Part shown: positions 1 through 38,619 of the stretch, piece by piece
Layout of the letters: the number at the start of each line of letters is the position of its first letter
Position numbering within the stretch: position 1 is the stretch's first letter
From: an uncultured Geobacteraceae bacterium
GTDB lineage: Bacteria; Desulfobacterota; Desulfuromonadia; Geobacterales; Pseudopelobacteraceae
Length of the DNA stretch: 38,619 bases
Reading direction: 5' to 3'
NCBI GenBank assembly: GCA_903958085.1
Contig: CAJBRY010000276.1
Location: forward strand, 1 to 38,619
Program-made: the position numbers and the translations under genes
The notes under the pieces: generated by a model
The model's input: the letters and a program-made list of their open reading frames with translations, nothing else
The model's database searches: none
What the model was told of the DNA's origin: nothing

Positions 1-7
1 GTGATTC

Positions 8-1234
8 ATGGCAAACATTCAGAAGGTAGAGGGAAAGAACGGCGTCAAATATCGTTGTCTTGTCAGGTTGAAAGGTTTCCCGTCTCAATCGGCTACTTTT
101 GACCGGATTACGGATGCAAAGCGATGGGCGCAAGATACCGAATCAGCAATCAGAGAACGGCGCTATTTCAAGACAGCCGAAGCGCAGCGCCACACTTTGA
201 GCGAAGCGATTGACAAGTATATCAAAACAAAACTGATTAGCCGGAAATCCTCAAAAGATCCATTGCGACACCTTCTCTACTGGAAAGAGCAGATCGGCGC
301 TTATACGCTTGCAGATATTACGCCTTCATTGATTGGTGATGTCAGAGACAAGCTATGCAGCGAGCCGATTATCAGCACACGGATTGACAAGCAGCGCCTT
401 GCACCTGAGAACGGAAGGAAGCTCGGCAAGAAAGTTGAAAAGGTGATCGAGACCAAGCGCCAGCGAAACGGTGCAACGGTCAACCGATATATGACGGCCT
501 TGTCTCACTGTTTGACGGTGGCAGCAAATGAATGGCAGTGGTTTGAAGTCAATCCAATGCCGAAAGTTGCCAAGCTGAAAGAGTCACGCGGGCGGGTCAG
601 GTTTCTTGATGATGATGAGCGGGCGCGATTTCTGGCAGCCTGTCAGGATAGCAAGAATCCGTTTTTGTATCCGGTCGTTATCCTGGCACTGTCAACCGGC
701 ATGAGATATGGAGAGATTTTGAATCTTACCTGGAATGATATTGATTTATCAAACCGTCGAATCATTCTGGAAGAGACCAAGAACGGGGAACGGCGCGCGG
801 TGGCCGTTGTCAGTAAAGCGTTTGAAATATTAACAGAGATGAAAAAACAGAAGGTCAAAAGAATTGACACGAATCTTGTTTTTCCACAACGACAGACTGC
901 GAAAGAATCGGCAAAACTGAAAACCAAGAGCGCCGGAGATCGTCGGCAGGTCATGCCGGAAATTAAGTCGAGCGACAAGGAAATAAAGGTTAAGCCAGCC
1001 AGCTTGCGGACTGCGTTTCTTTTTGCACTCAAGAAGGCAAAGATCGAGAATTTTAAGTTCCATGATTTGCGCCACAGTGCGGCATCTTACCTTGCTATGA
1101 ACGGCGCTACATTGTCAGAGATTGCGGAAGTTCTTGGACACAAGACACTGCAAATGGTCAAGCGGTACGCTCATTTGTCAGATGCTCATGTTTCGTCGGT
1201 TGTGGAATCCATGAATAAGAAGATTTTCGGATAG
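8..1234 (+). CDS. Tyrosine-type site-specific integrase
   Basis: This 408-residue protein is a phage-type tyrosine recombinase that would integrate and excise the element. An N-terminal arm-binding region (about 1-60) is followed by a core-binding SAM-like domain (about 65-180) and the catalytic domain (about 195-400). The catalytic set is visible: Arg233 in the TGMRYGE motif, His352 and Arg355 in HDLRH, His378 in LGHKT, and the nucleophile Tyr387 in KRYAHL. A charged, lysine-rich insert at about 295-330 between the catalytic strands is longer than in many relatives. It reads into the element, and the next gene starts 11 bases after its stop. Sequence upstream of the gene, where attL or a promoter could lie, is cut off by the window edge. 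Confidence 0.95.
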   Translation: MANIQKVEGKNGVKYRCLVRLKGFPSQSATFDRITDAKRWAQDTESAIRERRYFKTAEAQRHTLSEAIDKYIKTKLISRKSSKDPLRHLLYWKEQIGAYTLADITPSLIGDVRDKLCSEPIISTRIDKQRLAPENGRKLGKKVEKVIETKRQRNGATVNRYMTALSHCLTVAANEWQWFEVNPMPKVAKLKESRGRVRFLDDDERARFLAACQDSKNPFLYPVVILALSTGMRYGEILNLTWNDIDLSNRRIILEETKNGERRAVAVVSKAFEILTEMKKQKVKRIDTNLVFPQRQTAKESAKLKTKSAGDRRQVMPEIKSSDKEIKVKPASLRTAFLFALKKAKIENFKFHDLRHSAASYLAMNGATLSEIAEVLGHKTLQMVKRYAHLSDAHVSSVVESMNKKIFG

Positions 1235-1245
1235 GGGGCGCGGGC

Positions 1246-1875
1246 ATGATTTCCACATTCAACAGTTATGAATTGAGGCAGCCGGGCATTGATGAGGTGC
1301 GGCATATTGCAGAACTGGAAAAAGACTTTGCCCGCGGCAATCCTCAATATGCTCTTGAAGCTTTTCATTACTGCCACGAAAACAAGTTGCTCTTTCCTTC
1401 ATGGGTACTTGATTGCATGGCGGGTGGCATCAAGAGATTTTTTGAGAACGTAGGAAAGCCGGGCTTTCACATGGAAGATGCTTTCTTTCCTGATAGTTCA
1501 ATATTGAAAGAGGCGGGCAAGATCAAGCAGCCACACGTTGACAGCCGAGCAAATGAGATCAGGTTTCTTTTTGGCCTAAAATCAACAGCGGCCTTTGATG
1601 TCAGCTACAGGACATTGAGACTATTTGCTGAAAAAAACGGCCTTGTTTTTATAAATGCAAAAAAACGGGATGAGATTGAAGAGGGCTTGAAATACAAGTC
1701 AGCTTATGAGGTTTACTGCAAGAAGTGGAATCAACAGCATTTTGAAGAGTACCGGGCGCGGCGGGTAAAGCGGCATGGAGAGCCGACAGAAGAGCAGCGC
1801 CGGAAATGGATTGAGGAACACCGGGCAAAGTATAACGAAAGCATTATGAAGAAACTGGAAAGGCGCTTGAAATAA
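1246..1875 (+). CDS. Hypothetical protein of the integrated element
   Basis: This 209-residue protein is not recognised. It has no signal peptide or membrane segment. The last 60 residues are strongly charged (Arg/Lys/Glu rich) and probably form long helices, which would suit nucleic-acid or protein binding, but that is inference. It starts 11 bases after the integrase stop, with a G-rich ribosome site before the ATG, so it is probably co-transcribed with the integrase. It is followed at once by a strong hairpin terminator. It could be cargo or an integration accessory protein. Confidence 0.7.
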   Translation: MISTFNSYELRQPGIDEVRHIAELEKDFARGNPQYALEAFHYCHENKLLFPSWVLDCMAGGIKRFFENVGKPGFHMEDAFFPDSSILKEAGKIKQPHVDSRANEIRFLFGLKSTAAFDVSYRTLRLFAEKNGLVFINAKKRDEIEEGLKYKSAYEVYCKKWNQQHFEEYRARRVKRHGEPTEEQRRKWIEEHRAKYNESIMKKLERRLK

Positions 1876-1885
1876 TCATTACGGG

Positions 1886-1914
1886 GAGGTTGCCATAATC
1901 GGCAGCCTCTTTTT
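1886..1914 (+). terminator. Rho-independent terminator after the integrase unit
   Basis: A nine-pair stem, GAGGTTGCC with GGCAGCCTC around a six-base loop ATAATC, is followed directly by TTTTT. It lies 11 bases after the stop of the 1246-1875 gene. The same hairpin recurs almost unchanged at 2081, and a diverged form occurs at 6281. Confidence 0.85.
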
Positions 1915-2080
1915 GTTTTCGGGTTATTCACCTGGACTGCGTATCTTCTGGACTGACAGCCGGTGAAGATCGGAAACATGGCGAACCAGAAAGCCGATAG
2001 CGGGCTTTTTACAGGTGACTGCATCGATGACAGGGCGGAGGCGTTGAAGGTCTCCAGCGCCACATATAAGAATAATCAAA

Positions 2081-2110
2081 GAGGTTGCCATAATCGGCGG
2101 CCTCTTTTTT
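2081..2110 (+). terminator. Second copy of the element's hairpin terminator
   Basis: GAGGTTGCC pairs with GGCGGCCTC around the loop ATAATC and is followed by six T residues. It is nearly identical to the hairpin at 1886 although no clear gene lies between them, so it looks like a duplicated terminator or one left behind by a lost gene. Confidence 0.8.
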
Positions 2111-2165
2111 GTTTATTGATTTTTCAATACCAGAAAATCAGTGATTTTGACAAACCTGATAATCA

Positions 2166-2195
2166 GTAAAATGTGTAACGATTACAATATTTTAC
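2166..2195. promoter_or_regulatory. Interrupted AT-rich dyad, possible operator
   Basis: GTAAAAT at 2166-2172 is mirrored by ATTTTAC at 2189-2195. Inside them TGTAA (2174-2178) is mirrored by TTACA (2182-2186) around CGA. The two-fold symmetry is imperfect by one base of spacing. It lies about 90 bases before the AlpA-like gene, within AT-rich sequence. A repressor or initiator site is the likely role, but which protein binds is unknown. Confidence 0.4.
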
Positions 2196-2233
2196 ATTGA
2201 TTTATTAGTATGTCATGCCGATAATCGAAACAA

Positions 2234-2251
2234 GTGATAAGCGCTTATCAC
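2234..2251. promoter_or_regulatory. Perfect 18-base palindrome, probable operator
   Basis: GTGATAAGCGCTTATCAC is a perfect palindrome 36 bases before the ATG of the AlpA-like gene. Its size and place fit a dimeric repressor site that would control the replication operon. It is not followed by a T-run, so a terminator is unlikely. The Rha-type protein, the AlpA-like protein, or a repressor encoded left of the window could be its ligand. Confidence 0.55.
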
Positions 2252-2286
2252 AAATAATCAAAAACTAATCAAGGGAGTGACAGCAA

Positions 2287-2484
2287 ATGGATGCAAGAAA
2301 TTATATGACAATCAAACAGGCGGCGGCAAAGTATCCGGCCTTTACTGAGGGGTCTTTGCGGTGGCTTTGGTTTAATGCAGATCGAAACGGTTTTTCTTCA
2401 TGTGTTCGTAAGGTCGGCAAAAAGGTTTTGATTGTGGATGAGCTTTTCTGTCAGTGGCTTGAATCAGGGTCGGCAGTCAAGTAA
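2287..2484 (+). CDS. AlpA/excisionase-like small DNA-binding protein
   Basis: This 65-residue protein begins with a helix-turn-helix of the kind seen in AlpA/Xis proteins (MTIKQAAAKYPAFTEGSLRW). A wing (KKVLIVDELFCQWLE) resembles the end of MerR/excisionase-type domains. Such proteins bend att DNA or activate element genes. It is the first gene of the replication operon. A GGGAG ribosome site precedes it, and its TAA overlaps the ATG of the next gene by one base (TAATG), implying translational coupling. Family membership is clear in shape, but the exact role (excisionase or transcription activator) is not. Confidence 0.75.
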   Translation: MDARNYMTIKQAAAKYPAFTEGSLRWLWFNADRNGFSSCVRKVGKKVLIVDELFCQWLESGSAVK

Positions 2485-3230
2485 TGGCGAACGGTGGCTA
2501 TTTCCTCATTCACCGGCGTTTCTTCAATCATTGGTTATGGGAAGAGCGCCGGAGGTACAGCCGGGCGGAGGCATGGCTTGACCTGCTACAGCAAGCCAGC
2601 TTTGCCGATGGACAGCGTTTTGTTTCCGGGTCGGTTGTACCATTGCAGCGCGGTCAGTTATTCGTTTCAACGCGGTTTCTGGCCTCACGGTGGCAGTGGA
2701 ATATTAAGTCAGTTCACCAGTTTTTGAAGCTGTTAGAGGGTGAACGCATGATTGAACAAAAGGTGAACGCAAAAGGAAACACTTTAACGCTAGTAAATTT
2801 CGAGAGTTACCAGACAAACGGAAACGCCGAAGTAAACGCGGAGGAAACGCTCAGGGGAACAAAACAAAGTAATGGTAATAAAAGGAAGATAGATAAAGGG
2901 GTTTCTGATTCTGTTTTCGAGCAGGTAGCAGGGTTTCTGAATGAGACTACAGGAAAGAATTTCAGGGCTACAGGGTCGGCATTGGTCAGGGGAGTATCGG
3001 CACGACTTAAAGAGGGGTTCACGCTCCAAGATTTTCTGAAGGTGATCGAGTTCAAGCAGAATCAATGGGGAGCAGATGCGAAGATGTCAGGCTATTTGAG
3101 ACCGGAAACATTATTCGGCAGTAAGTTTGAATCGTATCTGAATGAGGCAGGCGGAACAGCGGGCGGGTCGGTCTCTACCTGGCAGGATGAGCAGCAACGA
3201 GCGGCATTGGATGACATATTCAACGATTGA
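2484..3230 (+). CDS. Phage-type replication initiator with Phg_2220_C domain
   Basis: This 248-residue protein has an N-terminal winged-helix region (about 1-110) in which the run HRRFFNHWLWEE and the segment with VSTRFLASRWQW are typical of phage replication proteins. It ends in a domain that matches the conserved phage C-terminus (Phg_2220_C/TIGR02220 type, about 145-225) by its W-x-x-D-x-K-M and YLRPETLF...KFESYLNEA pattern. Proteins of this kind bind the phage origin and load a helicase, which fits the DnaB-like gene downstream. Translation is coupled to the AlpA-like gene by a TAATG overlap. An origin inside this gene is possible, but I saw no clear iterons. Confidence 0.8.
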   Translation: MANGGYFLIHRRFFNHWLWEERRRYSRAEAWLDLLQQASFADGQRFVSGSVVPLQRGQLFVSTRFLASRWQWNIKSVHQFLKLLEGERMIEQKVNAKGNTLTLVNFESYQTNGNAEVNAEETLRGTKQSNGNKRKIDKGVSDSVFEQVAGFLNETTGKNFRATGSALVRGVSARLKEGFTLQDFLKVIEFKQNQWGADAKMSGYLRPETLFGSKFESYLNEAGGTAGGSVSTWQDEQQRAALDDIFND

Positions 3231-3376
3231 AAACAAAAGGTACTCCCACAGCATTACATGGTGAGGGTCATGCGAACCGCGTTGTTTCTCTACATATCAA
3301 TATTTTTAGACTTGAAAAAATGACGATAGCGCCGGAAACAGCCACGACAACGAATTACAACAAAAGGCGGGCATCT

Positions 3377-3784
3377 ATGAACAGCATAAACGACACAACA
3401 AAAGCACCACACTTGCCGACACCGGCGCAAGCGGTGGCAGTGGTGGCCGGTCTCCTGGACACCGGAGCAGTCAGACGGTGGCTGTTCGGTCATATCCACA
3501 GCGAGCGGGCGGCATGTCCATATTGCGGTTGTACCGTCGAGGGTAAAGCGGCGGTAACTTTCTGGAACGGTGGCCGGGTAGCTTGCAAAGGTTGTCAACA
3601 TTACTTCACAGCGTCAACAGCAACGCCTTTCAGCAAGTCGAAACTTACTGATGAGCAGACGTTTCTTTTATTGGTCAGCATGGCCTTGAAGCTGGACACG
3701 CGAACCACGGCGGCATTGATCGGAATCAATACATCTTCTGTCCGAGAAAATCGGGCAAAAATTGAGGCACTACTACAAAACTAA
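3377..3784 (+). CDS. Zinc-ribbon/helix-turn-helix protein, transposase-accessory-like
   Basis: The likely protein is 135 residues from the ATG at 3377. A longer open frame starts with TTG at 3227 but has low-complexity extra sequence and no good ribosome site. A four-cysteine ribbon (CPYCG, then CKGCQ about 24 residues on) is followed by a helix-turn-helix-like stretch (TTAALIGINTSSVRENRAKI). This arrangement resembles the N-terminal part of InsA/IS1595-type transposase proteins but lacks a catalytic domain. Here it is more likely a small DNA-binding regulator of the element. The 146 bases between 3231 and 3376 hold nothing else that I can support. Confidence 0.6.
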   Translation: MNSINDTTKAPHLPTPAQAVAVVAGLLDTGAVRRWLFGHIHSERAACPYCGCTVEGKAAVTFWNGGRVACKGCQHYFTASTATPFSKSKLTDEQTFLLLVSMALKLDTRTTAALIGINTSSVRENRAKIEALLQN

Positions 3785-3795
3785 AGGGGTCAAGA

Positions 3796-3909
3796 ATGTT
3801 AGACACGGAATTTGAGACATTTCAGGATTTAGTATCAGCAACGGAACGCATAGCGACGGCACTAGAAAGCCTTGTGAAGATTTTGGAAAAAAGGGAGGAG
3901 ACACAATGA
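3796..3909 (+). CDS. Small hypothetical protein, 37 residues
   Basis: An ATG at 3796 follows an AAGGGG ribosome site. The product is acidic and helical, with heptad-like spacing of Leu/Ile (LVSATERIATALESLVKILEK), so a short coiled coil is likely. Its stop overlaps the next start (ATGA), which supports translation as part of the operon. Function unknown. Confidence 0.5.
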   Translation: MLDTEFETFQDLVSATERIATALESLVKILEKREETQ

Positions 3910-4061
3910 GCAGCTTTGAAAAAGCACGTCAACAAGCAGAAATCCTGCATTTATCTGGAATGAAAAAAGGTTTCGAGCAGATTGTCGAACAGCTACAGTC
4001 GAACATTGCCAAGATCGATTCACGCCTTGAAGGTCTCAGGGAGCAGCCAGCCGATGAGTAA
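3906..4061 (+). CDS. Small hypothetical protein, 51 residues, coupled to the helicase gene
   Basis: The ATG at 3906 sits behind a strong GGGAGGAG ribosome site and overlaps the previous stop. The product is helical (FEQIVEQLQSNIAKIDSRLEGL) and probably a coiled coil. It ends inside the start region of the helicase gene (ATG at 4054, this stop at 4059-4061). Place and coupling suggest a helicase-loading or replication accessory role. This is inference, because no family is recognised. Confidence 0.55.
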   Translation: MSSFEKARQQAEILHLSGMKKGFEQIVEQLQSNIAKIDSRLEGLREQPADE

Positions 4062-5445
4062 CGCCGGAGAGTTTCACGACAAACAGCTTGAAATGGAGCT
4101 GATAGGCAACCTCTTAAACGTCAATGAATCGTTTTTGGAAATCTGCGATAGCTTGCGGCCTGATGACTTCTATAATCCTGAAATGAGCCAGTGTTACCGG
4201 GCATATTCAGAACTATACGAAAAAGAGAAAATCATTGACCTGGGATATTTGGCGCGAACATCCGGCGTCAACGCCTCAATACTTGTCGAGGCAATGGACG
4301 CCGGTTTTCTGTCAGCAAATATCCAATACCGGGCGCGGCTTATCAAGACCATGAGCCAGCGGCGTAAAATACACCGGAGAGCATCACAATTATTGCAGCA
4401 AGTCGGCACTCTTGAACCGTTGGAACTTGCAAGCGGATTCAGCGACATTGCTTCTGAAATTGTACTGACAGGAGATCGGAAGCGGGTTTATTCGACATTG
4501 GAACTTTCAGAAATCGTCGAGAAGAAACAGCACGAAAGATCCACAGAACCGGGGTATATCAAAGGAATAAAGACCGGCCTGCATTACCTGGATAAGACAT
4601 TGAGAGGGTTGCAGCCAAAGAGCTTGACCTTGATTGCAGCGGCAACAGGTTTCGGCAAGACTACATTTGCACTCAATCTTTTAGCCAACATTGCCAAGCA
4701 GGGAAGGAAGATTCTGTTTATCTCCAATGAGAACGATGTCCAGATGAACCTTGACCGGCTTTCAGGCATTGCAGGGAGTAGACCACTAAAAGAGATTACC
4801 AGCGGTTTTAATCCTGAAAACGTGGTGAATGAATTTCGGCAGGCTTTCGACAGCAAGAGCATGTTTCTGTCAGATAACAGTCCAAGAACGATTGACGAAG
4901 TTTGCGGCCTGATTCGTAAATATTCCATACAGCACGGCGTCGAGGCGGTGATTTATGATTACATTGGAGAGACGGCACTTGCAGACACCGGAGAGGCAAA
5001 CCGGATTGAATCAGAAGAGCAGCGCCTTGCACGTTGGACGGCGCAACTCCTGCAAACAGCACGGGCGCAAGATGTCCATTTGATTCTTGTTGCACAATTA
5101 AACCGGCAGGGTAACGCCGGAGGAAAGCCGACAAAGACCGAGCTTGCAGGCTGTTTCCGTATGGCACAGAAAGCACACTCCATGCTTTTATTCTGGCAGG
5201 ACACAAACGGTCAGGACGTCTTGACCGTCGAGAAAAACAGAACGGGTCAGGCGGGCGTCAATATTGCGGTGACATTTAACCGGGCAAGTCAGAAGATATG
5301 GGATACCGGGCTTTATGACACCAAAGCCAAGCAGGTATTGACCAAGCAGGGAACAACACCGGCAAAGCATGACGGCAGAGCGGCGGCATCGGGTGAAAAG
5401 CCGGAGCCGGAGCGGGAAGATTTTCAGGAAGATATACCATTTTGA
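4054..5445 (+). CDS. DnaB-like replicative helicase of the element
   Basis: The 463-residue protein has a DnaB N-terminal helical domain (about 8-100), a linker, and a RecA-like ATPase domain (about 165-430). Walker A is AATGFGKTT at 196-204, Walker B lies in VIYDYIG near 300, and the motif around LVAQLNRQG near 346 matches the DnaB motif H3 region. It would unwind DNA at the element's origin, loaded by the initiator encoded upstream. The start at 4054 was chosen over an upstream TTG because it aligns with the DnaB N-terminus and overlaps the preceding small ORF. The last 50 residues are charged and probably disordered. Confidence 0.9.
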   Translation: MSNAGEFHDKQLEMELIGNLLNVNESFLEICDSLRPDDFYNPEMSQCYRAYSELYEKEKIIDLGYLARTSGVNASILVEAMDAGFLSANIQYRARLIKTMSQRRKIHRRASQLLQQVGTLEPLELASGFSDIASEIVLTGDRKRVYSTLELSEIVEKKQHERSTEPGYIKGIKTGLHYLDKTLRGLQPKSLTLIAAATGFGKTTFALNLLANIAKQGRKILFISNENDVQMNLDRLSGIAGSRPLKEITSGFNPENVVNEFRQAFDSKSMFLSDNSPRTIDEVCGLIRKYSIQHGVEAVIYDYIGETALADTGEANRIESEEQRLARWTAQLLQTARAQDVHLILVAQLNRQGNAGGKPTKTELAGCFRMAQKAHSMLLFWQDTNGQDVLTVEKNRTGQAGVNIAVTFNRASQKIWDTGLYDTKAKQVLTKQGTTPAKHDGRAAASGEKPEPEREDFQEDIPF

Positions 5446-5450
5446 GGCGG

Positions 5451-5470
5451 TTGTCCCAACGGTGGGACAA
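5451..5470. promoter_or_regulatory. Operator candidate 1 upstream of the rha-like gene
   Basis: TTGTCCCAACGGTGGGACAA is an inverted repeat with eight-base arms (TTGTCCCA/TGGGACAA), only six bases after the helicase stop. A second related site lies 47 bases on, centre to centre. Paired sites of one consensus are typical of phage repressor operators. Confidence 0.6.
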
Positions 5471-5492
5471 CTGGCAGACACCATAAAATGCG

Positions 5493-5522
5493 ATAGCTTC
5501 TCCCAACGTTGGGACAAGCTAT
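5493..5522. promoter_or_regulatory. Operator candidate 2 upstream of the rha-like gene
   Basis: The core TCCCAACGTTGGGA (5501-5514) is a perfect palindrome. Beyond one mismatched pair (C5500/C5515) the arms ATAGCTT and AAGCTAT continue the symmetry to 30 bases. It shares the GTCCCAAC/GTTGGGAC half-site with the repeat at 5451. It lies 27 bases before the rha-like ATG. No T-run follows, so an operator is preferred over a terminator, although an RNA hairpin in the leader is also possible. Confidence 0.65.
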
Positions 5523-5549
5523 TGACTGCGAAAAAAGAGAGGTGACACC

Positions 5550-6245
5550 ATGAACCAGATCGTAACGATTCAGCACCGGCAGGCGGTGACAACTTCCTTG
5601 AAGGTTGCAGATATTTTCGGGAAGAAACACAAGAGCGTATTGCAGGCAATAGAGCGGCTTTCAGCAGATTTGCCGGAAAAAGATCGGCGCAATTTTAAGC
5701 CGGTCTCTTACCTGGACACGATGAACCGGCAGCAATCCATTTATGAAATCACAAGAGACGGTTTCTCACTTCTGGCAATGGGTTTCACTGGCAAACGTGC
5801 GCTACTGTTCAAACTTCAATTTATTGAGAGCTTCAACAAAATGGAAGCGGCGCTCTTGAATCAGTTGAATCTTTCCTGGCAGGAGCAGCGAGCAGAAAGC
5901 AAAACGGCGCGGCGGGTGGCAACGGATACCATAGCGCGGTTTTGTGATTATGCAGCCGGTCAGGGTAGCACTCATGCAAGGATGTACTTTCAGAACATTA
6001 CCAAAATGACACACAAGGCGCTTTTTCTGGTCAAGCAGGCGTCTCCACAGCCTTTCAGAGATATGCTTGACGGTATGCAGCTTGCTTTCCTCACAACGGC
6101 AGAATATCTGATTCAGCAGGCGCTTGAAGATGGCATGACAGCGGCGCTTCATTATAGGGATGTTTACACACTTGCACGGCAGCGGGTCGAGCATTACGCG
6201 GCGCAACTACCACAGCAACGGCTATTGATGGCGGGCAACGGTTAG
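5550..6245 (+). CDS. Rha-family phage regulatory protein
   Basis: The 231-residue protein carries the Rha domain at about 8-105: VADIFGKKHKSVLQAIERL forms the DNA-binding helix region, and the block from YEITRDGFSLLAMGFTGKRA into FKLQFIESFNKME is characteristic of the family. Rha proteins are phage regulators that can interfere with growth of phages lacking host factor IHF and often act as antirepressors. The C-terminal half (about 110-231) is not recognised and is helical. A GAGAGGTG ribosome site precedes the ATG. Two palindromic operator candidates lie just upstream, so the gene is likely under separate control from the helicase operon. Confidence 0.85.
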   Translation: MNQIVTIQHRQAVTTSLKVADIFGKKHKSVLQAIERLSADLPEKDRRNFKPVSYLDTMNRQQSIYEITRDGFSLLAMGFTGKRALLFKLQFIESFNKMEAALLNQLNLSWQEQRAESKTARRVATDTIARFCDYAAGQGSTHARMYFQNITKMTHKALFLVKQASPQPFRDMLDGMQLAFLTTAEYLIQQALEDGMTAALHYRDVYTLARQRVEHYAAQLPQQRLLMAGNG

Positions 6246-6280
6246 CCGGTCGGCAGAGATCGGATTCATAAGGGAACAGC

Positions 6281-6310
6281 GAGGGGCGGCTATTATGGCG
6301 GCCTCTTTTT
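6281..6310 (+). terminator. Terminator after the rha-like gene
   Basis: A diverged relative of the hairpins at 1886 and 2081: the arms GAGGGGCGGC and GGCGGCCTC can pair with a bulge and one mismatch around a TATTAT-containing loop, followed by TTTTT. It lies 36 bases after the rha-like stop. Confidence 0.65.
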
Positions 6311-6361
6311 GTTTCCGGTCTATTGATATTGATTGAAAAATGATGGTTGCGCTTGAAATCA

Positions 6362-6380
6362 AGTGCACTAAATTTGCACT
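6362..6380. repeat. Inverted repeat with 7-base centre, candidate integrase core site
   Basis: AGTGCA (6362-6367) and TGCACT (6375-6380) flank the 7-base centre CTAAATT. Tyrosine recombinase core sites have this form: short inverted arms around a 6-8 base overlap. It lies at the element's right side, 50 bases from the tRNA-Gln gene. No second copy is visible in the window, so this is a suggestion only. Confidence 0.3.
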
Positions 6381-6420
6381 AAAAAGAAAAGGCACTTACA
6401 ATTTTTCGCTGTAAGTGCCT
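6381..6420 (-). terminator. Terminator of the tRNA-Gln transcript
   Basis: Read on the minus strand, AGGCACTTACA pairs perfectly with TGTAAGTGCCT (6390-6400 with 6410-6420) around a nine-base loop, and the stem is followed by TTTTCTTTTT. It lies 9 bases beyond the CCA end of the tRNA gene. Confidence 0.85.
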
Positions 6421-6429
6421 GTAATTATT

Positions 6430-6504
6430 TGGCAGGGGTACCTGGATTCGAACCAAGAGATGACGGCGTCAGAGGCCGTTGCCTTACCGTTTGGCGATAC
6501 CCCT
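6430..6504 (-). tRNA. tRNA-Gln, anticodon CTG
   Basis: The minus-strand sequence folds as a tRNA. The acceptor stem AGGGGTA pairs with TACCCCT. The anticodon stem ACGGC/GCCGT encloses the loop CTCTGAC, whose anticodon CTG reads CAG (Gln). The T-loop is GGTTCGAATCC, and the discriminator G is followed by an encoded CCA at 6432-6430. Acceptor and TTCGAATCC positions agree with bacterial tRNA-Gln. It lies 39 bases after the stop of the oxidoreductase gamma gene on the same strand, and a terminator follows it. It is the probable integration target for the element to its left. Confidence 0.95.
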
Positions 6505-6543
6505 TTCTGAAAGCGCTCTTTGTAGCAAACCAGAGCTAAAACG

Positions 6544-7095
6544 TCAAGCGTTTTTACCTTTTGCCGCTTGAGCACCCGCTTCCATCGCCTTGACGTTGGC
6601 GGGTATCAATTTGTGATTTCGCTCCGGTAGCGCCTTTTTCAATGCCGCTTCCAATGATGAACTTTTCAAAGCGCCGGACTTTTCGATATATGCACCGCAA
6701 GCCACCATGTTGACCATACGCACATCACCAAGATCAATCGCGATCTGATTCATCGGCACCTTTACCATTTCGATTCCAGGCAACTCCACCCCACCTGTTT
6801 CCACTAGACTGGAATTAACAATACAGATTCCGCCCTGCTTCACCTTGGATGCATATTTGTCAAAAGAAAGTTGATTGAGCAGCAGAGAAACCGACGGGTT
6901 CCCGACCACTGGAGAACCGGTGTCGCCATCTGCAAAAACTACTGTACACATGGCAGCGCCACCACGTTTTTCAACTCCGTATGATGGAAAGAAGGATACA
7001 TTTTTTGCTTCGTGAATTGCAGCATATGACAAAAGATTACCAGCCAGCAAAACTCCCTGACCTCCGTAACCGGCGAAAAAAACATCGTAGCGCAT
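6544..7095 (-). CDS. 2-oxoacid:ferredoxin oxidoreductase, gamma subunit
   Basis: The 183-residue protein belongs to the gamma (KorC/VorC-like) family, which binds part of the active-site interface. The N-terminal FFAGYGGQGVLLAGNLLSYAA and the block SFFPSYGVEKRGGAAMCTVV are family signatures. The start at 7095 is preceded by GGAGAT and gives the family length, whereas the longer frame would overlap the beta gene. It is the last gene of the four-subunit operon (gap 13 bases to beta). In the complex a 2-oxoacid is oxidatively decarboxylated to an acyl-CoA while ferredoxin is reduced. Substrate cannot be read from this subunit. Confidence 0.9.
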   Translation of the reverse strand: MRYDVFFAGYGGQGVLLAGNLLSYAAIHEAKNVSFFPSYGVEKRGGAAMCTVVFADGDTGSPVVGNPSVSLLLNQLSFDKYASKVKQGGICIVNSSLVETGGVELPGIEMVKVPMNQIAIDLGDVRMVNMVACGAYIEKSGALKSSSLEAALKKALPERNHKLIPANVKAMEAGAQAAKGKNA

Positions 7096-7108
7096 CAATA
7101 TCTCCGGA

Positions 7109-7852
7109 TCACAAATTTGCAGTATTTTTATATACACCCAATGGAAAATATGGAATCATTTCATCACAAACCCGCTGATTTGCATCGAGCGGGCTCATAC
7201 TCCAGTTGGTCGGACAAGCAGCCAGGGCTTCAATAAAGGAAAAACCCTTTTTCTCAACCTGATATTGGAAAGCTGTTTTGATCATTTTTTTAGCCTGGAT
7301 AACATTTTTTGGACTGTTTAGCGCCACACGAGCCGAAAAAGCAACTCCATCAAGATTTGACAGCAACTCAGCCATCTTGAATGGAGCACCATCCTTTGTA
7401 ATGTCACGTCCGTATGGTGATGTAGACGTTTTCTGTCCCGGCATGGTAGTCGGAGCCATCTGCCCGCCAGTCATTCCGTAAGTAGTATTATTGACGAATA
7501 TAACGGTAATGCCTTCTCCGCGATTAGCCGAGTGGATGATTTCAGACATGCCGATAGCAGCAAGATCGCCGTCCCCCTGATAGGTGAAAACAATGCGATC
7601 CGGGCGGGCACGTTTTGCACCTGTTGCCACGGCAGGCGCACGACCATGCGGCGCCTCTATTACATCAATATCGAAATAACCATAAAGAAAAACAGAACAA
7701 CCAACGGATGCGACGCCAATCGTTTCCGCGCGAATACCAAATTCGTCGAGAGCCTCTCCAACCAGGCGGTGTACAGATCCGTGATGGCAACCGGGACAGA
7801 AGTGCGTTGAAACATCTTTGAGACTTTCCGGACTGGTAAATACCTGCTTCAT
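7109..7852 (-). CDS. 2-oxoacid:ferredoxin oxidoreductase, beta (thiamine diphosphate) subunit
   Basis: This 247-residue subunit binds thiamine diphosphate. The N-terminal FCPGCHHG carries the conserved cysteine motif. Further on, GDGDLAAIG with the following NNTTYGMTGGQMAPTT is the Mg-thiamine diphosphate binding motif, here as GDGD...NNTTYG, the form seen in KorB/VorA-type enzymes. Catalysis takes place here with CoA and ferredoxin. The gene lies 20 bases after the alpha stop and 13 before gamma. The four-gene set could use 2-oxoglutarate or branched-chain 2-oxoacids. I favour branched-chain substrates because the flanking operons oxidise the corresponding acyl-CoAs. Confidence 0.92.
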   Translation of the reverse strand: MKQVFTSPESLKDVSTHFCPGCHHGSVHRLVGEALDEFGIRAETIGVASVGCSVFLYGYFDIDVIEAPHGRAPAVATGAKRARPDRIVFTYQGDGDLAAIGMSEIIHSANRGEGITVIFVNNTTYGMTGGQMAPTTMPGQKTSTSPYGRDITKDGAPFKMAELLSNLDGVAFSARVALNSPKNVIQAKKMIKTAFQYQVEKKGFSFIEALAACPTNWSMSPLDANQRVCDEMIPYFPLGVYKNTANL

Positions 7853-7872
7853 AATTTAATATCCCCCACTGT

Positions 7873-8955
7873 TCAAGCACATGCCTGACAGGTTTTCTTT
7901 ATCTGCTCGAAAATTTCTTCAGGAGTCGGCAGCGAACCGGTTCCAGGAGGCCGACCATAGAAAGCTACCTCAGCGTCCCGCGCTACCGCTAAACGAACGT
8001 CATCAACCATCTGCCCGGTTGACAGTTCAATCGAGAGGAAAAGCTTACAACGTTCCGAAAGTGAGGCGTAGGCTTTCTTCGGAAAAGGAAACAGGGAAAT
8101 CGGCCGCAACAGCCCAACCTTCAATCCTGATTCGCGTGCCATAGATACTGCAGTCCGAGCTATTCTTGAGGTCGATCCGAAGGCTGTCACAATCAACTCT
8201 GCATCCGCTGTATCAACCTCTTCCCAGCGGCTTTCCTTTTCCGCCAGCTCCTGATAGCGAGCATCCATCTTCCAGTGATGTTTTTCCATCTCGCCATCGC
8301 CCAATTTAAGAGACTTTACGACATTCTGCAAAGTGCCTTCAGTCCTGCCGCGAACCGCCCACTCTTTTTCTGGCAGCGCAACAACTGGACGAGGATTTGC
8401 AGTTATTGATTCTTTCATCTGTCCTATAACCGAATCGGCCAGCAACATTGCCGGCATCCGGTAAATATCGGAAAGATCAAAAGCAAGCATAGTCAGGTCG
8501 TACATCTCCTGCACCGAATTGGGAGCAAGGACAATGATCCGGTAGCCGCCGTGCCCACCCCCCTTTGTCGCCTGCCAATAATCAGCCTGTGATGCGTCTA
8601 TACCCCCAAGACCAGGCCCCTGCCGCATGATATCTACAATAACGCCAGGCAGTTCAGAACCGGCCATGTAGGATATCCCCTCCTGCTTGAGCGATATTCC
8701 AGGACCGGAAGATGAAGTCATAGCGCGGGCGCCGGCAGCCGAGGCACCTAACACCATATTTATCGCTCCTATTTCGCTCTCTGCCTGAAGAAATTCACCG
8801 CCAGACTTAACAAGCTCACGTGACAGATACTCCGGAATATCACTCTGCGGAGTTATCGGATAACCAAAATAGCAGGTACAACCCGCCTCGATAGCCGCCA
8901 TGGCAACCGCTTCGTTCCCTTTTACGAATAACTTTTCTGCTGTCACAGTTGTCAT
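7873..8955 (-). CDS. 2-oxoacid:ferredoxin oxidoreductase, alpha subunit (VorB/KorA type)
   Basis: The 360-residue alpha subunit has the pyrimidine-binding domain (CYFGYPITPQSDIPEYLS; the glutamate in LQAESEIGAINMVLGA activates the cofactor) and a C-terminal transketolase-like domain. Its length and the GGHGGYRIIVLAPNSVQEMYDL block match the proteins usually labelled 3-methyl-2-oxobutanoate dehydrogenase VorB. The ATG at 8955 lies 9 bases after AAGGAG. The ATG at 8961 has only 3 bases of spacing, so it is less likely though possible. The ferredoxin-subunit stop directly precedes the gene. Expected role: supply isobutyryl-, isovaleryl- and 2-methylbutyryl-CoA from valine, leucine and isoleucine oxoacids. 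Confidence 0.9.
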   Translation of the reverse strand: MTTVTAEKLFVKGNEAVAMAAIEAGCTCYFGYPITPQSDIPEYLSRELVKSGGEFLQAESEIGAINMVLGASAAGARAMTSSSGPGISLKQEGISYMAGSELPGVIVDIMRQGPGLGGIDASQADYWQATKGGGHGGYRIIVLAPNSVQEMYDLTMLAFDLSDIYRMPAMLLADSVIGQMKESITANPRPVVALPEKEWAVRGRTEGTLQNVVKSLKLGDGEMEKHHWKMDARYQELAEKESRWEEVDTADAELIVTAFGSTSRIARTAVSMARESGLKVGLLRPISLFPFPKKAYASLSERCKLFLSIELSTGQMVDDVRLAVARDAEVAFYGRPPGTGSLPTPEEIFEQIKKTCQACA

Positions 8956-8961
8956 ATCCAT

Positions 8962-9168
8962 TTACTCCTTAAAAACCGAGATGGCGACATCAGGGCACAT
9001 CTCTGCGCACAAAGAGCAGCCGGTACATTTTTCCGTATCAGAAAAAATCGCCAGGGTGAACCCCAGACTGTTTGGGATCTCGCTCATGGAAACCAGTTTT
9101 TTTGGACAGGCTATCGTGCATAAACCGCACCCCTTGCAACGTGACTCATTTATTGTAATATAGGCCAT
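8962..9168 (-). CDS. 2-oxoacid:ferredoxin oxidoreductase, delta (2x[4Fe-4S]) subunit
   Basis: This 68-residue ferredoxin-like subunit has two CxxCxxCxxxCP-type clusters: CKGCGLCTIACP near residues 11-22 and CTGCSLCAEMCP near 48-59. It would carry electrons from the thiamine subunit to free ferredoxin. It is the first gene of the operon in the order delta-alpha-beta-gamma, which is normal for KorDABC/Vor operons. An AAGGATG ribosome site precedes the ATG. The upstream intergenic region carries a possible promoter and a 10-base word shared with the icmF operon leader. Confidence 0.92.
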   Translation of the reverse strand: MAYITINESRCKGCGLCTIACPKKLVSMSEIPNSLGFTLAIFSDTEKCTGCSLCAEMCPDVAISVFKE

Positions 9169-9201
9169 CTTGATACATCCTTGTCTGAATTCAGGTCAAC
9201 C

Positions 9202-9245
9202 TTTTTAGCAGATTGGAAAGTTTAGAGTCAAGCATCCGTTTACGT
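9202..9245 (-). promoter_or_regulatory. Possible promoter and shared operator-like word upstream of korD/vor operon
   Basis: On the minus strand TTGACT (9231-9226) could be a -35 box, with a weak TAAAAA (9207-9202) 18 bases on. Just upstream lies AACGTAAACG, which also occurs in the icmF operon promoter at 28550. The -10 match is poor, so the promoter call is weak. The shared word is directly visible. Confidence 0.35.
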
Positions 9246-9458
9246 TGTATGTTACCATTAAAGAAATTAGTCACATAGTGCTGCTTGGAATTATATTTGT
9301 CTCTGCAGCAATTTAATAACATTTGAAATACTGCCTTTCCTTTTGATATGGATATTTTTCAGTCAGTAGTATAAACTGCCGAACGATAAGCTGTTTAGTG
9401 ATTTTTTTACTATTTTGTTTATTAATCCTGTGAACAAATTATCATTCTGGAGAGTCCG

Positions 9459-9803
9459 ATGATTCGAATAATCACAATCATTGTATTAACAACTTTCTTA
9501 CCGATGCAACTTTATGCAGCTGACTTTAATGGTTTCAATCAAAATACTCCTACTGATAATCAATTTGTTGTTCCTATAGACCCCAATGCGCCTGAAGCAC
9601 CGCAATATCGCAGATACAACGATAAATTTGAAGAACCGGTTCGAAAAGGTGACGGAATCAATTGGTGGCTGTGGGGAGGAGTCGGACTTACAGCAATTGC
9701 TGGCGCTGTTGTAGCTGTTATCGTACTCGGAGGCAAGAGTAGCCCAAAACAGGAAACAAATCACGTAGCGACACCTGTGACAACCGTTGTGGGATCATGG
9801 TAG
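9459..9803 (+). CDS. Small secreted/membrane-anchored hypothetical protein
   Basis: The 114-residue protein has a signal peptide (residues 1-20, ending LYAA). A Pro/Asn-rich external segment (about 21-65) follows, then a transmembrane segment (WLWGGVGLTAIAGAVVAVIVLGG, about 69-91) and a short polar tail. It is not recognised as a named family. A TCTGGAGAG ribosome site precedes the ATG. It lies 37 bases before the lipoprotein gene on the same strand, so the two are probably one operon and may work together at the cell envelope. The 290 bases upstream, up to the oxidoreductase operon, are AT-rich and hold only promoters. Confidence 0.7.
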   Translation: MIRIITIIVLTTFLPMQLYAADFNGFNQNTPTDNQFVVPIDPNAPEAPQYRRYNDKFEEPVRKGDGINWWLWGGVGLTAIAGAVVAVIVLGGKSSPKQETNHVATPVTTVVGSW

Positions 9804-9840
9804 ACCTGTTTATGAACAAACAAAAAGAGAGTTAGGCTAT

Positions 9841-11712
9841 ATGACAACAAAATACATTTTACTGCGCATCATCATCACGCTTTTCATCTGTACTGTACTA
9901 ACTTCTTGTGGTGGTAGCGAGAATTTACCACAGGGGAATAGTGGTGCAGGAATTGATTTTCAGCTAAAGTGGCCAGTCGCAAAATCTGTCGGACTCCTGC
10001 CGTCCAGTGTACTCAAAGTCAGGATGTCTGTTTCAGCTCCAGACATGACCACAATGACCAAGGATTTTGACGCATTAGCTGGTACAGGTTCTATTGCAAA
10101 CGTGCCGGCAGGAAGTAGCAGAACCATTACATTTTTGGGGTTGGACTTAAACTCAAACCCCATTTACGAAGGCACTGTTGCAAATGTTACGCTCGAAGCC
10201 GGTAAAACTTATTACTGCGACCCGGTTACAATGAGACCTGCTGTGCCACCGGCTGCACCCACTTCTCTGTCTTTTGGCTCCCCAGTAGCATACAACAAGT
10301 TAAATCTTGCCTGGGCAGATAACGCAAACAATGAAACCGGCTACAGAATTGAACGAAGCCTGACCTCAGGCGGAATTTATACGGAACTCTCAACTACGGC
10401 GCCCGATGCCGTTTCATACGGTGACACTACTGTTTCGGCTTCCACAACTTATTTCTATCGGATTAGAGCAACAAACAACTTTGGTAATTCGGAATACAGC
10501 AATGAAATAAGCATCACAACTCCAGAAAGAAGTTTCATCATCTCAGGCATTGTCACCTGCGGAGGAGTACCCCTAGCTGGCGTTACGATCAGTGCCACGG
10601 GTCTGACAAACAGTATTACCAACGAAGCTGGAAATTTCAGTCTCACCGGTGGCCGTCAGAACACCTCCTACACACTGACTCCAAGCAGATCAGGCTACAC
10701 CTTCACAGCTATACCCGTCGCAGTAGCCAGTTCTGACCCTCTACCTATCAACATTTCAGCAACTCCGTCTACGTCGCCTTTAGCACCAACAGGTTTGACC
10801 GCTTCACCTGTTTCAACTACTCGTATTGCTCTCTCATGGGTAGACAACGCCAATAATGAATCCGGCTACAAGATTGAGCGCAGGACACCCTCCGAAGAAG
10901 CTTATACCGAAATAGGCACAGTTTCTGCTGATGCAACCACTTACAATGACCTGTCTCTATTTGCCTCTTCGACCCGTTATTACAGAATTCGTGCAACCAA
11001 CAGCGTTGGTGATTCGGGTTATAGCGCAGAAGTTAACGCTACTACACCATCTGTTATCTCCCCGGTGTTAGTGAAGGTAGCAGGTGGAACCTTCGATATG
11101 GGCGACTACCTTGTCGATGGCTTGCCAAATCAGCTGCCTGTTAACCCGGTAACAGTTGGAGAGTTTTATATCGGCAAGTTTGAGGTGACTCAGGAGGAAT
11201 GGCAAGCTATTATGGGACCGAATCCTTCAAACTTCATTGCCTGCGGTACAAATTGCCCTGTTGAGAAGGTAAGCTGGAATGATGTTCAGAACTTCATCTC
11301 GCAACTTAATACGCAGAGCGGCAAAAACTACCGCCTGCCAACTGAGGCAGAGTGGGAATATGCCGCCCGAAGCGGAGGACTGAATCAAAGGTACAGCGGC
11401 ACAGATGATGTAAGCGTGATCGGCTCGTATGCATGGTATTCTGGCAACTCGTCACAAACCACTCATACAGTTGGAACGAAGCAGCCAAACAGCCTTGGAA
11501 TTTACGACATGAGCGGCAACGTGTTTGAGTGGGTTAGTGATTTGTATGGTCCATACCTCACGGCTCCAACGACAGTATTTTACCGAGGGGGTAGTTGGGC
11601 TGCCAGTGGTTACGGCTTCGCACAAACGCTCCGGACGACCTACCGTGACAAAGCTTCCAACACCTATAAAAGCGATATTCTTGGTTTCCGACTTGCGTCA
11701 TCAACTCCGTAA
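9841..11712 (+). CDS. Lipoprotein with two FN3 domains and a SUMF1-like domain
   Basis: The 623-residue protein starts at 9841, giving a lipoprotein signal with lipobox LTSC and Cys23. After a Ser/Thr-rich region come a fibronectin-III domain (about 137-228), a carboxypeptidase-regulatory-like beta domain (about 231-308), a second FN3 domain (about 313-403), and a SUMF1/formylglycine-generating-like domain (about 407-620: GGTFDMGDY, EVTQEEW, RLPTEAEWEYAAR, GNVFEWVSD, YRGGSW, GFRLA). The paired C-terminal cysteines used by true formylglycine-generating enzymes are absent, so a binding rather than catalytic role is likely. It would sit on the membrane facing the periplasm or outside. The two FN3 domains resemble each other closely, which suggests duplication. 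Confidence 0.85.
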   Translation: MTTKYILLRIIITLFICTVLTSCGGSENLPQGNSGAGIDFQLKWPVAKSVGLLPSSVLKVRMSVSAPDMTTMTKDFDALAGTGSIANVPAGSSRTITFLGLDLNSNPIYEGTVANVTLEAGKTYYCDPVTMRPAVPPAAPTSLSFGSPVAYNKLNLAWADNANNETGYRIERSLTSGGIYTELSTTAPDAVSYGDTTVSASTTYFYRIRATNNFGNSEYSNEISITTPERSFIISGIVTCGGVPLAGVTISATGLTNSITNEAGNFSLTGGRQNTSYTLTPSRSGYTFTAIPVAVASSDPLPINISATPSTSPLAPTGLTASPVSTTRIALSWVDNANNESGYKIERRTPSEEAYTEIGTVSADATTYNDLSLFASSTRYYRIRATNSVGDSGYSAEVNATTPSVISPVLVKVAGGTFDMGDYLVDGLPNQLPVNPVTVGEFYIGKFEVTQEEWQAIMGPNPSNFIACGTNCPVEKVSWNDVQNFISQLNTQSGKNYRLPTEAEWEYAARSGGLNQRYSGTDDVSVIGSYAWYSGNSSQTTHTVGTKQPNSLGIYDMSGNVFEWVSDLYGPYLTAPTTVFYRGGSWAASGYGFAQTLRTTYRDKASNTYKSDILGFRLASSTP

Positions 11713-11714
11713 GT

Positions 11715-11735
11715 AGAAACAAAAGCTATCGCTTT
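11715..11735 (-). terminator. Weak terminator at the end of the big operon
   Basis: Read on the minus strand, AAAGC pairs with GCTTT around GATA and is followed by TTGTTT. It overlaps the DUF2889 stop codon. The stem has only five pairs, so termination may be partial or rely on another mechanism. The convergent lipoprotein gene ends 13 bases away. Confidence 0.3.
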
Positions 11736-12169
11736 ACATACCCGGCGCAACTTCCAGACAGGCGATGCTTTATTGAGTCAAGCATCGCCTGTTCGTCTGT
11801 ATAGCCGGATGCAGCTTTAACGTTCATAGCCAGCGGCAACAGGCCCTGCAACATAACCCGCAGATTGCCGCATCCTTCCCCGCCGCCAAAAGTTTCCGTA
11901 AGCTTGCGGTTCAGCCCTTTGCCGATAACAAATCCAGTCAACTCAGCCATCCGAGCAGCAACATTGGGGCAATCCTCTGTCGGGTGACGAACAAAATCAA
12001 CTCTGGAATCAACAATTTCCAAAGTGGCAAAATCTACAAAGACTTCCATCCTGATGTCGTGGAAACGATCTTTCATTTGAGCTTTCAGGACGATCTGACC
12101 TTCATCGCTTTTTATGACGTGATAACTGATATCCCTCTGAAAATCTTCCATGGCGTTTAATTGCGCCAT
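11726..12169 (-). CDS. DUF2889-like protein
   Basis: This 147-residue cytoplasmic protein resembles DUF2889: an N-terminal beta-rich half (FQRDISYHVIKS...VLKAQMKDRFHDIRMEVFVDFATLEIVDSRVDF), then HPTEDCPNVAARMAELTGFVIGKGL and a helical C-terminal part with cysteines in GGGEGCGNL and SGSCAGY. Its function is unknown. It starts 3 bases after the CoA-transferase B stop, with AAGGGG as ribosome site inside that gene, and is the last gene of the operon. The context suggests a role with the CoA-transferase or its substrate, but nothing in the sequence proves this. The family call is from pattern memory. Confidence 0.7.
   Translation of the reverse strand: MAQLNAMEDFQRDISYHVIKSDEGQIVLKAQMKDRFHDIRMEVFVDFATLEIVDSRVDFVRHPTEDCPNVAARMAELTGFVIGKGLNRKLTETFGGGEGCGNLRVMLQGLLPLAMNVKAASGYTDEQAMLDSIKHRLSGSCAGYVKR
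11759..11791. repeat. Perfect 12-base inverted repeat inside the DUF2889 coding end
   Basis: CAGGCGATGCTT (11759-11770) is mirrored exactly by AAGCATCGCCTG (11780-11791) with nine bases between. It lies within the last 25 codons of the DUF2889 gene. As RNA on the operon strand it would be a stable hairpin that could protect the 3' end of the long transcript. Confidence 0.6.
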
Positions 12170-12172
12170 TTG

Positions 12173-12991
12173 CTACCCCTTCTTCACCCTCGGAATAAAT
12201 ATCTCATCCGGATCAAGCACTTCATGAATTATGCGAAGTTCTTCTCTGGTCGGAACAGCAGTTTCGCCTTTGACACGGGAAATATCAAGATCAAACTGAC
12301 ATAACCCATGGATTTCTTCCGGAGTTTTGCCTGGATGACAGGTATCCAGATAGATCAAACCGGACTCTTCATCAAAACGGAAGACACCGGCCGTGCTTAT
12401 TACCGCCGAAGGACCGCCACGGAACGCCGCGCCGTAAAGTTCGCGACGATGAACGAATTCGCCGCCCGGCCATTTTTTAACCCGCCAGCCTGGACTGGTT
12501 ATGTAGCTGACGTTTTCAACAAATCGGCGTTTTTCGTGTACCATGATAAATACAGTGCGTTTGGCGAATGAGTTGATGTCCGGGTTACCACCACTACCGG
12601 TCAGGCGCAGTTCGGGATCGAGATAGTCACCGATGCAGGTGGTATTGACATTGCCGTACTGATCGACTTCGGCACCACCAAGATATCCCAGATCAACCGA
12701 ACCACGCTGGGCAATGCTGAAAGCATCGTTAAGCCCCGAAGAGCGGGAAGCACCCATTTCGCAGCGGGCATCACCAACAGACGTTGGAAGCTCTGGCGGA
12801 CGTCCGTCAAGAGTTCCGGCTTCGAAAATCAGCTTCAGGTTTGGAGCATGGGTGTTCTGTGCCAGCATGATGGCGACCATCGGCAGTCCGGTGCCGGCAA
12901 AAACAATCTCATTATCAGCCACTTCACGTGAAGCTGCACAGCAGAGCAGGTCTGCAAGCCCGTATTCTTCTGGTAGTGCGAACTCTGACAT
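12173..12991 (-). CDS. CoA-transferase subunit B (glutaconate-CoA-transferase type)
   Basis: The 272-residue protein is a family I CoA-transferase beta subunit, close to GctB/IpdB by layout. The segment LKLIFEAGTLDG holds the glutamate that in this family forms the acyl-glutamyl-CoA intermediate, so catalysis by the transferase mechanism is plausible. The segment GGAEVDQYGNVNTT and the following GSGGNPDINSFA are also typical. The start at 12991 was chosen because AGGGAGGG lies 8 bases upstream. An ATG at 12997 overlaps the subunit A stop as ATGA but is too close to the ribosome site. It pairs with subunit A immediately upstream. Likely substrates are short or branched acids or 3-oxoacids, exact pair unknown. 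Confidence 0.88.
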   Translation of the reverse strand: MSEFALPEEYGLADLLCCAASREVADNEIVFAGTGLPMVAIMLAQNTHAPNLKLIFEAGTLDGRPPELPTSVGDARCEMGASRSSGLNDAFSIAQRGSVDLGYLGGAEVDQYGNVNTTCIGDYLDPELRLTGSGGNPDINSFAKRTVFIMVHEKRRFVENVSYITSPGWRVKKWPGGEFVHRRELYGAAFRGGPSAVISTAGVFRFDEESGLIYLDTCHPGKTPEEIHGLCQFDLDISRVKGETAVPTREELRIIHEVLDPDEIFIPRVKKG

Positions 12992-12993
12992 AA

Positions 12994-13962
12994 TCATTTC
13001 CCTCCCTTTTTTTCGCGAGGACTGTAATTCATAGCGCTGTTGGCCTTCATTTTCAGCATTCTCGGCCATCCCAGTTTTTCAAGATAGCTCATATGATCCT
13101 GACCATGGATCCACTCTTTGGCAAAGTCATCAAACCCTTCCTGTGTCCGGGTGCAGGCGTAGAAATCCTTGAGAAACGCCCCGTCGACGTCATAGCGGCC
13201 GAACATGCCTGTCGGATGAGCCCCGTATGGGCACTCCAGAATATAGTCGACCTCAAAACTCGGGATCGTATTCTGATCGGCATTACGGCGCAGATACTCC
13301 TCCGGCACAATCTCTTCCGCGATTGCTATGGTAATATCGGCAGCGCGTGCCGCTTCAGGGTCCGAATAATACTGACCGTTGACCCGCACAGTTCCCTCTT
13401 CGCCGACCTGCTGGACGCAAAGTATCGCCACATCTACCTTTACAGCCGGAATCATCACCTGTGCACCGGCATCAAAAAACGGATCTATCGTAAATACATA
13501 TTTGTGTCTGGCAATTTTCTTGCCGTCTCGTTTCCCTGCCCTACCCAGCATATCGTACTCCGGGTTATGGATGTCCGTGCCAAGCGATGTCTGGGTTACG
13601 GCATACGCCGCTCCCTGAGCAGCCGCGGAAAAACGGAACATCATTTCTGCATGACTGTAATCCTCGACGATGATCTCTTTATTGCCGACCTTGCGTGACA
13701 GATTGGCTCCGTACTTTCCGTAAAGCTCATGGCCGACCCAGCATGACTCCCAGATGTCGACACAACCGGCACCTACAAGAAATTCCGTCTGCGGACCGCC
13801 ATTGACCTCAATCAGATGAAGACCACGTCTCTGCTGACGGATCAGCTCATACACCAAGGCAAAAGGACGCCGCCAGATAGTGAAACCTGAGAACGTAAGA
13901 CTGGAACCGTTTTTTACCACTTCGGCCGCCTGCTGCAATGTGATACGTTTTGAAGTACTCAT
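12994..13962 (-). CDS. CoA-transferase subunit A (glutaconate-CoA-transferase type)
   Basis: The 322-residue protein is a GctA-like alpha subunit: the LTFSGFTIWRRPFALVYELIRQ block binds CoA-linked elements, and LHLIEVNGGPQTEFLVGAG and QTSLGTDI follow the family pattern. It is longer at the C-terminus (residues about 230-322) than small AtoD-type subunits, as expected for GctA/IpdA relatives. The start at 13962 has AGGGAGGAG five bases upstream and sits 26 bases after the acyl-CoA dehydrogenase stop. With subunit B it would move CoA between acyl-CoA and a free acid, for example activating isobutyrate, butyrate or acetoacetate at the expense of acetyl- or succinyl-CoA (inferred). Confidence 0.88.
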   Translation of the reverse strand: MSTSKRITLQQAAEVVKNGSSLTFSGFTIWRRPFALVYELIRQQRRGLHLIEVNGGPQTEFLVGAGCVDIWESCWVGHELYGKYGANLSRKVGNKEIIVEDYSHAEMMFRFSAAAQGAAYAVTQTSLGTDIHNPEYDMLGRAGKRDGKKIARHKYVFTIDPFFDAGAQVMIPAVKVDVAILCVQQVGEEGTVRVNGQYYSDPEAARAADITIAIAEEIVPEEYLRRNADQNTIPSFEVDYILECPYGAHPTGMFGRYDVDGAFLKDFYACTRTQEGFDDFAKEWIHGQDHMSYLEKLGWPRMLKMKANSAMNYSPREKKGGK

Positions 13963-13988
13963 CCACTCCTCCCTTTTAAACTGAAGTG

Positions 13989-15146
13989 TCAACTGAAGTT
14001 TCTCAGGATCTCCCGCGAAATAATAAGCCTCTGAATCTCGCTGGTCCCCTCATAAATTGCGGTAATTCTGGCATCTCTGGTAAAACGCTCAATCGGATAA
14101 TCCTGAGTATAACCATAACCTCCAAGCATCTGCATTGCGCTGTAACATGCCCGATTGGCTGATTCGGTGGCAAACAGCTTGGCCATGGAAGCCTCTTTGG
14201 CAAAACTCTTGCCGTTTTCCTTACGCCAGGCAGCACTCATCAACAGCAAACGTGACGCTTCAAGCTCGGTGTAGCCATCGGCAATCATCCACTGTAGTGC
14301 CTGAAAATTACTTATTTTTTGACCAAACTGAACCCGTTCTGTCGAATACTTTGTCGCATAATCCATAGCTGCCAGTCCGACTCCAAGCGCCAGTGAACCG
14401 ATGCCGATGCGGCCACCAGTCAACTCTGCCACGGCAATTCGGAAACCGTCATTGAGCTTGCCCATCATGGCGCTGGCAGGAACCCGGCAATTGTCAAAAA
14501 TTAATTCATTGGTAGCGGAGGCGTGCTGCCCCATCTTTTTCTCTTCTTTGCCGATTATCAGACCGGGGGTACCTCCTTCAATCAGGAAGCAACTGATCCC
14601 TTTCCCTTTGGGCGCATCCTTGTCGGTTACCGCCCAGACAACGAACACACCAGCATACGGAGCGCTGGTAATGAATACCTTTGAACCGTTAATAACGAAA
14701 TAGTCACCATCCTTTACCGCCTGGGTACCCATGCCGGATGGGTCAGAACCGGCACCGGGCTCAGTAAGACCAAAACCACCTGCGGCATATTCACCGGAGC
14801 ATATTTTCGGAATGTATTTTACCTTTTGTTCTTCGTTGCCGACCGCCTGAATTACTTCACAGACCATATTGTTGACAGAAAGCGTTACGGCAGTTGAAGC
14901 ACATGCCCTGGCAATTTCAGTAATGGCAAGACTAAAGGCGACAACTCCGGCTTCAGTACCACCATACTGTTCTTTAACATTCAATCCCATAAAGCCAAGT
15001 TCTGCCAGTTTTTTTAAATTGGCCATAAGTGGTGCCCTGTCATCACTCTGATCCAGCGCTGCCGCCACAGGCTCGAGTTCTGCCTTGGCAAAATCACGGG
15101 CTGTGCCCTGAATTAATTTCTGCTCTTCAGTAAGATCAAGAAACAT
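13989..15146 (-). CDS. Acyl-CoA dehydrogenase (short/branched-chain type), copy 2
   Basis: This 385-residue flavoprotein has the family's N-terminal helical domain, the central beta domain (GFGLTEPGAGSDPSG, FVINGSKVFIT) and the C-terminal helices (MQMLGGYGYTQDYPIERFTRDARITAIYEGTSEIQ). The glutamate in IYEGTSEIQ is the catalytic base at the usual short- and medium-chain position. In isovaleryl-CoA dehydrogenases the base sits elsewhere, which argues for butyryl-, 2-methylbutyryl- or another short-chain CoA. It lies 23 bases after etfA, so its electron acceptor ETF is encoded next door. It is clearly distinct from the copy at 18895 and probably has another substrate. Confidence 0.92.
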   Translation of the reverse strand: MFLDLTEEQKLIQGTARDFAKAELEPVAAALDQSDDRAPLMANLKKLAELGFMGLNVKEQYGGTEAGVVAFSLAITEIARACASTAVTLSVNNMVCEVIQAVGNEEQKVKYIPKICSGEYAAGGFGLTEPGAGSDPSGMGTQAVKDGDYFVINGSKVFITSAPYAGVFVVWAVTDKDAPKGKGISCFLIEGGTPGLIIGKEEKKMGQHASATNELIFDNCRVPASAMMGKLNDGFRIAVAELTGGRIGIGSLALGVGLAAMDYATKYSTERVQFGQKISNFQALQWMIADGYTELEASRLLLMSAAWRKENGKSFAKEASMAKLFATESANRACYSAMQMLGGYGYTQDYPIERFTRDARITAIYEGTSEIQRLIISREILRNFS

Positions 15147-15169
15147 AACGTACCCCCAATAGGATAGAA

Positions 15170-16081
15170 CTATCTTGCAACTTTTGCCATCAAAGCCGGC
15201 ACAAACTGCATAACATCAGCCACTACCAGTACATCGGCTATTTCACCGATCGGAGCATCCTTGTCCTTGTTTATTGCAAGTATGAAATCAGATTTTTTCA
15301 TGCCGGCCAAATGCTGGATGGCTCCGCTGATGCCGCAGGCCACGTACAATTTTGGCGATACCGTCTGCCCGGTGGTGCCTACCTGATGATCGTGTGATAC
15401 CCATTCGGCATCAACCACCGGACGACTGGCACCGAGCTCACCACCCAATGCGGTTGCCAATGCCTGAATTACCGGAATATTATCTTTTTTACCCACACCC
15501 CGACCGGCGCTGACGATGACTTCGGCTTTGGCCAGATCGATATCCTTTTTCTCCGTAGGTTCATAACCGACGAAAGCCAGCCTTCCATTGCCTTCGGCAC
15601 TTATTTTTACAACTGCCGGGGCGCCTCCCGGCTGCAAGACCGGAAATGCTCCGGCTTGAATGGTCAACACCGCTTTGGCTGTCAATGGCTTTACCGTGCG
15701 GCGCATTTTGGCATTGCAGCAAGCAACCTCAAAGCCACCATCGGCAATTGCAATAATTTCAGAGACCTGAGCCGCCTTCAGAGTCGCAGCCACTCGAGGA
15801 GCCAGATCCCATCCGTATGAAGAGTGAACAAATACGATGTAATCCGGATCCTCTTTTTGTACCGTTTCCAGAATCAGCTTTTTGTGCAGGTCAGGATTAT
15901 ATTCTCCACAGCTCGCTGCATCTGCCAGATAAAGTGTCCCAGCATACGCCGGAAGCTGAGTCTCGCTCCCTACCAGCAACAGAGTGGATTCGCCCCCAAA
16001 CTGCTGAGCAAATCCGAGCAGTTCATATGTTGAATCAAGCATTTTTCCTTCACGGTATTCACCGATCAAAAGTGTTTTCAT
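15170..16081 (-). CDS. etfA: Electron transfer flavoprotein, alpha subunit
   Basis: The 303-residue protein has an N-terminal nucleotide-fold domain and the C-terminal FAD-binding domain, with ASRPVVDAEWVSHDHQVG, TGQTVSPKLYVACGISGA and IQHLAGM as the diagnostic FAD motif. It accepts electrons from the two acyl-CoA dehydrogenases of the operon and passes them to the membrane oxidoreductase at 16895. It is preceded by ATAGGAG and lies 9 bases after etfB. No extra N-terminal ferredoxin domain is present. Whether it is a simple or a bifurcating ETF cannot be settled here, although the partner DUF224 protein favours the quinone-reducing kind. Confidence 0.95.
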   Translation of the reverse strand: MKTLLIGEYREGKMLDSTYELLGFAQQFGGESTLLLVGSETQLPAYAGTLYLADAASCGEYNPDLHKKLILETVQKEDPDYIVFVHSSYGWDLAPRVAATLKAAQVSEIIAIADGGFEVACCNAKMRRTVKPLTAKAVLTIQAGAFPVLQPGGAPAVVKISAEGNGRLAFVGYEPTEKKDIDLAKAEVIVSAGRGVGKKDNIPVIQALATALGGELGASRPVVDAEWVSHDHQVGTTGQTVSPKLYVACGISGAIQHLAGMKKSDFILAINKDKDAPIGEIADVLVVADVMQFVPALMAKVAR

Positions 16082-16090
16082 GGCTGACTC

Positions 16091-16867
16091 CTATCTCAAT
16101 ACCGCAGTTTTATCTTTTAGAATTGCTATCACCTTGTCCACTAGCTCGCCCACATCACCTTCGAGAACGATTCCGCCACCCTTTTTGGCTGGTGGATGGA
16201 AGCTTGTAGTCGCTGCCAGTGATTCTGACGTGGTCAGGTCAGCAGCCGGAATAGCTGTGATCTCTTTCTTCTTGGCTTTCATGATATTCGGCAGTGTCGG
16301 ATAGCGCGGCACATTCAAACCGAGCTGGCAGGTAACAAGCGCCGGAGTATTCAGCGTGACGGCCCCTTTTATGCCCCCTTCAAGTTCACGTTTTGCAGTG
16401 ATGACTCCATTATCATAGGCAAATCCGACAATTGTCGTAGTGCAGGCAACACCCAGCAGTTCCGCTACTGTGACACCAACCTGCGCCGAGCCACGATCCT
16501 GTGACTGCATGCCGGTGAAGATCACATCAAAACTTTTGTCTTTGGCATAACCGGCTATGATAGAGGCAATCTGCCACGGATCTTTGGCTGAAGCAGCCGT
16601 ATCCTGAACATGGACGGCGTTGTCACATCCCATGGCAAGAGCTTTTTTTATTGCCTCAACTACGCGATCAGGCCCGATGGAAAGAACCGTAAGCTCGCTG
16701 CCTTCTCCCAGCTTCTCGCGCAGTTGAACAGCCTGCTCCACTGCGTACTCATCATATTCGTTCATACGGAAAGCAAGGTCGGCTTCGTTGTACCAAATGC
16801 CTGAAGCATCAGGTTTGAAGCGTGATTCCATGTCAGGAACCTGTTTGATACAGACAAGCAGTTTCAT
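16091..16867 (-). CDS. etfB: Electron transfer flavoprotein, beta subunit
   Basis: The 258-residue protein begins MKLLVCIKQVPD, the classic EtfB start, and has the AMP/FAD-binding fold (GCDNAVHVQD, DVIFTGMQSQDRGSAQVG, the EtfB signature-like VTLNTPALVTCQLGLNVPRYPTLPNIMKAKKKEI). The ATG at 16867 follows GGAGGT by seven bases. A longer frame adds only five residues and lacks a ribosome site. It is placed between the quinone oxidoreductase gene and etfA with gaps of 27 and 9 bases. Confidence 0.96.
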   Translation of the reverse strand: MKLLVCIKQVPDMESRFKPDASGIWYNEADLAFRMNEYDEYAVEQAVQLREKLGEGSELTVLSIGPDRVVEAIKKALAMGCDNAVHVQDTAASAKDPWQIASIIAGYAKDKSFDVIFTGMQSQDRGSAQVGVTVAELLGVACTTTIVGFAYDNGVITAKRELEGGIKGAVTLNTPALVTCQLGLNVPRYPTLPNIMKAKKKEITAIPAADLTTSESLAATTSFHPPAKKGGGIVLEGDVGELVDKVIAILKDKTAVLR

Positions 16868-16894
16868 GTGAATTACCTCCAAAAATATCAGTTA

Positions 16895-18880
16895 TTACCT
16901 TGTTATCCGCTCTGCCACGATCTCTGCCAGATCCCTCACCTGCAGTTGTCCTTCCGCACCACCGGTTTTTATGCCGTCTTCAAACATGCTCAGACAGAAG
17001 GGGCAGTTGGAAACAAGCAGCGGCGCTCCGGTCTCGGTAGCCATCGTTATCCTGACTTCGCTGATTTTGCTCCCCAGCTTTTCTTCGGCGATAATGCGAC
17101 CGCCACCGGCACTGCAACAGAAGCTGTCATAGCCGTTCTTTGCCATTTCGGTGATAACGCCACCGGCATTTGCAAGAATAGCCCGGGGTTGTTCAATAAT
17201 ATCCATGTAACGGCCAAGGTAGCAGGAATCATGGTAGGTAAAACTGAACGGATCCGGCGTCAGGCTGAGGCGGCCTGACTGGAGGAGAGCGTGGATGTAG
17301 GTGCTGTAATGCTCGACCGGGATATCCAGCCCAAGATCCTTGTAGTCGCGCGCCAGGGTATTAAAACAGTGCGGACAGGTGGTGACGATCTTCTTGACGG
17401 CATACGCCTTGATCATCTGGATGTTTTCAGTTGCGGTCATCTGGTAGAGGTATTCGTTGCCCAGTTTTCTGACCGGCTCACCGCAGCATTTTTCCTCTTT
17501 GCCGAGGATGCCGACTTTAATGCCGGCAGCCGCACATATTTTGATAAAATTTTTGGCAATAGCCTGATTGCGCTTGTCGAACGATGCGTAGCAACCTACG
17601 AAATAGAGGATATCGACATCGCTGTCCTGCTCCATCAGCGACACCGGAAGTCCGGCGACCCATTCACCGCGAGCAGCATAGGCAAGACCGAATGGATTGC
17701 CGTTAATCTCAATGTTGCTGACGGCGGTACGCACTTCATCACCGGGAAATACACCCTCCATTAGAGTAAGGTTACGACGCATTTCTAGAATTTTATTGAC
17801 GTGTTCAATATTCGCCGGGCAGACGTCCTGACAGGCACGACAGGTTGTACAAGACCAGAGCGCCTCTTGGCTGACAGCCTCGATCAGACTTCCCCCCGGA
17901 TTGCTTTCGGCAAGCTCGCCTATCTGTTTTACAACCCTCATTGGCGAAAGAGGTTTATCGGTAGTATGCGCAGGGCAACGATCCTGACAGCGCTTGCAGG
18001 AGGTGCAGGCGTCGGCGTCGAAGATGTCTTTCCAGGTCATATCCGCTATTGTCGAGGCACCAAACTGTTCCGCTGATTCGTCCTCAAGGTTTATGTTTGC
18101 GATGCTCCCTTTCGGTTCGAACGGTGCAAGAAAAGCGTTCGCGGCAGTAGTGAATATGTGTCGCAGTTTTGTGTATGGAACTGCACAGAAAAAACCAAGA
18201 ACCAGAACAAAATGAAGCCACCATAGGATTTGATGAACTACCTGCTGTGTGCCAGGGGTCATTGAGGCGAAAATCTGTGCGACCAGCAGTCCCCCGGGAG
18301 AAAACTTTGCCAGCGCGGGATTTTGTTGCAGCTCAGTGGCTGCAATCCGCACACCTTCAGTCAGAAAACCGGTGATCAGAATGGCAAACAGCAGTTGTAG
18401 AACGATGTAGTCATCCTTGACTATTTCCAGTCCTTTGGGTTGTACAACAAACCTGCGAATGAACAGACCGGCCAGCATGATCAGCGCCAGAATCCCGGCA
18501 ACATCAAGCGCAAGAGAAAATATCTTGTAGAATTCACCGGAGAGGACGTTCACCTGTAACAGCGGAGTGAAAAAATCCGCCTGAACCATAACCAGCATTG
18601 TCCCGGCAAAGAGAATCAGGAAGCTCCAGAAAAAGATGGCATGAAATACCCCGCCATCAGTGACACGGTAAATTTTTACCTGGCTGAAGACCTCGGCAAT
18701 CATCCGCTTGATCCGCTCGTCATAACGATCAAAACGGTCAAGCGCTTTTCCCAGACGCCAGATCGGCAGACGTTGCCAAAATCCCCATGCCATCCAGCCA
18801 AAGGCTGCAAAGGCCATGAGATACATCGGTATGACAACAGAATGGCCAACGTTCCAGTATATTTGACGGGTAGCTTCCAT
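16895..18880 (-). CDS. Membrane ETF:menaquinone oxidoreductase, DUF224/HdrD-like (EMO type)
   Basis: The 661-residue protein has an N-terminal NarI/cytochrome-b-like membrane domain (about 1-245, five to six helices with several His residues), then two [4Fe-4S] motifs (CTSCKRCQDRCPA and CTTCRACQDVCPA, about 290-360), then two CCG domains (CY...CCGEP...CPHC and SCY...CCSAGG...CPFC, about 430-650). This architecture is that of the Fe-S oxidoreductases that pass electrons from ETF into the menaquinone pool in Geobacter and in syntrophic fatty-acid degraders. Its place beside etfBA and two acyl-CoA dehydrogenases supports that job. It explains how acyl-CoA oxidation links to respiration without a classical ETF:ubiquinone oxidoreductase. 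Confidence 0.9.
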   Translation of the reverse strand: MEATRQIYWNVGHSVVIPMYLMAFAAFGWMAWGFWQRLPIWRLGKALDRFDRYDERIKRMIAEVFSQVKIYRVTDGGVFHAIFFWSFLILFAGTMLVMVQADFFTPLLQVNVLSGEFYKIFSLALDVAGILALIMLAGLFIRRFVVQPKGLEIVKDDYIVLQLLFAILITGFLTEGVRIAATELQQNPALAKFSPGGLLVAQIFASMTPGTQQVVHQILWWLHFVLVLGFFCAVPYTKLRHIFTTAANAFLAPFEPKGSIANINLEDESAEQFGASTIADMTWKDIFDADACTSCKRCQDRCPAHTTDKPLSPMRVVKQIGELAESNPGGSLIEAVSQEALWSCTTCRACQDVCPANIEHVNKILEMRRNLTLMEGVFPGDEVRTAVSNIEINGNPFGLAYAARGEWVAGLPVSLMEQDSDVDILYFVGCYASFDKRNQAIAKNFIKICAAAGIKVGILGKEEKCCGEPVRKLGNEYLYQMTATENIQMIKAYAVKKIVTTCPHCFNTLARDYKDLGLDIPVEHYSTYIHALLQSGRLSLTPDPFSFTYHDSCYLGRYMDIIEQPRAILANAGGVITEMAKNGYDSFCCSAGGGRIIAEEKLGSKISEVRITMATETGAPLLVSNCPFCLSMFEDGIKTGGAEGQLQVRDLAEIVAERITR

Positions 18881-18894
18881 GCGCGTCCTCGCGC

Positions 18895-20034
18895 TTACGA
18901 CAACAGTAATTTGGAGATTACTACGCGCTGAACCTCATTTGTGCCTTCGTAAATCTCGGTGATTTTGGCATCGCGATACATCCGTTCAACCTCGTAATCG
19001 GCAATATAGCCATAGCCTCCATGAATCTGCATCGCCTCTTTGGTTACGTACGTTGCGGTTTCTGAAGCATGCATTTTGCACATGGCTGATTCCATGGTGT
19101 AACTCTTTTTTGCGTCTTTAAGACATGCCGCTTTGTAAGTTAGAAGTTTGCTTGTTTCGATGCGCGTCCACATATCAGCCAATTTGAACTGGATCGCCTG
19201 AAATTCACAGATTGCCTGATCAAACTGCTTTCGTTCCTTGGAATAGGCGAGGGCTCTTTCAAAAGCGCCTTCGGCAATCCCGAGCGCCTGTGATGCGATG
19301 CCGATACGACCGCCGTTAAGAGTATCCATTGCGATATTAAAACCTTTTCCCTCGTGGCCAAGCAGGTTTTCAACCGGAACGCGCAGGTTATCAAAAGCAA
19401 AAGCGGTAGTGTAGCTGCCACGGATACCCATTTTATTTTCATTTTTCAAAATGGTAACGCCGGGAGACTGAAGATCGACAATAAATGCGCTGATCCCTTT
19501 ATGCTTCAGGCTTCTGTCAAATGATGCCAACAGCACACCGGTCCCCAGATAGCCACCATTGGTGATAAAAGTTTTGCTGCCGTTGATGACAAAATGATCG
19601 CCATCACGGGTATAGGTGGTTGCAGTACCGCCCGCATCACTTCCGGCACCAGGTTCCGTCAACAGAAAACAACCTATTGTATCGCCGGTGTTAAGAGCCG
19701 GAAGCCATTTTTTCTTCTGTTCTTCAGTGCCAAAAGTATATATAGGGCCACTTGCAAGAGAAGTATGTGCCGAGATCAGAACTCCGCTGGAACCGCAGGC
19801 TTTGGAAACCTCTTCGACTACAATGGCGTAGGAAAGCATATCTAGTCCTGCCCCGCCGTACTCCTCAGGCAGGTAGCTGCCGAGGAAGCCCATTTCCCCC
19901 ATCTGCTTAACCAGTGAATCGGGAATGGCATGATCTTCGTCTATTTTCATGGCAATCGGCTTAATTTCCTTTTCAACAAAATCGCGTACAGCAGATTGCA
20001 AAACCTTGTGATCCTGGCTCAATTCGAAATTCAT
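18895..20034 (-). CDS. Acyl-CoA dehydrogenase (butyryl-CoA dehydrogenase type), copy 1
   Basis: The 379-residue protein has all acyl-CoA dehydrogenase blocks: FLLTEPGAGSDAGG, FVINGSKTFITNGGYLG, GRIGIASQALGIAEGA, MQIHGGYGYIADYEVERMYRDAKITEIYEGTNEVQR. The catalytic glutamate is in YEGTNEVQ. By length and motifs it is closest to short-chain (butyryl-CoA) dehydrogenases. It lies between the crotonase gene (20 bases upstream) and the ETF:quinone oxidoreductase (14 bases downstream), as expected for the first step of butyryl-CoA oxidation to crotonyl-CoA. Exact chain-length preference is not visible. Confidence 0.93.
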   Translation of the reverse strand: MNFELSQDHKVLQSAVRDFVEKEIKPIAMKIDEDHAIPDSLVKQMGEMGFLGSYLPEEYGGAGLDMLSYAIVVEEVSKACGSSGVLISAHTSLASGPIYTFGTEEQKKKWLPALNTGDTIGCFLLTEPGAGSDAGGTATTYTRDGDHFVINGSKTFITNGGYLGTGVLLASFDRSLKHKGISAFIVDLQSPGVTILKNENKMGIRGSYTTAFAFDNLRVPVENLLGHEGKGFNIAMDTLNGGRIGIASQALGIAEGAFERALAYSKERKQFDQAICEFQAIQFKLADMWTRIETSKLLTYKAACLKDAKKSYTMESAMCKMHASETATYVTKEAMQIHGGYGYIADYEVERMYRDAKITEIYEGTNEVQRVVISKLLLS

Positions 20035-20054
20035 GATATTCCCCCGTAGCGTTA

Positions 20055-20837
20055 TTATTTGCCCTGAAAAGAAGCTGCACGTTTCTCCATGAAAGCACCC
20101 ATTCCCTCGCGCTGATCTTCCGTAGCAAAGAGCACCCCGAATTGAGATGCCTCATAACGGAATCCGTCATTCTTTGACATACTCAGTCCGCTCACAATGG
20201 CATCTTTTGCAAAGGCGACACCGAGAGCCCCTTTACCGGCGATCTCTTTAGCCGTCTCCATAGCCTTTGCCAGCAATTCTTCGGGGGTGAATACCTCGTT
20301 GAGGATCCCCCAGGCCAAACCCTTAGCTGCATTGATTATCCGTCCGCTAAAGATCAGCTCATTAGCCTTGTTCGCCCCGATAAGTCTGGACAGATTCTGC
20401 GTACCGCCAAACCCCGGGATGACACCGAGTCCCACCTCAGGAAAGCCCAGCTTGGCTTTTTCAGACGCATAAATGAAATCGCAGGCTAACGCCAGTTCCA
20501 AACCGCCACCCAGTGCATAGCCATTAACTGCGGCAATAACCGGCTTGCGCATCCTGTTAATGAGCAGCATGACCCTTTGCCCTTTCTGAGCAAACTGCAG
20601 CGCCTGAAAGGAATTCATCTGCGACATCTCCTTGATATCAGCACCGGCAACAAAAGCCTTTTCACCAGCACCGGTGAGGACTACAACCTTAACGCTTTCA
20701 TCCAGATTCAGTTCGTAGAACGCACATTCAAGCTCCCCCAACACTTCGCTATTCAGAGCATTCATGGTGCGCGGACTGTTAATAGTCAGCAGGCTTATTC
20801 CGTCACGGTTTTCCAACAGCAGATTTTTGTATTCCAT
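20055..20837 (-). CDS. Enoyl-CoA hydratase (crotonase)
   Basis: The 260-residue protein has the oxyanion-hole segments (AFVAGADIKEM and AAVNGYALGGGLELALACDF) and both catalytic glutamates in YASEKAKLGFPEVGLGVIPGFGG, so a true hydratase is expected. It would hydrate crotonyl-CoA to 3-hydroxybutyryl-CoA. It lies 9 bases after the 3-hydroxyacyl-CoA dehydrogenase gene, with the acyl-CoA dehydrogenase next, completing a beta-oxidation set. The C-terminal RAASFQGK ending is normal for the family. Confidence 0.94.
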   Translation of the reverse strand: MEYKNLLLENRDGISLLTINSPRTMNALNSEVLGELECAFYELNLDESVKVVVLTGAGEKAFVAGADIKEMSQMNSFQALQFAQKGQRVMLLINRMRKPVIAAVNGYALGGGLELALACDFIYASEKAKLGFPEVGLGVIPGFGGTQNLSRLIGANKANELIFSGRIINAAKGLAWGILNEVFTPEELLAKAMETAKEIAGKGALGVAFAKDAIVSGLSMSKNDGFRYEASQFGVLFATEDQREGMGAFMEKRAASFQGK

Positions 20838-20846
20838 ATTGTTCTC

Positions 20847-21692
20847 CTAGTAACTATAGAAGCCGCGTCCGGATTTACGCCCCATGTACCCGGCGTTAAC
20901 CATTTTGACAAGTAGCGGACAAGGGCGGTATTTTGGGTCTTTGAAGCCGTCATAAAGTACATTCATAATAGCGAGGCACGTGTCGAGCCCGATAAAATCT
21001 GCCAGGGTCAACGGCCCCATCGGCTGATTAGTCCCAAGCTTCATCCCTTTATCGATATCCTCAGCCGTGGCAATCCCTTCGTACAGAGCAAATACCGCCT
21101 CGTTGATCATCGGCATGAGAATGCGGTTGACGATAAAACCTGGATAATCCTGCGATACCGCCATCTCTTTTTGGACTTTCGCCACCAATTCGGATGTTTG
21201 AGCAAAGGTCTCATCACTGGTGGCGTGCCCACGAATTATCTCGACCAGCTTCATTAACGGCACCGGATTCATGAAGTGCATACCGATGACTTTATCCGGA
21301 CGGTTTGTTGCCGAAGCAATCTTGGTAATTGGGATTGATGAAGTGTTAGATGCGAGAATAGACCCCTCTTTTACTATTCCATCAAGCTTGCGGAATATTT
21401 CTAGCTTTAGGGGTTCATGCTCGGTAACTGCCTCGACCGCAAAATCAACATTGCCCAACTCTTCCATGGCCTGGGTAACCTTAATGCGTCCAAGGGTATC
21501 AACGACCAGCGCTTCAGAAATTGCACCCTTCTTCGCCTGTCGCTCAAGATTCTGTCCAATAGTCTTGACCGCTTTATCCAGTTGCGCCTCGGCTATATCA
21601 AAAAGGATTACCTTATAACCGTACTGTGCGAAAACATGGGCGATACCGTTGCCCATCTGACCAGCTCCGAGAACTCCGATAGTTGTAATCAT
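20847..21692 (-). CDS. 3-hydroxybutyryl-CoA dehydrogenase
   Basis: The 281-residue protein begins with the NAD-binding motif (TIGVLGAGQMGNGIAHVFA). It carries the catalytic histidine in GMHFMNPVPLMKLVEI, with the C-terminal dimer domain ending GRKSGRGFYSY. It oxidises 3-hydroxybutyryl-CoA to acetoacetyl-CoA with NAD(P). The start at 21692 matches the family N-terminus and has a G-rich ribosome site. The longer frame would run into the thiolase gene, which ends 10 bases upstream. It is part of the beta-oxidation block of the operon. Confidence 0.94.
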   Translation of the reverse strand: MITTIGVLGAGQMGNGIAHVFAQYGYKVILFDIAEAQLDKAVKTIGQNLERQAKKGAISEALVVDTLGRIKVTQAMEELGNVDFAVEAVTEHEPLKLEIFRKLDGIVKEGSILASNTSSIPITKIASATNRPDKVIGMHFMNPVPLMKLVEIIRGHATSDETFAQTSELVAKVQKEMAVSQDYPGFIVNRILMPMINEAVFALYEGIATAEDIDKGMKLGTNQPMGPLTLADFIGLDTCLAIMNVLYDGFKDPKYRPCPLLVKMVNAGYMGRKSGRGFYSY

Positions 21693-21702
21693 TCCTGCCC
21701 CC

Positions 21703-22881
21703 CTATACTTTCTCAAAAATAACCGCAACCGCCTCACCGCCGCCGATACAGAGCGTAGCCAGTCCGTAGCGCAGATTTTGTTTATGCAGTTCACGAACAA
21801 CTGTCAGTGCCAGTCTGGCACCGCTTGCGCCGATTGGATGACCGATAGCGCAGGCACCGCCGTTGACATTGACCTTAGCCTGATCAAGCTTCAAGCTCTT
21901 GATGGCGATCAGCGTCACTGAAGCAAATGCCTCGTTGATTTCAAACAGGTCAATATCTTCAACTTTCAGCCCTGCACGATCGCAGGCTGACTGGATTGCG
22001 GAAACCGGAGCCTCAGGAAAATAGTCCGGGTGCAGGCTGCTTGTGGCAGATGCAACGATTCTGGCTTTAGCGGTAAGATTGTGCTTTTTCACTGCAGCGG
22101 CACCAGCCATCAACAGGATAGCGGCTCCATCGTTAATAGTAGAAGCGTTACCTGCCGTTATACTGCCCTCTTTCTTGAATACCGGCTTTAATTTGGTAAT
22201 CTTGTCAAAATCTACTTTGAACGGCTCTTCGTCATCTGAAATTAGGGTATCAACTCCACGAACATTCTTGGACACCGGTGCAATCTCGTCTTTAAACACA
22301 CCCTCTTTTACTGCTGTCTGAGCCAGTTTATATGAACGGAGAGCCAGTTCATCCTGTTCTTCTCTGGCCAGTCCGTTACGCTCCACACTGGCTTCCCCTA
22401 TTTCACCCATATGGCGACCGGTGTACGGATCAGACAGGCCGTCGTGAATCATCAAATCGAAAATTTCACCGTTCCCCATACGAAAACCGTTACGCGCTTT
22501 TTTCAGGAAATACGGAGCCATCGACATGTTTTCCATGCCACCTGCCAGTACGACTTCCGCATTGCCCAACTGTATCGAATCGCTTCCCAGCATTACTGCC
22601 TTGAGGCCACTGCCGCAGACCTTGTTTATCGTCAGAGCCGGCACTGCATCCGGCACACCGGCCCCACGCATAGCCTGTCGAGCTGGAGCCTGACCACAGC
22701 CGCCACTCAAAACCTGTCCCAATATCACCTCACCAACCGCTTCCGCCGGAAGAGCATTGCGTTCCAGCAGTCCTTTTATGACTGTGGATGCCAGCTGAGA
22801 GGCAGAAACATCTGACAGAACACCACCGAAAGAGCCAAATGGAGTCCTCATGCCATCAACGATATAGACTTCTTCTTTCAT
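21703..22881 (-). CDS. Acetyl-CoA acetyltransferase (thiolase)
   Basis: The 392-residue protein has the acyl-enzyme cysteine (Cys89 in INKVCGSGLKAV), the GGMENMS block, the histidine of NGGACAIGHPIGASGAR and the second active cysteine in ATLCIGGGEAVAV. It would split acetoacetyl-CoA into two acetyl-CoA. The start at 22881 follows GGAGG by eight bases, and the longer frame has no ribosome site. The gap of 55 bases to the upstream peptidase gene is the widest inside the operon, so an internal promoter is possible, although no clear one is seen. Confidence 0.95.
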   Translation of the reverse strand: MKEEVYIVDGMRTPFGSFGGVLSDVSASQLASTVIKGLLERNALPAEAVGEVILGQVLSGGCGQAPARQAMRGAGVPDAVPALTINKVCGSGLKAVMLGSDSIQLGNAEVVLAGGMENMSMAPYFLKKARNGFRMGNGEIFDLMIHDGLSDPYTGRHMGEIGEASVERNGLAREEQDELALRSYKLAQTAVKEGVFKDEIAPVSKNVRGVDTLISDDEEPFKVDFDKITKLKPVFKKEGSITAGNASTINDGAAILLMAGAAAVKKHNLTAKARIVASATSSLHPDYFPEAPVSAIQSACDRAGLKVEDIDLFEINEAFASVTLIAIKSLKLDQAKVNVNGGACAIGHPIGASGARLALTVVRELHKQNLRYGLATLCIGGGEAVAVIFEKV

Positions 22882-22936
22882 ATAAATTGCCTCCGAATAT
22901 CGAGTGATTTTCTCTACACAAATATAGTTCCAGTAT

Positions 22937-24103
22937 TTACAAAAACCGTATACTGTCATCAAAGTTGGTCAATTTCACGCCGCCATTATCAGAAACCGCA
23001 AAGGTATTTTCGATACCGATTACTCCCCTGCCTGGAAATACAAACTTGGGCTCTATTGCAATTGTCTGCCCTGCCTTCAGAGGAACTTTGAAACCTTGTG
23101 CCAGTACAGGGAATTCATCCAGTTCCAGTCCGACCCCATGACCGACAAACTTTGCCTGTTCACCCGGCATACCCATAAAATTTGCTCCGAAGCCACCCTG
23201 CTGGGCCATTTCAACTGATTTCAGAAACAACTCTTCACAAACAGCACCCGGCTTCAACTCGCGCTGAATATAATTCTGAATTTCAACTGAAAGATCAAAA
23301 GCGCGCTGCAGTTCGGGATCAAGAGTGCCAATGACAAACATTCTGGTCATATCTGTAATGTAGCCGTCGAATACACCCGTAAAATCAATTAATACCGGCG
23401 TGTTGCGGGCAATTGTATCGCGGGAGGCACCCTGCGGAGAGGCATTGGAAAGACCGCGACCAGTGACCGCTCCGTCAAAGAATCCGTAGCTCGCAGCACC
23501 TGCAGAAACTGTAAGGCCGCCGAAAAGTTCCTGGTTGAAAGCCCGCATCCGGACAAAACCTTCATTGCCAGCCTTGCGCAGCCGATACTCAAATTCAGCG
23601 GCGAGATCAAGCTCTCTCATTCCCTCTTTGAGAAACGATGGAACCATGGCAAATACAGAAGAGAGGGCATCGCCGCTGGCTTTCATCAGTTGTTGCTCGA
23701 AGGTTGATTTTACGGAGCGGACTTCGCGATTGAGTGCGGAAATATCTACAAACTCGCGGCCGCCAAGCACTTTTGTGTAAAAATTCAGCTGCTGTACCGG
23801 CGCAACGTCAAAGGTAAAGCCGATTTTTTGAGCTTCCACTGGAAAATGTGAAGCAAGCTCCTTGCTTGAAGGAAAAGGGCGAATATCAGACAGCGGACTC
23901 TCGCTTTTGGCTCTTGCAAGACTTTTTCGTACCAGCAGAACCGGTTCGCCAGAGGCCGGGAGCCATAGTGTCGAATTCTGCCGGGTACCAGAAAAGTAAT
24001 AGACGTCAATCGGGAAGATGAACAGAGCGCCATCAATCCCTTTGCCTTGAAGTTGGGTCTGCATTGCAGTTATTCTTGCTTGTATTTCTGCCTGTGTCAG
24101 CAT
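22937..24103 (-). CDS. M24 family metallopeptidase (Xaa-Pro aminopeptidase-like)
   Basis: The 388-residue protein has a creatinase-type N-terminal domain (about 1-135) and the pita-bread catalytic domain. The five metal ligands are visible in order: Asp in IDFTG, Asp in ITDMTR, His in VGHGVGLELDE, Glu in IAIEPKF, Glu in IGIENTF. It would remove N-terminal residues before proline. The start at 24103 has AGGGG upstream and follows the nitroreductase stop by 23 bases. The gene has no obvious link to acyl-CoA oxidation. It may help feed peptide-derived branched-chain amino acids to the pathway (inference). Confidence 0.88.
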   Translation of the reverse strand: MLTQAEIQARITAMQTQLQGKGIDGALFIFPIDVYYFSGTRQNSTLWLPASGEPVLLVRKSLARAKSESPLSDIRPFPSSKELASHFPVEAQKIGFTFDVAPVQQLNFYTKVLGGREFVDISALNREVRSVKSTFEQQLMKASGDALSSVFAMVPSFLKEGMRELDLAAEFEYRLRKAGNEGFVRMRAFNQELFGGLTVSAGAASYGFFDGAVTGRGLSNASPQGASRDTIARNTPVLIDFTGVFDGYITDMTRMFVIGTLDPELQRAFDLSVEIQNYIQRELKPGAVCEELFLKSVEMAQQGGFGANFMGMPGEQAKFVGHGVGLELDEFPVLAQGFKVPLKAGQTIAIEPKFVFPGRGVIGIENTFAVSDNGGVKLTNFDDSIRFL

Positions 24104-24126
24104 GGTGATTTCCCCTGTTAAGTTGT

Positions 24127-24651
24127 TTAAGGCCACTGATCAAAAAATGCGATTTCGGAAAGTTCCTTGCGAGGGCGCTGCTTAGGTTCCTGATCCGGAT
24201 AACCGAGTGGCGTGATGCCGACAATGCGCATTTCGTCAGGAATGCCGAGTGCCTGCTTGATTTTTGTTTCGTCATACCAACCCATCCAACAGGTTCCGAG
24301 GCCCACTGCATGGGCTGCCAGACAGAGGTGCTCGAAAGCGATGGCAACATCAGCGACAAAATAGTCAATGTTGTTCTCAACATCTGACTCTGCCGGATTA
24401 CCACAGGCAACTATGACAACTGGAGCGGCTCCGATGGCTTTCTTGCCAGGATTATCGTCCGGAAACGCATCAAAGACCTTTGCACGTCGCTCAGCATCGG
24501 TAAGCACCAAAAAGCGCCAACACTGCATGTTCTTCCATGATGGCGCCAGACGCGCGGCGTCCAGAATCTGTTCAATCTTGTCCCTCTCCACAGGAATATC
24601 CTTGTATTTTCGAATACTGCGGCGATCTCGAAAAACCTGAAAAATATCCAT
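24127..24651 (-). CDS. Nitroreductase-family FMN protein
   Basis: The 174-residue protein has the family N-terminus (FRDRRSIRKYKDIPVERDKIEQILDAARLAPSWKNMQCWRFLVL), which binds FMN phosphate, and the second FMN segment (AAHAVGLGTCWMGWY...LGIPDEMRIVGITPLGYPDQEPKQRPRKELSEIAF). Members reduce nitro groups, quinones or enones, and the true substrate is unknown. It lies 11 bases after icmF and 23 before the peptidase gene, so it belongs to the operon. A repair or reductase role around reactive enoyl intermediates or cobalamin reduction is possible, but this is speculation. Confidence 0.88.
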   Translation of the reverse strand: MDIFQVFRDRRSIRKYKDIPVERDKIEQILDAARLAPSWKNMQCWRFLVLTDAERRAKVFDAFPDDNPGKKAIGAAPVVIVACGNPAESDVENNIDYFVADVAIAFEHLCLAAHAVGLGTCWMGWYDETKIKQALGIPDEMRIVGITPLGYPDQEPKQRPRKELSEIAFFDQWP

Positions 24652-24662
24652 TGCAAAACCCC

Positions 24663-27600
24663 CTACATATTCCTTCTGTATTTTCCGCCAACCTCGTAAA
24701 GGGCATGTGAAATCTGCCCCAGCGAGGCGACTTTGACGGTATCCATCAACTCGGCAAAAATGTTGCCGCCGTATATGGCCACCTCCTGCAGCTTTTTGAG
24801 TGCAGTCGGTGCCTTATCTTTGTTTGCGTCCTGGAAAGCCCGCAAGTTCAGTATCTGTTGTTCTTTTTCCTCTTTAGTTGCTCGCGCCAGTTCGCCAGGG
24901 ACGTTATAGCCTTCCTCGTCTGCACGTGGATTGAGGAAGGTGTTGACACCGACAATCGGCAACTCACCATTATGTTTTTTATGCTCGTACAGCATCGACT
25001 CATCCTGGATCTTGGCTCGCTGATACTGGGTTTCCATAGCTCCAAGCACTCCACCTCTCTGGTCGATGCGCTCAAATTCAGCCATAACCGCTTCTTCCAC
25101 CAGGTCGGTCAACTCCTCAATAATGTAAGAACCCTGCAGAGAGTTTTCGTTCTTTGCCAGGCCAAACTCCTTGGTAATAATCATCTGAATCGCCATTGCC
25201 CGGCGCACTGACTCCTCAGTAGGTGTCGTAACCGCCTCATCATAAGCATTGGTGTGTAGTGAATTACAGTTGTCATAGATCGCCATCAGCGCCTGCAGCG
25301 TAGTGCGGATGTCATTGAAATCCATTTCCTGGGCATGAAGAGAGCGGCCGGATGTCTGGATGTGGTACTTGAGTTTCTGACTCCTATCATTAGCGCCGTA
25401 CTTCTCGCGCATGGCGACTGCCCAGATGCGCCGTGCCACGCGACCGATTACCGAGTACTCCGGATCAAGTCCGTTGGAGAAGAAATAAGACAGATTGGCG
25501 GCAAATTCATCGATATGCATACCGCGTGACAGATAATACTCGACAAAGGTAAATCCGTTTGAGAGTGTAAAGGCAAGCTGCGAAATCGGGTTAGCCCCCG
25601 CTTCGGCGATATGATAGCCGCTGATTGACACCGAATAATAATTACGAACCTTCTGCTCAATAAAATACTGCTGCATGTCACCCATCATCTTAAGAGCAAA
25701 TTCTGTCGAGAAAATGCAGGTGTTCTGTCCCTGATCCTCTTTGAGGATATCGGCCTGAACCGTACCGCGCACAGTCTGCAGAGTGCAGGAGCGGATTTCC
25801 TGATATTCAGTTTCTGACGGTTCACGGCCGTTTTTCTGCCGAAAAACATCGATCTGCTGCTCGGTTGCGGCATTGAAGAAGAATGCCAGCATCATCGGCG
25901 CAGGCCCGTTGATGGTGATTGAAACGCTGGTGTTTGGTGCACAGAGATCGAAACCGGCAAACAGCTTGGACATGTCGTTGACGGTACAGATTGAAACACC
26001 GCTCTCGCCGACCTTACCGTAGATATCCGGTGGATAATCAGGATCTTCACCATAAAGGGTCACGCTGTCAAATGCCGTTGAAAGTCTCTTGGCATCATCA
26101 TCTTTGCACAGATAATGGAATCGGCGATTTGTGCGTTCCGGCGTTCCTTCACCGGCAAACTGGCGCTTGGGGTCCTCTTCAGCACGCTTGAACGGGAAAA
26201 CCCCCGCGGTGAACGGGAACAAGCCGGGAGCATTTTCAAACATGGACCAGCGAAGGATCTCACCCCAGTCTGCAAAATCCGGAAGACATACCTTCGGGAT
26301 ACGCGTACCTGAAAGTGTTGTCGTGTATAAATCGCTCCTGACCTCTTTATCGCGCACCTTGGTAATCAGTTGGTCACGACGGTAGGATGCCTTCAGTTCG
26401 GGCCACTCTTTCAGAATCTTCTTCGGTTCTTCATTCAGCCTGGACTCGAATAGCACTAATTGTTTTTCAAGCTCGACCAGGGCGGCATCCTGCATCACCA
26501 CTTCCTTGGCACCGGTCAACTGGAATAATCTGCGGGCAACATCCACCTGCTCTTTAACATGCCTGCGATAGCCCCGCACCGTCTGAACAATTTCACCAAG
26601 ATAATGAATCCTGTCCGGCGGGATAATGTATTTTTTCAGGCTCTCTTTCTCGGTAATCTGCAATGCAGATTGCCAGTTACTTCCCTTTTTGGAGTTAATA
26701 ACATCCAGCAGCGTCCGATAAAGTACGCTGGTGCCTGGGTCGTTGAACTGGGAGGCAATGGTACCAAATACCGGCAGAGTCTCATCAGCAGCATCAAATA
26801 GATTGCGGTTGCGACGGTACTGTTTACGCACATTGCGCAGTGCGTCTTCAGCACCTTTTCGCTCGAATTTATTAATTGCCACCACATCGGCAAAGTCAAG
26901 CATGTCAATCTTTTCCAATTGGGTCGGTGCGCCGAATTCGCATGTCATGACATAAAGAGAAACATCACATACCCCGACAACACCGGCATTACCCTGACCA
27001 ATTCCGCTCGTTTCGACAAATACTAAATCAAAGCCTGCAGCCCTGACGACATCAATGGCATCCTGAATGGCAGCGGAAAGCTCCGTCTGTGAGTCACGGG
27101 TAGCGAGCGAACGCATGTATATTTTGTTGGTATTGATCGAATTCATTCGGATACGATCGCCGAGCAGCGCTCCGCCGGTACGCTGACGGGATGGATCAAC
27201 GGCCAGAATGGCAACACTTTTTTCAGGAAAATCTCTGGTAAAACGTAATACCAATTCGTCTGTTATGGAACTTTTTCCAGCACCACCGGTTCCTGTAATG
27301 CCGACTACCGGAACATCCTTAACCATCCTTTTGATGGTTTCACGAAGTGTGGCATAGCCGGAAGCGTGGTCATGAACCGCCTGTTCGGCAAGACTGATAA
27401 GCGTATTAACCGCTCTGATATCCTGCTGTGCCAGCCGGGAGGTTTCTGCCGTTATGTCCCGATCCAGAGCAAAATCGCACTCTTTGAGGATCAAATTGAT
27501 CATCCCCTGCAGTCCCATCCTGCGGCCATCATCCGGAGAAAATATTTTGCTGACTCCATAACCTTCTATTTCAGCAATTTCATCCGGGACAATTACTCCG

Positions 27601-27911
27601 CCACCGCCGCCGTATACCTTGATATGCCCTTCACCGCGCTGGTTCAGCAGATCAATGATGTACTTGAAAAAATCCACATGTCCGCCCTGGTAGCAACTGA
27701 CTGCAATTCCCTGAGCATCTTCCTGTATAGCTGCCGTAACAATCTCTTCTACCGAACGGTTATGACCGAGATGGATAACTTCTGCACCGGAAGCCTGCAG
27801 GATGCGACGAATGACGTTGATAGTGGCATCGTGTCCGTCAAACAGGCTGGTTGCGGTGACAATTCTGACATTGTGGTTGGTTTTATAGGGTTCCGGCACA
27901 GCTAAAGACAT
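24663..27911 (-). CDS. icmF: Fused isobutyryl-CoA mutase with G-protein chaperone (IcmF)
   Basis: The 1082-residue protein joins a B12-binding domain (about 14-145, with DGHDA), a MeaI-type G domain (about 180-420, Walker [10 protein letters not shown] at 207-215, and NKFE at 347-350 in place of NKxD), and the mutase TIM barrel (about 520-1060). Phe572 (GVFPFKR) and Gln729 (GQNTC) stand where methylmalonyl-CoA mutases have Tyr and Arg, which points to isobutyryl/butyryl-CoA. His767 is in SGYHIAEAG. The enzyme interconverts isobutyryl-CoA and n-butyryl-CoA, and some relatives also act on isovaleryl/pivalyl-CoA. It follows DUF6125 by 24 bases and starts behind GGAGG. It links valine carbon to the butyryl-CoA pathway encoded downstream. 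Confidence 0.95.
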
Positions 27912-27935
27912 GATTTCCTCCGACAGATAAATATA

Positions 27936-28481
27936 TTAACCTTCCAGGATAAATTCCCAGGCGCACCAGAACTCTTCAGGATGTGCGTCCGGTGGGCAGG
28001 CAATACAATTTGTTTTGATTCTTGGGTCAATTGCCTTGGCAAATTCACTGTACTCAACTATTCCGACTGATTTACATGGGTGATCAGCCAGACCCTTGCG
28101 CTTGCGAGCTGACTGTACCCTGCAGTCAAGCATGCGAAAAACTACACGCGCCTCACTCTGCTCAATTACATCCTGAAGGTTAAGCCTTGCATAAAAACGG
28201 TGTTTCAAACATTCAACCAATGCCGGTATTCCAGCACCCGGCTTCATGCCCAGTCGATCCATAATCCGCCGGGCTTCAATCACTGTAAAATGCCGCCATG
28301 CCTCCGTATCAATCGCCACCGCGGCTTCCATGCCGTATTGTTTTTCAATGGCCTGAAACCAGACACCATCGTGAGCAAGCCAGTTTTTTGCATCATCGAC
28401 TATGATTTTCACCAACTCTTCCTTACTGAGCGTATAAAGCAGGCTCACACCCTCATCACCGGCACGTTCTGCATTAGACAT
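27936..28481 (-). CDS. DUF6125-like cysteine-bearing cytosolic protein
   Basis: The 181-residue protein is first in the operon. It resembles DUF6125 proteins by memory: an all-helical N-terminal half (LSKEELVKIIVDDAKNWLAHDGVWFQAIEKQYGMEAAVAIDTEAWRHF) and a C-terminal part with spaced cysteines (MLDCRVQ, DHPCKS, TNCIACPPD, FWCAWEF) that could bind a metal or an iron-sulfur cluster. It has no signal peptide or membrane segment. Function is unknown. Directly preceding IcmF suggests a link to B12 mutase maturation or sensing, but this is inference from position. AAGGAGA lies eight bases before the ATG, and a promoter is seen upstream. Confidence 0.75.
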   Translation of the reverse strand: MSNAERAGDEGVSLLYTLSKEELVKIIVDDAKNWLAHDGVWFQAIEKQYGMEAAVAIDTEAWRHFTVIEARRIMDRLGMKPGAGIPALVECLKHRFYARLNLQDVIEQSEARVVFRMLDCRVQSARKRKGLADHPCKSVGIVEYSEFAKAIDPRIKTNCIACPPDAHPEEFWCAWEFILEG

Positions 28482-28537
28482 TTGGCTTCTCCTTAACAGT
28501 CAAATAAAACGCGGTTAGAATTTAGCAGATGTGCTAC

Positions 28538-28567
28538 ACTATATTATTGCGTTTACGTTTGAGTCAA
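28538..28567 (-). promoter_or_regulatory. Promoter of the DUF6125-icmF operon with 18-base spacer
   Basis: On the minus strand TTGACT (28567-28562) and TATAGT (28543-28538) are separated by 18 bases, about 55 bases before the first ATG. The spacer holds a direct repeat, AAACGTAAACG. MerR-family regulators typically act on promoters with long spacers and bind between the boxes, and a MerR-type gene is divergent here. The regulator-site pairing is inferred. Confidence 0.55.
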
Positions 28568-28603
28568 GCACAAATAATACATAGTTATTTTTGTACTCCC
28601 TTA

Positions 28604-28619
28604 CTGAATATATATTCAG
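28604..28619. promoter_or_regulatory. Perfect 16-base palindrome between icmF operon and merR gene
   Basis: CTGAATATATATTCAG is a perfect palindrome in the divergent intergenic region, about 37 bases upstream of the operon's -35 box and about 70 bases before the -35 of the regulator gene. It could be a binding site for the MerR-type protein or another dimeric factor. It is AT-rich, so chance is not excluded. Confidence 0.4.
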
Positions 28620-28687
28620 CTTACTGATTACCAAAAGATAGTAAAAGCTCGAAAATACCATTTTTAATGATGTTCTATGATGCTATA

Positions 28688-28716
28688 TTGACAAAACAAT
28701 AATTCGGCTTTAATAA
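28688..28716 (+). promoter_or_regulatory. Promoter of the MerR-family gene
   Basis: TTGACA (28688-28693) and TAATAA (28711-28716) are 17 bases apart, about 35 bases before the ATG at 28752. Both boxes match the housekeeping consensus well. Confidence 0.6.
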
Positions 28717-28751
28717 CTAATTGCAAAGTCAGGTACCATTTTGAGGATTTT

Positions 28752-29153
28752 ATGAATAACATTGACGTATCCAGCCAAATAACAGCAATAGGTGATCTGG
28801 CAAAAAGTGTCGGTCTTACAACCAGAACCCTCCGTTACTGGGAGGAAGTCGGTATAATTGAATCTGAAGAGCGCGCGGATGGAGCGATCAGGGGTTATTC
28901 TCCCTATTTCGTCCGGAGGATAAAGTTCATAATTAAGCTTAAATACCTGGGATTGACTATCAAAGAAATGCAGGACTTGTATGCTGCCTATGGCGAGGCA
29001 AAAGAAACCAGTCAAATGATACCTAAGCTTATCGCTATTCTCGACAAACACACCAGGATGGTGGATGAGAAGGTTTCAAAACTGAATTCATTACGTAAAG
29101 AGATTGTTGAATACCGCCAGAAGATGGCGCAGAAACATGCAGAAGGAAATTAA
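28752..29153 (+). CDS. MerR-family transcription regulator, LiuR-like
   Basis: The 133-residue protein has the MerR winged helix at about 10-80 (IGDLAKSVGLTTRTLRYWEEVGII, then IRGYSPYFVRRIKFIIKLKYLGLTIKEM) and a C-terminal coiled coil (about 90-125). It has no metal-binding cysteines, so it is not a metal sensor. By size and by setting next to acyl-CoA catabolism it resembles LiuR-type regulators of branched-chain amino-acid use. The assignment rests on context and should be seen as probable only. It is divergent from the 15-gene operon and shares with it a 270-base control region with a palindrome and a long-spacer promoter. Confidence 0.85.
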   Translation: MNNIDVSSQITAIGDLAKSVGLTTRTLRYWEEVGIIESEERADGAIRGYSPYFVRRIKFIIKLKYLGLTIKEMQDLYAAYGEAKETSQMIPKLIAILDKHTRMVDEKVSKLNSLRKEIVEYRQKMAQKHAEGN

Positions 29154-29177
29154 CTAACCGGCAAGGAGCATCCGCGT

Positions 29178-29585
29178 ATGATGACACAGGAAGAGGCACG
29201 GGACTTTACTAATCGCTGGCTGCCGAAATGGACCGGCAACAAACCTCAAGAGTTGATAGCATTTTACGCTGATGACGCCACATTTCTTGATCCAGGGCGA
29301 CCGACCGGCATTAAGGGCAGAGATGAACTGTTTGCCTATTTTACAAAGGTCCTCAGCCATAACCCTACCTGGGTATGGAATCAGGTCGAGCCTATCCCGC
29401 TGGAAGACGGTTTTGTGAACAGACTTGAAGCACGCATACCAGTGGGAGAGAAGATTGTTGAGTGTGTAGCACTTTGTTTTCTGCAGTTCAACGATGAGGG
29501 GAAAATAAAGCGAAACGAAATATATTTCGACCGGACGGAACTGATCAGGGAGATCAACAAATACCGTCAATCATTTGCTCACTAA
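29178..29585 (+). CDS. NTF2/SnoaL-like protein
   Basis: The 135-residue protein resembles the NTF2/SnoaL fold: an N-terminal helix, then LIAFYADDATFLDPG with GIKGRDELFAYFTKVLSHNPTWVWNQVEPI, and beta strands ending NEIYFDRTELIREI. Such proteins are often small ketosteroid-isomerase-like enzymes or ligand-binding proteins. No function is assigned. It starts 24 bases after the merR stop, with AAGGAG as ribosome site, so the two may be co-transcribed and the protein may bind a pathway ligand (inference). Confidence 0.75.
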   Translation: MMTQEEARDFTNRWLPKWTGNKPQELIAFYADDATFLDPGRPTGIKGRDELFAYFTKVLSHNPTWVWNQVEPIPLEDGFVNRLEARIPVGEKIVECVALCFLQFNDEGKIKRNEIYFDRTELIREINKYRQSFAH

Positions 29586-29710
29586 TGACGGACTAATTGC
29601 AATGGTGATCACCGACTTTTATCCTACTCCCAACATAATCGAGAGAACTTCCGAATCAGCGTTTGCTGACATTAGGTTGCGGCAGCATAATTTTTTTTCG
29701 GAGGAAACCG

Positions 29711-30370
29711 ATGAATATGACTCTCATTTCCGCTCTTGAAGAAGCCTGGATGGTTGATGTGCAAGACGCGTTCAACAACGACAAAATAAATTCTGAACAT
29801 TCCCTTCAAGCGCTACTCTATGCTGGTCTTAGCCGATCTTTGGCTGTATTACCTGGAAATCACCTGATTTTTGTGGAACCAAAATTTGACAAGAAAAAAT
29901 ACTCGGATCCGAATTTTCCAAATGAATTTGCCAAAATCATCAATTACTGTCCTGACCTGTTGATTGTAAACAGAGTCACCATGACTATCGAATGTATTAT
30001 CGAGCTTAAATGTAAACCTCATCTGCCTAATTATTTATTGTTCAAGGACGTAGAAAAAGATTTGATAAAGTTGAGTGACTTTTCTTCTCAGAAATTAACC
30101 GGCAAGAGCCTTGAGTTTGATGTTTTCGGACCAGACAGACCGTTCAACGTAAAGAAGAACAAGTGGTTGACGGGGCGTCCGGAATACATGTTTCACAGCA
30201 ATACAATAGCCTGTTTCGGCTCCATCGCACTAGATGACGGTAACATGGTGAGCCACTTCCTTGCGAAGCAGCATTATAAAATAAACAACTTTGTCCTGCT
30301 GACCGGACCGGCACCAAATATCTTCCATAATTCCCCATATAGTCCGATGCAGTTTGAGGTTTCCTACTGA
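29711..30370 (+). CDS. Hypothetical protein with PD-(D/E)xK nuclease-like motif
   Basis: The 219-residue protein from the ATG at 29711 (GGAGG just before) is not recognised as a named family. It shows the pattern of the PD-(D/E)xK fold: an N-terminal helix with Glu29, then Pro81-Asp82 in CPDLLIVN, then Glu98-Leu-Lys100 in CIIELKCK, then a helix with acidic and basic residues (DVEKDLIKLSDF). The C-terminal part is beta-rich. A nuclease or a degenerate nuclease-fold binding protein is possible. No methyltransferase or other defence gene is adjacent. The 125 bases before it hold no gene. It converges on selU. Confidence 0.6.
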   Translation: MNMTLISALEEAWMVDVQDAFNNDKINSEHSLQALLYAGLSRSLAVLPGNHLIFVEPKFDKKKYSDPNFPNEFAKIINYCPDLLIVNRVTMTIECIIELKCKPHLPNYLLFKDVEKDLIKLSDFSSQKLTGKSLEFDVFGPDRPFNVKKNKWLTGRPEYMFHSNTIACFGSIALDDGNMVSHFLAKQHYKINNFVLLTGPAPNIFHNSPYSPMQFEVSY

Positions 30371-30441
30371 AACGAGGGGAACTTTTCCGAACGCTGATCA
30401 AGCATGTCGGCAAAGAGAGCCTTGTCAGCACCAATTTGAAG

Positions 30442-31470
30442 TCAAGTTGAGGTCTCAATCCCCATAAAGTTCTCCAAATCGGCTTCCGCCAATGCGAAGT
30501 CTTCCAGGTCAAGATCTATGTCCGGTGTCCATGGTCGGTTTTTGTAGTACATCTTGTCGTAATATTCTTCAATCAATCCTCTTGCAATCCCCTCAACATC
30601 CCACGCCTCAACCCTGCTTTTGAGTTCGGCAAAACGGACTCCGCCAAGTTTCTTTTTGATTCTCTCAAGCGCCTCAAGCATTTTTGCCTGATACTCGCGG
30701 TGGCCGTATTCTTGAGCAAGGCGAACGATGCGGGTTTCAATGGTAGTATGGCACCAGACTTTACAGCTGCCTGCCATTTTCTGATAAAGCGTTCCGGGAA
30801 GTGAATATCTACCGATTCGTTGACTTTCCCCTTCAAGAACGACAGGCTTGCCGGCAGGGAGGCGCCTGAAGGCATCCCAGAGGTGCGTTTCAAAATATTT
30901 CTGTGTCACTGTCTGCTCCAGTCCAAGAGAACCAAAAGCCGAACCGCGATGACAGGCAATCCCTTCAAGATCAATGGTTGCCCATTTTGCTTGGTCAAGG
31001 CCGTTGATAAAAGTGGTTTTACCCACGCCAGTCATGCCGTGAATCACAATAAGCGGAGAGGAGAACTCACACTTTTCAAAAAAATCGCTCACCTGACTGC
31101 GATAGCTTTTATAACCACCGGCAAGCTGACAGGCAGTCGTGCCACATGTTTCCACAAGCATGGCCACAGATTGGCTGCGCAGGCCACCCCGCCAGCAGTA
31201 GACAACTATCGGCCGCCCCGCGGCTACTGAGAGTATGCGGTCTACCATGCCGGAGAATCTGGAACAGGTGAGCTCCAACGCGCGGCGCCTCGCTTCGAGC
31301 GGCCCGACCCGTTTGTAAATAGTCCCGACTTCCACCCGCTCCTCATTGGTAAGCAGCGGTACGTTGTGTGCCCCCGGAATATGATCCTCTTCAAATTCAA
31401 GAGGAGTCCTCACATCGATAAGGCAATGACTGTCGATAAGTTGCGGAGCAAATTTGATTTTTTCCGGCAT
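30442..31470 (-). CDS. selU: tRNA 2-selenouridine synthase
   Basis: The 342-residue protein (also called MnmH) has an N-terminal rhodanese domain (about 10-130) with active cysteine in VVYCWRGGLRS, and a P-loop domain (about 140-330) with Walker A in GMTGVGKTT. It exchanges sulfur for selenium at the wobble uridine of Lys, Glu and Gln tRNAs, using selenophosphate from SelD. The start at 31470 gives the family N-terminus. A longer frame overlaps yedF. It is the third gene after selD and yedF, with gaps of 17 and 16 bases, so one operon is likely. Confidence 0.93.
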   Translation of the reverse strand: MPEKIKFAPQLIDSHCLIDVRTPLEFEEDHIPGAHNVPLLTNEERVEVGTIYKRVGPLEARRRALELTCSRFSGMVDRILSVAAGRPIVVYCWRGGLRSQSVAMLVETCGTTACQLAGGYKSYRSQVSDFFEKCEFSSPLIVIHGMTGVGKTTFINGLDQAKWATIDLEGIACHRGSAFGSLGLEQTVTQKYFETHLWDAFRRLPAGKPVVLEGESQRIGRYSLPGTLYQKMAGSCKVWCHTTIETRIVRLAQEYGHREYQAKMLEALERIKKKLGGVRFAELKSRVEAWDVEGIARGLIEEYYDKMYYKNRPWTPDIDLDLEDFALAEADLENFMGIETST

Positions 31471-31486
31471 CAGCTGTTTCCGTTTG

Positions 31487-32101
31487 TCATATAGTAACCA
31501 CACTATCCGCCTGTTTCATGGCGGTTACGATTTCAAGCATATTTGTGACCTCGCCGACCTGAAGTTTATCCAGCAGATGAAAATAAGCAAGACAGGCACC
31601 GCAGGCGGTTACTTCTACTCCCAGAGAAACCAGCACCTGCAGAACAGACACAGCTTCAGACCCTTCCGAGACAAAACTCACACCGCTGTTGACAAAAACA
31701 ACTCTCCATAGTTCCGGCCCCATCTCCTTCAGAGTTTTGATAAAATTGAACATAAGCATATCACCGAGCCCGTCATCGCCATGTCCCATATTTGAAGAGG
31801 TGACCAGAACCATGATTTTCTTTGTTCCAGGGAGAGCCGCATTTGGGCTTACTCCTACAGCATCTACTTCCACCTCTGGAACCGCACAGGAGTTTGAGGC
31901 AGAGACGATAAAGTCAGCACCTTGATGATAAAAGCTGACCTGATAGTGGCGATGTTCAAGAAAACGACTGACATTCTGCCGAGCGGCATCGTTGTCAACT
32001 ATTACAGAGATGGACGTCGGCTGCTCCTGTTCAATCGCATCCCTGACTTTTAATACCGGTGCCGGACAATTCAAACCACGGCAATCAAGTTCGAATTTCA
32101 T
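31487..32101 (-). CDS. yedF: Selenium metabolism protein YedF
   Basis: The 204-residue protein joins an N-terminal TusA/SirA domain (about 1-75) with the CPAP motif at Cys12 and a C-terminal DsrE-like domain (about 92-200, LVTSSNMGHGDDGLGDMLMFNFIKTL, and the cysteines of VTACGACLAYF). This fusion is the form found beside selD in selenium-using bacteria and is thought to carry or transfer sulfur/selenium. It lies 17 bases after selD and 16 before selU, which fits a role in selenium delivery, though the precise reaction is not established. Confidence 0.92.
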   Translation of the reverse strand: MKFELDCRGLNCPAPVLKVRDAIEQEQPTSISVIVDNDAARQNVSRFLEHRHYQVSFYHQGADFIVSASNSCAVPEVEVDAVGVSPNAALPGTKKIMVLVTSSNMGHGDDGLGDMLMFNFIKTLKEMGPELWRVVFVNSGVSFVSEGSEAVSVLQVLVSLGVEVTACGACLAYFHLLDKLQVGEVTNMLEIVTAMKQADSVVTI

Positions 32102-32118
32102 ATGCCCTCCTTCAGCAC

Positions 32119-33165
32119 TTATTCAACTACAATCCTGCCAAACGGTTTTGCAACTACTTCACCGACAATCGCAGCACACCCTACCCCCCTCGCCTTCAGC
32201 GCAGCCACCAGAGGCTCGGCATCCGCAGCGGCAACAGCTATCAGCAAACCTCCTGACGTCTGCGGATCAAAGAGCAGGTCTTGAATCGCCATAGATACTG
32301 AGTCGGCAAAATCTACAAAAGCACCGCGAAAATTCCTGTTGTTATATGTACCGGCAGGTATCAGTCCCATATCTGCCCACTGCAGAGCTTCCGAATAATG
32401 TGGAATTTCTCGGGACTTTACGAGAACGCCGCAACCGGAGTCTACCACCATTTCCGCCAGATGCCCAAGAAATCCGAAGCCGGTTATGTCAGTGCAGGCG
32501 TGAACAGCGAAACCGGCCATGGCCTCCGCTGCAGCCATGTTCAATGTTGCCATGGCCAGGGTCACCCTGTCAGTAAGTTCCTTGTCGGCAAACCCCGCTT
32601 TTATTGCTGTTGTGACTATTCCGGTGCCAAGCGGTTTTGTAAGAAGCAAAAGATCGCCGAATTGCAGATTTTTTTTTGTCAGAATGCGGGCGGGATGGAT
32701 AAACCCGGTAACTGAAAGTCCGTATTTAAGCTCTGGATCATCAATAGTGTGGCCGCCGACGAGAACAACGCCCGCTTCACGCATTTTGCTCAGACCGCCC
32801 TCTATGATGTCGCGTAGTATTGAGATATCGAGGGTCCGCCCCGGAAAGGCCACAATATTCATCGCTGTCCTGGGCGTGCCACCCATGGCATACACATCAC
32901 TAAGAGCATTTGCCGCAGCTATCTGTCCGAAACTGAACGGTTCATCAACCATGGGCGGAAAAAAATCAACCGTCTGCACCAGAGCCAATTCATCTGAGAT
33001 CTTATAAACCCCGGCATCGTCGGCGCGTTCAAGTCCAACAAGAAGATTCGGGTCAACCGGCAGGTCAAGACCACATAGAGCACGATCCAGATCACCAGGA
33101 GCCAGTTTTGCTGCACAGCCTGAACCTTTAACAGTCTGGGTAAGGCGGATAATTGCATCGTTCAT
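32119..33165 (-). CDS. selD: Selenide, water dikinase (selenophosphate synthetase)
   Basis: The 348-residue protein makes selenophosphate from selenide and ATP. Cys17 and Lys20 stand in GSGCAAKLAP at exactly the positions of the catalytic pair in the E. coli enzyme, and the usual second cysteine (Cys19) is alanine here. VQTVDFFPPMVDEPFSFGQIAAANALSDVYAMGG and the PQTSGGLL block are family signatures. AAGGAG lies nine bases before the ATG, within a preceding 18-codon ORF whose stop overlaps this start. It heads the selD-yedF-selU operon. This is a cysteine form, not a selenocysteine form. Confidence 0.96.
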   Translation of the reverse strand: MNDAIIRLTQTVKGSGCAAKLAPGDLDRALCGLDLPVDPNLLVGLERADDAGVYKISDELALVQTVDFFPPMVDEPFSFGQIAAANALSDVYAMGGTPRTAMNIVAFPGRTLDISILRDIIEGGLSKMREAGVVLVGGHTIDDPELKYGLSVTGFIHPARILTKKNLQFGDLLLLTKPLGTGIVTTAIKAGFADKELTDRVTLAMATLNMAAAEAMAGFAVHACTDITGFGFLGHLAEMVVDSGCGVLVKSREIPHYSEALQWADMGLIPAGTYNNRNFRGAFVDFADSVSMAIQDLLFDPQTSGGLLIAVAAADAEPLVAALKARGVGCAAIVGEVVAKPFGRIVVE

Positions 33166-33218
33166 GAAAATGAACTCCTTGGAATAGTTGCTAGCGGAAC
33201 TCTGACAATTAATTTCAT
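33162..33218 (-). CDS. Possible 18-residue leader peptide coupled to selD
   Basis: An ATG at 33218 behind CGGAG opens an 18-codon frame (MKLIVRVPLATIPRSSFS) whose TGA overlaps the selD ATG as ATGA. This spacing would allow translational coupling or leader control. The frame is too short to be judged by composition, so it may be chance. Confidence 0.3.
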   Translation of the reverse strand: MKLIVRVPLATIPRSSFS

Positions 33219-33242
33219 TTGTTCTCCGATTGATTTACCTAG

Positions 33243-33307
33243 GGGTCCGGCAGTGGATCCGCAAGCCTTGCCTTTTCTGGCGAGGGGGTCTCCAACTGTC
33301 TTGTTGG
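33243..33307 (-). other. Hairpin-rich leader region upstream of selD
   Basis: Three consecutive stems are visible: GGGTCC with GGATCC (33243-33260, with one wobble), CCTTGCC with GGCGAGG (33266-33285, seven pairs with one wobble) and CCAAC with GTTGG (33292-33307). The pairs also form when read on the minus strand apart from the wobbles. No known riboswitch signature was recognised, and no T-run follows. A structured 5' leader or a degraded RNA gene is possible. Confidence 0.35.
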
Positions 33308-33381
33308 AATCATCGTTTCAAAGCCTTTATATAGAGATTGGTCCCTGCCCACTCATACTTTTCTGAGTTTTGATCTTTGTG

Positions 33382-33407
33382 CAAAAAGCTACTGATTAAA
33401 AGCTTTT
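33382..33407 (-). terminator. Terminator overlapping the end of the small secreted protein gene
   Basis: On the minus strand AAAAGCT pairs with AGCTTTT around a ten-base loop and runs into CTTTTTGC. It overlaps the stop codon at 33389-33391. The stem is AT-rich, so efficiency is uncertain. Confidence 0.4.
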
Positions 33408-33670
33408 CCCATCATTTGTATCCAGGTTTTGCATTCACTGATTCCCTTGCTTCTATTTGTTTCTACAAGCCGTTCCAACTCTACGAGCAAATTCTTGCGA
33501 GCCTCGTCATCGCGCTTGGTAAGATCTGGAGGGATAATGCGCAGTTGTTCTAATCCGGCGGCGATTGCCTTACGGCAATTCTCTTCATTTGGTTCCGAAG
33601 CCGCATGGGAGCTTAATGAAACAAATAACAGGCAAATTAGCAGTGCGACAGAACGCGCTTTCAGTTTCAA
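33389..33670 (-). CDS. Small secreted hypothetical protein
   Basis: The 93-residue protein has a clear signal peptide (residues 1-23, hydrophobic core VALLICLLFVSL, cleavage after SHA). The mature part is about 70 residues, helical and charged, with two cysteines (EENCRKA and SECKTW) that could form a disulfide in the periplasm. The family is not recognised. It stands alone between selD and a small membrane protein, on the same strand as both. Confidence 0.6.
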   Translation of the reverse strand: MKLKARSVALLICLLFVSLSSHAASEPNEENCRKAIAAGLEQLRIIPPDLTKRDDEARKNLLVELERLVETNRSKGISECKTWIQMMGKAFNQ

Positions 33671-33947
33671 GTCAGTATTCCTAACAAAGAGGTTATCGTT
33701 ATCTTGTCAAACGGCCGGATCGGTCTGCGACCATGCAAATGAATAGATCCCCTGCAGCAACGCAACTATCCTGATATTATGTATGGTATCTTTCGTAAGG
33801 GGAATCAGTGATATTCCTTTCATAACCTCGATTGAATATGTAATTCCCATAGGATTTGCTCCATTTAGCGACACAATAAACGGTGCCTTTTTCTGGTTGG
33901 ACTGCCCTTAATTATCTGTCGAAGTTTCAAATACTGATTTTTTTTGT
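33671..33947 (-). other. 277-base intergenic stretch with a 47-codon open frame
   Basis: No convincing gene is seen. A minus-strand frame at 33707-33850 would encode 47 residues starting MGITYSIEVMKGISLIPL, and the reading frame stays open about 20 codons further upstream without an ATG before meeting a stop. It has no good ribosome site and could be a remnant of a lost gene. Confidence 0.35.
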
Positions 33948-34184
33948 TTATTTGGGTTCTTTTGTTAATATTTCTTTTATTTCATCTAATTTACTTTGAA
34001 CAGACTCGAATGAAACTCTAATTTTATATGCCATCATTATTAGTTTTACTGAGACCAGAAAGACCCCTGCCTCAAGCAAAAGGTCATGAGTAATGCCTTT
34101 AAAAAACACTGCTGTAATAAACAATATGAGTGTAACTACGATTACCACTATTGATCCCGGATCTTTTTTTCTCATTTGCTGCAT
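33948..34184 (-). CDS. Small membrane hypothetical protein
   Basis: The 78-residue protein has two predicted membrane helices (SIVVIVVTLILFITAVFF, about 11-28, and LLLEAGVFLVSVKLIMMAY, about 35-53) and a short amphipathic helical tail (VQSKLDEIKEILTKEPK) that would face the cytoplasm. The family is not recognised. It lies 266 bases downstream of the HMG-CoA-lyase-like gene, so a separate transcript is likely. Confidence 0.55.
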   Translation of the reverse strand: MQQMRKKDPGSIVVIVVTLILFITAVFFKGITHDLLLEAGVFLVSVKLIMMAYKIRVSFESVQSKLDEIKEILTKEPK

Positions 34185-34401
34185 ACCTTATTCAATCTCC
34201 TTTGATCTCATCTTTGCTCTCACTGTCCGCACCATCAAACTGCACAAGTAGAAACCATACTCCTTAATTGGCTATGAAGTCGTCTATCTGACTCAGTCAA
34301 AATGCAAACTACTGGCGTGGTTTTGCCGAACAGAGACGAGCGGCTCAGAAGAGAAATCCTGCTACTTGAAAGGACTGGCTCAATCCATCTTTTTATATGG
34401 G

Positions 34402-34465
34402 TGTGAGCAACCGTGGGGGAGAGATTACCACGAAAATCTTATACGTCAATTTAGAATTGCTCACA
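34402..34465. repeat. Nested inverted repeat at the end of the lyase-like gene
   Basis: TGTGAGCAA (34402-34410) is mirrored exactly by TTGCTCACA (34457-34465) 46 bases away. Inside the pair CGTGG and CCACG form a second stem. It covers the stop region of the gene at 34451. It may act as an RNA 3' structure, although no T-run follows. The 34185-34401 stretch shows no gene. Confidence 0.4.
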
Positions 34466-35590
34466 GCCCGAAGGCATTTTTTGATCTGGCGCTTCGCCAA
34501 GTTTCTTCTTCAATTCTGGGAGACCGGGGCGGGCGTATTCAAGATGCCCTTCCTTTGCCGTTCTGCCATTTATGATCGCCTCGGAGCGAAGTCTCCTGCC
34601 AAAAGTCTTTTCAAGCTGTGCGCCAAGAACCAGAACCCGGTCAACATCCCAACCATGTTCTATACCCATTTCATCAATCTGCACCAGAGTATCCTCAAGA
34701 GTGACAAGGCCTACATAACGTGGGTCACGATAGTAGTACTCACCGGTTCCCTTGACCGGACAGTCATCGATAAAGTTTGCCGGCTGCCCGCCTAGCCCCC
34801 CCAAAGCTGCCTCGAAGTGCGTAATACCGGCATGCAGAGCCGCCAGCACCGAAGCGGAAGCGACTCTCTTTGTTTCGTGAAAGTGAGCGATATGCAGATC
34901 CGTGTTTGGAAGCTCATCAAGCACCATAGAAAAATACCGGTAAACATCCGGTGCCGAAGCGCTCCCGTCGTGATCGGCATGCTCGACATCATGGGCTCCG
35001 ATATCAAGCCAATGTTTCGTGAACTCAACGGCATCTTTCATATCGGTGGCTCCGCCAATCGGGCTTCCCCAAATGGTACTAACCGTACCGCACATTTTAA
35101 TGCCGGCATCGTTGCATTTTTTGATGCTACGTTCCGCCTCCTGCCAATATTGCGGAAGAGTGCATCCGGAATTGGCAAAGTGATGCCGCTCCTCTGTGGA
35201 TACCATCATAAGGATCCGGTCAGGACCGATCCCCTTTTTGGATAGTTCAACCGCGCGATCGACGGCTGATTCGCGTATCGTGATGGCAGTAAGACAGATA
35301 TCATCGTAGTTGATTCCACGCCTGGCACATCGCTTACGAAAATCGTCACTCCGCAAATGAGCCAAAAGCACCTCAGCATCCCTGAACTGCGGCATAAGGT
35401 GCGGATTCCCGAGGTTTGTGACCTCTATATTGCGACACCCGGCAAAAATGAGTTCTTCGAGATAATACATTTTTGCAGCTGTGGAAACGAATTTTTCTTC
35501 ATGCTGAAAGCCGTCACGAACGGTAATGTCACCGACCGTTATTTTTCTGGGCATACGTGGAAAGATTTTCCAGTAATCATATTCCGTCAT
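34451..35590 (-). CDS. HMG-CoA-lyase-family enzyme (DRE-TIM metallolyase), atypical active site
   Basis: The 379-residue protein has the DRE-TIM barrel signature GDITVRDGFQHEE (Arg25, Asp26), metal-binding HFH at 236-238, and LVTLEDTLVQIDEMGI, as in HMG-CoA lyases. Its glycine loop reads GGLGGQPANF: the cysteine essential in characterised HMG-CoA lyases (GGCP) is Gln269 here. It is also longer than typical bacterial LiuE/MvaB (about 300). Its place after a methylcrotonyl-CoA carboxylase subunit suggests cleavage of HMG-CoA to acetyl-CoA and acetoacetate, but another carboxyltransferase-family reaction is possible. The start at 35590 has GAGGAG eight bases upstream. It follows the carboxylase by 38 bases. 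Confidence 0.8.
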   Translation of the reverse strand: MTEYDYWKIFPRMPRKITVGDITVRDGFQHEEKFVSTAAKMYYLEELIFAGCRNIEVTNLGNPHLMPQFRDAEVLLAHLRSDDFRKRCARRGINYDDICLTAITIRESAVDRAVELSKKGIGPDRILMMVSTEERHHFANSGCTLPQYWQEAERSIKKCNDAGIKMCGTVSTIWGSPIGGATDMKDAVEFTKHWLDIGAHDVEHADHDGSASAPDVYRYFSMVLDELPNTDLHIAHFHETKRVASASVLAALHAGITHFEAALGGLGGQPANFIDDCPVKGTGEYYYRDPRYVGLVTLEDTLVQIDEMGIEHGWDVDRVLVLGAQLEKTFGRRLRSEAIINGRTAKEGHLEYARPGLPELKKKLGEAPDQKMPSGCEQF

Positions 35591-35628
35591 AATGTAATCT
35601 CCTCTATTTGATAAACGTTTCAACATTC

Positions 35629-37644
35629 TCATGCTACAGTACTTCCCACTTCAACGTTAAATATCAACAATTCGGCACCTTCGTTGAGTACTGCTCCGAC
35701 CGGATAACAATACTCCGCTACCGTCCCGTCAGAAGGAGCGAAAATGGTATGCTCCATTTTCATTGCCTCCATTATCATAAGCGGGGCACCTCGCTCGACC
35801 CTGCTGCCGGGAGCAGCAATCAGGGCAACGACCTTACCAGGCATCGGAGCGGTAAGACGCCCTGCTGTCACCTCATTCTGCTCGTCTACCAGATGCGGGT
35901 TGTGAACCATGAGCTGATGACTTTTGCCTTGGTCTAACAGAGTAAGGATTGCGCCTTTCTGAATCACCGTGGCCTTGATATGTGTGCCAGCAAAATCGAC
36001 AAAAATATCCCCTGCCTCATCCAGTTCACCTTGCACAAACCGGCTCCCGCCAGGGAGATCCAACTGAAATCCGAACGGTCTGTAATGTGCTGTGACGGTT
36101 ACCACTTGTTCGGAATCAATAAAATGCAACTGTTGATAATTGTCTGAGTTGAGTCGCCATCCTCCGGTCTGATGCCACGGAGAAAAAGGGTCTTGAGACT
36201 GAAGCGCCTCCTTTTTCCTGAGAGCAGAGTTCTTCAGCATCAGCTGAAGCGCCGCAAGCGCCAAAAGCCTATCAGAAGCAGGAATTGACTCGGGGAACAG
36301 TTTCTCTCTGTTGCGCTCAATAAATGAGGTATCAACTTCTCCGGAAGCAAACTCAGGCAGAGCGAAAATATTGTTCAGGAAACCGTTATTGGTTGTTACG
36401 CCTACGACCTGAAAATCAGCCAAAGCCGTTTTCATGCGCCTGATAGCCGCGTTGCGGTCGCTATCCCAAACGATCAACTTGGCGATCAACGGATCATAAT
36501 GGATACTGACCTCGCCACCCTCTCGCACTCCGACGTCAACCCGCACATGAGTACTCTCACGCGGCGTGCGGAGATGATGCAGCTTGCCGACGGACGGGAG
36601 AAACTCTTTTGCTGGATCCTCGGCATAGATGCGTGCCTCGATTGCGTGCCCGCTGATGGCGAGCTGTTCCTGCGACAGCGGGAGAAGCCCGCCGGCAGCA
36701 ACCAGCAGCTGCCATTCCACTAGATCAAGCCCGCTGATCATTTCAGTGACCGGGTGCTCAACCTGCAGACGGGTATTCATCTCCATGAAATAGAAGGAAG
36801 TATCTTCGTCGAGAAGGAATTCGACTGTTCCGGCACCGACATATCCTATGGCCTTTGCCGCGGCTACAGCAGCCTCACCCATTTTTTGACGCAGCTGGAG
36901 ATTCATGCCGAAAGCAGGAGCCTCCTCGATTATCTTTTGGTGGCGGCGCTGAATGGAGCAGTCACGTTCGAAGATATGCAGAACGTTGCCTTGATTGTCG
37001 GCAAACACCTGGATTTCGATATGACGCGGCCTGGTAAGATATCGTTCCAAGAGGACACTGTCATCACCAAAACCAGACATAGCCTCGCGGCGCGCTCCAG
37101 CCAGTGCGTCGGCAAAATCGGCACTGGAGGAGACAACCCGCATCCCTTTACCCCCTCCGCCGGCACTCGCTTTTATAAGCAACGGGTAGCCTATCCCATC
37201 TGCCTCGCTCTGCAAAAACTTGCCATCCTGCTCGTCCCCGTGATATCCCGGCACAAGCGGCACTCCTGCTGTTCCCATTATTTCCTTGGCGGCACTTTTT
37301 GATCCCATGGCACGAATCGCCTCAACCGGGGGACCGATAAAGATGATTCCGCTCTCTTCGCATGCCTCGGCAAATGAGGCATTCTCAGAAAGAAAACCGT
37401 ATCCCGGATGGACAGCCTGAGCACCGCTCTTTTTCGCTAAATCAAGGATGCGCCCAGCGTCCAGGTAGCTCTCCCTGGCAGGAGCAGGACCGATATGGTA
37501 GGCCTCGTCGGCCATGGCCACATGAAGCGCTCCGGCATCCACATCGGAGTAAACAGCGACTATCCTGATACCAAGACGTTTGGCGGTACGAATAACGCGG
37601 CAGGCTATTTCACCACGATTGGCAATCAGAATTTTATCGAACAT
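35629..37644 (-). CDS. Acyl-CoA carboxylase biotin carboxylase/carrier subunit (methylcrotonyl-CoA carboxylase alpha type)
   Basis: The 671-residue protein has the biotin carboxylase domain (about 1-445: ILIANRGEIACRVIRTA, ATP-grasp GGGGKG at 162-167, MEMNTRLQVEHPVTE), a linker domain, and a C-terminal biotinyl domain with AMKME, whose Lys is near residue 629. Length and order match methylcrotonyl- or propionyl-CoA carboxylase alpha subunits. Neighbours (methylglutaconyl-CoA hydratase 24 bases upstream and an HMG-CoA-lyase-like gene downstream) point to 3-methylcrotonyl-CoA in leucine degradation (LiuD-like). The start at 37644 matches the family N-terminus behind GGATG. The carboxyltransferase (beta) subunit it needs is not in the window. 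Confidence 0.9.
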   Translation of the reverse strand: MFDKILIANRGEIACRVIRTAKRLGIRIVAVYSDVDAGALHVAMADEAYHIGPAPARESYLDAGRILDLAKKSGAQAVHPGYGFLSENASFAEACEESGIIFIGPPVEAIRAMGSKSAAKEIMGTAGVPLVPGYHGDEQDGKFLQSEADGIGYPLLIKASAGGGGKGMRVVSSSADFADALAGARREAMSGFGDDSVLLERYLTRPRHIEIQVFADNQGNVLHIFERDCSIQRRHQKIIEEAPAFGMNLQLRQKMGEAAVAAAKAIGYVGAGTVEFLLDEDTSFYFMEMNTRLQVEHPVTEMISGLDLVEWQLLVAAGGLLPLSQEQLAISGHAIEARIYAEDPAKEFLPSVGKLHHLRTPRESTHVRVDVGVREGGEVSIHYDPLIAKLIVWDSDRNAAIRRMKTALADFQVVGVTTNNGFLNNIFALPEFASGEVDTSFIERNREKLFPESIPASDRLLALAALQLMLKNSALRKKEALQSQDPFSPWHQTGGWRLNSDNYQQLHFIDSEQVVTVTAHYRPFGFQLDLPGGSRFVQGELDEAGDIFVDFAGTHIKATVIQKGAILTLLDQGKSHQLMVHNPHLVDEQNEVTAGRLTAPMPGKVVALIAAPGSRVERGAPLMIMEAMKMEHTIFAPSDGTVAEYCYPVGAVLNEGAELLIFNVEVGSTVA

Positions 37645-37668
37645 AGGGTTACATCCTTTTTTCATTTT

Positions 37669-38466
37669 TCATTTTTCATTTACCCATGACGGCCTGCGCT
37701 TTTCAAAAAATGCGGAGATACCTGCCCTCCCCTCCAATGATGACCGTTGATCTGCTATTCTTCCCGCAGTTTCCGCAATCAATACATCATCAACCTGTCG
37801 GCCGACAACATCAGCAATAAGATTTTTTGCTGCTGACATTGCATTTGGACTATTGACAAGCAGTTTGGAAATTTGGTTTTCAGCTTCGGCAGCCAACTCT
37901 TTATCATCCTTAACAACCTGGTGGACAAGACCGATACGATGAGCTTCAGTCGCGTCAAAAGACTCCGCAGTCAGAAAATATCTGCGTGCCATCCTTGAAC
38001 CGATAGCAGCAACTACATAGGGAGAAATTACCGCGGGTATCAGGCCAAGCTTGACTTCAGACAGACAGAATGCAGCGCGCTGCGTGGCAATAGCGATATC
38101 ACAGCACGCCACCAAGCCGACACCTCCACCATATGCTGCCCCCTGAACCAGAGCAATTGTCGGCTTTGAAAATGTATTGAGTGTTCTCATCAACTCCGCC
38201 AGTTCTTCTGCATCCGCTAGATTCTGTTCACGGGAATAATCAGCCATCCGATGCATCCAGTTGAGGTCTGCACCAGCAGAAAAACTTTTGCCGCTTGACG
38301 CCAAAAGCAAAAGACGAACATCAGAATCCTCTTCCAACTCACGTAAAACATCGGTAAGTTCTGCTATAAGCTTGTCGTCAAAAGCGTTATGCAGCTCTGG
38401 GCGATTCAGGGTAAGAGTTGCGACGCCGCGCGAGTCAATATTGGTAAGAATTGCTGTTTCGGACAT
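37669..38466 (-). CDS. Enoyl-CoA hydratase/isomerase, probable methylglutaconyl-CoA hydratase (LiuC-like)
   Basis: The 265-residue crotonase-family protein has oxyanion-hole segments (SFSAGADLNWMHRM and GAAYGGGVGLVACCDIAIA). The block FCLSEVKLGLIPAVISPYVV, with RYFLTAESFDATEA, is typical of LiuC/AUH-type methylglutaconyl-CoA hydratases rather than general crotonases. It would hydrate 3-methylglutaconyl-CoA to HMG-CoA. The start at 38466 has GGAG upstream, and the longer frame adds only six residues. It is the first gene in view of a three-gene leucine unit; 115 bases separate it from a divergent gene at 38582. Confidence 0.85.
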   Translation of the reverse strand: MSETAILTNIDSRGVATLTLNRPELHNAFDDKLIAELTDVLRELEEDSDVRLLLLASSGKSFSAGADLNWMHRMADYSREQNLADAEELAELMRTLNTFSKPTIALVQGAAYGGGVGLVACCDIAIATQRAAFCLSEVKLGLIPAVISPYVVAAIGSRMARRYFLTAESFDATEAHRIGLVHQVVKDDKELAAEAENQISKLLVNSPNAMSAAKNLIADVVGRQVDDVLIAETAGRIADQRSSLEGRAGISAFFEKRRPSWVNEK

Positions 38467-38581
38467 TAGTCTCCACCGCTTCAAAATTTATTGATTTACC
38501 ACTAATCAGAAACTCACGTCTTATTCCATTTCTAAATCAAATATGATATAAATACCTCATTCCCCTATCCGGAGGCGAGGT

Positions 38582-38619
38582 ATGGCACGTAGAGCAGGTG
38601 GTCACCAGTTTCTTGAAAA
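38582..38619 (+). CDS. Start of a plus-strand gene, cut by the window end
   Basis: An ATG at 38582 follows the ribosome site GGAGGCGAGGT. Only 12 codons are visible (MARRAGGHQFLE), too few to name a family. It is divergent from the leucine-degradation unit. Confidence 0.45.
   Translation, partial: MARRAGGHQFLE

Follow-up and report, generated by a model that had tools for sequence, protein, structure and literature searches.

The spacer between the dnaB and rha-like genes of the integrative element described here contains two near-identical palindromes, one of 20 and one of 30 bases. We suggest, with a confidence that falls a little short of even, that they are an acquired pair of predicted sites for a dimeric DNA-binding protein acting on rha. 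The palindromes themselves constitute a locally striking, lineage-specific variant of a known site type, with a wider recurrence.

The window, i.e. the whole stretch of 38,619 nucleotides that was analysed, is one contig (G000:C276) of an 804-contig, 4.5-Mb genome assembly. The integrative element occupies its first 6.5 kb and adjoins a tRNA-Gln(CTG) gene (6430-6504). On the plus strand it carries genes for a tyrosine integrase (8-1234), a small protein (2287-2484) without a family match in Pfam or PHROGs, which by resemblance we take to be AlpA/excisionase-like, a replication initiator or helicase-loader-like protein (2484-3230; Phg_2220_C, phrog_428), a DnaB-type replicative helicase (4060-5445; the listed ORF starts at 3982 and the stop codon is at 5443-5445) and a Rha-like protein (5550-6245). 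The latter exceeds the curated cut-offs of both PF09669 (Phage_pRha; 96.9 bits versus 29.9) and TIGR02681 (103.1 versus 45.95). Two further ORFs of the element are located at 1246-1875, between the integrase and the AlpA-like ORF, and at 3227-3784, the first being unassigned and the second being called Zn-ribbon-like from inspection of its cysteines.

A 48-bp probable attachment repeat (6427-6474) overlaps the 3' part of the tRNA gene. Its identical copy was found on contig C769 (L036, 3655-3702), followed there by sequence in which, as at the element's right end, the repeat ATCAAGTGCACT occurs. We infer that the left attachment site is probably on C769 and that a stretch between this contig and the window start is missing. 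The genes beside the presumed left end of the element on C769 are ones that we take to resemble hydrogenase or complex-I genes. In the assembled sequence of this satellite- or prophage-like element (its left end being partly recovered) we recognised no gene for a phage structural protein, which makes it plausible that the element is a satellite or a remnant. A comparable set of integrase, AlpA-like and Rha genes, without structural genes, is described for the satellite AH14b in a passage of PMC4936722.

Site 1 (TTGTCCCAACGGTGGGACAA, 5451-5470) and site 2 (ATAGCTTCTCCCAACGTTGGGACAAGCTAT, 5493-5522) have their centres at 5460.5 and 5507.5, i.e. 47 bp apart. The positions, lengths and spacing given by an earlier, sequence-only reading (20 bases at 5451 and 30 bases at 5493, 47 apart) were thus confirmed, as was its one mismatched pair in site 2 (C5500/C5515); site 1, however, is not perfect, since the pair A5459/G5462, which had gone unnoted, is also mismatched. 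The 20-mers of 5451-5470 and 5498-5517 agree at 18 of 20 positions and are set in dissimilar outer flanks, and the half-site GTCCCAAC is perfect in two of the four half-sites. Both sites are located between the dnaB stop codon and the probable ribosome-binding site of rha (GAGAGGTG, 5537-5544, plus strand), which is also present in the related locus L018 (see below), and the 16-mer of site 2 ends 34 nt ahead of the rha ATG. The sites go well beyond what chance would give: with up to 3 mismatches allowed, the palindromic 20-mer was matched twice in the window, and 100 dinucleotide shuffles yielded no match at all; in the whole 4.5-Mb assembly only sites 1 and 2 were matched. Within the 300 nt before rha, the best palindrome score was 12, compared with a maximum of 10 among 1000 first-order Markov random 300-mers.

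That 20 bp are nearly identical although their surroundings differ is in favour of a dimeric protein with sequence-specific recognition, and the placement before the ribosome-binding site speaks for an effect on rha. In the mechanism that we propose, an insert of about 93 bp brought both palindromes between the dnaB stop codon and the rha ribosome-binding site and would separate rha from the short junction type seen in a relative; a dimeric protein would bind both palindromes, and its binding would alter rha expression, the pair serving as an operator or a leader site.

The history of the junction can be judged from the two nearest relatives found, L018 (CAIPTY010000080.1) and L019 (JAQTXD010000052.1), whose Rha proteins are 78% and 76% identical to that of the window, respectively. 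In both, the gene order AlpA-like, initiator, Zn-ribbon-like, DnaB, Rha is preserved. In L018 only 11 nt (TTTTGAGAGGTGACACCATG), with no palindromes, lie between the dnaB stop codon and the rha ATG, and in L019 the gap of 175 nt is filled by a small ORF; the gap in the window is 104 nt. The stretch absent from L018 (about 93 bp, 5447-5539) has GAG at both flanks (5444-5446 and 5537-5539), and its placement is ambiguous by those 3 bases. Downstream of dnaB both relatives continue with TTTTGAGAGGTGA, so that an insertion in the window lineage seems to be the simplest history. TCCCAn4TGGGA within 1 mismatch is absent from both loci, which were compared over about 10.7 kb each.

A wider survey gave the same picture. 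TCCCAn4TGGGA with 0-1 mismatch was present in none of 23 other rha upstream regions, and the core with 2 mismatches in two of them (L007, L009). These regions comprise 11 genome places (the 14 with a Rha match minus the window and two partial matches in G258; L018 and L019 are included), several of which are anchored on the match start rather than a proven start codon and one of which is a stretch of 265 nt, and 12 phages drawn from 421 phage records with a Rha match. Two Vibrio phages (L035, L241) have hairpins of other sequence upstream of rha. A second rha-like gene of the window's own genome (L016:562-1245, 61% identical) lies directly behind an AlpA-like ORF, and no palindromes of the TCCCAn4TGGGA kind were found upstream of it. 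By the method used, no close relatives of the Rha and DnaB proteins of the element were found in viral contigs.

At the genome level, the twin pattern was found in one of 277 class genomes, and a stricter version in one of 395 genomes drawn from the phylum, in each case the window's genome. Single sites with up to 2 mismatches occurred in nine other class genomes, with one match each, all with 2 mismatches, which we take for chance; G205 and G234, taken as the genomes of L018 and L019, had no site within 2 mismatches. A 110-base query for the spacer had some match at E <= 10 in 261 of the 277 class genomes, but the matches listed are short pieces, the best of them outside its own genome having an E value of 0.0028 over 22 bases. 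Three phage records (22-base matches, E 4) and one plasmid record (E 3) were also matched. With the core (0-1 mismatch) absent from the 23 upstream regions, L018 and L019 among them, and the twin pattern absent from all genomes of both sets other than the window's own, a conserved control site of rha is not supported, and within the searched set the palindromes appear to be lineage-specific. Lack of conservation in relatives is part of what the sequence-only reading had named as evidence against itself, and as far as the 23 regions go, this is what was found.

A repressor operator pair would be expected to repeat a single palindromic consensus at least twice, which the sites do, and to be conserved before the same gene in relatives, which they are not in those compared. 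A pair of sites for a dimeric protein remains the most likely reading, because the shared 20 bp lie in different flanks, and the sequence-only interpretation is partly supported. Other observations count against it. The earlier figure of about four and a half helix turns for 47 bp is right; this spacing, however, means that the two sites face opposite sides of the helix, which weakens the argument for cooperativity and speaks against a simple side-by-side cooperative contact. A consensus scan of limited sensitivity found no sigma-70-like promoter at 5446-5549, the nearest match (5586-5615) lying inside rha and occurring at about the chance rate. Neither was there a terminator-like site (a G+C-rich stem with a U-run) at 5446-5549.

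An element-encoded repressor, proposed by the sequence-only reading as the binding protein, was not recognised in the assembled part of the element, the left end of which is partly recovered. Counterparts of the AlpA-like, Zn-ribbon-like, DnaB and Rha proteins are present in both L018 and L019, and the initiator is shared as well, with 100 of its first 105 residues identical in L018 and a divergent counterpart region in L019. All five are weak candidates, because they are shared with relatives that have no sites, and the binder is probably not among them. The integrase and ORF 1246-1875, for which no counterparts were found at E 1e-3 in the loci of L018 and L019, remain as candidates together with genes in the unassembled part.

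Repressors of phages and satellites, such as those of the SaPI and lambda type, use two similar palindromic operators upstream of a regulatory gene. The window resembles these systems in its paired palindromes, but differs from them in having no recognised repressor gene or promoter match and in the half-integral spacing. A further comparison is with IHF, whose sites, to our knowledge, are not palindromes of the window's kind. A passage of PMC4936722 describes the rha gene of phage P22 as IHF-regulated, and the earlier remark that a control site before a rha gene was not described must be qualified by this report, in which rha is under a DNA-binding protein, as is proposed here for the window. 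The word stem "palindrom" has 0 occurrences in the main text of that study. Among the literature matches listed for GTCCCAACGTTGGGAC and TCCCAACGTTGGGA, the titles of which are unrelated, neither sequence occurs.

In favour of protein sites, the 16-mer recurs in viral DNA, in one group in front of Shine-Dalgarno sequences and start codons. The exact core GTCCCAACGTTGGGAC was found in 115 viral contigs versus 2 for the reversed control, and all such viral counts, including those of the twin pattern given below, are inflated by kinship among contigs. The 115 are mostly two lineages, and the enrichment thus rests on few independent events, which we put at roughly two lineages and, beside them, six contigs that stand alone (L020, L021, L022, L161, L191 and L194), against two for the control.

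The smaller lineage is one phage group of 11 contigs (L200:1888-3608, L208:6493-8929, L155:8423-9485 and 8 more), one gene of which is 57.6% identical to a gene of Roseobacter phage CRP-345. Directly before a Shine-Dalgarno sequence and start codon lie 15 of its 23 exact copies of GTCCCAACGTTGGGAC, and in the 11 different leaders printed the distance to the ATG is 17-23 nt; by the rule used, the other 8 are away from a start codon. A long AT-rich hairpin often precedes GTCCCAACGTTGGGAC, which results in a repeated two-hairpin leader. In CRP-345 the matching leader has the related GTCCAATGTTGGAC, and two more copies of a related palindrome lie inside annotated genes. These phages (L200, L208 and others) thus share with the window an identical 16-mer just before the ribosome-binding site and the presence of two hairpins. 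Unlike the window, they have as many as 4 exact copies on one contig, placed at the starts of several genes, and a first hairpin of other sequence, and when the ORFs listed for L200 900-5500 were inspected by eye, no rha was seen.

The similarity to these leaders bears on the possibility that the dnaB-rha transcript forms two stem-loops which set mRNA processing, stability or rha translation, an explanation that we consider unlikely. The RNA fold of the spacer has an energy of -42.5 kcal/mol (z -4.6), but DNA palindromes always fold as RNA, and the fold of the DNA reaches a similar significance (z -4.1). On the plus strand both stems can extend beyond the shared 20-mer, each by a G.U pair and a C-G pair (G5449.U5472 and C5448-G5473 for site 1, G5492.U5523 and C5491-G5524 for site 2), and the stem of site 2 can be further extended by ATAGC/GCTAT. 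The hairpin centres of the phage leaders are 47.5 nt apart (one leader measured) versus 47 here; against this, the first hairpin of the comparison phages differs in sequence and the CRP-345 leader folds differently. Moreover, structure alone would not need the near-identity of the two sites, and no Rfam family matched there at E values of up to 5.

The larger lineage suggests a different function. In 98 of the 115 contigs, a tblastn match to the initiator gene of L132 contains GTCCCAACGTTGGGAC or comes within 250 bp of it, and 3-8 half-sites GTNCCAAC, including the two of the palindrome itself, are present within 250 bp. The L132 initiator protein has its best match in phrog_6643 (replication initiation, 1.5e-157) and also matches O-like families; among phage records, this type of initiator is found in Acinetobacter phages, where it is annotated as "replication protein". 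In these Acinetobacter-type prophages (L132:4537-5499 and 97 further contigs; L239:1925) an array of GTNCCAAC ends in a full palindrome at the initiator gene, and such arrays are possibly the origin of those prophages. According to a passage of PMC7466680, lambda O in dimeric form recognises imperfect inverted repeats of 19 bp, of the type ATCCCTCAAAACGAGGGA. The sites of lambda O and its relatives, including those of L132 and L239, are inverted repeats with TCCC/GGGA arms, like the window sites, and the Acinetobacter set has the half-site GTCCCAAC in common with the window and the identical 16-mer once; its arrays, however, are inside the initiator gene, and the window has two sites in the dnaB-rha spacer.

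With this precedent, the palindromes might be iteron-like sites for a winged-helix, O-like initiator, acting as a second origin of the element or as targets for the initiator of an incoming or helper phage. The gene directly upstream of them is dnaB. In addition, a looser twin TCCCAn4TGGGA pattern was commoner in viral contigs than its scrambled control (51 versus 16 contigs; a stricter pattern with a TGGGACA end was found in 7), and many of the pairs are inside helix-turn-helix initiator-like ORFs. Of 73 proteins scanned at or beside test pairs (out of 113 listed, near-duplicate loci and some further ORFs having been dropped), 8 match phrog_270 (replication initiation), and other initiator families lead the list; the 23 control proteins, all those listed, included no initiation family among the 25 families shown out of 52, a comparison in which the set sizes differ (73 versus 23). 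We nevertheless regard such an origin-type role as improbable. Iterons of the O type would be expected in or beside the cognate initiator gene, whereas here just two sites lie about 2.2 kb from the initiator gene; such iterons would also be expected to be conserved together with the DNA-binding domain of the initiator, whereas L018, with its near-identical first 105 residues, has no sites within 1 mismatch in its 10.7-kb locus. The initiator gene has its own GNAAACGC-type repeats in the linker (window 2740-2930; L018:1940-2120, with a 12-bp difference between the two), possibly the element's own iterons, and this weakens the origin reading further, as does the lack of significant BLASTP similarity between the window and L132 initiators, although a foreign initiator may still be involved. 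In L019 the initiator N-terminus is divergent and other repeats are present, as if initiator and repeats change together.

It is quite doubtful that the palindromes are only a small neutral or selfish sequence in a tolerant junction, without a role in rha expression. Their restriction to one lineage, the possible 3-bp duplication of GAG and the different sequence of L019 at the same junction would agree with this, as would viral palindrome pairs inside coding sequence, e.g. in the antirepressor (Ant) genes of L061 (8709-8749) and L072 (2210-2257). On the other hand, the rha ribosome-binding site is kept, and with no further copy of the 20-mer within 3 mismatches in the assembly and no other twin pair in the 277 class genomes, there is no sign of a multiplying repeat family. 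On the same grounds, a transposon or REP-like family was rejected, and a host regulon was rejected because the assembly has only the two sites at up to 3 mismatches. At L041:7269-7381, six TCCCAn4TGGGA palindromes lie in different reading frames of one ORF, which suggests that this array is under selection as DNA and not as peptide. A protein-level reading of the motif (a VPTxG peptide, as in L022) was dropped, as the L041 copies are in differing frames and the window sites come after the stop codon of dnaB and before the start of rha.

That the GTCCCAAC pair represents borrowed origin half-sites recognised by the O-like initiator of an incoming phage, whose arrival would thereby be sensed at the dnaB-rha junction and would trigger or redirect both element replication and Rha expression, seems to us very improbable.

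If, as we tentatively favour, the palindromes are protein sites and the pair controls rha, the element would have acquired a control site at a phage-type regulator gene that is open to testing, with the two relatives as ready-made comparisons in which the site is missing. One phage group has the 16-bp palindrome at its initiator genes and another has it as a repeated leader ahead of genes, and this recurrence would fit a portable binding site common to unrelated mobile elements.
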